Assembly: GCF_026745355.1 (NCBI RefSeq)
Contig: NC_079204.1
Location: forward strand, 55,620,633-55,684,632
Direction: 5' to 3'
From: Beta vulgaris subsp. vulgaris
Lineage: Eukaryota; Streptophyta; Magnoliopsida; Caryophyllales; Amaranthaceae
Length of the DNA: 64,000 bases
The notes under the pieces: model-generated
Database searches by the model: none
Seen by the model: only the letters and a program-made list of their open reading frames with translations
What the model was told of the DNA's origin: nothing
Made by a program: the position numbers and the translations under genes
In this document: piece after piece, positions 1 through 64,000 of the stretch
How positions within the stretch are numbered: position 1 is the stretch's first letter
How the letters are laid out: each line of letters begins with the position of its first letter

Positions 1-872
1 TATTTAGATGTATTGAACTTATGAAGAGGTCATCCCAATGGTGTGAGCTAAACTAAACAAACTTACAGCCTACAATAAAAACAAAAACACTCACAGACAC
101 AACATCATTTTCTCACATATAGACAGTTTATCATTTGCTTTTTCCGCAGCACAGGTCATGACCAGGAACCACAAATGCACTAAGTTATTCTCCAGAAAAC
201 AATAATTCATGAAGCAAATAAAAAGGAAAATGAGAATACAACAGAAAAGTCAGACGATAGTTTAGATGAGCTGAATTCTGCCAATATCCATCCATATAAT
301 CAAAATGATAAAAATTCACACAAAATACACCAAGAACTTTACATAATGAAAGATAAAACCCCAATTCATTGCAAAATTGGCATCTAAGCCAGCTCAATTT
401 AACAAAAATCCCTCAACTTGAATCATTCTAAGGTGAACATGTAATTTCCAATATAATCAAACCAATTCAAACAAGATGGGGCATAGACCAAAATCTCTCA
501 ACACAAAACCATCCAACATAACAAAAAAAGCAAACTCTTAGCACAAATTAGTACATGCAAGAAAAAATAAAGAATCACCCAATCATATACTTCCTAAAAG
601 TACATCAATTGAAGTTCAGTCATACCTAGTTGATCAGCAAGTCAAATTCAATCAAACACCCACCCAACCTCAAATACTCCATGATTCAAAATCAATTCCC
701 CAAAAAAGATAAAACTTACCTAATCAATAGACTCAAAAACACTGAAATTCACCACAAAAATACCCAATACACCAAAAGGGGAAAAAAACCCATTTCAAAA
801 TTTCATCTTTAAAAGCCAAAAATCAACAAAAAAAAACAAACTAATTAGAGGAGAGAGAAAGTAGAAAATTAC

Positions 873-1114
873 ACTCGGGTGACATGATTATCAGAGTTGC
901 AAGTGATGTGAAACCAAGTACAAGGGCTAACAAGATTGGGATCCCAACTTTCAAGTACATTATCTGGATCCTTCAAACTCTTCCTCAAAGCAAAAAGAGC
1001 ATCTCCTTCAGAATTCCCAGATACCCACTTCACCAAATCCATAGATAAACAAACCCATATCAACAAACACAAAGATGAAGCTTTAAAACCCACCATTTTT
1101 ATCAAAAAACACAC
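873..1114 (-). CDS. LRR1/SERK-like secreted leucine-rich repeat protein, first coding exon (partial)
   Basis: The exon encodes a hydrophobic signal peptide, then the N-terminal cap of the SERK/LRR1 family: [12 protein letters not shown], a [11 protein letters not shown] segment and the cap motif PCTWFHITC. It stops at an in-frame GTAATT donor at 872-867, after the residues TRV, where SERK and LRR1 genes have their first intron. Two starts are possible: 1114 (MCFLIKM) or 1096 (MVGF); the second gives a more usual 27-residue signal peptide. [14 protein letters not shown] resembles the short LRR1 proteins (about 220 aa, no kinase) slightly more than true SERK receptor kinases, but the deciding exons lie left of the window. 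Such proteins act in the apoplast or at the plasma membrane. Positions 1-872 would be intron 1; no second exon is visible there. Confidence 0.8.
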
Positions 1115-1652
1115 ACTTTTCTTTTTCCTTAGGGTTTGTTTGTTTTGCCACCAAAAAAGAGGGAGAATTTCAGAAAGTTTACAACTTTAGTACTAGTACT
1201 ACTTGCTAATTACTGAATGGTTGTAATAATTATGCTTTGGAAATGAAAAAGGGCAAGAAAATCAGCTTTGGGAATAGAAGAAGAAATAATAAAGGAGGAA
1301 TCTTTTTGATGAACTAGTGAAAATTGAAAGGAAGAAACGCGTGCGTGTGAATTAGGGGAGATAATGCCGTGAATGTGATGCTGAGTTTGGAGAGAGAAAT
1401 GAGCAGTTTGTGTTGACTTGGAAGGTGGAAAGGTTGGGAGAAGTTTGGACTTTGGAAATTTTTAATGGTGGAGTGGAAGAATGGGTGGATTTTGGAGACT
1501 AGTTGGCAGCATAAATTTGACCAAGTCTGTCATCAGATTAATAAAAGTCATTATGCCAGTCAAGAAGTACTGATACTGATTTTCTTTGAGTCATTGAGTG
1601 GGGTTGAGATATCGGATGCAATACGTTTTGGGTGGATCGGATTCGCAGTAAT
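1115..1652 (-). promoter_or_regulatory. 5' UTR and promoter region of the LRR gene
   Basis: This stretch lies directly upstream of the minus-strand LRR exon and carries no coding signal. It should hold the 5' UTR and proximal promoter. No clear TATA box was identified. Confidence 0.4.
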
Positions 1653-1655
1653 TTA

Positions 1656-2484
1656 GGCTATGTTTGATTCACCTGAAATTTTCTGATCTGAACTTATCTG
1701 ATCTGATCTGAACTTATTTTTTCTGATTTGAACTTATTTTTTCTGATCTGATCTGATCTGATCTGATGTGATTTACAAGATCTTATCTTATAAAAATATA
1801 TTATATATATTATTACTTTGTAAATCATTATTATGCAATACATTATAAGATCTTCTTTATAGTATTACTATTATTATCATTTTATTTCTATTACAACTTT
1901 TACACAACTTTTATTATTAATAATAATTATTATTATTATCATTATTATAAGCACAACAATAATAATTATAATCATAATTATTATTATTACTAAAAATAAT
2001 TATATAACTCAAGTCATTATTTTATAAGAGCACTTATACAATGTTATTTCACACTTTCCCTTAAAAAAAAGTTTCACACTTGAGAAGTCGGCAAACTCAA
2101 CTCTTTTTTTTCCATATAAAATAGAATAAGATATACAAACAACTATGACTTGAGCAAAAAATAAATAAATATCGTGCAACTTCAAATAGCTAGAGAGATT
2201 TGGAATTCGGTAGGAAGAGGTATACCGAATCTAAATTTATAATTTGTATCTCACACTTAGCTTATTTTGAAATGTAATCCGAACTTAGTAGTTTCGTTGT
2301 CATGAATTTGAGATATCTATTTTATATATTTCTTATTTTTGCATCAATCTTATGTTCTTAACACGTGGCTTTTAATTTTCTATTATTTAATAACAACAAA
2401 ATAACTTAATATAATAATAACAATGACATTTATAATGGTAACAACAAGATTAATAATAATTACCAATATTAATAATTAATAAGT

Positions 2485-2516
<32 letters not shown>

Positions 2517-2951
2517 AATAATTCTTTTGAACAAATGTACTAGTAAATAATAATACTCCCTTTGTATTTTTTTTATCTTTCTCACTTAGAATCTTGACAC
2601 TATTCACAATTAGAGATAATCTTTTAGATTTTTCTCAATATATAAGAAAAAATATAGTCATGTAGGGTCTTGTTTGATTCGTCTCAATGAGTACTTTATT
2701 AATATTCAATTATTATAGTTTTTATTAATATGTAGTGAAAGATATTTAATAATAATGAGTTTTTAAATATAAGCATGATATGATCTGAACTGATCTGATC
2801 TGATCTGATCTGATCTGGTCTGATCTGATCTGATCTGATCTGATCTGAACTTATTTTTTCTGATCTGATCTGATCTGAACTTATTTTTTCTGATCTGATC
2901 TGATCTGATTAGATCTGAAATAAGCAAAAATAAGGTGAACTGAACATAGCC
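1656..2951. mobile_element. Tourist-like (PIF/Harbinger) element with CTGATCTGATC repeats
   Basis: Terminal inverted repeats match at 16 of 19 positions: GGCTATGTTTGATTCACCT on the left against GGCTATGTTCAGTTCACCT on the right. The flanks carry the 3-bp target duplication TTA (1653-1655 and 2952-2954), typical of PIF/Harbinger. Just inside both ends are arrays of CTGAT/CTGAACTTATTTTT. The interior is AT-rich with AAT and CAA microsatellites and has no coding capacity. Confidence 0.75.
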
Positions 2952-3064
2952 TTACTATCTGATTGAACTATTGTTTGTTATATGAAAACTGATTATATTA
3001 GGAAAAGTTCGATTATATCATACGAAAAATGAGTATATCGTATAAAAACTTATTATATAAAAGA

Positions 3065-3332
3065 GAGTTTTTTGCGGGGATCTACCAGGATAATAGGTAT
3101 TTTGTGGGATATACATTAATAACTTTGTGGGATTTACCAACTTAAATTTAAGTTTTATTAAAAGGTACCAAAAACACGATTTTCAGCGAAAATTTGACTT
3201 TTTCGTCGAAAATAATGTTTTTGGTACCTTATAACAAAACTTATATTTAGGTTGATGTATCCTCAAAAAAAAAATAGTGAGGTATATCCCCATAAAATGC
3301 TTATTACCCTTGTATATCCCGGCAAAAAACTC
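3065..3332. mobile_element. Mutator-type foldback MITE
   Basis: Two long arms fold back on each other: GAGTTTTTTGCGGGGAT on the left, GAGTTTTTTGCCGGGAT read from the right. The 9-bp flanks TATAAAAGA (3056-3064) and TATAAAAGG (3333-3341) match at 8 of 9, the target-duplication size of Mutator-like elements. There is no coding capacity. Confidence 0.7.
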
Positions 3333-3366
3333 TATAAAAGGTGATTGTATTATACGAAAATCGACT

Positions 3367-3547
3367 TTTTTTTTTTTTTGATTAGGACATTAAGTCAATC
3401 CAAGGGTTAACCCCTACATGGCTACTAACACATTGGCTGGTAAGGCATGCTAAGGAAATATTCCAGCATAATGGTGGGGGTAAGGATCGAACCCTTGACC
3501 TCAAGGGCCAAGGGGAGTGCTCTACCCACTTGAGCTAACTCCTATCC
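3367..3547 (-). mobile_element. tRNA-derived SINE, family 1 copy a
   Basis: On the minus strand it begins GGATAGGAGTTAGCTC with an A-box-like TAGCTCAAGTGG and a B box GGGTTCGATCC, and ends in an A-rich tail (the T run at 3367). It is flanked by a perfect 17-bp target duplication, TTATACGAAAATCGACT, at 3350-3366 and 3548-3564. Other copies are at 16631, 19176 and 59506. Confidence 0.85.
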
Positions 3548-3582
3548 TTATACGAAAATCGACTATATTCAACAAAAACTGA

Positions 3583-4060
3583 CTTTTTTTTTTTTGAATA
3601 GTAAAATTAATTCATTAATAAAAAGTCATACGACATCTACATAAGCAATCGAATTAAACAAATACATAAGTTGAATCAAACAAAAATTTCCTTCATAAAA
3701 ACTACGATCGTCAAACAAATCTTGCAATGTGGAACATCTCCCGCTTATATCGCTGGAAATACAGCCTTGTTGGAGAGACAATCTAACGATCCCTTGTAGT
3801 CGTGAGGATGATTTCCGTCGGATTCATCTAACCGTATTCGAAAAATTGATAACATTTGTGATCCCGCATAATTCTTCACCAACAAAATAATTTCACGGCA
3901 ATCCATTAGATCTAGAATCCCAGATTGTAACCTGTAGAACTCCCCCCTCTAAAAGAGGAGAAAAACCCTGTCTTTCGAAGGAGGTCGAAAAACCTTGTCT
4001 TTCGAAGGAGATCGAAAAACCTTTTCTTACGAAGGAGATATGAAAATTGGCTATATGATA
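3583..4060 (-). mobile_element. Retroposon with 3' poly(A), LINE-type tail, minus strand
   Basis: A T run at about 3583-3593 is followed by a block (ATTAATTCATTAATAAAAAG, then TCATACGACATCTAC) that recurs at 48190-48270. This fits the poly(A) end of a minus-strand non-LTR retroposon. It also holds three imperfect 27-bp repeats (TTTCGAAGGAG..., 3960-4040). No target duplication was found, so the right edge is approximate. Confidence 0.4.
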
Positions 4061-4080
4061 CGGTTTTCGGTGCACAATAA

Positions 4081-4791
4081 GTTATTGTGACTTTATCTTG
4101 ATTTAGTCAAGTTTTTTTTGTATCGAATAGAAAATTCAAATATTGATATTATCTTTTAAATTTTTGGATCAGGTTTAGATATTGGATGTGGTTTTAGAGA
4201 TCTAATTCGAAATCAGTTTTGAATTCGATATCCGATTTATGCTCAAACCAATTTATAAGGTTTTGATCTTTTGATATTACTTTTAGCATATTTCAATTAA
4301 ATTTAGTTCAATAAATTTCAGTTTGAAACCTACTACTCTAAGAGCCTCTAAGAGCATAACCAATGATCATCGACGTTATATTTGTGATCATTAGTTATTT
4401 TATTAATTTTTTTCCCACCTCACACAGACAAATCTTATACTCTTCTCATGATTTTTTTTTACTTGAAATGGTTTTCCATTAATTTGTCGTCTTCACATTA
4501 TTTTTCCCACTTTTTACCATACTAAAAAAAATATTCTTTTTTTCCTCCTATGCTTTCATGTGTTATGGTCACAAGCGAATCCTTGTTTTCCCGCTGATTT
4601 TTCGGCATGACCAATTTTAAAATAGTATGGTATGAATTGACTTAAACCCAACCCAAACACCACAAATCAAACTCAATGACCAAATCTAACTCAATCAACT
4701 CGACTTAAAAGTAAGACATATCCAAAATTAACTGAAAATAACACGAACCGCGAACAACCTGATTATAATAAAACAAATCTGAATAACCTAG
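4081..4791. other. AT-rich intergenic DNA, nothing recognised
   Basis: No open reading frame, RNA gene or clear repeat end was seen in this stretch. Confidence 0.5.
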
Positions 4792-4799
4792 TTGACACC

Positions 4800-5428
4800 T
4801 AGTTATAGCCACTGGTGCGGGCTGGACGGGCCAGACCATGGGCCGTAGTGGGCTGAGATTTCATGGCCTAGGACCGGACCGTGAAATTCATGGGTTGGGC
4901 GGACTGGTCCGCGGGCTAAAAAATCTTGACCCACACCGGTCTGTTACCGGTTTTCACGGTTCGTGGGTCTGGTGGGCTGGACGGAGCTAACGGGTCGGCA
5001 TGAGATTTTTTTTTTTCAAAATTATTTAATCATTGAAATTATTCATAATTGTTACATAAAATCTTTAAAATGAATTAAAAATATATACAAATATTAATAT
5101 TCATGATAATTTCATTATTTTTAAATTTGATTGAATTATAATATTTGCAATTTGATTAAAATATATACAATTCGATTAAAATATACACAATTTGGTTCAA
5201 TATTTATTTGGATTGGGCTGGTCTGGTTCATGGGTCGGATAGGACCAGTTTCATGGTCCGGGCTAGGCGGTTTTAGTAGTGGGCTGAGCTCGAGAAATCT
5301 AGCCTATGGCCCATCCACCAATTTCACGGTTTGAGCTAGGCTCGACCGGGCTTTTTGCTAGCCCAGCCCACACAACCCACGAGGTGGGCTGGATGGGTTG
5401 AATTGGCCCACATTGTTGGCCATCTCTA
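4800..5428. mobile_element. hAT-type non-autonomous element with GC-rich ends
   Basis: It is bounded by a perfect 8-bp target duplication, TTGACACC (4792-4799 and 5429-5436), the hAT size. The ends TAGTTATAGCCA and (reverse complement) TAGAGATGGCCA match at 9 of 12. The subterminal parts are rich in GGGC/GCCC words and stand out from the AT-rich surroundings; the middle is AT-rich and non-coding. A relative lies at 18292-18665. Confidence 0.7.
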
Positions 5429-5779
5429 TTGACACCTCTATCACTCTCTCTAACTAAGACAGCGCCAAATAGGAGTAGAATTTTTAAAAGCAGGGGTGAT
5501 CATATTCGTCATTCTTAAAAAAAAACTCGTCAGATTGACAAAACCCATGAAGTTTTCTAGAAAAAGTTTCAGGCTTTCAGCAATGGAGCTTGCAAATAGT
5601 GACTACATCCACACAGATCTACTGTAAACATTCTCTTATAACCATGCAATTGATGCCAAAGGTCCCTTTTCTATATTTATGCTCCATTCTTGTTTTTTTT
5701 CTCTGTTACTTGCAAATTTCAGAAGATGGATTTGCTAATTTATTACACTAAAGTTTGGGTTTTTATTTTGTCGAATTTT

Positions 5780-5951
5780 TTTTTTTTTTTTTGGTGTTTG
5801 CACCCGGTTCACCCTTCGGGCTACATCCGGATCGAGGCCAAGTTCGGGGTGGTTAGGTTCCATTCCTCTCCCAAGGGTGTTGTGGGGATTCGAACACGAG
5901 TTCGTCCTACCAAAGCCAGTCCCCATTACCACTGGGCCAACACTTACTTGG
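5780..5951 (-). mobile_element. tRNA-derived SINE, family 2
   Basis: Read on the minus strand it has an A-box-like GGCCCAGTGGTAATGG and a B box GTTCGAATCCC, and ends in a long A tail. A perfect 16-bp target duplication, TATTTTGTCGAATTTT, flanks it at 5764-5779 and 5952-5967. Confidence 0.88.
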
Positions 5952-6215
5952 TATTTTGTCGAATTTTATAAAAGTATGATATATATTGAATAGCATATAC
6001 ATTCGTTAGTTTTAGCTTTAGAATTCATATTCAATTTAGAATTATTGGTGAATTTATTCTCTTGATTCTTCTACTTGTTAATGTGTTTTAGTATTAAATG
6101 AATTTTTGGTGTGTGGAAAAGTACATATTAGACTTAGATTTAAGTAGAAAAATATTTCATATATGTAGGTGTGTCAGTAAGAGTACTTGTAGCATGCTTT
6201 TCATCATTCAATATA

Positions 6216-6299
6216 CTCCCTTTAAATAAATGAAACGCTTCTCTATTTTATATGAAAGTTTTTGAGAGAAGCGTTACATTTATTTTAGAACGGAGGAAG
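6216..6299. mobile_element. Stowaway MITE
   Basis: An 84-bp foldback with CTCCC...GGAGGAAG ends flanked by TA. The arms contain AATGAAACGCTTCTC and GAGAAGCGTTACATT, which can pair along most of the length. Confidence 0.7.
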
Positions 6300-6301
6300 T
6301 A

Positions 6302-7363
6302 TTCGTTTTATGTGTTGCTGAATAATATCCGAAAGGGAAACTATTTGAACTACAATGTTGCTGATTTGTACTGTGTAAATCAGACTTTCATACATCACAG
6401 TGACCCTGACATAATATTCAGATTTCAGACTAATATATGTGTCTTATTTTGACACTCTTGGATATGTGTATGTATCAACTATGTAGCACAAAAAATGGTT
6501 GGAGTTCTGGAAACGAAAATGCGCCCTGTATTAGAAAACCTGAGTGCCAGCCATTTATAGGTTTCATTAGCACGAAAATGGTTGGGTTTCGGAAATTGGA
6601 AACCAAGTAACTTAAGTTATAACCGTATAACTCAAAGTACGATATGGTTTATTAATATGATGAATATATTGCATATATACTTATTGATGGATGTATTGAT
6701 GGATTTGAGATCATATGAATGGTATTATGGTAATGATATTTGCATGAAATAGATATTGTTGTCTTCTAGTTAAACCACCAAAAGATAGTTTTCTTAAGCC
6801 TAAAATTGTCGAATTTTGAGGAAGAAATGCAGCATCCTTTGAAACACAAGTTCATTTGGTAAACAATTTAATTGAAAATCTCTATTTTCTTGGCCTCCAC
6901 AACCTTTCTTCTCTTTATAAAACTAGCATTATTTATGAACAAAAGTGTGATGATCTATGGGTAAGAAAATACTAGAAAAATACAAAGTTCCGCCATCTAA
7001 GCCATTGGTATGAATTGTGTGAGGGAGGCAAAAAGAGAGCCCTTTGTGTTAAAGTGAATCTAATCTAATAGCAAATTACCTAACCTTCATCCTCTTCACA
7101 TTTAAATGTTTCAATCTCTTCATTCCCTTTTTATCACATCTAAATCATTTCTAATCTTTTATGGACTTATACATTAGTTTGTTTACTTGCCTCTATACAT
7201 TTGTTTTCTTTATCATATTTTGGTTTAATTTCAGTTCTGGAAGTAATTAGCTAAGATTTAAAACCCACTTCTTATCAGTTACCAACTTTTTCTCCACCTT
7301 TCCTTGTTTGTTTACCTTAATTTTTCTCCTTCTAACTTTCTTAATTCATTCCCCCCCCTATTG
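6302..7363. promoter_or_regulatory. Upstream region of the fatty acyl reductase gene
   Basis: No gene is seen here. It should contain the promoter and 5' UTR of the reductase starting at 7364. A TATAAAA lies near 6917, rather far from the start codon. A short motif around AAATGGTTGG occurs at 6494 and 6577 and again in intron 8 near 10440. Confidence 0.4.
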
Positions 7364-10300
7364 ATGATGGGGGCTTTGCTCCGGAATTCTTTCACCATTG
7401 ATCCTAAAGGGCTCGAATTGTCCCATAAGAATCAAAGATTCTTGGCAAAGACCAAGAAAAAAGATTTTATACATTGTCAAAGTGGAAGAAATGTAACAAA
7501 GAGCGACAAATTTGCACCGGTTTTGCCTGAAAGATCAACCCCGAAGATTCCAAGTCATGGCACAACTATAATAGATTCAAGTGGCGGCTTGGTAATGAGC
7601 CCAAATGGGAAGAATTCAGGTGATCAGATTTTGGTAAAGGACCTGACACCGCCTTACAATGGAGTGTCTACTACTTTAGGTCAAGTCCAAGAAGGGATTG
7701 GGATTGTCAAGTTCCTCAGAGAAAAGACTTTCTTTGTCACTGGTGCAACTGGGTTTTTAGCTAAAGGTGCTCCAAATTCATTATTCTTATGACCCTTAAA
7801 TTTTTTATAGACTCGTATTCTAATGCATGTGTTCACATTTTCATTTGTGTTATCTTTTTGTTCGTAACTTTTTATGCAGTTCTTATAGAAAAGATCCTAA
7901 GGACAGTGCCTGATGTGGGTAAGATCTATGTCTTAATCAAGGCAAATGACAAAGAAGTTGCATTGAAGAGATTGAAAAATGAGGTATATGTTTATTCTAC
8001 AACTATATTGCCACTAAAAGAAAAAAAATCTCATGCAGCTCCATAGTTGACGCAGGCCTAACACATAACAATACCTTGTTCTTTGAGACATACTAGGCCT
8101 GCCTTAACTGTTGACAGAATGACAGCCCAATCGCAACACCTATTTGCGAGATCGGTCAGGGCCCAAAAAACCATCCGCAAATGATGTTTTTTCCACTTGT
8201 GTGCCTAGTCATCAAATTAGAATAAACACACTTTCTTTGTAGATTATGCTTACAATTTTTTTTTTTGGGTATTGTTGCAAAGATCATAAATACAGAGATT
8301 TTCAAGTGTCTCCAACAAATCCATGGGAAGTCATATGAAACCTTCATGCTAAGCAAGCTTATCCCAGTGGTGGGAAATATTTGTGATTCTGATCTTGGAT
8401 TAGATGAGGCGTCGATGAGTATGATTGCTCAAGATGTAGATGTTATAGTAAATTCTGCTGCCAACACAAATTTTCATGAAAGGTTAAGAACATCTTATAT
8501 CTGTTGATTTTCTTTTTGGCATTGCTTTTCTATATTTTTTATCTACAATGTGCATAGATTATAATGTTTTGGCACTAAAATTTACATGTTAAGCCAGGTA
8601 TGATGTCGCAATTGATATCAACACCAGGGGGCCTGGCAGAGTAATGTCCTTTGCGAAAAAGTGCATGAAGCTTAAACTTTTCCTGCAAGTATCCACTGGT
8701 AAGGCTTATCAGCTTAACTCTTTTGTGCTGTGTATGTTGCTTATACACATATTTAGTAAAAGAAGGGTTTTATCGCGTTGTATTTGAGTTTGAGGGAAAA
8801 TAATGTATGATAATTATATGTGATGCAGCTTACGTGAATGGACAAAGACAAGGGAGAATTATGGAGCGCCCATTTAGGATAGGAGAGAGCATCACGAAGG
8901 AAAATCTTGTAAATGGGAATCAACCAAATTCTAGGCCTAATTTGGATGTTGAGGCTGAGCTGAACCTAGCTTATAGATCAGCAGAAGATTTTGAGGAGAA
9001 TAAAGTCGCTCAAAAGATGAAAGAGTTGGGTCTAGAGAGGTATGACTTCCTCGCTCAATCATAAAATGCGCAAATTATTGTATCATACAAGGTTTTAGTA
9101 CACAAAAAACATTAAAATTTATAGAAACACACAAAACATTTTTGTTAAACTTATTACACACAATTTAACCTTTTTTTTGTGTGTGTTAATATCTGATGTT
9201 ATTTATTGTCAATTTATTTGATACAACGTAGATATAGTTCATGATTAATATAAATTTGTGTCTTTTAATAAACTATAGAGCAAGGAAGCATGGTTGGCAA
9301 GATACATATGTGTTCACCAAGGCTATGGGAGAGATGTTGTTGGGTAGTATGAGAGGAGATGTTCCGGTGGTCATCCTTCGGCCTAGTGTCATTGAAAGCA
9401 CATATAGAGATCCATTCCCTGGATGGATTGAAGGCAATAGGTAATACCTTGCCGAGTTTCATCATAAACTTGCTTGATTTTGTGCAAAAGATAGTATCTT
9501 CCTTAATCTCTTATAACTGTTTTTTCCCCTATCCAGGATGATGGATCCAGTAGTGACATACTATGGAAAAGGATTATTGTCTGGTTTCCCAGTTGACCCA
9601 AATGGGGTGATTGATGTTGTAAGAATCCCCTATACCTATATTCCTAACTTTGAGTCATGCATCTTTGCATACTTTATGTTTAAAGGTCACCTAATCTTTA
9701 TGAATATAAGTTTGATCAACAGCAAAAATGCTCGCGATCTTAGCATACATAGCCCAAATCAAGCTTAATATATGCCAATTATTTGACTTCTATGAGACTG
9801 TTAAAAGATTGGTAGTATATTTGTTGGGGATATTAGCTGTTGTACTCTGTAAATCTATTGTTCACCACATCAATAATACCAAAAATTTGTTTGTTTTCAT
9901 AAATATATAGTTCACTGTATGAGAAACTTTCCCCCCTTAAATTTCTTTTCAGGTTCCTGCTGATATGGTGGTTAATGCAACATTAGCTGCAATAGCAAAG
10001 CATGGAATGAGCGGGAAACCAGAAATAAGTGTATACCAAGTAGCTTCATCAGTTGTAAACCCTTTGATCTACGGAGACTTAGGCGACTTGCTTCATCAAT
10101 ACTTCACACGATGGCCATGCCTAGACACGCAGGGAAGACCAATTAATGTTGAGCCCTTTAAGTTCTATGGATCAATGGATGATTTTTCTTCTCATATTTG
10201 GAGAGAGACCGTACGTTACATCAGTTCGTCTATGATCCCATCACCTAACGGAAAACAGTCGAAGAAAATCGAAAATATTTGTAGGAAAGCTGTAGAACAA

Positions 10301-10757
10301 GCTAAGCACCTTGCCAGTGTATATGAACCATATAGCTTTTATGGTGGAAGGTGAGTCACAAAAGAGATTTGTCTCATTATGTTATCTTTTCATAGCAACA
10401 CCCTATATTATAACCTCTATAACCCTTCAGTAGCACGGAAATGGTTGGGGTTTCGAGAACAAACTTAGTTTGGAAACGAAAAAATCCTCAACCATTTCCA
10501 TGCTTAACTTAAACAATATATAGGAGGTACTACGCATTAATATGATTCATTTTCTAAGAAAAAAGTTGTGCAAATGCAGATTTGATAACAGTAGCACGAG
10601 TTCGTTGATGGAGAGCATGTCAGACGAGGAGAGGAGGACGTTTTATTTCGACGTTGGGAGCATAAACTGGACAGATTATATTTGCAGTATCCACATTCCA
10701 GGTCTAAGGAGGCATGTTATGAAGGGAAGAGGGCAGAGTGCAGAGCAGCCAACTTAG
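7364..10757 (+). CDS. Fatty acyl-CoA/ACP reductase, plastidial MS2/FAR2 type (complete, nine exons)
   Basis: Exons: 7364-7766, 7880-7983, 8283-8482, 8598-8698, 8829-9039, 9279-9440, 9537-9618, 9953-10350 and 10580-10757; all junctions are GT-AG and the frame stays open, giving 612 aa (MS2/FAR2 proteins are about 616). The enzyme reduces a fatty acyl group to a fatty alcohol with NADPH. Residues 126-134 read TGATGFLAK, the Rossmann nucleotide-binding motif; Tyr350 and Lys354 in YVFTK are the YxxxK active-site pair; the last hundred residues form the FAR C-terminal domain ending in [20 protein letters not shown]. About 110 residues precede the Rossmann fold, with a Ser/Lys-rich stretch, consistent with a plastid transit peptide. 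MS2-type enzymes make alcohols for pollen-wall sporopollenin in the tapetum. The start at 7364 (or 7367) is preferred over 7304 because it matches family length. Confidence 0.92.
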
Positions 10758-10827
10758 TAGTACTATTAATTATTTTTCCATCATTGCTTGTTAATTAAAA
10801 CCAAATCCTTTTGTGTTAATTTTCAAA

Positions 10828-10833
10828 AATAAA
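10828..10833 (+). terminator. Candidate poly(A) signal of the acyl reductase gene
   Basis: AATAAA lies 71 bases after the stop codon, a usual distance for a plant near-upstream element. Confidence 0.45.
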
Positions 10834-11525
10834 GTTAATCTACAGCCTATTGTTACAACAGTTTCATGGTTTAACTTCGATTCGTCGTCGATTTGAGGGA
10901 ATAAATGAAAAGAAATGAACGATGTTGCCTTGAATATACAAAATGTAATTTTATCAAGTATGTAATCACAAACTCTTCAGAGAAGGGTTTATAACTTATG
11001 TATCAAGAGGATTGTAGTCATGTAGTAAGTTTATAACTTGTATTTATAAATTTGGCGTTGTGTTACATTACATCATATCATATGACATATTACTACATAT
11101 GTTTCCTTTTTTTCTGATATACTTCTATTATTCAAGTGCAAACATAACATAGTTTATTGTACATCTTTTGTAAAAAGATCATGAAAGTCACTGAGGATGA
11201 ATCGTCAGGTATTGTAATCATATACATCCGACATTCCAAGTTTCCAACCACCAAAATTATCTAATATACTTCATTTATCTGGTTTTTCTCCATGACCCCA
11301 CCATCATCAATTTGAAACTTTCACAGCACGCACGCAATCAAGAAGCTGTTAACTATGAGATTATTTCGGTATCTATCTAACAATCAAGGGCTGACCTTCC
11401 TGCTTGATTTCTCGATCCAATCTCGCACTTGGTCTGATCGCACCGTAGATCAAGTTGTAACCGAAGTAGACCAAGAGGGGAGTATGACCAGGCACTCTCT
11501 TGGATCTCATGGTTTGGAGCAAGAT
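10834..11525. other. Intergenic DNA downstream of the acyl reductase
   Basis: AT-rich with short open frames only; nothing was recognised. Confidence 0.45.
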
Positions 11526-11535
11526 GAGCCTGAGT

Positions 11536-11735
11536 TTTTTTTTTTGGATTGGTAAGATGAATTGCCCTATCGGACCGGAGCCTCCCACAGGCCTACCCTG
11601 CTTGAGTTAGCGAGATAGACACTCAGAGAGTAAGGAAAATTTCTACCTTTAAAGTGTCCTTGCCCCTAGTGGAAATTGAACCCCCAACCTCAAGGCACAA
11701 CCTCAACCTTTAAGCCAAGCTTAGCTTGGTATGAC
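11536..11735 (-). mobile_element. tRNA-derived SINE, family 3
   Basis: A T run at 11536 (A tail on the minus strand) is followed by a block whose minus strand has a B-box-like GGGGGTTCAATTTCC. The flanks GAGCCTGAGT (11526-11535) and GAGCCTAAGT (11736-11745) match at 9 of 10 and look like the target duplication. Confidence 0.6.
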
Positions 11736-11818
11736 GAGCCTAAGTACTAGTGTACTACCCTAGTACCATCATCATATAACATATTAACACAAGTATATAT
11801 ATACAAATTACCTGTGTA

Positions 11819-11900
11819 GCTGGAGTGACTGACCTGAGCAATGTGCTGGTCTAGTAGGGTCCTTCTTCTTACCAACGGGTCCCCAGTAGGGGACCAAAAA
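11819..11900 (+). repeat. Short direct repeat left of the Copia relic (LTR remnant)
   Basis: The stretch running GCTGGAGTGACTG... to ...CCCCAGTAGGGGACCAAAAA is similar by eye to 13538-13612, on the other side of the Copia coding relic. The pair are probably what is left of its two LTRs. Confidence 0.45.
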
Positions 11901-11949
11901 AAAAAGTATATATACACATACAACTACAATTATTTCCTCTACTTGAGAT

Positions 11950-13410
11950 TGGATGGTTTGGCAACCATCAGGGCGTTTCCCAACATATCTCCATCTTCAA
12001 TTGCTCAAAATTATGACAATGGTTCTACTTCATGTTGGAAACAACCTCTACATACTTTTTTTTTTATCATATTTAAACTGTCAAATTGTGGGTACAACAA
12101 GATGCCTTGACTACAATGAGATCTTTGCTCCAGTTGCAAAAATGAGAATTGTTTATCTCTTTCTTGCTCTTGCTACGACTCTTAATTGAGAACTACATCA
12201 GATGAACGTTTATAATAATGCTTTTCTTCATGGTATCTGAATGAAGAATATATGAAGCTTCCTCCGGGGTATATAATACTTCTTCTCCGGGTAAAGTTTG
12301 TCGTTTAAGGAAATCTTCGTATGGACTGAAGCAGGATCCCCGACAATGGTTTCCCAAAATTTCTCATGCTTTTCGAGCATTTGGTTTTAAGCAGTCTTAT
12401 GCTGATTATTCTTTGTTAAACTTTATTCATGACCCTATTTCCTAGCATGTCTTGGTAATTTTCCAATAATTTGATAATTTCAGGGTCTTCTCATGATGTT
12501 GTAGGGCATTTTAAACCCTATTTGAGCTCTTGTTTTCATATGAAGGATCTTAGTTTGTTGTAACAATTTTTGGGATTAGATCAGGTTGCTCGCTGTCCTG
12601 CTGGTCTCTTTCTCTCTCAGCGTAAGTATGCGATGGATATCTTGACTGAAGCAGAAATTTTGGGCTGTAAGCCTATTGATATGTTTATAGAGCAGAATCA
12701 TTATCTAGCTTCCGCTGCAAGTGACCCATATGCGTTTATTGACCAGTATAGCCGGTTGGTTAGGTGTATGGTCTGTTTGTTTGTTACTCGGCCTGAGTTG
12801 AATTATGTTGTGCACAATCTTGCTCAGTTTTTAAGTGCACAACAGGTTGTCCATTGGGAAGCGACACTTCGATATTTATGCTATATATCTGAAAGGGAGT
12901 CCTTGTCAAGTTGTTGTTTTGCGAGCGATAGGTGATATGTGTTTGACTGCCTTTTGTGACAGTGATTGGCTGCTTGTCCCTTGACTAGGTAATTATTGTT
13001 TGGTTATTTGGTATTTTTGGGTAAGTCTTTGATCTCTTGGAAGACCAAAAAACAACCTATTGTAGCTCGTTCTTTTGCTGAAGCAGAATATCGTGTTGTG
13101 GCTGTTACTACATGTGAATGGAAATGGTTGAAGTCCTTGTTATACTCCCATGGTATTTTGCATCCTAAGCCTATTCAATTATTTTGTGATAGTCAATCTA
13201 CTACTCATATTGCAAAAAATCCAATTTTTCATGACTGTATGGAACATATTGAAGTTGATTGTCATTTTGTTCATGATGATTGTCAATTAGATCTCCAATA
13301 CTACGGGTCATCCATTGACAAATATTTTGACTAAGGTGATTAGGACGCGATAATTTGGGTTTTTCATGTTACACAATTTGGGCATTCGAAATTTACATGC
13401 GCTAATTTGA
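11950..13410 (+). pseudogene. Ty1/Copia reverse transcriptase-RNase H relic
   Basis: Recognisable Copia pol pieces appear in order but in several frames: FAPVAK near 12125; the QMNV..NAFLHG region near 12200; the SYGLKQ region near 12320; SQRKYAMDIL near 12620; the DQYSRLV and TRPEL region near 12740; and the RNase H part SWKTKKQPIVARSFAEAEYR near 13035 with the catalytic-region FCDSQS near 13185. In-frame stops and frameshifts break it. At 12449-12482 the YVDD catalytic motif of reverse transcriptase has been replaced by residues that include a stop, so it cannot be active. Gag, protease and integrase are absent. Confidence 0.85.
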
Positions 13411-13425
13411 AGGGGAGTATTAGGA
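13411..13425 (+). repeat. Polypurine tract of the Copia relic
   Basis: GAAGGGGAGTATTAGG follows the RNase H end, the position and form of a Copia polypurine tract. The degenerate 3' LTR would start just after it and reach about 13620. Confidence 0.5.
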
Positions 13426-13660
13426 TGGTGTCACTCTCTTATCTTTGTATAGTATTGGAGGCAAGTTAGGAGGTACAAGTTCGTGCCCCACTACCTACTT
13501 TTACTTGGGAGTAGAGATTCCCTTAATTCCTCTTAAGCTGATTGAACTGCGAAAAGGTGTTGGTCCAATAAGGTCTTTTTTCTTACCAAAGGGGTTCCCA
13601 GTGGGGGGCAAAAAAAATGAGGAGTCTCCCTGGTAGGTTGTATACTTGTTTTAATACGAA

Positions 13661-14212
13661 CTAGTTATTAGGCCCGGGCTATGCCCCGGGTAAGAAAAAA
13701 TTTCATTTATTAATATAATACTTTATGATAATAACAAAAAACACAACTTAGCCTAGTGGTTAAGACATTAGTATATGTACTTGAGGTCTCGTGATCAAAC
13801 CCTATACTACACAATTTTTAATTTTTTTTATTGTACATAGATTACATGAACTAAAACTCCCTAGGGGTAGTACTGTAGTGGTCAACAATGCTCTTTAAAT
13901 AGTATCATGCATACATAATTAATTTTGATGAACATGCAAATTTATTTATTTTTAAGGATGTAAGGGATATGTTTGATAACATTAACTGTGGAAACATGGA
14001 TCACCAAGAGAAATTAGATGAGATGGTGATTCTTTGAAAACCCTTACATAAGGTCAGGGGTTCGAGCCCAAGCTTCAGCATATTTATTTTTAAAATAATG
14101 ACCACTTGACTTTGTTGGTTGACAGACACATGGCGAAATTCTGGTGGCAGAAGGAGGGTGCCACGTGGCGCATCAACGTTGTTAGGCACGCCTTTTAATA
14201 TATTAGTATAGA
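13661..14212 (-). mobile_element. Non-autonomous Helitron
   Basis: On the minus strand it starts TCTATACTAATATATT (5' end at 14212) and ends with a GC-rich hairpin of CCCGGGGC and GCCCGGG, a short spacer and CTAG. It sits between A (13660) and T (14213) without a target duplication. These are the Helitron hallmarks (5' TC, 3' hairpin plus CTRR, AT insertion). A shorter copy is at 47445-47707. It carries two tRNA-like patches, one with GGGGTTCGAGCCC near 14057, and no rep/helicase gene. Confidence 0.85.
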
Positions 14213-14956
14213 TGTTTTGTCAATCAAGAGAGTTGGGATGTTATCTCCACAAGTTCTTCAAATCTTGACATTAACTATTCGTAATTAGGGAAGAGTAACA
14301 TGATTATCAAAAGATAATAGCCATAAGCAAAGGGATTTTAATACTTCTACGACTGATTATTGATTATTAATTTAAGCATAACTCAATAATTATACATAGA
14401 AGTTGTTGGTGAGATCATCAATGAGTTGGCTTCCATAGTTCCAGGAAGTCGACATAATCCTTAGATTAGTAGTATATTAAAAGGGTATCGACAAACTGTC
14501 ATGTTATTGCATGATTCAGTTCAACTAAATGTCACGAAGTTTTAAAAAACAAAATGGTTTGAAGAAAAAGACACTCGATGATTGCTAAATAAATGGAGTA
14601 TATTATGTGATTGGAGAAGACAGAGTATCATGGTCAATTAATCTATATATACATTACAAAGGACCATTTCAACCAAAAACATAAACTGATGGTTCGAGTC
14701 ATATGTTTAATTTTATGCTTTATCATGCCCCCTCATGCAAGGGTTTGAAGTATGGATGTAGCACATACCGTCCTTATACCTGGCGCGCGCTTAATATTCT
14801 ACTTACAAAGGAGGGGTGGATGAGATTTCAACCCGTGACTTTTATGTCACGCTGCATCTGGTACCATGTCAAAAGACCGACTCAACCAAAATGTTAAGTT
14901 AATGGTTGTGGTTCCAGGAATAGTTTTATACTCTATCAAAATATCCATATTATTGC
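14213..14956. other. Intergenic DNA with a SINE-like block
   Basis: Mostly AT-rich non-coding DNA. At about 14740-14940 lies a block (GAGATTTCAACCCGTGAC...TACCATGTCAAAAGACC) that recurs at about 17235-17345 and 60105-60215. It contains a B-box-like sequence on the minus strand and looks like an old SINE. Confidence 0.5.
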
Positions 14957-15352
14957 AATGTGTGAATATTTATGTTAAGAGAAAAGTTGCTTGGGGTAAA
15001 TGGTCCTAGGCCTAATGTGGTTTTCAATATATAAAGGTGTTGCATTATTTAAAAAAAGCAAGTATTGCAATAATTTTGGAGCACAGGAAGTAGTTTTTGA
15101 GCAGGTCCAATAAAAACGAGTTGGTTGAGTTAAAGCTAATATTCCTATTGTTGAACTATCTTGCTTTTGCTCTTAATTAATTTTATCCTTGTAAAAATAT
15201 ATTAAATGTTCCCTCGTGCGGAAGACCTCCTAAAATCCTTTTACTTAACTTATAAAAAAAATAAGTTGGTTGAGTTAGAGCTAAAAACAACGCCGGCCCG
15301 AAGAATATGGAGTCCTATGCTAATACTGAAAAATAGGCCCCTATATAAAAAA

Positions 15353-16406
15353 GAGAACGTATTGTGTCGGACTCGTTCGACCATAATCTTGGTCGGACGA
15401 CTTTCAGGTGGTTCCAATTTTTTTTCAGGTAGTCTTCATTTTTTTTCAGGTGGTTCAATTTTTTTTCAGGTAGTCTTCATTTTGTTTTCAGTTAGTCTTC
15501 TTTGTTTTTCAGTGGGTTTTTGTGCTTCAGTTAGACTTACTTGGGTTTCAGTTGGTTTTTATTCTTTTTCAGGTAGTCTACATTTTTCTTCAGGTAGTCT
15601 TCATTTTGTTTCAGTTAGTCCATTATTTCTTTCAGTTGGCCCATTATTTCTTTCAGTTGGTCCAACTGAAAGAAAAGAAAGTCTAACTGAAAGAAAAGAA
15701 AGTCTAACTGAAAGAAAAGAAAGTCCAACTGAAAGAAAAGAAAGTCCAACTGAAAGAAAACAAAGTCTAACTGAAAGAAAAGAAAGTCCAACTGAAAGAA
15801 AACAAAGTCTAACTGAAAGAAAACAAAGTCTAACTGAAAGAAAAGAAAGTCTAACCCACAAAAGCAAGACAAACCTATGGAGCAAAACCAACGCACTAAT
15901 GAAGCAGAAAATACACATACAAAGACTCACCTCCGTGAAAAAGGATGCTGCACCATCTAAAACCACCCTACATATATACCCCAAAATCATAACCAACCCA
16001 CTACAGTTTCTCCACCAATTCCTAAACAATGCATCAAGTTCTCGCGCCGAGAGCTCACAATCTTCACGAACTCCTCTCTCCTCCTCTTGACCTCTCAGAC
16101 TAAGAAGAGGTGTGTTGGTTTACGCACCACCATGGCAGAAAAGAGCTGAACACTGTACCGGCGGCGAGTCTCCGGCGTCGGTGAGGGTGGGTTTTTTGCT
16201 GCGTTTTTTGAGTCTCATTTTATTGGGTTGTTATGGAGGAGAGAGAACGTGGGAAAGTTAGGGGTTTTGGGGAAGTGAAAAGTGTTGGGAAAATGGTGAT
16301 GATTGATCAACAAAACAAATATGAAAAAAAAGCCCGCGCGTTTTTGATGGGCTAAGCCCGTCCGACGGAAGGTATTGGGTCAGACGGTCTGACCCAATAC
16401 TTTCAC
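15353..16406. mobile_element. Mutator-like element 1 with internal inverted tandem arrays
   Basis: The left end GAGAACGTATTGTGTCGGAC pairs with the right end GTGAAAGTATTGGGTCAGAC (reverse complement). The 9-bp target duplication TATAAAAAA lies at 15344-15352 and 16407-16415. Copy C of the segment has the uninterrupted site at about 59178, so the insertion is directly demonstrated. The left half holds TTTTTTTCAGGTAGTC-type repeats, the right half AACTGAAAGAAAAGAAAGTC repeats; they meet in a palindrome at about 15653. The 294-residue open frame (15206-16090) is a product of the repeat. No transposase is present. Confidence 0.85.
15661..15860. repeat. 21-bp tandem array AACTGAAAGAAAAGAAAGTCY
   Basis: About nine copies of a 21-bp unit. 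Because 21 is a multiple of three it stays open on both strands and yields repeat peptides (ERKESLT on plus, FLSVRL on minus). These are not taken as genes. Confidence 0.85.
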
Positions 16407-16630
16407 TATAAAAAAATTCAAAGAATCCACTAAAATATACAAGTAAACCAAATAAGAAATATGCATCAAACTAAAATTTTCTCCTCAAAATATTTTGATA
16501 CATTCCAAGAAAAACTAAATTCAATTAACTTGCCAACATTCTGACCATTAGCTTCAAGTCTTTTTTATATTTAAAGATTTTTTTGTCAATTTGAGGTCCT
16601 ATGAAAGTGAGACGGCCATGAGAATCTAAT

Positions 16631-16776
16631 TTATTTTTTTTATTAGGAAATTAAGTGGCATGCATAGCATGTTAAGGAAATACCCCAATATAATGTTGGG
16701 AGTAAGAATCGAACTCCTGGCTTCAAGGGTCAAAAGGGAGCGCGCTACCCACTTAAACTAACTCCCATCTTTAATC
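16631..16776 (-). mobile_element. tRNA-derived SINE, family 1 copy b
   Basis: Same family as the copy at 3367, more decayed (B box seen as GAATCGAACTCC on plus). The target duplication ATGAGAATCTAAT lies at 16618-16630 and 16777-16789. Copy C of the segment has the SINE at the same site (59506), while the segment upstream of ankyrin gene 2 lacks it. Confidence 0.8.
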
Positions 16777-17438
16777 ATGAGAATCTAATGGTTCAAAATG
16801 ATTTTATTTGGCAAAAGGACAACTGATTATGATTGAAGGCATTTGAACAGCTATGTTGCGGGATATCAAATTTCTCGTTTTTTTTTTTTTGCTAAGTATG
16901 AATACTCCTACCTTGTGGAGTACATTACTACTGTTAAGTTAAGACTTTTTCATATCGATTACAAAAGATTTTTTTCCCCAAGGACAGGTGACATAGGTAT
17001 TAAAAAAAGCTGGGTACTAACTACTAAGAATGATAAAATTATGTACAAAAAAACCTAATATGTTGACTTCATAAACCAAGACATAATACATTAATACCTG
17101 CTGTACAAATCTGAGAAATTGTTAATTAAAGTGGAAAGATCAATGAGTTGTCCCAGAAGAAAGTCCACATCATGTGCCTTTTATAAATGTTTGTGTACAT
17201 GATCTATATTCTATCACGCCTTCCATTTTGAAAAAAAAGATGGATGAGATTCGAATCCGTAACCTTTCTGTCACGCTGACTCTGATACTATGTCAAAAGA
17301 CCAATTCAACCAAAAACTTAAACTGATAGTTGAGGCTCCAGGAATACTCTATCACTTATTGCATCCCCGTGCCGAAATTTTAAATGTGTATTTGTCGTGG
17401 ATTATCTACCTGTCAGATAATAGTATGATAGCGAACAT

Positions 17439-17445
17439 TATAAAA
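17439..17445 (+). promoter_or_regulatory. TATA box of ankyrin gene 1
   Basis: TATAAAA sits 91 bases before the start codon in a block (GCGAACATTATAAAAGC) conserved upstream of gene 2 (44738-44744) and in the promoter-only third copy (60314-60320). Confidence 0.65.
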
Positions 17446-17535
17446 GCCAACGACAACTAGAAAAAAGTTGTACATTACAAAGGCCAAATAACCTTAAAAA
17501 CTTGTCTCTCTCGTTGCCAAAAGTAAAGAAAAATC

Positions 17536-20500
17536 ATGACATCTCTAGAAGAAGAAAACGAAGATCTAAGAATAGCAGCATATAGAGGAGATGTGAAATT
17601 CTTGAGAGATTGTGTTACCTCTAAAAAACCTCACAGTTATTACTTAAAACCATTTAAGAGTAATCAGTATGAGTATCTTCCTACAGGAAATATGTTCCAT
17701 ATAGGGGCCTCAGCAAACAAAGTAGAATTCATTAGAGAAGCAATAGAATTATTGCCTTCTGAAATCTTACAAGAACTCATCCAAAATTCAAATGAAGATA
17801 TGGAGAATCCTCTTCATTGCGCCGCCATCGCGGGCAATGTAGAGGTTATAAAGATGTTTCTACAAGTATTTACATCACAATCTCTTGTAAAACCTTGGTT
17901 ACATAAGGATTTCATAGGATCAACACCTTGTTATAGAGCTTTAAGTTATGGACATGAGGATTGTGTATTGGAATTTTTAAAGAAGGATAAGGAGCTTATG
18001 AACATGGTTAATAATCGTGGTGTTAGCCTACTTTTCAGTGCTGCGCGAGAAAGATGTAACAAAGTTGTTATGGAGATATTGAAGTCTGATCATTCGTTTA
18101 GCACAGATGGTGGAAACGGCCGAAATGCTATGGAATACTTGCCAAGATGCTCAGGTAGGTATATCCTGAATATTTTGAGAGTTATTGGAGCTTTTTTATA
18201 TTAAATTCCTACTTTTTTCTAATTAAACGAATAATGGTAACAAGTCAAACACCAAAATCTCATCATTGGGGTATTTGTTTAGAGGAATGGGTAGACCTGG
18301 GCATGGGCCGGACCTGTTCACAGGGTCGGCCAGCGGGCTTGGGGAAATGTCGAGCTTGAAATTTCCAGATTTTGTCCATGACCCGGCCCAGGCCCGTGGG
18401 CCGGGCATGTGCCTCCTGCAGGTTAGCCCGTGTTTTATATTGTTTTTTTTTTAAGATTTTTGACAGTTTGAGACTAAAAACACAAAGGAAATGAGCGTTC
18501 GGCCCACGGGTCATCTAGGCGGGCTTGTGCCGGTGCGGGCCTGAAATAAAAGTTCTTGACTGTGACAGACCCGCGCCCCAGGTAGAGAACAACGGGTCGG
18601 GTCTCGAACGGGCTTGTACCGGGTCGGGCCGCCTCGCGTGCTGGCCCGATCCATGCCCACCTCTAAGAATGGGAATCATAGGGACAGAGACGAAGCCGGG
18701 AATTCAATTACTTTATTTTCAAATAAAATAAATAGGGGACATTAAAAAAAAAGAGTGAGTATAATTTTTATTGTCGAGAGGATTCAACCTTTAAATCACT
18801 TATATTTTAACCAATTTATTAACCACCAAGTTAATAATTTCATACAAATCTATAAATGCCTCTTTTGATATAAACAAAATATTTACACGGACCTAACTAA
18901 ATAAATATGCATGGGTTGTGGGTGTGGGCTGCAAGGGTCAGGCCTCTGCCAGCTTTTCATGTGGGTTCGCCCATACATAGTGATTAGAATATTAGATAAT
19001 GGGATAAGATATGGATTTAGTTTTTGGTATGTAATGGAATTAAATAAGGACCTTTTCTATTAGAAAAATGAGTAATCCCACTGGTAGGGCACACTGGCAG
19101 TTCACTGGTAATAATTTCCCCCCTCCAAGAAATATTTTGGTGGGATTGATTGAGTTTTAACAAATGCTCATGTATAAGGATAAGAGTTAGGTCAAGTGAG
19201 TAGAGCACTCCTCCTTGCCCATTGAGGTTAGGGGTTCGATCTTTACCTCCAGCATTATGTTGGGGTATTTCCGTAGCATGCTATACATGTCTTACCAGCC
19301 AATGTGTTAGTGTTTTCTACAGGCTAGTAGCCTTGTAGGGGTTATCCCTTGGACTAACTTAATTTCCTAATAATAAAAAAAACAAATGCTCATGTATTCC
19401 TCACAAATAATATCATGTGACTAAGGGTGTACATTTGATGAAATGGATAGGATATTTCCAAATCCAGTCCTTAATAAACTAGACTTTACTTTTTTAGTTT
19501 GAGTTCAACCCAAACTTTTTAAAATTCCAACCTGATTCGTGTCCAAACAATTGTCTTAAAATTTCGAGTCTAATCCAATTCAATTCAAAATGTTAATGAG
19601 ATACTATTTTTTTCCGTTCAGGTCTAATAAACCTTATATTTATGAAATAAAAAAAATCTATGTGATTCAATAATAAATCATGACGAAAAACCAAATCACA
19701 CTTTCTAAGTCTTACGCCAAAGTATTTAAGTAAAATAAACATACTACAATTGTTTAAGATACGATCATATGAGCGAAATTTTGTCCTGTTTTTAGTATTA
19801 AAACTTAAATATGTATAGTACTAATTTCTACCTTTTTTATATGATAATTATGTATAGGTATATATGTTGATTATTATTTTTAATACTATATATGAATGTT
19901 TTTTTGAAAATTTTGAGCTTATATATATAGCCGGACTTTAGATTTCAATAAATAGGTCTAGTAGAAATGCAGTTCTATATATTTTGAATTAATTAGAGTC
20001 CGATTTCGATCCAAGTTTAGTCGAAGTTTAATCTAGTCCCACAATTTCGAATTCGACTAAATTGGATTTGACTCCAGACTTTTTTGAAATCTACTTACAA
20101 CTCTACATGTCACTTCATAAATAAATAAAGAGAGTATGGGAGAGTCCATACATCAGAAAAATAATTTTGACAGGAACAATTAATGTGAGAGTAGATTGCG
20201 AGAAGGGGAGTTTATGACTCTTATTATTGTTGCAAGAATTACATGGAAATATGAAAATAAATGGAATTGATAAATATTTTTGACTACTAATTATTTTGAG
20301 ACTGTTGATGGAGGGATAACCGAGAATGCCGTACAAAATGTACGAGTAATCTCATGTAATAATCCTATGAGTAACCCAATTAATTCATACTAGTAATTTC
20401 ATTTATTTATACAAGCAACTTAATTCAATTAATCATACGAGTAAGCCAAAGGTTGACAAAAATAACCGCATTTATTCAAACAAGTAACCTCATTCATTCA

Positions 20501-23500
20501 TAAAGTGATTAGTAACCTCATTTATTCAAATGAATAACCTCATTTATTCACAAAAATAACCTCGTTTTTTTTTCATACGAGTACCTCATTAGTTCACAAT
20601 ATTAACCTTATTTAATCATACGATGACCCTATTTGATCAAGTAACCCAATTGTTCACAAAAGTAACCCCATTTTGTTATACGAGTAACCCCATTTTTATC
20701 ATATGAGTAACCCAATTAATTCATACTAGTAATGTCATTTAATTGATGAGTAACCTCATTTAATTTTATGAGTAACCCAATTAATTCATACTAGTAACCT
20801 TATTTATTTATACAAATAACTTCAATAAATCATATGAGTAACCTCATTTAATCATACGAGTAACCTCAAAGGTTCACAAAATTAACCGCATTTGCTTATG
20901 AGAGTAACCACATTTCCTTATAAGAGTGAGTGAGTAACACCCTTTCATTGCAAAAAGTAACTGTATAATCATACAAGTAACTCCATTTGGTCATAAGATT
21001 AACTTCATCTGTTCATAAGAGTAACTCAATTGTTTATAAGTGTTTGTGCATAAGGGTCAACTTAAAAATGTCATATCTCACAGCATACTTAATATTTTGG
21101 GAAGATTTAAGTTGGAGATGAAAATTTAGCTCAACAGCCTTCTAACACCTAGTCAAAAGCTCGATCCCGATTAGAAAGGAGTGAGATATAACCATTTGAA
21201 AATGAGATAACAGGCTGACAGCATGTTGCGCACGCGACCACACCTGTAATTTCGCGTGTGGCCGACCACACCCAAAACGCGCTGTATCATATATTTTTTT
21301 CTTGCACTTTTATTTGAACTATTATCCCCACCTCCTATTTGTTGTACTCATGAACATGCACATTTCCATGTGGTTTGCAGATGACAAAGAAATTTGTCGA
21401 TTGTTTCTTATAAAAAAGCCAGAGCTACTATATACAAAGGGATTCTTAATACTAGACACATGGGCTGATGAAGGTAAAGTTTGGCCATTTGAGTATCTAT
21501 TAACATGTAATGATATCATCCCAAACATAAGGAGGATTGTATTCAACATATTCTTAGAAAAAGACCCAGAAACTGGTAAAAACATTTTTCATACACTTGC
21601 TCGTTCATCTAGTACAGAAGAAAGTATTCAAATAGCAAAACTCCTTATGAATGTGTACATGGAAGAAACATCAAATGATCATGACATAACAACACATGCA
21701 TCGAGTTCAAGCATCCCATCAAACCAGTTATTTCCATGGTTATTAGTGACTGAACTTGGAAGTACTCCTCTGTTGACGGCCATAGCTTTTCGGAATGAAG
21801 ATTTTGCCTCATATATCTTATCATTGGATAACAATGCTATAATAGAGTCGCCGTATAATTGTCTCCATTTAGTCGTCATGGCAGCAAATCCTCAAGCTTC
21901 ATATGTTCCAAAACAGAATAAATTGGAAAAAATTGCATTAGAGATTCTAGACGTGATTATTAATAAAGGTTGGAACCACCTTATAGTTGATGGTGATGAA
22001 GCGGGCCTTGCCATGCATAAAGCACCATTCTGCGGAGGTTAGTACTCTCTCCGTGACTCCGTCCCATAATATAGTGCTTCAATCTTTTTTACACGGTCTC
22101 CAAGACGTAACTTTGACCTTTAATATCTTCAATTCCGTATTAATAAAAAATGTTAAAAGTTGATATTATGAAACTACACATTGAGACGAATTTAACAAGA
22201 TCCCACATGAATATGTTTTTTTTATATATACAAATGAGAATATTCGATCAAAGATTTTAAAGTTTGACCCACCAAAAATAGAGTAGACACTATATTATGG
22301 GACGGAGGGAGTAATTAATATTTAATATATACTTCCTCCGTTCCATAATAAGTGAAACAATTCTCTCTTTTATGTGAGAGTTTTTTTTTAGAGAAGTGTT
22401 TCACTTATTATGGAACGGATGAAGTATGTTGTAACATAAATCCTATTATCAACATCTGCCTCTACATTCTTCTGAAATCTGTACTCCCTCTTAAAATTTA
22501 ATACTTCCTCCGTTTCTTTTTACTTACAACGCTTTGACTTTTACACTATTCACCAACTCTACTTAATTTATGTTTGGTGATTTATAGTTAAGAAAAAACA
22601 TATTTATGTGGGATCTTGTTTGATTCGTCTGAATGTACATTTTTCGAATATATACTTTTTATAATTTTTATTTATCGGTAACTAGATTTATTGGTGGTTG
22701 AAATTATACGTTGACAAACGTGAAAGTCAAACTATTGCAAGTAAAAAGAAACAGAGGAAGTATGACCGTTTCTCCTCTGCTTGTGGAAGTAGCTAACACA
22801 TTGTTACTTGACCACGTTAAATTCTTGTGTCGATTGTTCATTAATTGCATCTGTCACAACAACACTGACGAATTTTATTTTCCTGAAACAGGATTTTTTT
22901 TGGAAAGATTAGTTACACTATTTCCAGAGCTATTGGAAAAGTTGAATGAAGCCGGAGACACTGTGTTACACACATGGATAAAAGAGGTAGGTGAAGAATG
23001 GCCATTTAGATGCATGTTTGAGAGCAAAAATATCGATCGAAAATGGAGAAGTCGTCTCATTAAACTTATGTTTTTGTTAGACGACAATCAACACAACCCT
23101 TTCCATATTGCTGCAATTTCTACTCACAAAGAGACTCTCCAAATTGTCAAGTTCTTAGTAGAAGCTTACAAAAAAGAAGTTCCTGATTATTATCGGTATA
23201 ACTCGTTTATGCTTCCTTGGATACGATTTAATTCGAAAGGTGACGCACCTCTTCACTTGGCCATACTACACAAACAAGACGAACTTGCAAAATATTTAGT
23301 GTCACAACTTGGTAAAAACGATATAGGTGAAATAATAGATTATTACACCCCGGAGTACAAAACTCTCTTTCTTGCAGTACACAATGATTGTATTCAAGTG
23401 ACCAAATACATAATGGAAAATTTAGATAAGGAAAGGTGGCTCAAATATATCAAGAGTTCGATTGACGGGCGAAATATCTTGCATATTGCTTTAAGTTGCA

Positions 23501-26500
23501 AAGGTTAGTTTTGCTATATCCATTTCTTTTATTCAGTAACAACTTGTTTTTTTTTTAATTCATATGAGTCACGAAGACAGTACAAAGTACAAAGTAGGAG
23601 AGGGAGGATTCAAACTTGTGAGGCTTTGACCTATCATTCACAGCATCTCAATCTTAACCACTAGATCAAGACATCCTTGATAGTAACTACTTATTTGTGA
23701 TAGTGTTAATACTATTTTTGTTGACTGAACTTAATACCATAACTTATTAGTACTTATTTTTTCAGTTCCTATACCAAGTTGGAAGTTATTTTGATTTGTA
23801 GAGATCATCTTACTGAGAAAAGTTCTCATTCTTTGAACCAAAATCTAACAATCAACCTTAGGGGAATCTTGCATTGAGGTTAATGCATTAAATTTATGAT
23901 AGTCTTAATTATTATTAGGTCATCAGTAATCTTTCTAGCTCTACAGATATCTCTCATACAACTTACAAGATTGTCATAGTTTCATCTTGTTCTAGTATCA
24001 GAACAGTGATGGTCCTCTGTTGTGTCCATTAGTCATGGAGGGGTCGTCCGTGAGGAGCTAGCTGCAAGGAAACAAACGTGAACTATCCTCGGGGGGATGC
24101 GAGGAAACCTCCTTTACGCTCAAGTCAGTATTGTGGCCGCTGAGGATTTAGATATCAGATAAAGTAGAGAGATAAGGAGAGAAAGTAGTATGTAGTATGT
24201 ACCTGCGAAATAGTACCACTTGGCTGTTTATAGGAGCTATTCCTCTGATAGATCACAGACACCTTGACGAGTCCGCTAACATACTTGGGTTATAATTATA
24301 CCCATATACATCTTAAAATCAAACGGTACATGGAGTAACTCGTCGATCTAAATGTTAAATTTTTTTAAAAAAAAAACTGGCTGGATGGAAAAAGAATAAG
24401 AAACAGAACATATACAAAATCTAGCAATAATATGTTACTGAATAAATCTGCTTGCCGCAGTGGTAGGCTTGCTTTTCTCAGATCCGAAGACACAGAAGTC
24501 TCCGATTCGACTACCTGTGTAACATTTTTTTTTTGTTACTTTTTGTTCATTCTCTAATTTCTTTTTTCCTTTTTCTTTTTTCTTTTTTTTTGCCCTTTTT
24601 CTTTAATTTTCCGTATGCTCTAATCTTTTCCATCTTCCACTGTTGCACTTGTAAATTTAAACAATATAACTCTCTCATAATGTAAGTATAAAAAGAATAT
24701 AGTATTATGAACCATATAATAATAATATAGTATCGTATTTTTAAAAGGATTATAAGTGTAGTTTACGTGAACTATATTCTAACTTCTAGTATTATGAACC
24801 GTTATTTGATTAGTTATCTTACGTTACCCCTAATTGAAAATCCTATCTCCGCCACTTGATGTGAGTTATATATACTCTTTACACTCCTCCTCAATTTACC
24901 ACAAGAAATCATTGTTAGTATAATGCTGCTGATTTATTCTTTATGCAAAACATGAAAACAGATACAGAATTGGGCACATGGCTTATTCACCAAACGCCAG
25001 AGTTCATCATCGAACCAGATAATGACGGAGATACACCTTTGGATGAAGCATTTAGTGTTGGTGCTACATGGTTTATAGAAGAAATTCTGAAAAAATATCC
25101 TCCAATATTCGATCGTGCACCTTTATGTTGGGTGAGAGCATGTGAGTATGGTAGATATGAAACACTTAAATCATTCATCACAAATTATCCAAGAGATTTT
25201 AGAGAACTATGCATACAAGTGGAGGACTCACCTTTACATCATATCAACAGACTTCGAAGTTTAAAAGAGTATGAGTCATTTCTTAACATATCAGACATGA
25301 AAGGTCTTATCAACCTTCAAGATTCTGAAAAGAATACACCTTTGCACAAAGCTATAGAGAAACATAACATACATTTGACAGAAGCATTACTTGGCTTGGA
25401 AAAAATAAACTACACAATCGAAAATAAGGAGGGGAAAACAGCCATGGACATGTTGGCCGAAAAATGCAATGGTGGTGATGTTATAATTAGATGGGTATGG
25501 TTTCTTGTTTCGAAATCTTTTCTAATCTCAGATAATCTGTTATACTCCCTCCGCTCTTTATTAGTTTACCAGTATTCTTTTTTGCGATGTCCCCTATTAG
25601 TTTACCTTTTTTTTTCTATTTTTGGAATGGGGCCACTAACTTTTCATCACAAATACATTCAACTTTAATATAAAATAATAGTTTTTCTTTCTATGACCCA
25701 CAACATTATTTCTTCTAAAACTCTTTGCAAAAAGAAGGGGTAAATTAATAAAGATCGGAAGGAGTAAAATGCATGACTTATTGTTCTTGTTTCAAAATAG
25801 TTGCACAATTTGCTTTTTCACGTACTCCAATGTGCTTATTTGAACATTAATATCTCTAATTGCGTATAAATAAAAAATATAAAAGTTGATATTTGAAAGA
25901 CTCGTACTTATACGAATTTAACAAGATCCAATTTGACTAATGCTTGTCAAAGTTGATTGATCAATAGTGTCCTTATGTTAAATGGTGCAACTATTTTGAA
26001 ACGGATATAATAATTGGCTTTGTTTTAACACCTACACTCTTAACCATTTCTTGTGAAACATTACATTATAGGATGCGATGTGCCAAAGGATCGGAATCAA
26101 TCCAAGGATAAATACATCATTCTTTCAGCAACGCACTGATTTACTAGAAGTGCGAAATTCGCTTTTCGTGGTGGCGGCTTTGATAGCTACCATTACATTC
26201 GCTGCTGGATTTACTCTCCCTGGTGGATTGAATCAAAACACCGGAGAAGCAATGATGGCGACGAAGGCGGCTTTCTTAGTGTTTTTGATGGCTAATACAC
26301 TAGGCATGTGTACTTCCACATTGGTGTTGATATGCCTTATATGGTCCTTAGTCCATGATAAATCTTCCGAGGTTCCGCTGCTATTAATTGAAAAAAGCAT
26401 GTATTTACTCATGGTAGCAATTTGCTCCACCTTATTGGCTTTTATGACTGGAGTGTTTGTTACTATATCCCCACAGAACTTATGGCCAACCATTGTTGTT

Positions 26501-27361
26501 ATCATCATGTGCTCTCTCATTGGAATTTTGGTTGAAAGGAATCTATTGCAAAAAGTCTTAAGGATTCGTCCAACAAAACCAGTGACGGAGCACCAACAAC
26601 ATAGGATCTTTCGGTAAGCTTTAAGTAGATTAGAATATCTAACATAATTTTATGTACTTCCTCCGTTTTATATTACCCGCTACACTTCTCAATTCACGGA
26701 CTCTTAGGCAATTTTTGGAGAAGAGAAAGGTAGAGAGTAAAAAGAAAAGGGACCCATGTGAGAGGAGAGAGATAGAGAGAGTTTATTGTCCAAAAAGGAA
26801 GTGTAGCAAGTAATGTGAAACTTCTCACAATGAAAAGTGTAGCGAGTATTATGAAATGGAGGAAGTATATCAATACGTTATGAAATAAGTGAAAACAGTT
26901 GTCTATTTTATGTGAGAGCTTTTTGAGAGAATCATTTCATTCATCATACACTCGGGTGTACCATGTGCATGTAAGCATGATACACTCAAGACCAATTTTG
27001 CTCATTTGGAACTCTGTTTTTTTTTTTTTTTACTATATTTTGCTCATTTGGATGTTTTTAAATAAGCAATGAGCAAAAAATTAGCATTGGGTGTATCATA
27101 CTCACGGTACGCCCTGGTGTATGATACTTTTTTAGATGAAGTATATCTAATCAAATAAGGTATCAAGAAATATTAATTCTGCTATGTTTTTTTTTTTTCT
27201 TCGAAAAAGTGTATAGAAAAAAAAACTAAAAATCTACTTGTATATGTGTGTATTGCAGGGGTGTATCAATTGTGAATGCTTGCTTAGCCTTCGTAAAAAA
27301 ACTTCAATTCCAACGGATAAGGAAGAATGAAGAACATGAGGAGACTTCGAACCTTGTCTGA
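17536..27361 (+). CDS. Ankyrin repeat protein with C-terminal PGG membrane domain, gene 1 (complete, six exons)
   Basis: Exons: 17536-18154, 21381-22037, 22892-23503, 24962-25494, 26072-26613 and 27259-27361. All junctions are GT-AG, the frame is open throughout, and the product is 1021 aa. Exon 1 carries ankyrin repeats ([30 protein letters not shown]). Exons 2 and 3 encode related modules, each with a WPF motif and more ankyrin-like helices. Exon 4 has further repeats ([20 protein letters not shown]). Exon 5 encodes the PGG domain: LPGG at about residue 857 in the first of four predicted membrane spans. The last exon gives a charged tail. This is the ITN1/ACD6-like family of plant membrane ankyrin proteins linked to stress and defence; the precise role is unknown. 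At about 1020 aa it is clearly longer than usual (about 550-700). Gene 2 confirms every boundary. Confidence 0.88.
18292..18665. mobile_element. hAT-type GC-rich element in intron 1 of ankyrin gene 1
   Basis: The ends TAGACCTGGGCATGG and (reverse complement) TAGAGGTGGGCATGG match at 13 of 15. The 8-bp flanks GGAATGGG and AGAATGGG match at 7 of 8. The interior is full of GGGCC/GGCCC words. Intron 1 of gene 2 has no such insert at the matching place (about 45585). Confidence 0.7.
19176..19381 (+). mobile_element. tRNA-derived SINE, family 1 copy c (full length)
   Basis: Begins AAGGATAAGAGTTAGGTC, with A-box-like TAGGTCAAGTGAGTAGAGC and B box GGGTTCGATC, and ends in an A tail. A perfect 16-bp target duplication, ACAAATGCTCATGTAT, is at 19160-19175 and 19382-19397. 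It lies in intron 1 of ankyrin gene 1. Confidence 0.88.
19431..19890 (+). repeat. Intron-1 segment duplicated at 63541-64000
   Basis: From CTAAGGGTGTACATTTGATG onward this part of intron 1 matches the last 460 bases of the window with only scattered differences. It shows that sequence belonging to ankyrin intron 1 also exists at the third locus. Confidence 0.85.
20342..21040 (+). repeat. Degenerate minisatellite, GAGTAACCTCATTTATTCATA-type unit
   Basis: About 25 irregular copies of a 24-30 bp unit built on AGTAACC(T/C)CATTTATTCATACG fill some 700 bases of intron 1 of ankyrin gene 1. No such array is seen in intron 1 of gene 2. Confidence 0.8.
22045..22311. mobile_element. Stowaway MITE in intron 2 of ankyrin gene 1
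   Basis: The ends CTCTCTCCGTGACTCCGTCCC and GGGACGGAGGGAG are inverted and flanked by TA (22043-22044, 22312-22313). It starts only seven bases after the exon 2 boundary. Confidence 0.8.
22332..22424. mobile_element. Stowaway MITE, short foldback
   Basis: 93 bp. The arms CTTCCTCCGTTCCATAATAA and (reverse complement) CTTCATCCGTTCCATAATAA are almost perfectly inverted, with TA flanks. Confidence 0.85.
22504..22760. mobile_element. Stowaway MITE
   Basis: The ends CTTCCTCCGTTTCTTTTTAC and (reverse complement) CTTCCTCTGTTTCTTTTTAC are inverted, with TA flanks. Three Stowaway elements in a row thus make up most of intron 2. Confidence 0.85.
23546..23681 (-). mobile_element. tRNA-derived SINE, family 4, in intron 3 of ankyrin gene 1
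   Basis: On the minus strand it has an A-box-like TGATCTAGTGGTTAAG, a B-box-like AGTTTGAATCCTCC and an A tail. The flanks AGTAACAACTT (23535-23545) and AGTAACTACTT (23682-23692) differ by one base. Confidence 0.7.
24440..24533 (+). mobile_element. tRNA-derived short SINE, family 5
   Basis: Contains an A-box-like TTGCCGCAGTGGTAGGC and a B-box-like CCGATTCGACTACC, followed by a T-rich end. Possible 7-bp flanks TGTTACT lie at 24433-24439 and 24534-24540. Confidence 0.5.
25545..25764. mobile_element. Stowaway MITE in intron 4 of ankyrin gene 1
   Basis: Ends CTCCCTCCGCTCTTTATTAG and CGGAAGGAG, flanked by TA. Intron 4 of gene 2 reads CTATTATAAAATGCAT at the same place (about 53997), the empty site with a single TA. 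Confidence 0.85.
26657..26865. mobile_element. Stowaway MITE in intron 5 of ankyrin gene 1
   Basis: Inverted ends CTTCCTCCGTTTTATATTAC and (reverse complement) CTTCCTCCATTTCATAATAC, flanked by TA. The matching intron of gene 2 is only 256 bases long and lacks it. Confidence 0.8.
26941..27127. mobile_element. Foldback MITE, class undetermined, in intron 5
   Basis: Long inverted arms: TCATACACTCGGGTGTACCAT on the left against TCATACACCAGGGCGTACCGT read from the right. A central spacer separates a repeated GCTCATTTGGA. A clear target duplication was not found. Confidence 0.55.
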
Positions 27362-28032
27362 AACATAAATGTGAGCAAACTAGCAAACTATCATAAAATG
27401 GAGATGTCGATAATATTATATCTGCGGCTGAGATGCTATGTAAAGGTCTCTTTATACTTTTTTTTCGTTCTTAAACAAGTGTTATACTGTTACATTGTTA
27501 GTTTGACATTATTTAGCAATTAATTTTAACTCTATTTTCTTGTTATATATAAAGAAAAAATATAATTATGTAAGATATTGTTAGATTTGTCTCGATGTAT
27601 ACTTTCATAATATTAAATTTTTTATAATATTTACTTGTGCAAAATCAAAGATATTAATGAAATAAGTGCATTGGGGGACACACATCTTGGAGTTGAACTC
27701 GAGCTCGCTCGTATATACTAACCCCGATTCTAAATAAGTGTAACAAAGAGAAGTGATCTATCTACACACAAATACACAATTAAAGGTTTGTAGAGAGAAA
27801 ATGTTTGAGACCACACTTATTATGGTAAAAGAAAATTAATTAAAATAAAACAAACTGATTAACACAATTAACCTATCACCAACACCACTGCCACCATGAT
27901 GTCCGTCCTTTCATGAAATCGGATGTTAGAACTAACATGGCTGCCAGAGTTTTTGGAATCGAACGCCATATCTACAACTGTTAGAGATGGAGAAAGGCGT
28001 GATGGAGGAGGCGAGAGAAGATGGAGTTGGAG
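27362..28032. other. 3' flank of ankyrin gene 1
   Basis: Matches the region after gene 2 in part (around 27590-27680 against 55735-55815). Otherwise AT-rich with no feature recognised. Confidence 0.5.
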
Positions 28033-28035
28033 GAA

Positions 28036-28289
28036 GGGCCTGTTCTCCCCAACTTATTTTCAGTTCAGTTCAATTCAGTTCAGTTCAGTTCAATTCAGAT
28101 CAGTTCAGTTCAGTTCAGTTCAGACCAGTTCAGTTTAGTTCAGCTCTTGACAATACTTTTACTCTCACATGTCACTATTCATTTCAGTTCAGTTCAGTTC
28201 AATTCAGTTCAGATCAGTTCAGTTCAGTTCAATTCAGTTCAGATCAGTTCAGTTCAGTTCAGCTGTTTTATGCCGAAGAGAACAGGCCC
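28036..28289. mobile_element. Tourist-like (PIF/Harbinger) MITE with TTCAG repeats
   Basis: The ends GGGCCTGTTCTC and (reverse complement) GGGCCTGTTCTC are identical over 12 bases. The flanking triplet GAA is at 28033-28035 and 28290-28292. The interior is mostly TCAGTTCAGTTCAATTCAG, which is open in all frames and yields spurious SVQFSS proteins. The subterminal parts match the larger element at 30312-31473 in reverse order. Confidence 0.8.
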
Positions 28290-28343
28290 GAAGAGGATAA
28301 GGAGGAAAAGAGGGAGAGGAGGAAAGAAAAGGAGAGGAGTAGG

Positions 28344-29073
28344 CAGGCTCGGCTAAGGCCCTGTGCAGGGTGAGCGCCCGCACAGGGCCCCGCCTGCATA
28401 TGGGCCCTATATGTTGTTTGCGTATATTACCGTATTGCTGCAATAATGTTGCAAGATGTTTGAATTGGCTTAGCGGTGGTAGCCGCAAAGTGAATCTCGG
28501 GAGTTTGATTTCAATTGATGTCGAGTTTGATACCCAACCCCGTCACGCTGTTCCACTTTTTTTTTCTTTTGCCTTTTGTTTTATTTTGTCAGCCAACCAC
28601 TTCTTCTCAACTTTTGCTTTTTGTTTTATTTTGTCCAACAACCCTTTTCCACTTCTTTTGTTCTTTTATATCTTCTAAAGTAGATATTTTCATATCCAAT
28701 TGGAACAAAGTTTTATGACATTCTCCCTTAAACTTGTCATGGAAATGTTAATATTAGTCTATACGTGACACATTTATCCTTTAAAAAAAATCAAGAACAT
28801 ATTTTCCATTTTACCACATTGCATTCTATATATATTTGTAATTTATTTTTCCAACTTTAAAGTTGTTATAAATGGTACACTTTGTTTATAAAAGCAAGAA
28901 AAACGCTTCTATATATTTTGATATAACAAAGTATACAACTAATATTATTTATTAATCAAGATGATTCTGTATTCTAAAATAAGAATGTTAATATGTTATT
29001 TTAATATCGTAATCTTATAGGGGTCTAATCTTAAATTTTGCACAGGACCCCCGTTTTCTATGAGACGGCCCTG
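28344..29073. mobile_element. hAT-type non-autonomous element
   Basis: A perfect 8-bp target duplication GGAGTAGG is at 28336-28343 and 29074-29081. The ends CAGGCTCGGCT and (reverse complement) CAGGGCCGTCT match at 8 of 11. Both subterminal parts carry GCACAGGGCCC-type words. There is no transposase. Confidence 0.8.
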
Positions 29074-29081
29074 GGAGTAGG

Positions 29082-29637
29082 ATAAATCTAGAGAAGATGT
29101 GATAACCATGAATCCGTGATGGTAGGAAGAAGGTTTTTAAAATCGAACGTCGATGGTGTCAGGCTGGATATGAGAGATATGGAGATGAGAGAGGTGTGGG
29201 CGTTTGGTATCGGGCCGGTAGTGGCCTGGTGGTGTCAGGTTGGTGCTGGTGATGGCGTCCAGTTGTTGGCTTGAGTTGAGGAGAGAGGGGGTTGGGTGGG
29301 TTTAGAGAGGGTGAGTGGATTGAGAGAAAGGTGGTTGAGATGAGAGAGAGGATTTGGTAGTACAGTTTGATTAATTAATATTATTTAGGTTGGTTGAGAT
29401 AAATTAATTATAGGTTATGTTATATGCAATCCTTAATACACTACTTAAAATGGAAATAAGTTGTGAATTTATGGAAAAATTTTGCATCAACCGATGTAAT
29501 AAATGACCAATTTATGCAACTTATTTCCATTTTTAGCTTCTTATATACAGCCCTTAGGGCTGCATATAGCTTTTTCCATTAATTATTAAGTTGTTGGGGG
29601 ATTTAAATGATGATATTTCTATAGTATATTTTTTTAA
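29082..29637. other. Purine-rich intergenic DNA plus a possible small foldback
   Basis: GA-rich DNA up to about 29380. At about 29418-29572 lies a foldback with arms TATATGCAATCCTTA / TATATGCAGCCCTAA and AAATGGAAATAAGTTG, probably a small MITE. No gene seen. Confidence 0.4.
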
Positions 29638-30127
29638 GGATAAATCGCATCTTACCACCTAGACTTTTCACTTTTTTAGAAACTCCCACCTTAATGAATT
29701 TTTTTTATAAATTTCCACCTACCATTTTCAATTTTATTAAAAACTCCCACCACTTAACGATTTTTGTAAAATTCCATTAACAAAACCATTAAATGGGTCC
29801 CTCGTATACATTTTGTTAACAAAATCAAACTTGAAATAGTTGCAAGTCTTTCCAAATAGTTATAATTCGTTCCAAACTTGCTCCAAAATTGTTGAGATTT
29901 TGCCCTTAAATTGATGAAATTGACTTTGATTTCAGCGTAAATTAATAATAAAATGCATATATGAGGTCTACTTAACGGTTTTGTTAACGGAATTTAACAC
30001 AAATCGTTAAGTGGTGGGAGTTTTTAATAAAATTGTAAATGGTAGGTGGAAATTTATAAAAAAAATTCATTAAGGTGGGAGTTTCTAAAAACATGAAAAG
30101 TTTAGGTGGTTTTGAACAAAAAAATCC
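29638..30127. mobile_element. Mutator-type foldback MITE with long arms
   Basis: Arms of about 150 bases: GGATAAATCGCATCTTACCAC and (from the right) GGATTTTTTTGTTCAAAACCAC, then ACTCCCACC shared further in. The 9-bp target duplication TTTTTTTAA is at 29629-29637 and 30128-30136. Non-coding. Confidence 0.8.
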
Positions 30128-30311
30128 TTTTTTTAATGTATGTCAGTTGGGCGGGATGAGTGCAGAGGACGGTCGTCCCTCCATACCTGCACTTGCCTAA
30201 AAAATATATCCCCATATCCGTCCCACCACCCATTGTGGGGGAAGTTTCCACACCTAACTTCGCCGTAAAGAGTACGTATATAAAACCATCTTCATCCCAC
30301 CACCCACGTAA

Positions 30312-31239
30312 GGGTCTGTTGTCTTTGGCATAAAACAGCTGAACTGAACTTATTGGAGCTGAACTGAACTGAACTTATTGGAGCTGAACTGAACTGATCT
30401 GAACTGAACTGAACTGAATTGAATTAAATTAAATTGAATTAAATTGAATGTAATAAATATATAGATAATATTTTAAACAATAATAATATGAATATTAAAT
30501 AATAATTATAATGATAAGTAATAATAATGAATAATAATAATAACAATAGTATTTTGGATATTTTTAAATGATAGTTATAAATAAATAATATTAATAATCA
30601 TAAATTAATAATAATAATAATTAATGATAATAATGATAATTAATAATAATTATTTTATATTATTTTTATTAATATATTAATACTTGTATGATATATAATA
30701 ACAATAATATCTAAAAAGTAAATTAATATTACTATTTTAATAATTAGATTTAATAATATAAAAATATTTAGTAATAAAAATAATGATTGGGTTGGACCGC
30801 GAAAATTACATCATAAACCGTCTTGACGAGATTTGATTGGTTTATGGGCTAAAAAAAGTGGGTTTATTTGTGCTTTGACCTAAACCATGTTCCTCCTAGA
30901 GGTGATCATTTTGGCCCGGCCCTGCCCGTTTTTGGGCCGGGTTTTGGGCAGAATTTTTCGGCCCGCGGGCCGGGCCGGGCTCGGTCGTTTTTTTTTTGTT
31001 TTTGGACGGGCTTTGGGCAAGCTAAAAACGACTTTTTAGTCTATTTTTTGGCCCGCAAAAGCCCGCTAAGCCCGGCCCGAAATAGCGGGCTTTGGACACA
31101 AAAATTCGGCCCGAATTTAGGCCCGACCCGGCCAATGGGCAAATTTTTTTGGCCTCGGCCCGGCCCGAACCCGGCCCGGTAATAATGAATAAAGCTATAA
31201 TAAACAAAATAATATATAGAAACAATAATAATAATAATA

Positions 31240-31275
<36 letters not shown>

Positions 31276-31473
31276 ATAGTAATGATATATATTTAAATAA
31301 TAATAATGATAATAATAATAATATTAATAATAATAATAATAGTAATTAGTAAAATTATACCAACATAATAATAATATTTAACAAAATGGTTATAAAGGAA
31401 TGGAGCTGAACTGAACTGAACTGATTGGAGCTGAACTGAACTGAACTGAAAATAAGTTGGGGAGAACAGGCCT
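30312..31473. mobile_element. Large Tourist-like element related to 28036-28289
   Basis: The ends GGGTCTGTTGTCTTTGGC and (reverse complement) AGGCCTGTTCTCCCCAAC, with subterminal CTGAACTGAA repeats, mirror the element at 28036. The flanking triplet TAA is at 30309-30311 and 31474-31476. The inside is AT-rich with AAT microsatellites. At about 30894-31184 it holds a GC-rich hAT-like block that starts TAGAGGTGATCA. Confidence 0.75.
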
Positions 31474-31827
31474 TAAGTATTAACAACTAATTCTTACCTG
31501 CTCGAACTATCCTCCCAAACACATTATGTCAATACCTGCCACAATATAATATAGTCAAAAGAAAAAAAATTATATCTAATCAATACTAAATCTTATATTG
31601 AAGGAGAATATTTAACAATTATGTAATTACAATTAAAAAAACAATTTAAGATGAAAATTACCTTCAATATAGCATATTTTATATGAAAACCATATGACGA
31701 AAACAATTTATCTTATTCATTAGAAGTCTATGAAGGCGAAGTGAAACGGGCAGAGATGGAGCAAAAGTGTGAAACGAGTACGGATGGGACAGATATAACA
31801 TAAGATTCACACCCGCTCCACCATGTA

Positions 31828-32061
31828 CTCCGTCAGTTTCTTTTTAATCTATACACTTTCTTTTTTAATCCGTTTCTTTTTAATCTACACACTGTTGTTT
31901 TTTCAATTTTTGGTAACATCTACATTCTTCTCTTTTTCCACATATGTCAATCACTTTTTAATATTTTAACCCATTCTTTTGTATCTCTCTCCACCTTTTG
32001 TATTTCCTCCTTTGTTACTTCTCTCCCAAAGCGAAATGAGTAAATAATGAAATGGAAGGAG
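31828..32061. mobile_element. Stowaway MITE upstream of L2HGDH
   Basis: Ends CTCCGTCAGTTTCTTTTTAA and ...AAATGGAAGGAG with TA flanks. It lies about 270 bases before the original L2HGDH start codon. Confidence 0.6.
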
Positions 32062-32325
32062 TATTATTTGCGGGTACGATTTTCTGCCCCATCCCCCAAC
32101 CAAATCTGGACTTAATGGGCGGGTCTCCAACTTAACAAGCTCGACTGACATTCCTACGACTCTACGAGTGGGGAAGAGGGGAATTTCCGAATTTAGGAAT
32201 CTCATTTTACAACAAGGGCGAAAATCGAGTTCTTGTATCAATTTCCACATGAGCACCAATCGTACGATTATAAATTGTTCACAATCCGTCGTCAGAGAAG
32301 CAGAAAGAAGACAAGATAATCCAAG

Positions 32326-35300
32326 ATGATGCGCAAATCACTAACAAATCTCCTAAAAAATGATGAAAGTTAATCTAGAAAATTCTAGATAGGTCATGTA
32401 ATGTAAAGAAAAATCTTATATGCATGTCTTAGATTTGTCTAGAAAAATCTTGTAAAATATCTATGTAAAAAAATCTAAGTTTAGAATATTTGAGTGTGTG
32501 TTAGAAATATCAAGGTCAAGAAAAATCTAGAAACTAAGGTACAACAACTATAAATATGTTGTATGTGTATGAGTTACAAAATGAGCTCAAAATGAGAGGG
32601 AGCAAGATGAGCTCAAATGAGAGAGAGTCAAACAAAATGAGGTCCCACACAAAATATTAGGAAAGGTAGAAACAAAGGGTTCTACCAAGGTGAATGAGAG
32701 ACATGAGCTCTCACAAATACACTTGTACAATTAATTATCAATGAAAATTCAATTTTATGATACTATTGAGGTCCATCAAAACTTCCGTGTGCGCCACAAA
32801 TTCTATCATGGTATCAGAGCCGGAACGTGATAACGCCAACATCCGAGTAGCAAGAAGAAGATAGAAGATACAAATTATCAAGTTGAAGGTTGAAGCAAGA
32901 TAAAAGAAGTTGAGGTAAGTGTCAAATTTAAGATATGTGGAAGAATTTAAATTAAAGGTGAAGATAAAAAAAAAATTTGAAGATGCATTAAGAATAAAAG
33001 TTGAGGAGAAATAAAAATGAAAAGATATGTGAAGGAAAGATTAAAAAGAATGAGAAATAGTTTAGTTAGTGACATGAGCACTACAATAAAAAAAATGATG
33101 GGGTATGTTGATGACATGAACATCAACAAATGAAATTAGCATTGGAGAAAAGGAAAGAATGAAAAGAATGGGAGGATATTGGTGACAAGAGCACCAATAG
33201 TTGAAAAAAAAAACAAAATGAAAAGAAAAAGAAGAAAAAGAAGTTCAAGAGAAAGATTTTGGAATTCGCTAATGACATGGGCATTAGCAGAGATGATTGG
33301 TGACATGAGCATCAATAAAAGAATGATATTGGATAAAGATCTGTGAAGAAGAAAAATGAAAAAGTTCAGATTAGGGGAGTGAGTTGGTAACATGGTACCA
33401 ACACAAAACAATAAAGACGAATAAAAATGTGATGAAGCTAAGAAATAAAGATAGGATGGTTGGTAACAAGAGTACCAACACAAAGACAAAAAGAAAAATC
33501 AAGATCGGAGATCGTTGATGACAAGGGCATCAACGGAAGAATAATTTGAAGTACAAGAATTTTCAAGATTAAGGGGGAGTGATGAAAGTTAATCTAGAAA
33601 ATTCTAGATAGGTCATGTAATGTAAAGAAAAATCTTATATGCATGTCTTAGATTTGTCTAGAAAAATCTTGTAAAATATCTATGTAAAAAAATCTAAGTT
33701 TAGAATATTTGAGTGTGTGTTAGAAATATCAAGGTCAAGAAAAATCTAGAAACTAAGGTACAACAACTATAAATATGTTGTATGTGTATGAGTTACAAAA
33801 TGAGCTCAAAATGAGAGGGAGCAAGATGAGCTCAAATGAGAGAGAGTCAAACAAAATGAGGTCCACACAAAATATTAGGAAAGGTAGAAACAAAGGGTTC
33901 TACCAAGGTGAATGAGAGACATGAGCTCTCACAAATACACTTGTACAATTAATTATCAATGAAAATTCAATTTTATGATACTATTGAGGTCCATCAAAAC
34001 TTCCGTGTGCGCCACAAATTCTATCAAAAAAAAACCCTGAAAATCCAAAACCCAAAACTAAAATCATCATTAATACCCACAAAAAGCTTCAGCAATACAA
34101 GTTCATCATCAATTTACAACTGGGATTTGAGTTCTGCTGCAACAGAGAAGGTGGATTGTGTAGTGATTGGAGCTGGAATTGTGGGAATTGCAATTGCTAG
34201 AGATTTGGCTTTCAAAGGTAGAGAAGTTTTAGTCCTTGAATCTGCTCCTACTTTTGGAACTGTAACTAGTTCTCGCAACAGTGAAGTTATTCATGCTGGG
34301 ATTTATTATCCTCCCAAATCTCTCAAGGTCTTTCCTTTTCTCTTTCTTTTGACTTGGGTTGATGTTATATGCTACTTTTAGACTTGGGTTTTTGTTGGTT
34401 CAGTGTTTTGATATGTTTTATGAAGTCTATGTTGATGAATTTTTGTGTTATTTACTGACAATTGCTGTTTTTTTGACCTAATGTGAATTGGTTCTTTTGT
34501 TGTGTGCTATTAAAAAATTCAATCTTCTGTGATGTTGGTCTGTTCTACATTGGTTGCATATTGTTGTTACTAGATGCCAGTTGGGTTCTATTGGATTTTA
34601 TACCATGAGATTGATGGGCCTGTTGATTTCATAGAATGAAGTAGCAATAGAGAGTAGAGGAAGTTTAAGTTCCTTTCCTGAGAAGTATGAAAGTGGCTAA
34701 TCTGAAGGAGGATGGTTGTGGGCTTGTGGCACAACCTCGGAATGATACCTTCAATGGCTATGGTAATTCATGTTTCTAGTGATATTTATGATTCACTCGA
34801 TAGAATGCACCACTGAGTTGTGCTTATGGTTTTATTTACTGTGGATGGGTGGTTATTGTCGGAGGATGGTGGTGGTATGGAGAGTGGTTTGTGCTCCAAG
34901 ATGTGCTTTTATATAGTGGATTAGGATTGGAAGACGTGTATGTTTGTCCGTCTATGGGATATTAAATTTGATTAGTTTAGTATTAGTTGATCAACTATAA
35001 TCTAACATGTCATAAACCATGTCTTCCCATCACAATCCTTGTCGTTGAAGATATATATAGTATTGGTTCAAAATTTGGGTTTATGGGTATATTGCAGATT
35101 TGCAGTGGCTAGATTTAAAGTTGAATGGAGGGATTGTGACTGATACTTGCATATTTGTGAGAATCAAGGCTCTACATATAGTAGATTCTTATGTTTATTG
35201 CTTTGGTAAAAACTGTATATGGATGAACATTCATTTATTGGAACATTGGAAATCCACAATCTTAGTTGTTTGATCTGGATCTTCAAAAGAATTCCAATGT

Positions 35301-37182
35301 AAAATTTGCAGGCTAGGTTTTGTGTCAAAGGAAGAGAGATGATGTACAAGTACTGTTCAGAGCGTGATGTCCCTCACAAGAAGATAGGTAAGCTTATTGT
35401 TGCTACTCGGGAATCAGAGGTTCCAAAATTAAATGAGCTGTTGGTTCGTGGAACTGAAAACGGAGTTGATGGTCTGAGATTGATGGAGGCATCTGAGGCT
35501 ATGAGGATGGAACCAGAACTGCAATGTGTCAAAGCCCTGTTTTCACCTCTTTCAGGAATTGTTGATACCCATTCTCTGATGTACTCTTTACTGGTAGGTG
35601 TTTGAATGTTCTTATAGTGGGATATCACAAGCTCGTTAATTTTCTATCTACTTTGTGTCTTCGAAGTAATGATTGTAATATGACAGGACATTTCTGGGAA
35701 ATTGAGTTCAGGGAGAAGCTGAAACTTATGGGGCAATATTTTCCTACAACACCACTGTCCTTGGGGGCAACATAAAAGGAAACCAAATTGAGCTTTTTGT
35801 GACAGGAAGCCAGAGTTTAAAAAACTTTGATGAGGGAATTACACTACCAGCTGAAGTTAAGCTTCTTCCTGAGGTTGTAATTAATTCAGCTGGCTTGGCC
35901 GCTGTACCCCTTGCTAAGAGACTGATGGACCTTGATAATTCTGTCATTCCCATTGCCCATTATGCTTGTGGTCATTACTTTTCTCTATCAAAGACTAAGG
36001 TGCCGCCTTTTAGACATCTAATATATCCAATACCAGAAGATGGTGGGCTTGGGGTGCACGTAACACTAGATTTAGATGGCCAGATCAAATTTGGGCCTGA
36101 TGTCGAATGGATTGGTGATGTGACTGATGTTGCGAGTTTTTTGAATAGGTATATTTTCTTTTGCCCCTAAAACGAGCTGCTCCTGTTTTCATGTTTCTGT
36201 TATTTTAATTATGAGCTATCTTATTTTCGATTAAGCAACAAAAAATTTGGAATCTTTGTATTCTGTTCATGTTTATGATTTAGGTCATGTCTTGGCTTCA
36301 GCACTTTTTCCTGTCGATTCTCATCTATTCATCTACACCAATGATAGCGTCTGATTTGCTCGGTCCATAGCATATATTGCAAATCTTTCACACATTTACG
36401 CATTCTTGAGAGTTTCTGAAACGTATACCTCACTGACAAATGGATTGGAATTTCTTTCATTCATTCATCTAGATAAACAATTAGTGACTGAACTATGAGA
36501 GATTCTGATCTGTACTTGATAACTAATCAAATCGCTAATAATTGTTGTTCTTAGATGCTGAACAAATTTAACCTAAGGCGAAAAAAAACAAAAACATAGC
36601 AATAAAATCCTACTAAGTACTAAGTTTGGCATAGCCAAGGTCTGAAGATATCTAATATCGTCGTTCTGTCCGTCCAGATTAGATGTCTGTTTATATACAT
36701 GTAGACCTCCCTAAACCCTCCTTGTGTCGACTCGTTTTGAACTTCGAATTTTGATTAGTTGAAAAGGAGATAAATATGATGATAGAATCCAACAACAATG
36801 ATGGTTTCTCTTGTCCAGGTTTGATTACTCTGTATGTCCTGGTCGTGGTGAATTTTTTTATCCAGAGATAAGGAAGTACTATCCTCTGCTGAAGGAAGGA
36901 TCTTTAGAGCCAGGTTATGCAGGGATACGCCCAAAACTCTCTGGTTCTGGAAAGATGCCTTCTGATTTTGTAATTCAGGTCAGTCCAGATTTGTTATAGT
37001 ACATGCAGGATATAACTTCTAAGATTTTCCAGAATACCTCATGATAGCATCTGTATGAACAGGGGCAAGATGTTCATGGAGTACCTGGACTTGTGAACCT
37101 TTTCGGCATTGAATCACCTGGTGTGACTGCAAGTATGGCCATTGCGGATTATGTATCTTCTAGGGTCCTCCATACGATGTAG
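32326..37182 (+). CDS. L2HGDH: L-2-hydroxyglutarate dehydrogenase, mitochondrial (first exon split by an LTR element)
   Basis: FAD enzyme that oxidises L-2-hydroxyglutarate to 2-oxoglutarate in mitochondria. Exon 1 holds the FAD-binding [16 protein letters not shown] (near 34160) and the family motif [19 protein letters not shown]. Exons: 1 up to 34327, 2 35312-35593, 3 35712-36148, 4 36819-36978, 5 37063-37182; the end matches the family ([15 protein letters not shown]). All introns are GT-AG and the frame is open. Exon 1 is broken: the original start and 35 bases (32326-32360, [12 protein letters not shown]) are separated from the rest (34027 on) by a 1666-bp retrotransposon. From the original ATG the frame stops at 32371. 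An ATG in the 3' LTR at 33959 opens a 455-aa frame into the enzyme with a different leader. Arabidopsis L2HGDH is about 480 aa. Confidence 0.85.
32361..32808 (+). repeat. 5' LTR
   Basis: TG...CA type LTR. A TATAAATA box at 32549-32556 could set the transcription start at about 32580. Confidence 0.9.
32809..32820 (+). other. Primer-binding site (initiator tRNA-Met)
   Basis: TGGTATCAGAGC begins at the first base after the 5' LTR, the standard Copia primer site. Confidence 0.9.
33067..33535 (+). repeat. Array of eight stem-loops with constant loop and co-varying stems
   Basis: Stem-loops lie at 33067-33083, 33107-33127, 33177-33199, 33268-33288, 33296-33316, 33383-33402, 33459-33479 and 33513-33535. 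Loops read ACATGAG, ACATGAA, ACAAGAG, ACATGGG, ACATGAG, ACATGG, ACAAGAG, ACAAGGG. Stems are different but paired: GTTGATG/CATCAAC, TATTGGTG/CACCAATA, GCTAATG/CATTAGC, GTTGGTA/TACCAAC, CGTTGATG/CATCAACG. The fifth has one G-U pair; the first keeps five pairs. The spacers are A/G-rich and not conserved. Confidence 0.85.
33571..33579 (+). other. Polypurine tract
   Basis: AAGGGGGAG ends exactly where the 3' LTR begins, the plus-strand primer of reverse transcription. Confidence 0.85.
33580..34026 (+). repeat. 3' LTR
   Basis: Identical by eye to the 5' LTR except for one missing base. Its TATAAATA (33768-33775) points into L2HGDH. The ATG at 33959 is in frame with the enzyme, though several other ATGs precede it after the likely transcription start. 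Confidence 0.9.
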
Positions 37183-37722
37183 ATTAGTCCTCACAAACAC
37201 ACGACTCGTTTGGTAGCTGGTAATAAATATATGTAATTTTCTGAGAAATATGATACCAAAGCCTTACCCTTGGTAATGAAGTTTCATCTCCATATTCACC
37301 AAACATATGTTTTTTTCTCTTACACAATTTTCCTTCACGTCTCAATACCGTATTTGAAGTGGTTTGGGATCAAAAAATAACATGGCACCGCGTTTCATGA
37401 TATATAACGGTATTAGACTATTAGTAATAAATTTATAGTTAATTTTGTGATGGAAGTCTCATCTCAATGTTCATGGTAATGTTTGTTCATCCACAAATAC
37501 CACTTTTTCTTCATAAATTCTCATTACGCGATCCAAGTCCAAATCATAGATGGCATCTCGTAACCTTTATCGCCATTTTTACCAATTTATACCCCAGATC
37601 GGAAGGATATTTTGTTCTTGAAAGCTGAAATTCATGATCAGTTTATAGAACCTGGTTTCTGAAAATTTAAATACTTGCAGACAGGATTGATGCTATGATC
37701 GGGAGTTAAGGTTCATTATGTT
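37183..37722. terminator. L2HGDH 3' region
   Basis: Non-coding DNA directly after the L2HGDH stop. It should contain the 3' UTR and poly(A) site; no single strong AATAAA was fixed. Nothing else recognised. Confidence 0.4.
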
Positions 37723-37730
37723 GTCATGAT

Positions 37731-39020
37731 CAGTGGCGGAACTATGTAGGGTCACAGTTGTTCATGTGACCAACTATTATTTTGGAAAAAAAAATTAACT
37801 CTCTCTCTCCTTCACTTACCAAAAAAATCAAATGCTGCCCCCTTTCTCTCTCTCACGTCTCTTTCTCTTCCTCTCTCCTTCAACCTCAAGTTGTTAACTA
37901 AAATTCTTGAATTTTGTTTACATGAATATCCTTTTTGTTTCAAATCTTCAACTAAAATTATCATCTCGCCTTGATCTACCGATTGATACCTGTTTTGCAT
38001 TTTTCAGAGATAAAAAAATTATCATTCAAAACCCTAGAATTTGGGGAAAAACTCGTGTGTTGCCGGGTTGGTGTCGTAACTATGGTGAATTGGTGATTGG
38101 TGAAACTCGTGAAATTCTTCTTCTTCGAATCGTCCTCTTGAATCTCCTATTTTTCACAGGTTAGGTTTTTCGTTTTACGTAATTTTTTTGAAATTAGATG
38201 ATTTTGATTTGAGAATTCTTGGATTTGTTGTTAAATTAATTGATTTGGTTGTTGATTTTATTGAATGAATTGGAGGCCTTGTCAAAATTTCAGTTTCATG
38301 GATTTAGGGTTCTGATTTTGCATTAGATTTTTATTGATTTTTCGCTCAATTAATGCTTCGATTTGTTGTATTTGAAGTTTGGTTTGGTTATTCGAAAGAA
38401 AATCTTCGAAATTTCACAACTATTCTATCGAAAAATCCATCTCTTTTCACTTCAATTCGACAGCCATGGTGACACCATTGATAAGACTCTGAAGAAAAAA
38501 TGTTGTCGGTTCGGTACCTTTTTAGTCTGATATAATTATGGTAAGTAATGTTCAAATGCTGAATGTTGCAGGTTGAGCTTAAAGAAGGACCTCTGACGGA
38601 GTTCAGCCATGAGATGGAACCCTTCCTACGCAAGCAAGGGTTGCCTGTTCGATTAAATAAATGTCTGCTTACTTCCAGTTATTAGGAGGCTAGAAGGTTT
38701 CTGTTATATCCCCCATTTTGTGATTTTTGTTGATACATTAATAGTTTGATGTGATTATTTGTGGAGATAAAGTGATTTCACTCGGAATCGTGTACATTGC
38801 AAGTTTAGAGCAATTGTAACTAGCATATGGTGTTAGCCTTGGTTCTGCAATTGCAAGTTAAGTTGTTGTTTTTTTCTTTTAGCTGAATTTATGTCGTACC
38901 CATTTTTAAAATTTTAATTTTGAGGTTTTCCATCCCTGTACCCATCCGGCCGTCCCTATATCCGTTTTCGTGCTACCTAGAGTGTGACCAACTATTCTCA
39001 GATTCCTGGATCCGCCACTG
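37731..39020. mobile_element. hAT-type element carrying an MRT4 gene fragment
   Basis: The ends CAGTGGCGGAAC and (reverse complement) CAGTGGCGGATC match at 11 of 12. A perfect 8-bp target duplication GTCATGAT is at 37723-37730 and 39021-39028. The words GTGACCAACTATT occur inside both ends. There is no transposase; instead the middle holds gene-like DNA including an exon fragment at 38572-38661. Confidence 0.85.
38572..38661 (+). pseudogene. Captured exon fragment of ribosome assembly factor MRT4
   Basis: Thirty codons reading VELKEGPLTEFSHEMEP and then FLRKQGLPVRLNK match the plant MRT4/MRTO4 protein (uL10-like, acts in nucleolar 60S subunit assembly) in its C-terminal half. The fragment follows an intron-like 3' end (ATGTTGCAG) and breaks off after LNK, so a piece of genomic DNA with its splice site was taken up. 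No start codon and no further exons were recognised. Family recognition is from memory of the conserved segment. Confidence 0.75.
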
Positions 39021-39028
39021 GTCATGAT

Positions 39029-39576
39029 GATATGATAATGGTGCATTTGGTCTTTTCATGCTTGCGCGCTGAATAATCTTACCTACCTTTATGAGCACAT
39101 TATGAATCCATTTCATTTAGTAACATGTGGATGCTATATTGTCATCTAGTTTAGTTGGTAACGTTTTATAGGGGTAGTACTTGAAACCTGAGATTGAATT
39201 CCATCTATATCACTGTGCTTAGTCGCTCATTTACAACAAAATTTTTTTATTATGTAACATGAGCAAATTATGAACTCGTTCCATTTTCGTAACTCCATTT
39301 CATTTAGTAACATGTGGATGCCATATGGTCATAGTTTAGTTGGTAACGTCTTGTAGGGATAGAACTTGAGACCTGAGATTGAATTCCATTTATATAAGTG
39401 CTTTTAATAGCTCATTTACACCAAACAGATTTCATTATGTAACATGAGCAAATTATGAACCTGTCCCATTTTTATAACATAGTGATTCATGCTTTGTTGC
39501 AATTTTAAAGTAGTTGTCCAATTAATGATTGCAGAAAAATAAAAACTTGCACTTTTTAGGACAACCCAATATACAA
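39029..39576. repeat. Imperfect tandem duplication, about 170-190 bp
   Basis: The text around 39120-39270 (TTAGTAACATGTGGATGC, GTTGGTAACG, ATGTAACATGAGCAAATT) comes back at 39305-39455. Otherwise nothing is seen here. Confidence 0.6.
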
Positions 39577-39580
39577 CTTG

Positions 39581-41092
39581 TGAATAAATCCGGCCAAAAC
39601 TATTGTTTTAAGTAGATGATGAACATGAATAAAATTTTGAAGCTCATTAAATAATCGAGATTAGCTTATCATTGCAATGCTTAGATTCGTTTATGATTGT
39701 AAACAACTTGATCACACGACTGAGTATTTTATGAAGTTTTGTAATTTTCAAGTAATTAAAGTTATTTGTTTTGTTTAATCAGTCAAAATTTCTATTACAT
39801 TAAACATATTTATCCCCATTTTTGTTCGTTATTTTCATTGAAAGCTTTCAACTAAAAGCATAGTACTAAGTACCGTGTTATTAATGTTTGTATAAAATAT
39901 TGATGCAAACATATGAGATTTGAAAACTCTATTTTATTAATTCACACGAGGGATTAATATTTATGTTGGTATTGGATTATGGTTCAATCATGTTGTTCTC
40001 TTTGGATTATTTAATTATTTATAAGGATCGAGGATCTTATTTGGTAAGTTGGTTATTTAACCTATGAAAGGTTGGTTGGTTGTTGACTTGGTTCAATAAA
40101 TAAATAAAGGTAATGGATTTAATTTTGGAATTGTTCTTGGGTTGTTAAGTTGTTGATCACCTTATCTAATTTTAAGATAAAAATGAAAGTTTATGATTAC
40201 TTGATGATTATATTGTTTGTTCTATTTGTAAGTCATAATAAGTGAATAAATTATTAATCATGTAAAGTGAAACGTAAATAGCAATAGCTTAATTTAGACT
40301 TGTGCACGTCTGAAGTGTTGGACTAGCATTAGTTGGAAAACATGGTGGTAGCCCATGGCTTTTATTGGGACCGGATTGATCACCTGTCCTATTTTTATTC
40401 AAAGGATCCTCGATATCGTAGTTCAGGGGAGTAAAGAGTCGCGCTCGTATTTCGTCTTCTAAATTGAAGACTGGTTTTGGTTAGACAACTCGTTCCATTG
40501 ACTATTCCATCTAAATTAATTAACTTTCTAGTTGTGGAGTTTGATTCATTAAAAGTAGTCTGTTATGTTGTTATATTATTATCCTTGCTTAATGTTTATT
40601 AGTGTCATGTTAGGTTTTATTTATTTATTTACTTATTATGTAATACTCAGCTTTGCTGATTGCATGCTTTGTGTGTATATGTTTATCATGGCTATTCCTT
40701 ATTGATCCTGTGATGACCCTTTTGGTGAGTAGTCTCTCAGGATCAATAGTGCATCGTCATTTACAAGTTTGAAGATGATGCATCATGGGTTCGGGATTGG
40801 AGAGCTTGTGCTGACCTTACATTTGACTTTGACTTTATGCTTTCCTAGTTGACTTTGACTATTGTAGTTGACTTTTACTTTGGAGGTTGCCTTTTGACTC
40901 TATGTTGGTTTGACTTTCAGAGTTGACTCTTTGGGTTAACAAAGTCTTATTTCTAAAGTTTATTTATTATGTTTTTTGCTGCAAAATTCTGAATAAGCCG
41001 ATACGTTTTCACACGGGCGATAATACTTTGATAATTATTTAAGTTTTATATCAAAATGTATTTTAAAAAAAGAGAGTTGTCGGGGTATTACA
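39581..41092 (-). mobile_element. Probable solo LTR of a Ty3/Gypsy element
   Basis: On the minus strand the right end reads TGTAATACCCCGACAACTC, the typical start of plant chromovirus-type LTRs. A CA-type end (TG on plus) at 39581 and a shared CTTG on both sides (39577-39580, 41093-41096) suggest a solo LTR of about 1.5 kb. The right boundary is good, the left one weak. No internal domain is present. Confidence 0.5.
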
Positions 41093-41242
41093 CTTGTATA
41101 CTTAAAACCTACTTCGTGTGTCTTATAATCTTTACACCACATGTAAATTACATATAAACTAAGGATAGTGAAAAGTAAAGAGAGAATTGTTAAGGGCTTG
41201 AGTAATGAGAACGTATTGTGTCAGACTCGTCCGACCATAATA

Positions 41243-42427
41243 CACTAGTGGAAAAATGATGAAGGGCTGCGCTGAAAAAGGCATGTAGGGCTGCGCTGAA
41301 AAAGGCATGTAGGGCTGCGCTTTTTTACAGCAGCCCTTTCAATAGCAGCCCTTCACATTTTTAGTAGGGCTGCGCTAGAAAAGCGCAGCCCTTCACTGTG
41401 AAGGGCTGCGCTTTGTAGGTAAAAGCGCAGCCCTTCCTACCAAAAGAAAAAATTTTTTTTTTTTTGACATTTTTTACTCATAATCTCACATTTTCTGAAA
41501 TTATACAGAAGAGAAGAGAAACGAAAATAAACCCAAAACAAAAAAAAGAACGAAACGAAAATGAAAAAAAGGAACAAAAACTAATATACAAAAGAGAAGA
41601 AATTATAGATCTGAAAATACAAGAACATAAATCAAAACGAATATGAAAATATAAGAACATTAATCAAAACAAAGAGAAGTATACAAGAACATTAAATCAA
41701 AACAAAAAGAAGTATACAAGAACATTAATCAAAACAAAAAGAAGTATACAAGAACATTAATCAAAACAAAGAGAAGTATATAAGAACATTATAGATCTGA
41801 AAATACAAGAACTACCTCCAAACATTAACCTTATAATGTTTAAATACATAAAACAAAACCCTAATACATAATTAAGGAAAAAAAAATTCGAAAATACTTA
41901 AAATGCCTATTTGGAGGCTTAAACGAACTCGGATGGCGTAAAAAGCCTAAACATCACGGCATAGCCGTGAGTTTGACTCGTTGGCCCGTTCCGCTTTCGA
42001 AAAGGTATCACAATAGGCAATCGGACTCCGTCGGCATGATTCGTGCAAATCATTTCAGGCTTTTTGTCGCGTTTGTCGCATTTTCTGGGAGTTTTTGAGA
42101 AGGAGGAAAGGGAAGAGGTTCGTGAGAGAGGAGAGAGGAGGAAAATGGATGAGGGACGTGAGAGAGAATGAGGGATAATATATCTGAATCCCGCTCAATA
42201 TTTCAAAGCTCGCGATTTTTTTATTTCAAATTTTTTTAAGAAGGGCTGCGCTTTTTCAAAAAGCACAGCCCTACTAAGTGAAGGGCTGCACTTTTCTTCA
42301 AAAGCGCAGCCCTTCTGTTATGTAGGGCTGCGCTTTTGTACAAAAGTGCAGCCCTTCACTAGTAGGGCTGCGCTTTTATCAAAAGCGCAGCCCTTCCTCC
42401 GCAGCCCTTCCTTTTTTTCCCCTAGTG
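41243..42427. mobile_element. Non-autonomous CACTA (En/Spm) element nested in Mutator-like element 2
   Basis: Ends CACTAGTGGAAAA and TTTTTTCCCCTAGTG with the 3-bp target duplication ATA (41240-41242, 42428-42430). Both ends carry the subterminal repeat AGGGCTGCGCTTTT in direct and inverted form, as binding arrays in CACTA elements do. The 1185-bp body has no transposase. Element 1 shows the uninterrupted CCATAAT...GGTCGGACGAC site. Confidence 0.9.
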
Positions 42428-42504
42428 ATATCTGGTCGGACGACTTCCAATTGGTTTCAATTTTTTTCAGTTGGTTTCAATTTTTTTCCAGTTGGTTTCA
42501 ATTT

Positions 42505-43085
42505 TTTTAGAAGACTAAATGAAAGAAAAACAACACAAGCTGAAAAAATTTACACACCAACTGAAATAACACAGTAGACCAAATGAAAGAAAAACAACAC
42601 AAGCTAAAAGATTTAACACACTAACTGAAAGTCAACAGAAGACCAAATGAAAGAAAAATAACACAAGCTGAAAGATTTAGCACACTAACTGAAAGTCAAC
42701 AGAAGACCAAATGAAAGAAAAACAACACAAGCTGAAAGATTTAACATACTAACTGAAAGTCAACATAAGACCAAATGAAAGAAAAACAACACAAGCTGAA
42801 AGATTTAACACACTAACCGAAAGTCAACATAAGACCAAATGAAAGAAAAACAACACAAGCTGAAAGATTTAACACACTAACTGAAAGTCAACAGAAGACC
42901 AAATGATAGAAAAACAACACAAGCTGAAAGATTTAACACACTAACTGAAAGTCAACAGAAGACCAAATGAAAGAAAAAAAACACAAGCTGAAAGAATTTA
43001 CACAGCAACTGAAAGAATTCAGAAGACCAAATGAAAGAAAAACAACACAAAATGAAAGAATTTACACACCAACTGAAAGTCAAGT
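42505..43085. repeat. 61-bp tandem array
   Basis: About nine units of AGACCAAATGAAAGAAAAAC followed by AACACAAGCTGAAAGATTTA and CACTAACTGAAAGTCAACA. The ACTGAAAG word is shared with the 21-bp array of element 1. Confidence 0.85.
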
Positions 43086-43505
43086 AATCTCTCACCAAAT
43101 GATTACTATCTTCTTCTCTACTCCTACCTCACATCAACTGCTATGTCTCACTCCCACTCTCTCTCCTCCAAACTCTCGAATCTACTGTGAAGATTAGCAA
43201 ATGACGTGCCGTTACAGAATTCTTCTAGGTGGAATCCACTACAAGATGCGCTTTGTCGTCGTAAATTGGAAGTTTCTAGAATACTTGTTCAACATCATCA
43301 TTTATCTGCTTGGTCTAAATAAATGGCGTCTTCATCGACTTCTTTCTGTTTTGAGAACAATGAGGGATTTTTATATGGAAATTCAGTTTCATTTTTATAC
43401 TTACCAGTAATTTAATATTTTGAGAAGAAGAAAGTCCAAAGAGGGAGTCGTCCGACGGAATGTATTGTGTCAGACGGTCTGACACAATACTTTCACTTGA
43501 GTAAT

Positions 43506-44737
43506 ACGTTATCGACACCTAAATTAATCAACACTTGCTTTTGGCACGGAGATTTAGGAGGGAGTTGGATGTAGCCTGTGGGTTAAGTTAAGGAGAGAGA
43601 AAAGTTATTTGATGTAAGTGGTTTGAAGTGTGGTTTCGATATATATAACTCTTACATTATTTGAAAAACTACTAAAACAACCAAATGTTGCAATAATTTC
43701 GGAGCACAAAAAGTAATTTTTGAGCATGTCTAATAAAAGAAGTTCGTTGAATTAGAGCCGAAAATTAATGCAATCTATTAATTTTGGATGTTTCTTTCAT
43801 TGTCATAATAGAAATTAAAAAGACATAAAAGGTGACCATGGAAATTTAATAGAACATAACGATTTTATTCAATAAAACCACCCATTGATTGTTGTTGAGG
43901 GCATTTGGATTTGGATAGCAATGTTTCGGGATAAAACAAACTCCTTGTTGCCTACTGGCTACTTGCCTACACTGGGTGAGATTGCTACTTCTACTCACTG
44001 GGTAGACTTCCCATTAGAAATAAACAATTAAAAAATAAATAATTTTGCTGAATTGGACTCCACTTATTATTAATGTTTATTTGTAGTGGGTAGATTACCG
44101 AGTGGGTAGACAAAGTTTTTCCCACTGGGTGGCCAAATCATGGGCCTTGGAGTCTGGAGACCAGTTGACGCCGAACTTTCGTGATCACATTGATACTGTT
44201 AAATGTTAACTGTTACGTTAGACTTTTTCATTTCGATTACGAAAGATTCTTTTCGCTAAGGACAGGTGATCGACATAGGTATTAAAAATAAAAAAGCCGG
44301 GTACTAACTACTAAGAATTATGTACACTCAAGACTCAACTAATATGTCGAGTTGTCAAAAAAAAAAAAACCCTAATATGTTGACTTCATAAACCAAGACC
44401 CAATACCTTTAAATCTGTAATTTTTAATTAAAAGTGAGGAGATCAATGAGTTGTCCCCGAAGAAAGTCCACATGATGTGCCTTTTATAAATTTTTGTGTA
44501 CATACACTTCCTTGGTTCTTTAAACCAAGACACAATACCTGTAAATCTGTAGTTGTTGAAGTATGAACAAGTAACAAATAGGAGAATGCTTATAGCCACG
44601 AGGATTGCACGTCCGAATTTTAAAATATGTATTTGTCATGGGTCATTTATCCATTGGATAGATAAAGTTTATCCGAGATTTGATTGCTGATAGCTGATAG
44701 CTGATAGCTTGTGCAATAATGATGGAATAATGAACAT
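43506..44737 (+). promoter_or_regulatory. Upstream region of ankyrin gene 2
   Basis: Recognisably related to copies A and C in patches (GCAATAATTTCGGAGCAC; AAGTCCACATGATGTGCC; GAACATTATAAAAGCAGACG) but lacking the family 1 SINE. It should contain the promoter of gene 2. Confidence 0.6.
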
Positions 44738-44744
44738 TATAAAA
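44738..44744 (+). promoter_or_regulatory. TATA box of ankyrin gene 2
   Basis: TATAAAA in the conserved GAACATTATAAAAGC block, 99 bases before the start codon. Confidence 0.65.
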
Positions 44745-44842
44745 GCAGACGACAACTAGAAAAAAGTTACACATAGACCAAATAACCTCTAAAACTTGTC
44801 TCTCTCGCTGCCAAAACAAAATATAACTATTTTTCTCTAATC

Positions 44843-47006
44843 ATGACATCCCAAGAGCAAGAAAATGAAGATCTGAGAAAAGCAGCATACAGAGGAGATG
44901 TGAAATTCTTGAGAGATTCATGTGTTGTCTATAATAAACCTCACGGTTATTATTTAACAGTGTTCCAGAGTAATCGATATGAGTATCTTCCTGCAGGCAA
45001 TATCTTCCATATAGGGGCCTCAGCAAACCAAGTAGAGTTCATCAGAGAAGCAATAAAATTATTGGCTTCAGAAGTCGTACAAGAACTCATCCAAACAGTA
45101 AATCAAGATATGGAGAATCCTCTTCATTGTGCTGCCATCAGAGGCAATGTAGAGGTTATAAAGATGTTGCTAGAGATCTTCCCTTCGCAATCTCTTATAA
45201 GACCTTGGTTAGATAAGGATATCACAGGATCAACCCCTTGCCACAGAGCTTTAACTTATGGGCACGAGCATTGCGCATCAGAATTTTTAAAGAAGGATAA
45301 GGAGCTCTTGAACATGATTGATAATCTTGGTATCAGCCTACTTTTTAGAGCTGCGAGTAGAAGGTGTAACAAAGTTGTTTTGGAAATATTGAAGTCCGAC
45401 CATTCGTTTAGCACGGACGGTCCCGACGGCCAAAATGCCATGGAATACTTGCCAAGATGCTCAGGTAGGTATCCTAATTTTTTATTTTTCAATCATGGCC
45501 TAGTTTGAGAGGTATTGAAGCAGTTCTTTTTATATGAATAATGATAACATACAACAAAAATCTCATTATTGGGGGTATTGGTTTAGAGGGATTAGTGGCA
45601 TGTGACAAGGATTTAATTATTGGGAGAGCGACGAGTGACAGACGAGAGGGGATGGCAGAGATGAGCTTCACACGGGGGATTGCTCAATATTAAATTGAAG
45701 TTGAGACTTTGTGTGAGGAGACTCATAGTTATTTTTGTCAATTTTTCGGTGATCTGGTGAGATCTACACTCCAAAATGAGAACTAAGAACCAATATGGGC
45801 ACTTACGACTTAGGCTATGTTCTTTTGGACTGAATTAATTCAATTCAATTCAGTTCAGTCTCATAATTTTCATTCATTTCAGTTCAGACAAATTCAGTTC
45901 AATTCAATTCAATTCAGTCCAAAAGAACAAAGCCTTAGATCATCAAAATCATATGTTCTACAACCTTTCTGTGTCATTAATTGCATTTTCGTAATTATAC
46001 AAATTTTCTAATTGGTTCCCATTTTCTTTACTTTTACAGAAGTCTCATTTATTTTGGACCAATTTTCTCTACTTTTACTAGTTTTTCCTTTAGTTTTAAT
46101 ATTAAACTAACTTAAACTTATGCTAAATGGTACTTATACATAATAGATTGAAATGTTAGTTGTAATTGATGATTTTTTTATGGTTATCAATGTGTTTTTT
46201 TCCTTAAAAGTTAAAAATATTAAGTACAAAAATTTCCATATTTCATTCTACTTTTCAATCAATATGATTTACATTTATATCTTTTTGCTTTACTTTTAAG
46301 AGATGAAACTGGTTTTCATTCTCATTAATTTTTCTTTCTTTTTACTCTTTTCTTTTGTTCTTTTTCTTTTGCACTCTTTTTTTTTTTGAAGGTTCTTTTG
46401 TACTCCATTTAGTAGTAGGCTTTTAAATGTGAATTGTTCATTACTAGATCAAATAAGAGTACTGTTACTTTTAAAAAAATGACTTTTTGTGGGAAGGACT
46501 AGACTTTTTATACAAGAGGTTATTGAATTGCAATGTTGGTCTTGCTTTTTTGATTTATTTGATAACATAAGGGATGGAACATTTGATTCAGATAATGTTT
46601 AGGATCTTTTTAATCTCTTCTTTTTATTTGCAATATTGAGGTATGACACAAGAATTTAGAAAAGAAAATAAAAAGTGACAAAAAGACCTAGCTCCCACCT
46701 ACTAGGAGAAAGAAAGAGAGAATATATTGCCAAAAAATTAAAATCAATGTTGCAAGTACTATGCAATTTTTTAAAATGAAAAATGTTGCAAGTAAAAAAC
46801 AAAGTAATAACTAAAGGAATTTCTTTTTTGGAACAGATTTAAGAAAAGATCTGGTTTAATTCATGATATTTAGTACAAAAATTTAATACCATTTGAAAAA
46901 ACTTAATTTAAAAATCACGACATGGCAATTGCAATGTAGTCTATCGTCAACTTCTTCGTACCGACTCCGCTATCAATTTTGTACATATATACATCTATAT
47001 ACATAC

Positions 47007-47040
<34 letters not shown>

Positions 47041-50000
47041 AGTCATACATGGATAAAAGATAGTCCAGCTAATACAATAAAAATAGCAGTTCAATTAAAT
47101 CATTAAAAAGGCAAAATTAACTAATATGCGTGCGCGTATCCAAGTTCAGGAAAATAGTGCGAATGAACACCTTTCCTTTCAAATGAACACCTTGGGGAGG
47201 GGGGGGGGGACATGGCACATGGGGGGGGAGGGGGGGGGGGAACATGGCACTCCCGCATCAATCACCACTGCTGAACACCAAAAAGAATAACTTTAGCAAA
47301 ATGATGACCACACCATTGCTATCCCTGCGTAAATGAGACCAAGACACAGACAAAAAGTTTTTGCTAAATAACAAGACATCCTCCAAAATAAAATCAAGAT
47401 CAGAGGAAAAGATATGCAAGAAATCGCCTACTTCTAAATTAAAACTAGTTATTAGGCCCGGGCTATGCCCCGGGTAAGAAAATTTTCATTTATTAATATT
47501 GTACTTTGATATGATATTACTAAATACAACTTGGTCTAGTGGTTAAAACTTTAGTACATGAACTTTAGGTCACGGGATCAAAACTTATACTATGCAATTT
47601 CTAATTTTTTTTATTGTACGTGGATTCCATAAACTAAAACTCCCTAGGGAGAGCGCCACGTGGCACCGTTTCTGGTTTACGCACGCCTTTTAATATATTA
47701 GTATAGATTAGGCAATAGTAATCCCAATTTAAAAAGAGAATTAACCCAATAATGACTAGGTGAATTTCTTTCAGTGACTAATTTAATACATTTAATTACT
47801 AAATCTATTTTTATGTTAAAATTAGACTGACTATTTCTTGAAGCTCGATCTCTGCACCGGATGAACCATATAGCCAAGAGAAACCATAAACCAGAATAAA
47901 ACAAATTGTCCAAGATAAATTTTTGTGGATGTCTCTTCACAAAAATTATAATGAAGAAAATACCAATTCAATTTGAATGGATTCAAAATGATGTTACTGC
48001 ATGGATCGGGATTATAAATTCGTCCATTTTCATCCATTAAATAATATTGAAATTTCTCTTTTAATAATTTTTTATCACGCTCTTACAGCCGTGTGACCAA
48101 ACATTGACATTATGTTTCAAAGATTACTCTAGAGAGGTCGTGGCTACGAGCCATTTTTACCGCATAACAAAGTGCGTTCCCCTCAGCCACTTTTTTTTTT
48201 TTTTTTTTTTTTTGAAAATAACATTAATTCATTGATTCAAAGTCATACGACATCTACAATAGAAGTAGAAACTAGACAAATACATATCAAATTGAATAAA
48301 TACAATTCTAATATGATAAAACCACGATCGTTGAGTAGATCTAACACTTCTGAACACCCTCGTCTTTTACATCGCTGTCTGATGCAGCCTTCTGCAAAGG
48401 GGTCTGTCGATCTTTTGTAGTTTTGAAGTAGAACTGGATTTAATTCAATTGATTGTAAATGAAGTCTTGACATCTGTTGCAACTCCGCACAAATTTCGAT
48501 CAACACATTAACATCTAGAATTACAAAAAAATCCAAAAACAAAGTCTCCAAACTCTCACGTGGAGAGAGATAAAACCCAATATATGGGTAGATATAACCC
48601 AATATATGGGTAGAAAAACTCTCCATCATAGAGAGACTAAAATTTATTAGAAACATAAACATACAAAACTAGTAACAAAAGGAGAAAAGGGGGCTTACCA
48701 CCGCCAAAAGGGTGGTGGTAGCCCCTAAATTGAAAATTAGGGAGGCCAACAAGCACGAATTAAAATAATTAAATAACATCAAATTAAGTTTCTTTCTTTT
48801 TTTGATAATGATGTAATTTAATTAATTATTTATTAACTATAATGTATAATTAAATAACATCAAATTATGTTTTTTTCTTTTTTTGATAATGATGTAATTT
48901 AATTTAATCAATTATTTATTAACTATAATGTCTGTTGAGATGGAGAATGATAACTTCTATAATTCTTATTAACTGCTTGTCATTATCCTAATTTCCCTGA
49001 TTATTTGTATAATTTATTTTTTTTGGTGCGAAAGAGGGGCACAGCCCCCAACAAGACAGAAATAAAGCTAAACAGAAATAAGACGTGCATACTGCATAGG
49101 GCCTCCATTTTCTTTTTATAATGTTCTTGCTCTCCTTTTATCAAAAACGTTCTTGGGAATTGCTGCCATAGATTTTAATCATATTTTTCTAACATTCACT
49201 TCCTCCGTATTTTTTTAGTTTGGTCCTTTAGAATCTTGACACAGCTCACAATTAAATTTTTTTTTTTATATATTTTCTTCTCAATATATAAATACTCATG
49301 TGGGATTTTATTATTTGATTATTCTCAATGAGTACTTAATTAATACTTAATAGTTATAATTTTACTAATATGTAATGAAAATAGTATTTAAAGTCAAAAA
49401 AACACATTGGCAAACACGTATAGTCAAAACAGACCAACTAAAAATTATTTTAACTATTGTCCCCCCCTTGTTTGTTGTACTGATGAACGTGCCTAACTTA
49501 CATGGACCCGGTTCACATTAACATTAGTGTACACCAGACTAAAAGCACGTATCATTATGAGCAATTCACTATATATATAACATTCAGAAACCCACTATAT
49601 TATGTATAAACCTAGTATATCTGAGGGGGCGTTTGGTTCATATAATGGTATGGGTTTGGAATCAGGAATGAAACCAAGGTGGTATGGGTTTGGAACTTGA
49701 TACTTAATACCTTGTGTTTGGTTTCATTTAGAAATGAAAAATCTTCTTTTATTTGATACCTATCGGTAAGGTATGAGCCATACCCACCTCCCCCCCTAGG
49801 TTTCTAAACCCCATACCTTCTGGGTTTGAGGTATGGGTTTAAAATTTAGAAATAAGTTAAACAAACATTAGGTATGGGTTTTGTTCATTCCAAACCCATA
49901 CCTCATACCTAAAACTAGTGAACCAAACACCCCCTGAAAGAGTTGAAAGGTTTTAGGTTTTAGGTTTTAGGTTTTAGGTTTTGAGTGTTTCCTGCCGTTC

Positions 50001-53000
50001 ACATTCATGCACCCACGAGATATATATATACGGCCTATTCTAATGTTATGCTAATATGGGCTTAATTAGGTTAGCCCAAAGAAGAGAAGCCTAATTACAC
50101 TTAAGTACAAAATATGGGCCTAAATATAGATTAACATACAATAACATCTAACAATATCATATTATCATGCATAAACTACATCATTTCTAAACAATCCACC
50201 ATATCATTCACAAACCCACTATATCATGAATAAACTCACTATTATAACATTCAAAAATATATCATGCAGAAACTCACATACATTTCCATGTGGATTGCAG
50301 ATGACAAAGAAATTTGTCGATTGTTTCTTATAAAAAAGCCAGAGCTAATCTACACAAAGGGATTTTCAATACTAAACACATGGGCTGCGGAAGGTAAAGT
50401 TTGGCCATTTGAGCATCTATTAATGTGTGATGATATCATCCCAAATGTCAAGATGGTTGTATTCAACATATTCTTAACAAAAGACCCAGAATCAGGTTAT
50501 AACCTTTTACATACCCTTGCTCTTTCTTCTAGTATAAAAGAAAGTATCCAAATAGCAAAGCTCCTTATGGATGTGTACAAAGATGAAACATCAAATAAGG
50601 AAATAACAACGCATGCATCGACAACTTCAAGCATCACACGAGACCAGCAGTCGTTATTTCCATGGTTATTGGTGAGTAAATCTAGAATTACTCCTCTTTT
50701 GGCGGCCATATATAGTGGGAATGAAGATTTTGCCTCGTATATTTTGTCACTGGATAACAAAGCTGTAATACAGTCGCCGTTTAATTGCCTCCATGTAGTC
50801 ACCATGGCAGCAAATCCTAAATCTGCATATCGTCCAGAAAAGAATAAATTGGAAAGATTTGCACTAGAGATTCTAGAAGTATTGATTAAGGAAGGATGGA
50901 CCCACCTTATAATTGATGGTGATGAAGTGGTTACCATGCATAACGCACCATTCTGCGGAGGTGAGTAATATCGTTTTACAAACTCAATGGCATCGCTAGT
51001 CACTACATTCATAGAGTGAGTAAGTTATCTGCTTCTAATAAACTATTAAATTTTTTTTGTTGATGGTAAGGTAAGTTGGTCTAGTTAGATTTCGTTAATA
51101 CTTCTATTGAATTCTATTAGTAGTGGGTAAATTATTCCCTGAATAAATCAAAGTTTATCAAAACTTAATTTATGTTTTTATTGTTTTCCATCTTTCTCCA
51201 GAGGAAAAACATTGGACTAATTCATTTTCTACCACTATCTCTTAGGTAATTAACATGACACAGTCAATTTCTTGGAAAATGCTACTCGTAATATAAATCC
51301 CAAGTATCCATGCATCTATATCTTACAATAAAAAAATATTAGAATAGGGATCCTGGATCCAAACCATTGCTTCCCACTCTGTCCCATAATACTATTCCAA
51401 AATATTAGAATAGGTTGCCCAAACCCCACCCCAAACCAAAAAAGTCCGGATTGCAAAAAATCTGCATAAATCCTGACATTTGTCGAGCTTACTTTGATCA
51501 GCTTTAAAATTTACATTAGGAAAAATACATCCATGTAAGGTCTTGTTAGATTACTCGATTATACTTTCAAAATATTAAATTTATATATTATTTATTAAAA
51601 AGTAATTAAAGATATTTAACTTAAATTATGCATTACCAAGCGTGAAAAGTGAAAACTCAATAGTTGCAATATAAAAAGATTGAAGCCGCTATAGAATGGA
51701 CACATGTAGATTCCTAAGCTTGTGTTAAATTTTGTTGGAATGCTAAATGTCGTCCCAAATTACATTTGAAATTACAATTATATCATTACCTTTATTTTTA
51801 CCTTTAAAAAAAGTTTTGGATTTCGTTGGTGGTGTTCGTGGTATCGGTGGTGGTGTGAGTGGTTGTGGTTGCGGTTGTGTGTATGGTGGTGGTTGTTGGG
51901 TAGTGAGAGATGGTGAAAAAGAAAGTTAAGGGTAAACATTAATATTTTATTTTTTTTTGGTGAACATGGAGCATACAAACATTAATATTTTCAAGTGTGC
52001 TCTTTGAGACGATTTTAAGAAATCTTGAGACGGTGTTTAATAATTTCCAAATTTTGAGATGGAATAAGAACAATACCGTACTATCACAGTTGACATTGAC
52101 AAATTTTATTTTCCTGAAACAGAATTATTTTTGGAACGGTTAGTTGCAGTATTTCCAGAGCTATTGGAAAAAGTGAGCAAAGCCGGAGAAACTGTGTTAC
52201 ACAGCTGGGTAAAAGAGGTAGGTAAAGAATGGCCGTTTAAATGTATATTTGAGAGTGAAAATATCGATCAAAAATGGAGAAGTCGTCTCGTCAAACTCAT
52301 GTTTATGTACAACTACAATCAAAACAACCCTTTTCATGTTGCTGCAACTTGTAGCCACAAAGAAACTCTCCAAATTGTGAAGTTCTTAGTAGAAGCTTAC
52401 AAAAAAGAAGTTCCTGATTATTTTCGGTATGACTCATTTATGCTTCCTTGGTTACGATATAATTCAAAACGTGAAGGATCTCTGCACTTGGCCATCAAAA
52501 ATAAACAGGACGAGCTTGCAAAATATATAGTGTCACAACTTGGTGACAACAATATGGGTGAAATAATAGATTTTTACACCCCAGAGCACGAGACTCTTTT
52601 GCTTGCAGTACAGAATGATTGTTTTCAAGTGACCAAATACATGATGGAAAATTTAGATAAGGAATGCTGGAACAAACATATAAAGAGTTCGGTTGACGGG
52701 CGAAATATCTTGCATATTGCTTCACGTTGCAAAGGTTAGTTTTGCCTACGGTGTAGTTAGTCGTACGTGTTCGGCAATAGAGTTTGAGGTAGCTTTTAGT
52801 GTTTGGACTAAGTTAAAACTTTAATAATGTTGAAAAATTGTGCTTGATAAAATAGTGTGTGGAGTAACTTTTGAGGTTTGAACTAGTGTTTTGGAAACGT
52901 TATAAATATTAGCTTTTGGGGTAGAGGTACTTTTTGGAGTAGCTTTTGAAGATTGAATATGGTTTATTTTTGTTACTACTTTTTAAAACTAACAGCTAGT

Positions 53001-55612
53001 TTTACGAAATACTGATTACCATAAAAGTTATTTTCATAGTCAAATTCTATCGCTTATATTTGACAACTAACCGCTAGTATAACTGTTGATAGCTACTTCT
53101 ATGTCTTGTTAGCTACTTTTGCCGAACAGACCCTAAAGAGTCATAATGTGATTAAAGTCTAAAAGAAGAGAGCATAATTCACTTTATAAACTAAGGGCTA
53201 CTCCCCTTTCAAGGTGAAACCTTATGGACTCTCAAAGTCTCAAGTTCAGTTATTTAGAGAGTTTAGACAAACTTCAAAAAAAAATAGTAATCAAGAATTA
53301 ATATTGTAGACATTCTTATAATTAATGTAGGAAAATTTTCTTTTTTTTGACTGCTGGTGTGAAATTTTTCATACAAACTTTCTATAGTATAATGCTAATT
53401 TTATTCTTTTTTATAAACGTGAAAGCAGATACAGAATTGGGTACATGGCTTATTGACCAAACACCAGAGTTCATCACTGAACCAGACAACGAGGAAAATA
53501 CACCTTTGGATGAAGCATTTGCTTTTGGTGCTACATGGTTTATAGAACACGTCTTAATAAAATTTCCTTTAAAGTTCGATAGTGCAACTTTATCTTGGGT
53601 AAAAGCATGTGAGCAAGGTAAATATGAGACGCTTGTATCATTCATTCTTCAATATCCAGGAGATTTCAGAAATCTTTGCATACAAAAGAAGATCTCACCT
53701 TTACATCATATCAACAAGCTTCGAAGTTTAAAAGAGTATGAATCATTTGTCACCATATCAGACATGAAAGGTCTTATCAACCTTCAAGATTCTGAGAAGA
53801 ATACACCATTGCACAAAGCTATAGAGAAACAAAACATACACTTGGCGGAAGCATTACTTGGCTTGGAAAAAACAAATTACACCATCAAGAATAAGGAGGG
53901 GAAATCAGCCATGGATATGTTGGCCGATAAATGCAATAGTGAAGATCTTAGATGGGTATGGTTTCTTGCTTCGAAAACTTCTCTAATCTAGATAATCTAT
54001 TATAAAATGCATCCCTTGCTGCTCTTTCTTTGTATTCAGAAGATTTTTACATAAATAGAATTGCAGCTAAATAATATGTATGAAAAATGTTGGCACCATC
54101 ACAAACCTAGCAAGATTCGAAGAGAAGGGATTCAATTCTAAATGAAACGGATATAATTAGGCTTTGTTTTAATGGATTTTTCACCAGATACCTCTATGAG
54201 GTTTTACGAAATTCATGAGATAACCATGCGGTTTCAAAAATTCATGGAGTACCCCTTAGGTTTGCATATAATGTACCAAACATCCTAAATAACTTTTTGA
54301 TTTTGATTTTTGTTAACTTAAATGACTTGAGATCACTTAACTCCAACCTAATTCGCATATTAGCCATCACTATGCTAAAAATGTCTTTTCATAGTGATAT
54401 AAATTGCCTTTTTCATTCTTTATTGGTCAAAACAATTTTAATAATGACATATGTACCCTTAGACAACTTTGTTTGCTTTTTAAAAGATTTTGGTTGGGCA
54501 TCATATGAAATATTAGGATCTGAGTCAATTAGTTTTGAGTCATTGAAGTTAATATAATCAACACCAGTGAGTTATAAGGGTGTCTAGTATATTATGTGCA
54601 AACTTAAAGGATGCCAGATGAACTTTTGAGATCGTAGGGTACCTGATGAAAATCCATTGTTTTAACACGTATACTAACCATTTCTTTTGAAACTCTATAT
54701 TATAGGATGAGATGTGCCAAAGAATCGAAATCAATCCAAGAATAAATACATCATTCTTTCAGCAACGCACTGATTTACTAGAAGTGCGAAATTCGCTTTT
54801 CGTGGTGGCAGCTTTGATAGCTACCATTACATTCGCTGCTGGATTTACTCTCCCTGGTGGATTGAATCAAGACACTGGAGAAGCAATGATGGTGAAGAAG
54901 GCAGCTTTCTTGGTGTTTTTGATGGCTAATACATTAGGCATGTGTACTTCCACGTTGGTGTTGATTTGCCTTATATGGTCCTTGGTCCAAGATAAATCTT
55001 CTGAGGTTCCGTTGTTATTGATTGAAAAAAGCATGTATTTACTCATGCTAGCGATTTGCTCCACCTTATTGGCTTTTATGACTGGAGTCTTTGTTACAAT
55101 ATCCCCACAGACCTTATGGCCAACCATCGTTGTTATCGTCATGAGCTCTTTCATTGCAGTTTTAGTTGAAAGGAATCTATTGCAAAAAGTCTTAAGAATT
55201 CGTCCAACAAAACAAGGAGGAGTGAGGGAGCACCAAGAACACGAGATCTTTCGGTAAGCTTTAAATTGAAATATCTAAATTTTGTTGAAGTTATGATGGT
55301 TAACGCACAATGACACATGTGAGTGTCCCACACTAATAAATAAAGATAAATGAGTTGACTATATAAGATAAAGAGATTACTCTCTTCATTATTGCTTATA
55401 TATGGTTAGGTGGAACTTCCTTCTGTCAAAAAAAAAGGTGGAATTTCCTTAGTCTTGTGAAGCGGGCTCTTTCCTTACCATGGTAATGTATATAAGTGTA
55501 TTATTGCAGGGGCGTATCGATTGTTGATGCTTGCTCAGCCTTCATTAAACAATTTCAATTCCGACGGACAAGGAAGAATGAAGAACATGAGGAGACTCCA
55601 AACCTTGTTTGA
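44843..55612 (+). CDS. Ankyrin repeat protein with C-terminal PGG membrane domain, gene 2 (complete, six exons)
   Basis: Tandem paralogue of gene 1 with the same six exons: 44843-45464, 50301-50960, 52123-52734, 53429-53955, 54706-55253 and 55510-55612. The frame is open throughout and gives 1023 aa. Domain order is the same: N-terminal ankyrin repeats, two WPF modules from exons 2 and 3, more ankyrin repeats in exon 4, then the four-span PGG domain in exon 5. The PGG exon is the best conserved part (only scattered changes such as TKAAF to KKAAF), the ankyrin exons the least, as expected if the repeats bind variable partners. Intron 1 has grown to 4.8 kb by insertions. The first GATGACAAAG after the acceptor gives the same S-D-D-K junction as gene 1. 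Function is inferred only at family level (ITN1/ACD6-like). Confidence 0.88.
45813..45934. mobile_element. Short Tourist-like MITE in intron 1 of ankyrin gene 2
   Basis: 122 bp. The ends GGCTATGTTCTTTTGGACTG and (reverse complement) GGCTTTGTTCTTTTGGACTG differ by one base. TTA is duplicated at 45810-45812 and 45935-45937. The inside is AATTCAATTCAGTT repeats, as in the other Tourist elements here. Confidence 0.88.
45938..46974. other. Intron 1 of ankyrin gene 2, plain AT-rich part
   Basis: Runs of CTTTTACTTTTAC and poly-A/T; no gene or clear element end was found. Confidence 0.45.
46980..47042. repeat. TA/CATA microsatellite
   Basis: Mixed ATAC/TATA repeat of about 60 bases in intron 1 of ankyrin gene 2. 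Confidence 0.85.
47194..47241 (+). repeat. G-tract pair, potential G-quadruplex
   Basis: Two blocks of long G runs separated by ACATGGCACAT, with ACATGGCAC repeated after the second, in an otherwise AT-rich intron. The two halves look like a small direct duplication. Confidence 0.8.
47445..47707 (-). mobile_element. Non-autonomous Helitron, short copy
   Basis: Same ends as the copy at 13661-14212 (TCTATACTAATATATT at the 5' side, CCCGGGGC/GCCCGGG hairpin plus CTAG at the 3' side), 263 bp, inserted between A and T. It shares the ACTCCCTAGGG and CGCCACGTGGC words. Confidence 0.85.
48188..48710 (-). mobile_element. Retroposon with 3' poly(A), relative of 3583-4060
   Basis: A T run of about 23 bases opens the element on the plus strand, followed by ATTAATTCATTGATTC and TCATACGACATCTAC, shared with 3594-3640. 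A 139-residue minus-strand frame (48243-48662) shows no recognised domain. Probably the 3' end of a non-LTR element; the other end is not defined. Confidence 0.4.
48767..48933. repeat. Two-copy tandem duplication of about 83 bp
   Basis: Two adjacent units of TTAAATAACATCAAATTA followed by TTTTGATAATGATGTAATTT and ATTATTTATTAACTATAATG. Confidence 0.8.
49625..49934. mobile_element. MITE with GGGGGCGTTTGGTTCA ends
   Basis: The inverted ends GGGGGCGTTTGGTTCA and GGGGGTGTTTGGTTCA differ by one base; TGA is duplicated at 49622-49624 and 49935-49937. Subterminal GGTATGGGTTTGGAA is repeated in both orientations. The 3-bp duplication and GTTTGGTT ends suggest a PIF/Harbinger-type element. Confidence 0.75.
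49948..49983 (+). repeat. GGTTTTA heptamer array (telomere-like variant)
   Basis: About five perfect copies of a 7-bp unit TTTTAGG, resembling but not equal to the plant telomere unit TTTAGGG, just after the MITE end. Confidence 0.8.
52753..53135. mobile_element. Probable Tourist-like element in intron 3 of ankyrin gene 2
   Basis: The right end, read inward, is GGGTCTGTTCGGCAAAAGTAGC; the left end contains GTGTTCGGCAATAG and GGTAGC. TAGCTTTT words recur inside. The left boundary is decayed. Confidence 0.5.
54173..54656. mobile_element. Mutator-type MITE in intron 4 of ankyrin gene 2
   Basis: Ends TGGATTTTTCACCAGATACC and (reverse complement) TGGATTTTCATCAGGTACCC. A perfect 9-bp target duplication TTGTTTTAA is at 54164-54172 and 54657-54665. 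Intron 4 of gene 1 has the intact empty site GGCTTTGTTTTAACACC at about 26018. Confidence 0.9.
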
Positions 55613-56220
55613 AACATAAACGGGAGCAAGCTAGCGATTCGTTGTGTAGGAGTGGAGAATATTCCCATTCAAGATTGAAAGCGGAAATATGAAGGCGATG
55701 TTATTGTCATGAGAAATCTTGTTAGATTCTTCTCAGTATATACTTTTAAAATTATAACTTTTTATAATTGTTATTCGTGTACAATTCAAGATATTAATGA
55801 TCAAATAAGCGCATTTGGGCTCAACCTTCATAAAACAATTCGATTCGTTCCTAGGTGTATACTTTCAAAATTATAACTTTTTAAAATTGTTATTTGTGTA
55901 CAATCAAAGATATTAATGACCAAATAAGCGCATTTTGGCTCAGCCTTCATAAAACAATTCAATTCCAATGGACAAGGAAGAATGAAGAACGTGAGGAGAC
56001 TCCGAGCCTTATTTGAAACATAAACGTGAGCAAACTAGCGATTCGTTATGTAATAGTGGAAAATGTACCAATTCAAGATTGGAAGCGAAAATATGAAGGA
56101 GATGACATTTTCATGAGAAATCTTGTTAGATTCTTCTCGATGTATGCTTTTAAAATTATAACTTTTTATAATTGTTATTTGTGTACAATCAAAGATTTTA
56201 ATGATCAAATAAGCACATTT
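55526..56220 (+). repeat. Three tandem units containing the ankyrin terminal exon and 3' flank
   Basis: The real exon 6 end (CTCAGCCTTCATTAAACAATTTC, then GGACAAGGAAGAATGAAGAA) is followed by two degenerate repeats of itself plus its 3' flank, at about 55811 (internally deleted) and 55931. The third unit keeps GGACAAGGAAGAATGAAGAA but has lost a base, so it no longer codes for the same tail. Confidence 0.8.
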
Positions 56221-56389
56221 GGTTATGTGAAAAAGTGGATGTAACATTTATTAAGGAACAAAGAAAGTATTAGATCTTGATCGTTGATTTTTGAAGATTA
56301 CATCTAAGCAGTCAAAAAATGAAAAATAATTAAAACATGTTTATTAATGATGTTTGGCTAATTAGTACTAAAGCTCTGTTTGGCAATAC

Positions 56390-56625
56390 ATTTAGGTCAC
56401 CTTAAATAAGTAAGTGCTAAAAGTTTAAGTCGCCTAAAATAAATAGTCGTGTTTGGGGGTAGAGCTTAAATAAAATTTAAGCTCAAAAATTGACCAAAAT
56501 TGAGTTGCTATCAAATATAGCATCTCAATTTAAGGTGTTGAAATTTTCAGCTACCTTATCAGCTCAACTCATTTCAGCTGCCTTATTAGCTTTATTTAAA
56601 CTTATGTTCCCAAACATAGAGTAGA
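56390..56625. mobile_element. Possible Tourist-like MITE
   Basis: Inverted ends CTCTGTTTGG (left) and CTCTATGTTTGG (from the right), with ACTTAAA-type words inside. No firm target duplication. Confidence 0.35.
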
Positions 56626-57295
56626 TACAAAAAGAGTACGTAGAAGATTTCTTGTTTAAAATGTTTTAATACAAAATTATTTTCCTTATACTATATTTCC
56701 TCTCTTCTCTTTTTGTTTTTCTCATTTGGAATGATGGTAATACTCATAATTAGATAGAATCTTTTAAATTTTTCTCTATCTATAGGAAAAAACATAATCA
56801 TGTTGAATTTTTTTATTCCAATCAGTGAACCTTTTATTAATATTTATAACTTTCACTAATATGCAATCAAGCTCGTTTTTAAGAATTTGGTGGCATAAAG
56901 GCCAACCTAAAAATTGGGGCCAAGTGTAGTATGTTTTTGAAATTTTAGGGATATGCAAATAACAATATATAAAAGTAAATAATGATGATATGTCGCATAA
57001 TTCACATATCAATCTATTTAGTGTACCAAAATAAAAAATTTATAAAAAAATGTGAATCATTATTTTCCTCCGATCTTTAACTTGCATCATGTGTCACTTC
57101 TGGAAGTTGCAAATTACTTACATCATTTTGTTTTGGGACAATAAATTGTCTCTATTTAATTTCTCTCTAATTACATGACCTCTTTTCTTTCTCTGTATCT
57201 TTATCCTCTCTCCTTAAAAAATTGTGCATCATGGCCTTATGGGTGTGATGCAAGTAAAACAAACTAGTGAATTACTGTTAAAATGTTACAACAAC

Positions 57296-57296
<1 letters not shown>
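56626..57296. other. AT-rich intergenic DNA
   Basis: No gene or element end was recognised. Confidence 0.45.
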
Positions 57297-57340
<44 letters not shown>

Positions 57341-57367
57341 TATTATTATTATTATTATTATTATTAT
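57297..57367. repeat. (TAA)n(TTA)n palindromic microsatellite
   Basis: About 14 TAA units run into about 9 TTA units, so the tract is self-complementary and could fold into a long AT hairpin. Confidence 0.9.
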
Positions 57368-57424
57368 AATATAATTATCACCACCATTTTTAGATGTACG
57401 ATAGTATTTATTATGGTACATTAT

Positions 57425-57775
57425 TGTATTAGACCTCAAAAGGTTTAATTCCGCCTTAATATGAAGGCCCAACTAGAACATAAAGCCCATCGGACGAAGT
57501 CAACATAAGACAAAGTCAAAAGAAAAAGACCGTCAATATAAACGCGAAAACACGTTTTTCTGACAGGAGTATAAATAGGTTATTTATACCTAATTGTTTA
57601 GACTACGAATTTTAGTCTAATTCTCTCTGTAATATGGGTTTCCTCATATCAATAAAATATTTTCTCTCTCTGCCATGGACGTAGCCAAATTGGTGAACCA
57701 CGTAAATCTGTTGTTTGTTTTTCATTGTTTTACATTCTTTATTTGTTTCTTTTTCACATCTGTCATAACAATAAC
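57425..57775 (+). mobile_element. LTR fragment or solo LTR
   Basis: Starts TGTATTAGACCTC. It has a TATA-like AGTATAAATAGG near 57570, a poly(A) signal AATAAA near 57652 and, after it, GGACGTAGCC...GAACCACGTAAATC, a phrase common near the end of the R/U5 part of plant LTRs. No coding domain follows and the 3' border is unclear. Confidence 0.5.
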
Positions 57776-57799
57776 TAATCTTCCTAAAAAAACCAATTT

Positions 57800-58787
57800 G
57801 GGATTTGTGAATTTTGATTTCATTTCCAGAAAAAAGGTGTTATCTTTCATATTTTGGTGCCGAATAACGAGTGTCCTGAGCGATGGGGAAGGAAGTTGGA
57901 GATGAGAGACAAACTGTTGAAGTACACAACTACGATCTTCATAGAGAGATTGCCGTACAACTGCTAGTAGATCCTGTCTACTAGGCACGAAATCCCAAGG
58001 TCTTGGATGATCCTCCTGGGATTCTTCTGATTCAATTAACAAAGAAGTCACTTTCAATAGTGACTTTTTACCCTGCTGCGAGGGTATGCGAGGTTCAGTC
58101 ACACTAGACGGAAACTCGAAAGAGGTGGAGGTCTTGACGTGCCCCAAATCAAGTTAGGGGGCCTCCCACAAGATACGTTTTTTAGGTGTGATGACACATG
58201 AAGTCATCACTAGAATTTGGGGCGAGTTAGAATGATAAACTACGCCCCACTGACGGATCCTAAGATCCAAAATGAGAATCCCAAATCTAGAAGACCGACA
58301 AATAACAGAGTGGAAACAACCGAACATGAAAATAATGAAAATAAAAACAACCACCCGACACATAGAACTACGCCTGCAAACAACACCGGTAAGAACCTGC
58401 ACCAAACGCGTCCTTGGCACACTAAATATACTGATGACAACTAACACTAGTGGGGGACGGGGAAGGGGCACTCGACGACACCTAAAAAAAACGACTCGAC
58501 AAAGCAGAGGCCTAATCGATGAGGGTGGAACAAAAACGCCGGCCCAAAACTAACCGGAAACCAGAAGTCGCCGCGAAAAGTCGACGATGAAGAAAACGAA
58601 TAGTAGGAAAATCGACGGAGAAGATAAAAAAAACGAAAAAAAGAATACAAGTGAACTCGCCGGAGACCCGTCGGAAACCTGCGCGGCGCCGGATCTCCGG
58701 CGAGCTCTAGGGTTAGGGTGTTTGGGTGTGAGTTTGTGTAGAGAGAAGGTAGAGAAAAGGTTTATAGAGAGAGAGTCTTTTTTTTCC
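57800..58787 (-). mobile_element. Possible LINE 5' part (ORF1 region), minus strand
   Basis: On the minus strand the segment begins with a CT-rich leader, then CTCCGGCGAG-type GC-rich DNA, then long open frames (58154-58471, 57722-58147) in different frames with a Ser/Arg-rich product. This resembles the 5' UTR and ORF1 start of plant L1 LINEs, but no domain was recognised and no reverse transcriptase is present. Confidence 0.3.
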
Positions 58788-59505
58788 TTATGTGTGAATA
58801 TTTATGTTAAGAGAAAAGTTGCTTGGGGTAAGTGGTCCTAGGCCTAATGTGGTTTTCAATATATAAAGGTGTTGCATTATTTAAAAAAGCAAGTATTGCA
58901 ATAATTTTGGAGCGCAGGAAGTAGTTTTTGAGCAGGTCCAATAAAAATGAGTTGGTTGAGTTAAAGCTAATATTCCTATTGTTGAACTATCTTGCTTTTG
59001 CTCTTAATTAATTTTATCCTTGTAAACAATATATTAAATGTTCCCCTCGTGCGGAAGACCTCCTTAAATCCTTTTACTTAACCTATAAAAAAAAATAAGT
59101 TGGTTGAGTTAGAGCTAAAAACAACGCCGGCCCGAAGAATATGGAGTCCTATGCTGATAGTGAAAAATAGGCCCCTATATAAAAAAATTCAAAGAATCCA
59201 CTAAAGTATGCAAGTAAACCAAATAACAAATATGCATCAAACTAAAATTTTCTCATCAAAATATTTTGGTACATTACAAGGAAAACTGAATTCAATTAAC
59301 TTGCCAACATATTGACCATTAGCTTCAAGTCTTTTATATTTAAAGATTTTTTTGTCAATTTGAGGTCTCTGTGAAAGTGAGATCATGTTCCATGTCCTAC
59401 TTTGGACATGTTAAAAGCCGGGCCTGGCTAAAAATTTATGTAATTTATCAATTTTGGATGTTTTTATCATAATAATAATAAGAAAGATGACCATGAGAAT
59501 CTAAT

Positions 59506-59656
59506 TTTTTTTTTATTAGGAAATTAAGATCCATGCATAACATGCTCAGGAAATACCCCATCATAATGCTGGGGAGAAGGATCGAACCCCTAACCTCAAA
59601 CCTCAAGGACCAAGAGGGAGCGCTCTACCCACTTGAGCTAACTCTTATCCTTAATC
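59506..59656 (-). mobile_element. tRNA-derived SINE, family 1 copy d
   Basis: Orthologous to copy b by position. Target duplication ATGAGAATCTAAT (59493-59505) and ATGGGAATCTAAT (59657-59669). B box visible on plus as GGATCGAACCCC. Confidence 0.85.
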
Positions 59657-60313
59657 ATGGGAATCTAATGGATCAAAATGATTTTATTTGGCAAAAGGAC
59701 ACTGATTATGATTGAAGGCATTTGGACAGCTATGTTGCGGGATATCACAAATTTCTCGTTTTTTCTGCTAAGTATCAATACTCCTACCTCGTGGAGTACA
59801 TTACTACTGTTAAGTTAGACTTTTTCATATCGATTACGAAAGATTTTTTTCCCCAAGGACAGGTGACATAGGTATTAAAAAAAGCTGGGTACTAACTACT
59901 AAGAATGATAAAATTATGTAAAAAAAAAACCTAATATGTTGACTTCATAAACCAAGACATAATACATTAATACCTGCTGTACAAATCTGAGAAATTGTTA
60001 ATTAAAGTGAAAAGATCAATGAGTTGTCCCAGAAGAAAGTCCACATCATGTGCCTTTTATAAATGTTTGTGTACATGATCTATATTCTATCACGCCTTCC
60101 ATTAAGAAAAAGGGATGGATGAAATTCGAATTCATGACCTTTTTGTCACGCTGGCTCTGATATCATGTCAAAAGACCAACTCAACCAAAAACTTAAACTG
60201 ATAGTTGATGCTCCAGAAATACTCTATCACTCATCGCATCCCCGTGCCGAAATTTTAAATGTGTATTTATCGTGGATTATCTATCCGTTGGATAATAGTA
60301 TGATAGCGAACAT

Positions 60314-60320
60314 TATAAAA
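60314..60320 (+). promoter_or_regulatory. Orphan TATA box of the third ankyrin copy
   Basis: TATAAAA in the conserved CATTATAAAAGCAGACGA block. The Copia LTR starts eight bases after it, so the promoter core is cut off from any ankyrin exon. Confidence 0.6.
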
Positions 60321-60328
60321 GCAGACGA

Positions 60329-61101
60329 TGTTAGGTGTGTGATCAATGAGAGAATCGGATATCCACTCCAAGGCACGGAAACTACGCTTTCCTATTAGTT
60401 TAATTTCGCCCCTCTAGGATCACCGGGTTAACACGAAATAACTAATGAGATACAATGGAGAGAAACAATCCACTTAGATGATCTTCTAAGTGAATCAACA
60501 AGAACTTGTGTTTTTGTGTTTGTGAAGAACACTCAAGAGAAGATTGCAAGTTTTCTCTTAAGCTAAGCAAGAAGTATTTGAGAGAGTATAGAATAGAAAA
60601 TTCTGATTTTCTTCTAACCCTTCACTCATAGGAATCCCAAGGTTTATATAGGAAGAATAAACCTTTCATTGACTAGAGTAGTTAATCCATAACCCCCATT
60701 TTAATCACCCATCAAAGGCCTTTAATCAGCTGATTTAAGGACCTTAAAGGTCATTAAAATGAGGCCATAACATCACAACGGACATAAAACCGTCAAGGCA
60801 TCTTTTCGCATTCCAAGGCAGAAGACACGTCGCGACTCGCGAGAAGAAGCTCGCGAGTCGCGAGGCGCTGGTCGCGACCCGCGACACTGTCGCGACTCGC
60901 GACGGCACTGTCGCGACTCGCGACGTCGCGACTCGCGTCGATCGCGATCTGTCGCGACTCGCGGCCAGTCTTCTGTCTCCCTTGGTTTATCAATGCGTTT
61001 TGCCACTTGATGCACTCTAGCCTTTTGCATACTAGACCTCCTCCTCTTCTAGTACATACCCTTATGAGTTTCAAACCCATTACCCTATAAATGTTCCAAC
61101 A
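60329..61101 (-). repeat. LTR of a truncated Copia element
   Basis: On the minus strand it starts TGTTGGAACATTTATAGGG and ends ACACACCTAACA. It is preceded by a polypurine tract (AAATGGGAGGAGGAT, 61116-61102). About 773 bp. It holds a CpG-rich block of TCGCGACTCGCGA repeats at 60825-60970. Confidence 0.85.
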
Positions 61102-61609
61102 ATCCTCCTCCCATTTATAGGGTAATGTTGAAAAGTTTTTCAACTTGCTATAAATCGCAAACACACATGTTCATGCATCATGGAAATATCTAACGATTGA
61201 ATTTCCATTTAGTAAAAGTAATCTTTACAATAATTTAGATCATAATGATAGACAAAGCTTTGAATCATATAACCATTACAAATTATTGAAGTTACTAATA
61301 CACACAAACATAAACTAGGTTCTTAAAACCTCCGACACCTATGAAGCCTTGGTGTCCATATCCATTCATAAGCATTCCAAGTCAAGCCTAGACTTGATGA
61401 AGCGGCCAAACTTCTAGCTTACATAGGTAAATCTTTCCGGACATGCTCCTACAATTGAGCACCTTATCAAAGATTTATTAAGAATAAAATTCAACCTCTT
61501 TATCATTGTAGCAACAAGCACTAACCTCGGGATGTATTAAACAAGTGCTCCCAACCTCTTAGAGAAGTACTATCCTCCTTGAATTTGAGATCTAACGTTG
61601 TATTAGACA
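61102..61609 (-). other. Non-coding 3' part of the Copia internal region
   Basis: Lies between the end of pol and the polypurine tract; no frame seen. Confidence 0.6.
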
Positions 61610-63540
61610 TCAAATAGAGTTTTCCTTCACCATAGGTTGATCAATAGGCTTAAGACCCATCCCTTTGTTCATTTTGTTCACTAGTTCCCTTGACAACGGT
61701 TTTGTAAACGTATCCGCCAAGTTCAAACTAGACCGAACAAAATTAATAGTTATACAACTATTCCTTATCATTTCCCGCACATAGCTATGTCTAACTCCAA
61801 TGTGCCTTGACTTGCCATTGTAGACTTCACTATATGCTTTAGCTATGGTTGATGCACTATCACAATGGATAGCAAGAGGTGACATTGGTTTCACCCATAA
61901 GTCCACCTCACTCAACACATTCCTTAGCCATTCCGCTTCTTGGCAACAAGAAGCCAAAGCAATGAATTCCGATGCCATAGTGGAATCCGTTATACATGTT
62001 TGCTTCTTGGAAGCCCATGAAATGGCACCTCCTCCAAGAAGAAACACCCAACCACTAGTGGATGAATAATCTTCCTTATTCGAAATCCAACTAGCATCCG
62101 AGTAACCTTCTAAGATAGAAGGTTCTCTATTGTATGTTATGACATAATCCAAGGTCTTATTCAAGTACCTTAACACTCTTCTCAATGCTTGCCAATGCAA
62201 CATACTAGGATTACTAGTATACCTACTGAGCTTGCCAATAGCAAAGGCTATATCCGGCCGAGTGCTAGTCATAGCATACATCAAGCTTCCAATTAAGCTT
62301 GCATACTCCAATTGTGAAATTGGAGTACCACTACTCGGAACCAAGTGAATACTAGGATCCATAGGAGTAGCAAAATGAGTCGAATTTGACTCATTATACC
62401 TCTTGACCACTTTCTCAATATAATGAGATTGTGATAAAGAAAACGACCCTTTCCCTCTTATTATTCTAATACCTAGAATAACATCCGCTTCACCCAAATC
62501 TTTCATGGAGAAGCTAGAGGAAAGGAAGACTTTGGTCTTTTCCACTTGTTCCAAATCAGTCCCAAAAATAAGCATATCATCAACATATAAGCAAATTATA
62601 ACTCCTTTACCGTTATTATCAAATTTGCTATATACACACTTATCGGACTGATTTATTTTGAACCCACTAGACAACACAACTTCATCAAATTTTTGATGCC
62701 ATTGCTTAGGTGCTTGTTTAAGACCATACAAAGATCTAACCAATTTACAAACTTTAGTTTCTTGACCTTTAACCACAAACCCTTCAGGTTGATTCATGTA
62801 CACTTCCTCCTCCAATTCACCATTAAGAAAAGCAGTTTTTACATCCATTTGGTGAATTACTAGACCATGAATCGCAGCTAATGCTATCAATAGTCTAATA
62901 GTAGCTATTCTAGCTACTGGAGCATAAGTATCAAAGTAATCGATACCATATCTTTGCCTAAAACCTTGGACCACTAACCGGGCCTTATGTTTTAGTATGG
63001 TTCCATCGATTTTCTTTTTCCTTACAAAAATCCATTTACAACCTGGGGTTTGCAACCGGGAGGTAAATTAGCTAAAATCCAAGTGTGATTACCCATTATA
63101 GAATCCATTTCATCATTCACTGCCTCTTTCCAGAAAGCAGAATCATGAGACTTCATAGCCTCATCAAAGGACCTAGGATCCTCCTCCATATTGTAACAAT
63201 ATGAAATTTGAGTCGAAATTGACTCCCTTGACCCTTCAACTAAATATAGTTGAAAATCCGGTCCAAAAGATTTCTCTTTTCTAATTCGTTTACTTTTCCT
63301 AATTTCCGGTGTTGTAGTATCATGATCATTGAAATGTCATCTACAACATTGGAACTAGTACTAGGTATCATGTCCTTTGGTCTTGGAATCGATGAGAATC
63401 TAGTCTCATCAAATATTGCATCCCTTGACTCTATCACGGAGTGAATAGAGACAAAGTCATTGGGCTCAATGACATAAAACCTATAGGCTTTGCTATGTAC
63501 CGCATAGCCTATAAAAATGCAATCAAACGGTATCATGTCA
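61610..63540 (-). pseudogene. Copia pol fragment: integrase end, reverse transcriptase, RNase H
   Basis: Reading leftwards from 63540: the integrase C-terminal part (CIFIGYAVHSKAYRFYV), the linker region (SFDEAMKSHDSAFWKEAVND), reverse transcriptase (FDTYAPVARIATIR, MDVKTAFLNGELEEEVYM, YGLKQAPKQWHQKFD, and the intact catalytic YVDDM) and RNase H (EGYSDASWISN, DSTMASEFIALASC, HCDSAS, NLADTFTKPLS). The 481 codons at 61610-63055 are open, but two single-base shifts, near 63050 and near 63325, break the upstream part. Gag, protease and the catalytic integrase core are missing; the element is cut off at 63540. Not autonomous. Confidence 0.9.
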
Positions 63541-64000
63541 CTAAGGGTGTACATTTGATGAAATGGATAGGATATTTCCAAATCCAGTCCTTAATAAACT
63601 AGACTTTACTTTTTTAGTTTGAGTTCAACCCAAACTTTTTAAAATTCCAACCTGATTCGTGTCCAAACAATTGTCTTAAAATTTCGAATCTAATCCAATT
63701 CAATTCAAAATGTTAATGAGATACTATTTTTTACCGTTCAGGTCTAATAAACCTTATATTTATGAAATAAAAAAAAATCTATGTGATTCAATAATAAATC
63801 ATGACGAAAAACCAAATCAGACTTTCTAAGTCTTACGCCAAAGTATTTAAGTAAAATAAACATACTACAATTGTTTAAGATACGATCATATGAGCGAAAT
63901 TTTGTCCTACTTTTAGTATTAAAACTTAAATATGTATAGTACTAATTTCTACTTTTTGGATATGATAATTATGTATAGGTATATATGTTTATTATTTTTA
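63541..64000 (+). repeat. Copy of ankyrin intron-1 segment at the third locus
   Basis: Matches 19431-19890 with few differences up to the window end. Together with copy C it shows that an ankyrin gene 1-like locus once spanned 58.8 kb to beyond 64 kb, with exon 1 and part of intron 1 replaced by the Copia fragment. Confidence 0.85.

Follow-up and report, generated by a model that had tools for sequence, protein, structure and literature searches.

A gene-less LTR retrotransposon of 1.67 kb, occupying positions 32361-34026 of the window (the whole stretch of 64,000 nucleotides from Beta vulgaris subsp. vulgaris analysed here), carries an array of short hairpins, and our analysis supports the view that this array is a selected structure, which works as sense-strand RNA. 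The array recurs behind the gag of Copia-type elements, and it probably serves as a multivalent Gag-recognition (packaging) array common to gag-only and gene-less elements, a reading in which the binding itself is inferred from this shared distribution. The window element consists of two LTRs with an internal domain of 771 bp between them, and its parts are the following:

32361..32808, + strand: 5' LTR, TGATG...TATCA, 448 bp, identical to the 3' LTR but for one indel
32549..32556, + strand: TATA box TATAAATA, in an LTR segment that is 0.97 identical over 20 chosen LTRs
32665..32686, + strand: LTR hairpin 1, GGTAGAA-ACAAAGGG-TTCTACC, 0.97 identity over 20 chosen LTRs
32695..32713, + strand: LTR hairpin 2, TGAGAG-ACATGAG-CTCTCA
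32809..32820, + strand: primer binding site (PBS) TGGTATCAGAGC, read from the sequence
33067..33083, + strand: h1, TAGTG-ACATGAG-CACTA (GTTAGTG/CACTAAC in many other copies)
33106..33128, + strand: h2, loop ACATGAA
33177..33199, + strand: h3, loop ACAAGAG
33268..33288, + strand: h4, loop ACATGGG (stem of 10 bp in many other copies)
33296..33316, + strand: h5, loop ACATGAG, one G·U pair
33383..33402, + strand: h6, 6-nt loop ACATGG (ACATGGG in many other copies)
33459..33479, + strand: h7, loop ACAAGAG, based also on genome matches to the pattern GTTGGTAACAWGRGTACCAAC
33512..33536, + strand: h8, loop ACAAGGG
33546..33566, + strand: weaker tail hairpin, TTGAAG-TACAAGAAT-TTTCAA, an uncertain member of the array
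33571..33579, + strand: polypurine tract (PPT) AAGGGGGAG, read from the sequence
33580..34026, + strand: 3' LTR, in which both LTR hairpins recur at 33883-33904 and 33913-33931

No long sense frame is present in the internal domain, in which the longest stop-to-stop frame has 68 aa in the sense and 120 aa in the antisense direction. The 20 compared LTRs were chosen by hand, one per element, and it is the U5 region around LTR hairpin 1, not the hairpin alone, that is conserved throughout. At the LTR start (32375-32388) lies a palindrome CTAGAAAATTCTAG, which to our eye resembles a heat-shock element, in a segment 0.96 identical over the 20 chosen LTRs. The PBS is presumably of the initiator-Met tRNA type. 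Target duplications of 5 bp were found at 6 of 8 solo LTRs elsewhere in the genome, the window copy's own duplication being uninformative as it sits in an A-run. Directly behind the element, at 34141-36170, follows a gene that we take to encode an FAD-dependent oxidoreductase of the L-2-hydroxyglutarate dehydrogenase type, and an open frame continues into it from the 3' LTR.

Classical TRIMs have short LTRs and an almost absent internal domain, and with 1.67 kb, LTRs of 448 bp and 771 internal bp the window element is larger than these. By its two LTRs, PBS, PPT and 5-bp duplications (at solo LTRs), as well as by reading frames that leave it no apparent coding capacity, it otherwise has the features of TRIMs and other small non-autonomous LTR elements, for which the accessible sections of the literature describe the same set of LTRs, PBS, PPT, target duplication, non-coding interior, solo LTRs and tandem arrays (PMC4717578, PMC7215508); these sections mention no hairpin array, whereas the window element has a selected one. 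Both gene-less (TRIM) and gag-only elements (TR-GAG; PMC8704663) are, judging from the accessible text, known kinds, and a published beet TRIM set (PMC11603912, accessible in part) may list the family of the window element. The element itself is no TR-GAG, as it has no gag. Retrozymes, in the accessible part of their description, likewise are gene-less plant LTR elements of similar size with a functional RNA structure (PMC4918200), and were ruled out by the lack of any Rfam hammerhead match in 32300-34100 (E up to 5) and of a CTGAYGA core in the element. Cassandra was ruled out by the lack of a 5S match in the same search, whose six matches all lay far below gathering scores.

Ten distinct hairpins are present in the window copy, eight of them internal (33067-33536) and two in the LTR. 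The preliminary description had reported eight internal hairpins with loop ACAWGRR and stems of 5-8 pairs: all eight are real, but the loop of h6 has six bases (ACATGG), so that seven of the eight have a 7-nt loop, and the stems of these seven comprise 5-9 pairs, G·U included. The four stems that it quoted were found exactly as given, while both LTR hairpins, which lie downstream of the TATA box at 32549, had been missed. The loop of the tail hairpin, TACAAGAAT, occurs 17 times over 27 internal domains. The array spacers measure 7-68 nt with a purine content of 79%, hairpins account for 31 of the 46 C residues in 33067-33536, and the purine peak of the window in 500-base samples starts at about 32950 (fraction 0.73, against a mean of 0.51). 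As read from the sequences, the internal 5' arms fit RYTRRTR, differing by transitions only, as would be expected if the helices evolve through G·U. The predicted RNA fold of the internal domain beats all 20 shuffles (z = -3.37), with a high predicted pairing probability for most hairpins and a lower one for h1 and h5.

Such an array is hardly a product of base composition. When the array was shuffled 2,000 times with its dinucleotides preserved, hairpins with a 7-nt loop arose 0.007 times on average and never more than once, against the 7 observed, which removes the possibility, raised in the preliminary description, that shuffled sequence might yield as many; both strands of the remaining window held 1 such hairpin with a stem of at least 5 pairs, where 300 Markov sequences averaged 0.11. 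When the eight hairpins of the window with a 7-nt loop (seven internal, one LTR) were aligned, h6 and LTR hairpin 1 being omitted for their loop length, both-sided change was seen at 7 of 7 pairs and 94.6% of the cells paired. Four of five measures, among them the covariation score, exceeded every one of 500 shuffles; the number of pair types was ordinary in this alignment, being equalled in 245 of the 500. A further hairpin, GTGATGAC-ACATGAA-GTCATCAC, is located at 58188-58210, about 330 bases downstream of TTTTGGTGCCG, a sequence of another element that resembles an LTR end with PBS; none of 300 random sequences had a stem this long on that loop.

The gene-less element has many copies in the genome. 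In the assembly from which the window derives (569 Mb, 20 contigs, nine of which gave matches), at least 55 matches to the internal domain (40 of 138 candidates scored) and at least 41 to the LTR (40 of 262 candidates scored) were obtained. Allowing up to 2 mismatches, the pattern of LTR hairpin 1 occurred at 149 sites and the h7 pattern GTTGGTAACAWGRGTACCAAC at 253, with 0 sites for either reversed pattern as control. The distant member L073, with two identical LTRs and an internal domain 66% like that of the window, keeps eight internal hairpins with ACA loops as well as both LTR hairpins, and at seven further loci of gene-less subfamilies at least 6 pairs were formed at 45 of 53 sites. LTR hairpins, too, change on both arms while the loop ACATGAG stays constant, as in TGTGAG/CTCACA and GGTGAG/CTCACC of L080, and in GTGAGAA-ACATGAG-TTCTCAC of L082. 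One copy, L028, has ten internal hairpins, compared to a maximum of eight in the other copies counted, and decayed hairpins are present in some copies. Units of about 1.3 kb that bear the hairpins form a tandem array of about 44 kb at C2:34674172-34717892 (which includes L084), reminiscent of the tandem arrays of Cassandra. Among 100 of the 149 LTR-hairpin sites, inspected by eye, no LTR pairs 4-8 kb apart, which would be a sign of an autonomous element, were seen outside this tandem cluster; one pair 2.7 kb apart (L074) turned out to be a gene-less copy in which extra sequence has been inserted close to where the 5' LTR ends. Neither by pattern nor by similarity did any match come from viral contigs, phages, plasmids or prokaryote genomes, as one would predict for an element of plants.

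Selection on the stems is best seen where the 3' arm was left free. Sites were chosen in 41 internal domains by a regular expression covering no more than the 5' arm and a loosely defined loop, and at least 6 of 7 pairs were formed at 255 of 267 such sites, or at 102 of the 114 distinct ones. Over the 114 distinct sites the five stem positions that could be tested covary (Fisher p 1.7e-9 to 1.2e-15, values that are optimistic because the sequences are related), a 5' G at these positions standing mostly opposite C and a 5' A mostly opposite T. The loop reads ACA[AT]G[AG][AG] in 205 or more of the 255 paired sites, a steadiness which is no evidence at loop position 1, fixed by the expression, nor at positions 2, 5 and 6, restricted by it. 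Outside the element, the same expression found at least 6 pairs at 4 of 25 sites, two of them in ATT repeats and two in apparent duplicated ankyrin-type exons; the internal domains, when scanned on their reverse strand, gave only 3 sites, 2 of which had at least 6 pairs.

The changes between copies indicate on which strand this structure works. In orthologous hairpins of 26 aligned copies only 41 of 1,412 stem cells were unpaired (L005, a neighbour of L004, and L010, with an insertion, were omitted; L016 and L017 overlap L004 and L005). One-sided stem changes, counted as distinct states, led to G·U in 25, to A·C in 8 and to other mismatches in 15 cases. Since a sense G·U is an antisense A·C, mutation alone should yield both about equally. 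Per site, C>T reached 0.50 and G>A 0.21 in the stems, A>G 0.36 and T>C 0.08, whereas the spacers gave 0.67 (only 9 C sites), 0.77, 0.41 and 0.24, respectively; A>G thus exceeds T>C in spacers as well as in stems. Pooled over base types, the bias in the spacers of these copies is slight and opposite in direction (68/161 vs 58/103 sites), and the stem-spacer difference in pooled log odds amounts to z = 3.99; the distinct-state ratio alone, 25:8 in stems vs 68:58 in spacers, gives a weaker contrast (Fisher p = 0.029). Transversions are fewer in stems than in spacers as well (for example, A>T 0.06 vs 0.28). Eight distinct double changes were found in the aligned copies, four of them in slot h3, in which L013 and L023 align another hairpin; without L013, L023 and L028 three double changes are left, and the one-sided transition states number 22 vs 6. 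Because of the sense-strand G·U bias, sense RNA is favoured over double-stranded DNA or the antisense strand, and the preliminary claim that compensatory stem changes mark a selected RNA structure is borne out by this bias together with the covariation over 41 internal domains.

Template switching at quasi-palindromes can copy the changes of one arm onto the other, and a mutational homogenisation of this kind would match the arms without any selection; two hairpins do share their flanks via duplication. We consider this explanation most improbable, given that it predicts neither a strand-specific G·U excess, in contrast to the 25 vs 8 one-sided changes, nor a steady loop, in contrast to the motif common to 205 or more of the 255 paired sites. 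Only marginally less improbable, in our view, is that the loops act as a dimerisation or kissing-loop signal or pair with U3. The CATG of many loops is self-complementary, and U3 contains the 6-base complements TCATGT and TCTTGT of the loops ACATGA and ACAAGA (33613-33618 and 33667-33672 in the 3' LTR, and also in the 5' LTR), the latter being kept in L073. However, 31 of the 102 distinct paired loops have A at loop position 4 and are without CATG, TCATGT is changed to TGATGT in L073, and no full 7-nt loop complement exists anywhere in the element. RNA dimerisation, put forward in the preliminary description, thus finds little support in the form of loop contact, two of the five commonest loops also lacking the CATG palindrome.

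By way of isolated matches to the h7 pattern we arrived at loci that contain a Copia-type gag. PF14223 was detected in L076, L078 and L081 (E 2.8e-19 to 1.7e-26), and in all eight gag-matching loci examined the array or its remains lie shortly behind gag. The same regular expression, applied to nine array loci, found at least 6 of 7 pairs at 22 of 23 sites, 19 of the sites being in the eight gag-matching loci and four in L079, which shows the array and a PPT-like stretch with no gag match, and on its other strand a Copia pol fragment (Pol_BBD). The clearest order is that of L081, in which 5' LTR, PBS, gag, four hairpins, PPT and 3' LTR follow each other within 1.9 kb; its LTRs are 96.4% identical and about 1.2 kb apart, a distance too small for pol, and it shares with L085 and the window element the same 12 PBS bases after the LTR. 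In L078, the last gag piece contains two CCHC-like motifs, CNICKKTNHNTANC and CWECKRFGHVGKNC, which we take to be the zinc knuckles of a Gag nucleocapsid, followed by FGEENQEEILF and the stop, and the first hairpin starts within about 10 bases of this stop. No Pfam family matched the zinc-knuckle piece of L081, in which the knuckles were recognised by eye, and the gag frames of both L078 and L081 are interrupted. Two further gag copies (L090 and L091, 75-76% identity) still have hairpins between gag stop and PPT, while three opened in search of pol, whose gag DNA match ends at the stop (L087-L089), show decayed arrays and then other sequence. No pol was found next to gag in the gag-bearing relatives examined, which were reached via array and gag matches. 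At least 40 genome places match the gag (40 of 73 candidates scored), and in six of the 40, L078 and L081 included, a listed array hairpin follows 106-169 nt downstream on the same strand; as the hairpin places listed are 100 of 253, the remaining gag matches are not counter-evidence. Gag copies also occur in tandem, about 1.64-1.68 kb apart, at C1:17712929-17716948 and C6:13812514-13814882.

By blast of the window element against pieces of five array loci, the array was found in L076, L078, L079 and L081, the fifth being L085; beyond it only short, weak LTR matches appeared (L078 and L081), with no match for leader or tail in any of the five pieces. In the LTRs of the gag-bearing elements nothing clearly corresponds to the LTR hairpins; the candidates there are weak and have the loops ACAAAGAC (L081) and ACAACAC (L078, L085). 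As judged from these comparisons, the array is the main stretch common to gag-bearing and gene-less elements, and because the gag-coding elements carry it behind gag, the earlier idea that it could bind a partner element's Gag is supported indirectly. Sharing alone is no proof that Gag reads the array, because a gag element could have given rise to the gene-less one through a deletion. The order of slots behind gag (CTAATG-type, TTGGTG-type 28 nt later, CTGGTG, GTTGGTA) resembles h4, h5 and h6, as it would if the gene-less family were a gag element minus gag and the array a passive leftover; this we regard as improbable, since changes that keep pairing outnumber those that break it, L028 exceeds with its ten hairpins all other copies counted, and the LTR has similar loops too. 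The main rival is a platform for host RNA-binding proteins instead of Gag, acting in nuclear export, stability or localisation of the retrotransposon RNA. Gag-bearing and gene-less elements both would need export, and the location right behind the gag stop of L078 resembles that of a 3' UTR element; the presence of the array in elements coding for a zinc-knuckle Gag and in gene-less ones which share little else with them speaks against it, and we hold a host platform to be unlikely, though less so than a relic.

Under the preferred reading of a Gag-recognition array, the two CCHC zinc knuckles of the Gag nucleocapsid would read the unpaired ACAWGRG loops presented on the hairpins, and several such loops on purine-rich, little-structured spacers would raise avidity, so that Gag could assemble on RNAs which contain the array. 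The gene-less element, displaying the same loops, would be carried along as a passenger, up to ten internal and two LTR hairpins possibly making it an efficient one, and would depend on a further element for reverse transcriptase and integrase. More tentatively, and with somewhat less than even confidence, we envisage a loop code of three tiers: a source of pol, gag-only elements whose Gag would read the ACAWGRG loops that follow their own gene, and gene-less elements which, showing more loops (array plus LTR), would compete for Gag by valency.

Retroviral psi hairpins offer a precedent, in which a CCHC nucleocapsid reads unpaired purines in loops near gag; these are few and usually ahead of or inside gag, whereas the beet hairpins are many and behind it. 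Like packaging signals in general, the array consists of repeated stem-loops with a conserved loop motif; as regards the recognition by a cognate Gag or capsid that such signals also have, what is seen is its co-occurrence with gag. A similar set of short stem-loops, variable in the stem and united by a purine motif (RGAG) in the loop, is read by the capsid protein in the reverse-transcribing genome of hepatitis B virus, according to the accessible sections of PMC8677749; there the sites are dispersed in a coding genome, while the beet array is dense and its capsid binding putative, and the comparison is meant to concern a possible way of working, not kinship. Degenerate stem-loops with a short, much looser loop motif (AxxA) were also proposed as packaging signals in the plant virus STNV-1 and, in the part of the source at hand, judged doubtful in plants (PMC6475782), so that loop motifs alone can mislead. 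L081, with LTRs and gag only, resembles TR-GAG, though its frame is interrupted, and the sections of PMC8704663 available to us do not mention a hairpin array behind gag.

How gene-less retrotransposons enter the particles of other elements is an open question; for 278 of 289 TRIM subfamilies there is no related element coding for the retrotransposase, as stated in the accessible portion of PMC4717578. A defined loop motif that recurs within the element and is found in a Gag-coding family as well would be a testable molecular link, hardly visible from whole-element similarity, and the motif could be used to find other partner pairs. In the open-licence literature, available in part, we found no description of a covarying hairpin array with a steady loop in TRIM or TR-GAG, nor of one common to a gag-coding and a gene-less family; if the reading is true, so dense a packaging array would be new in LTR retrotransposons. 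Elsewhere in the window, a duplicated block was observed at 14958-17447 and 58790-60322 (91-97% alike, with an insertion of about 1 kb in one copy), and a tandem repeat with a unit of about 64 bp at 42509-43083.
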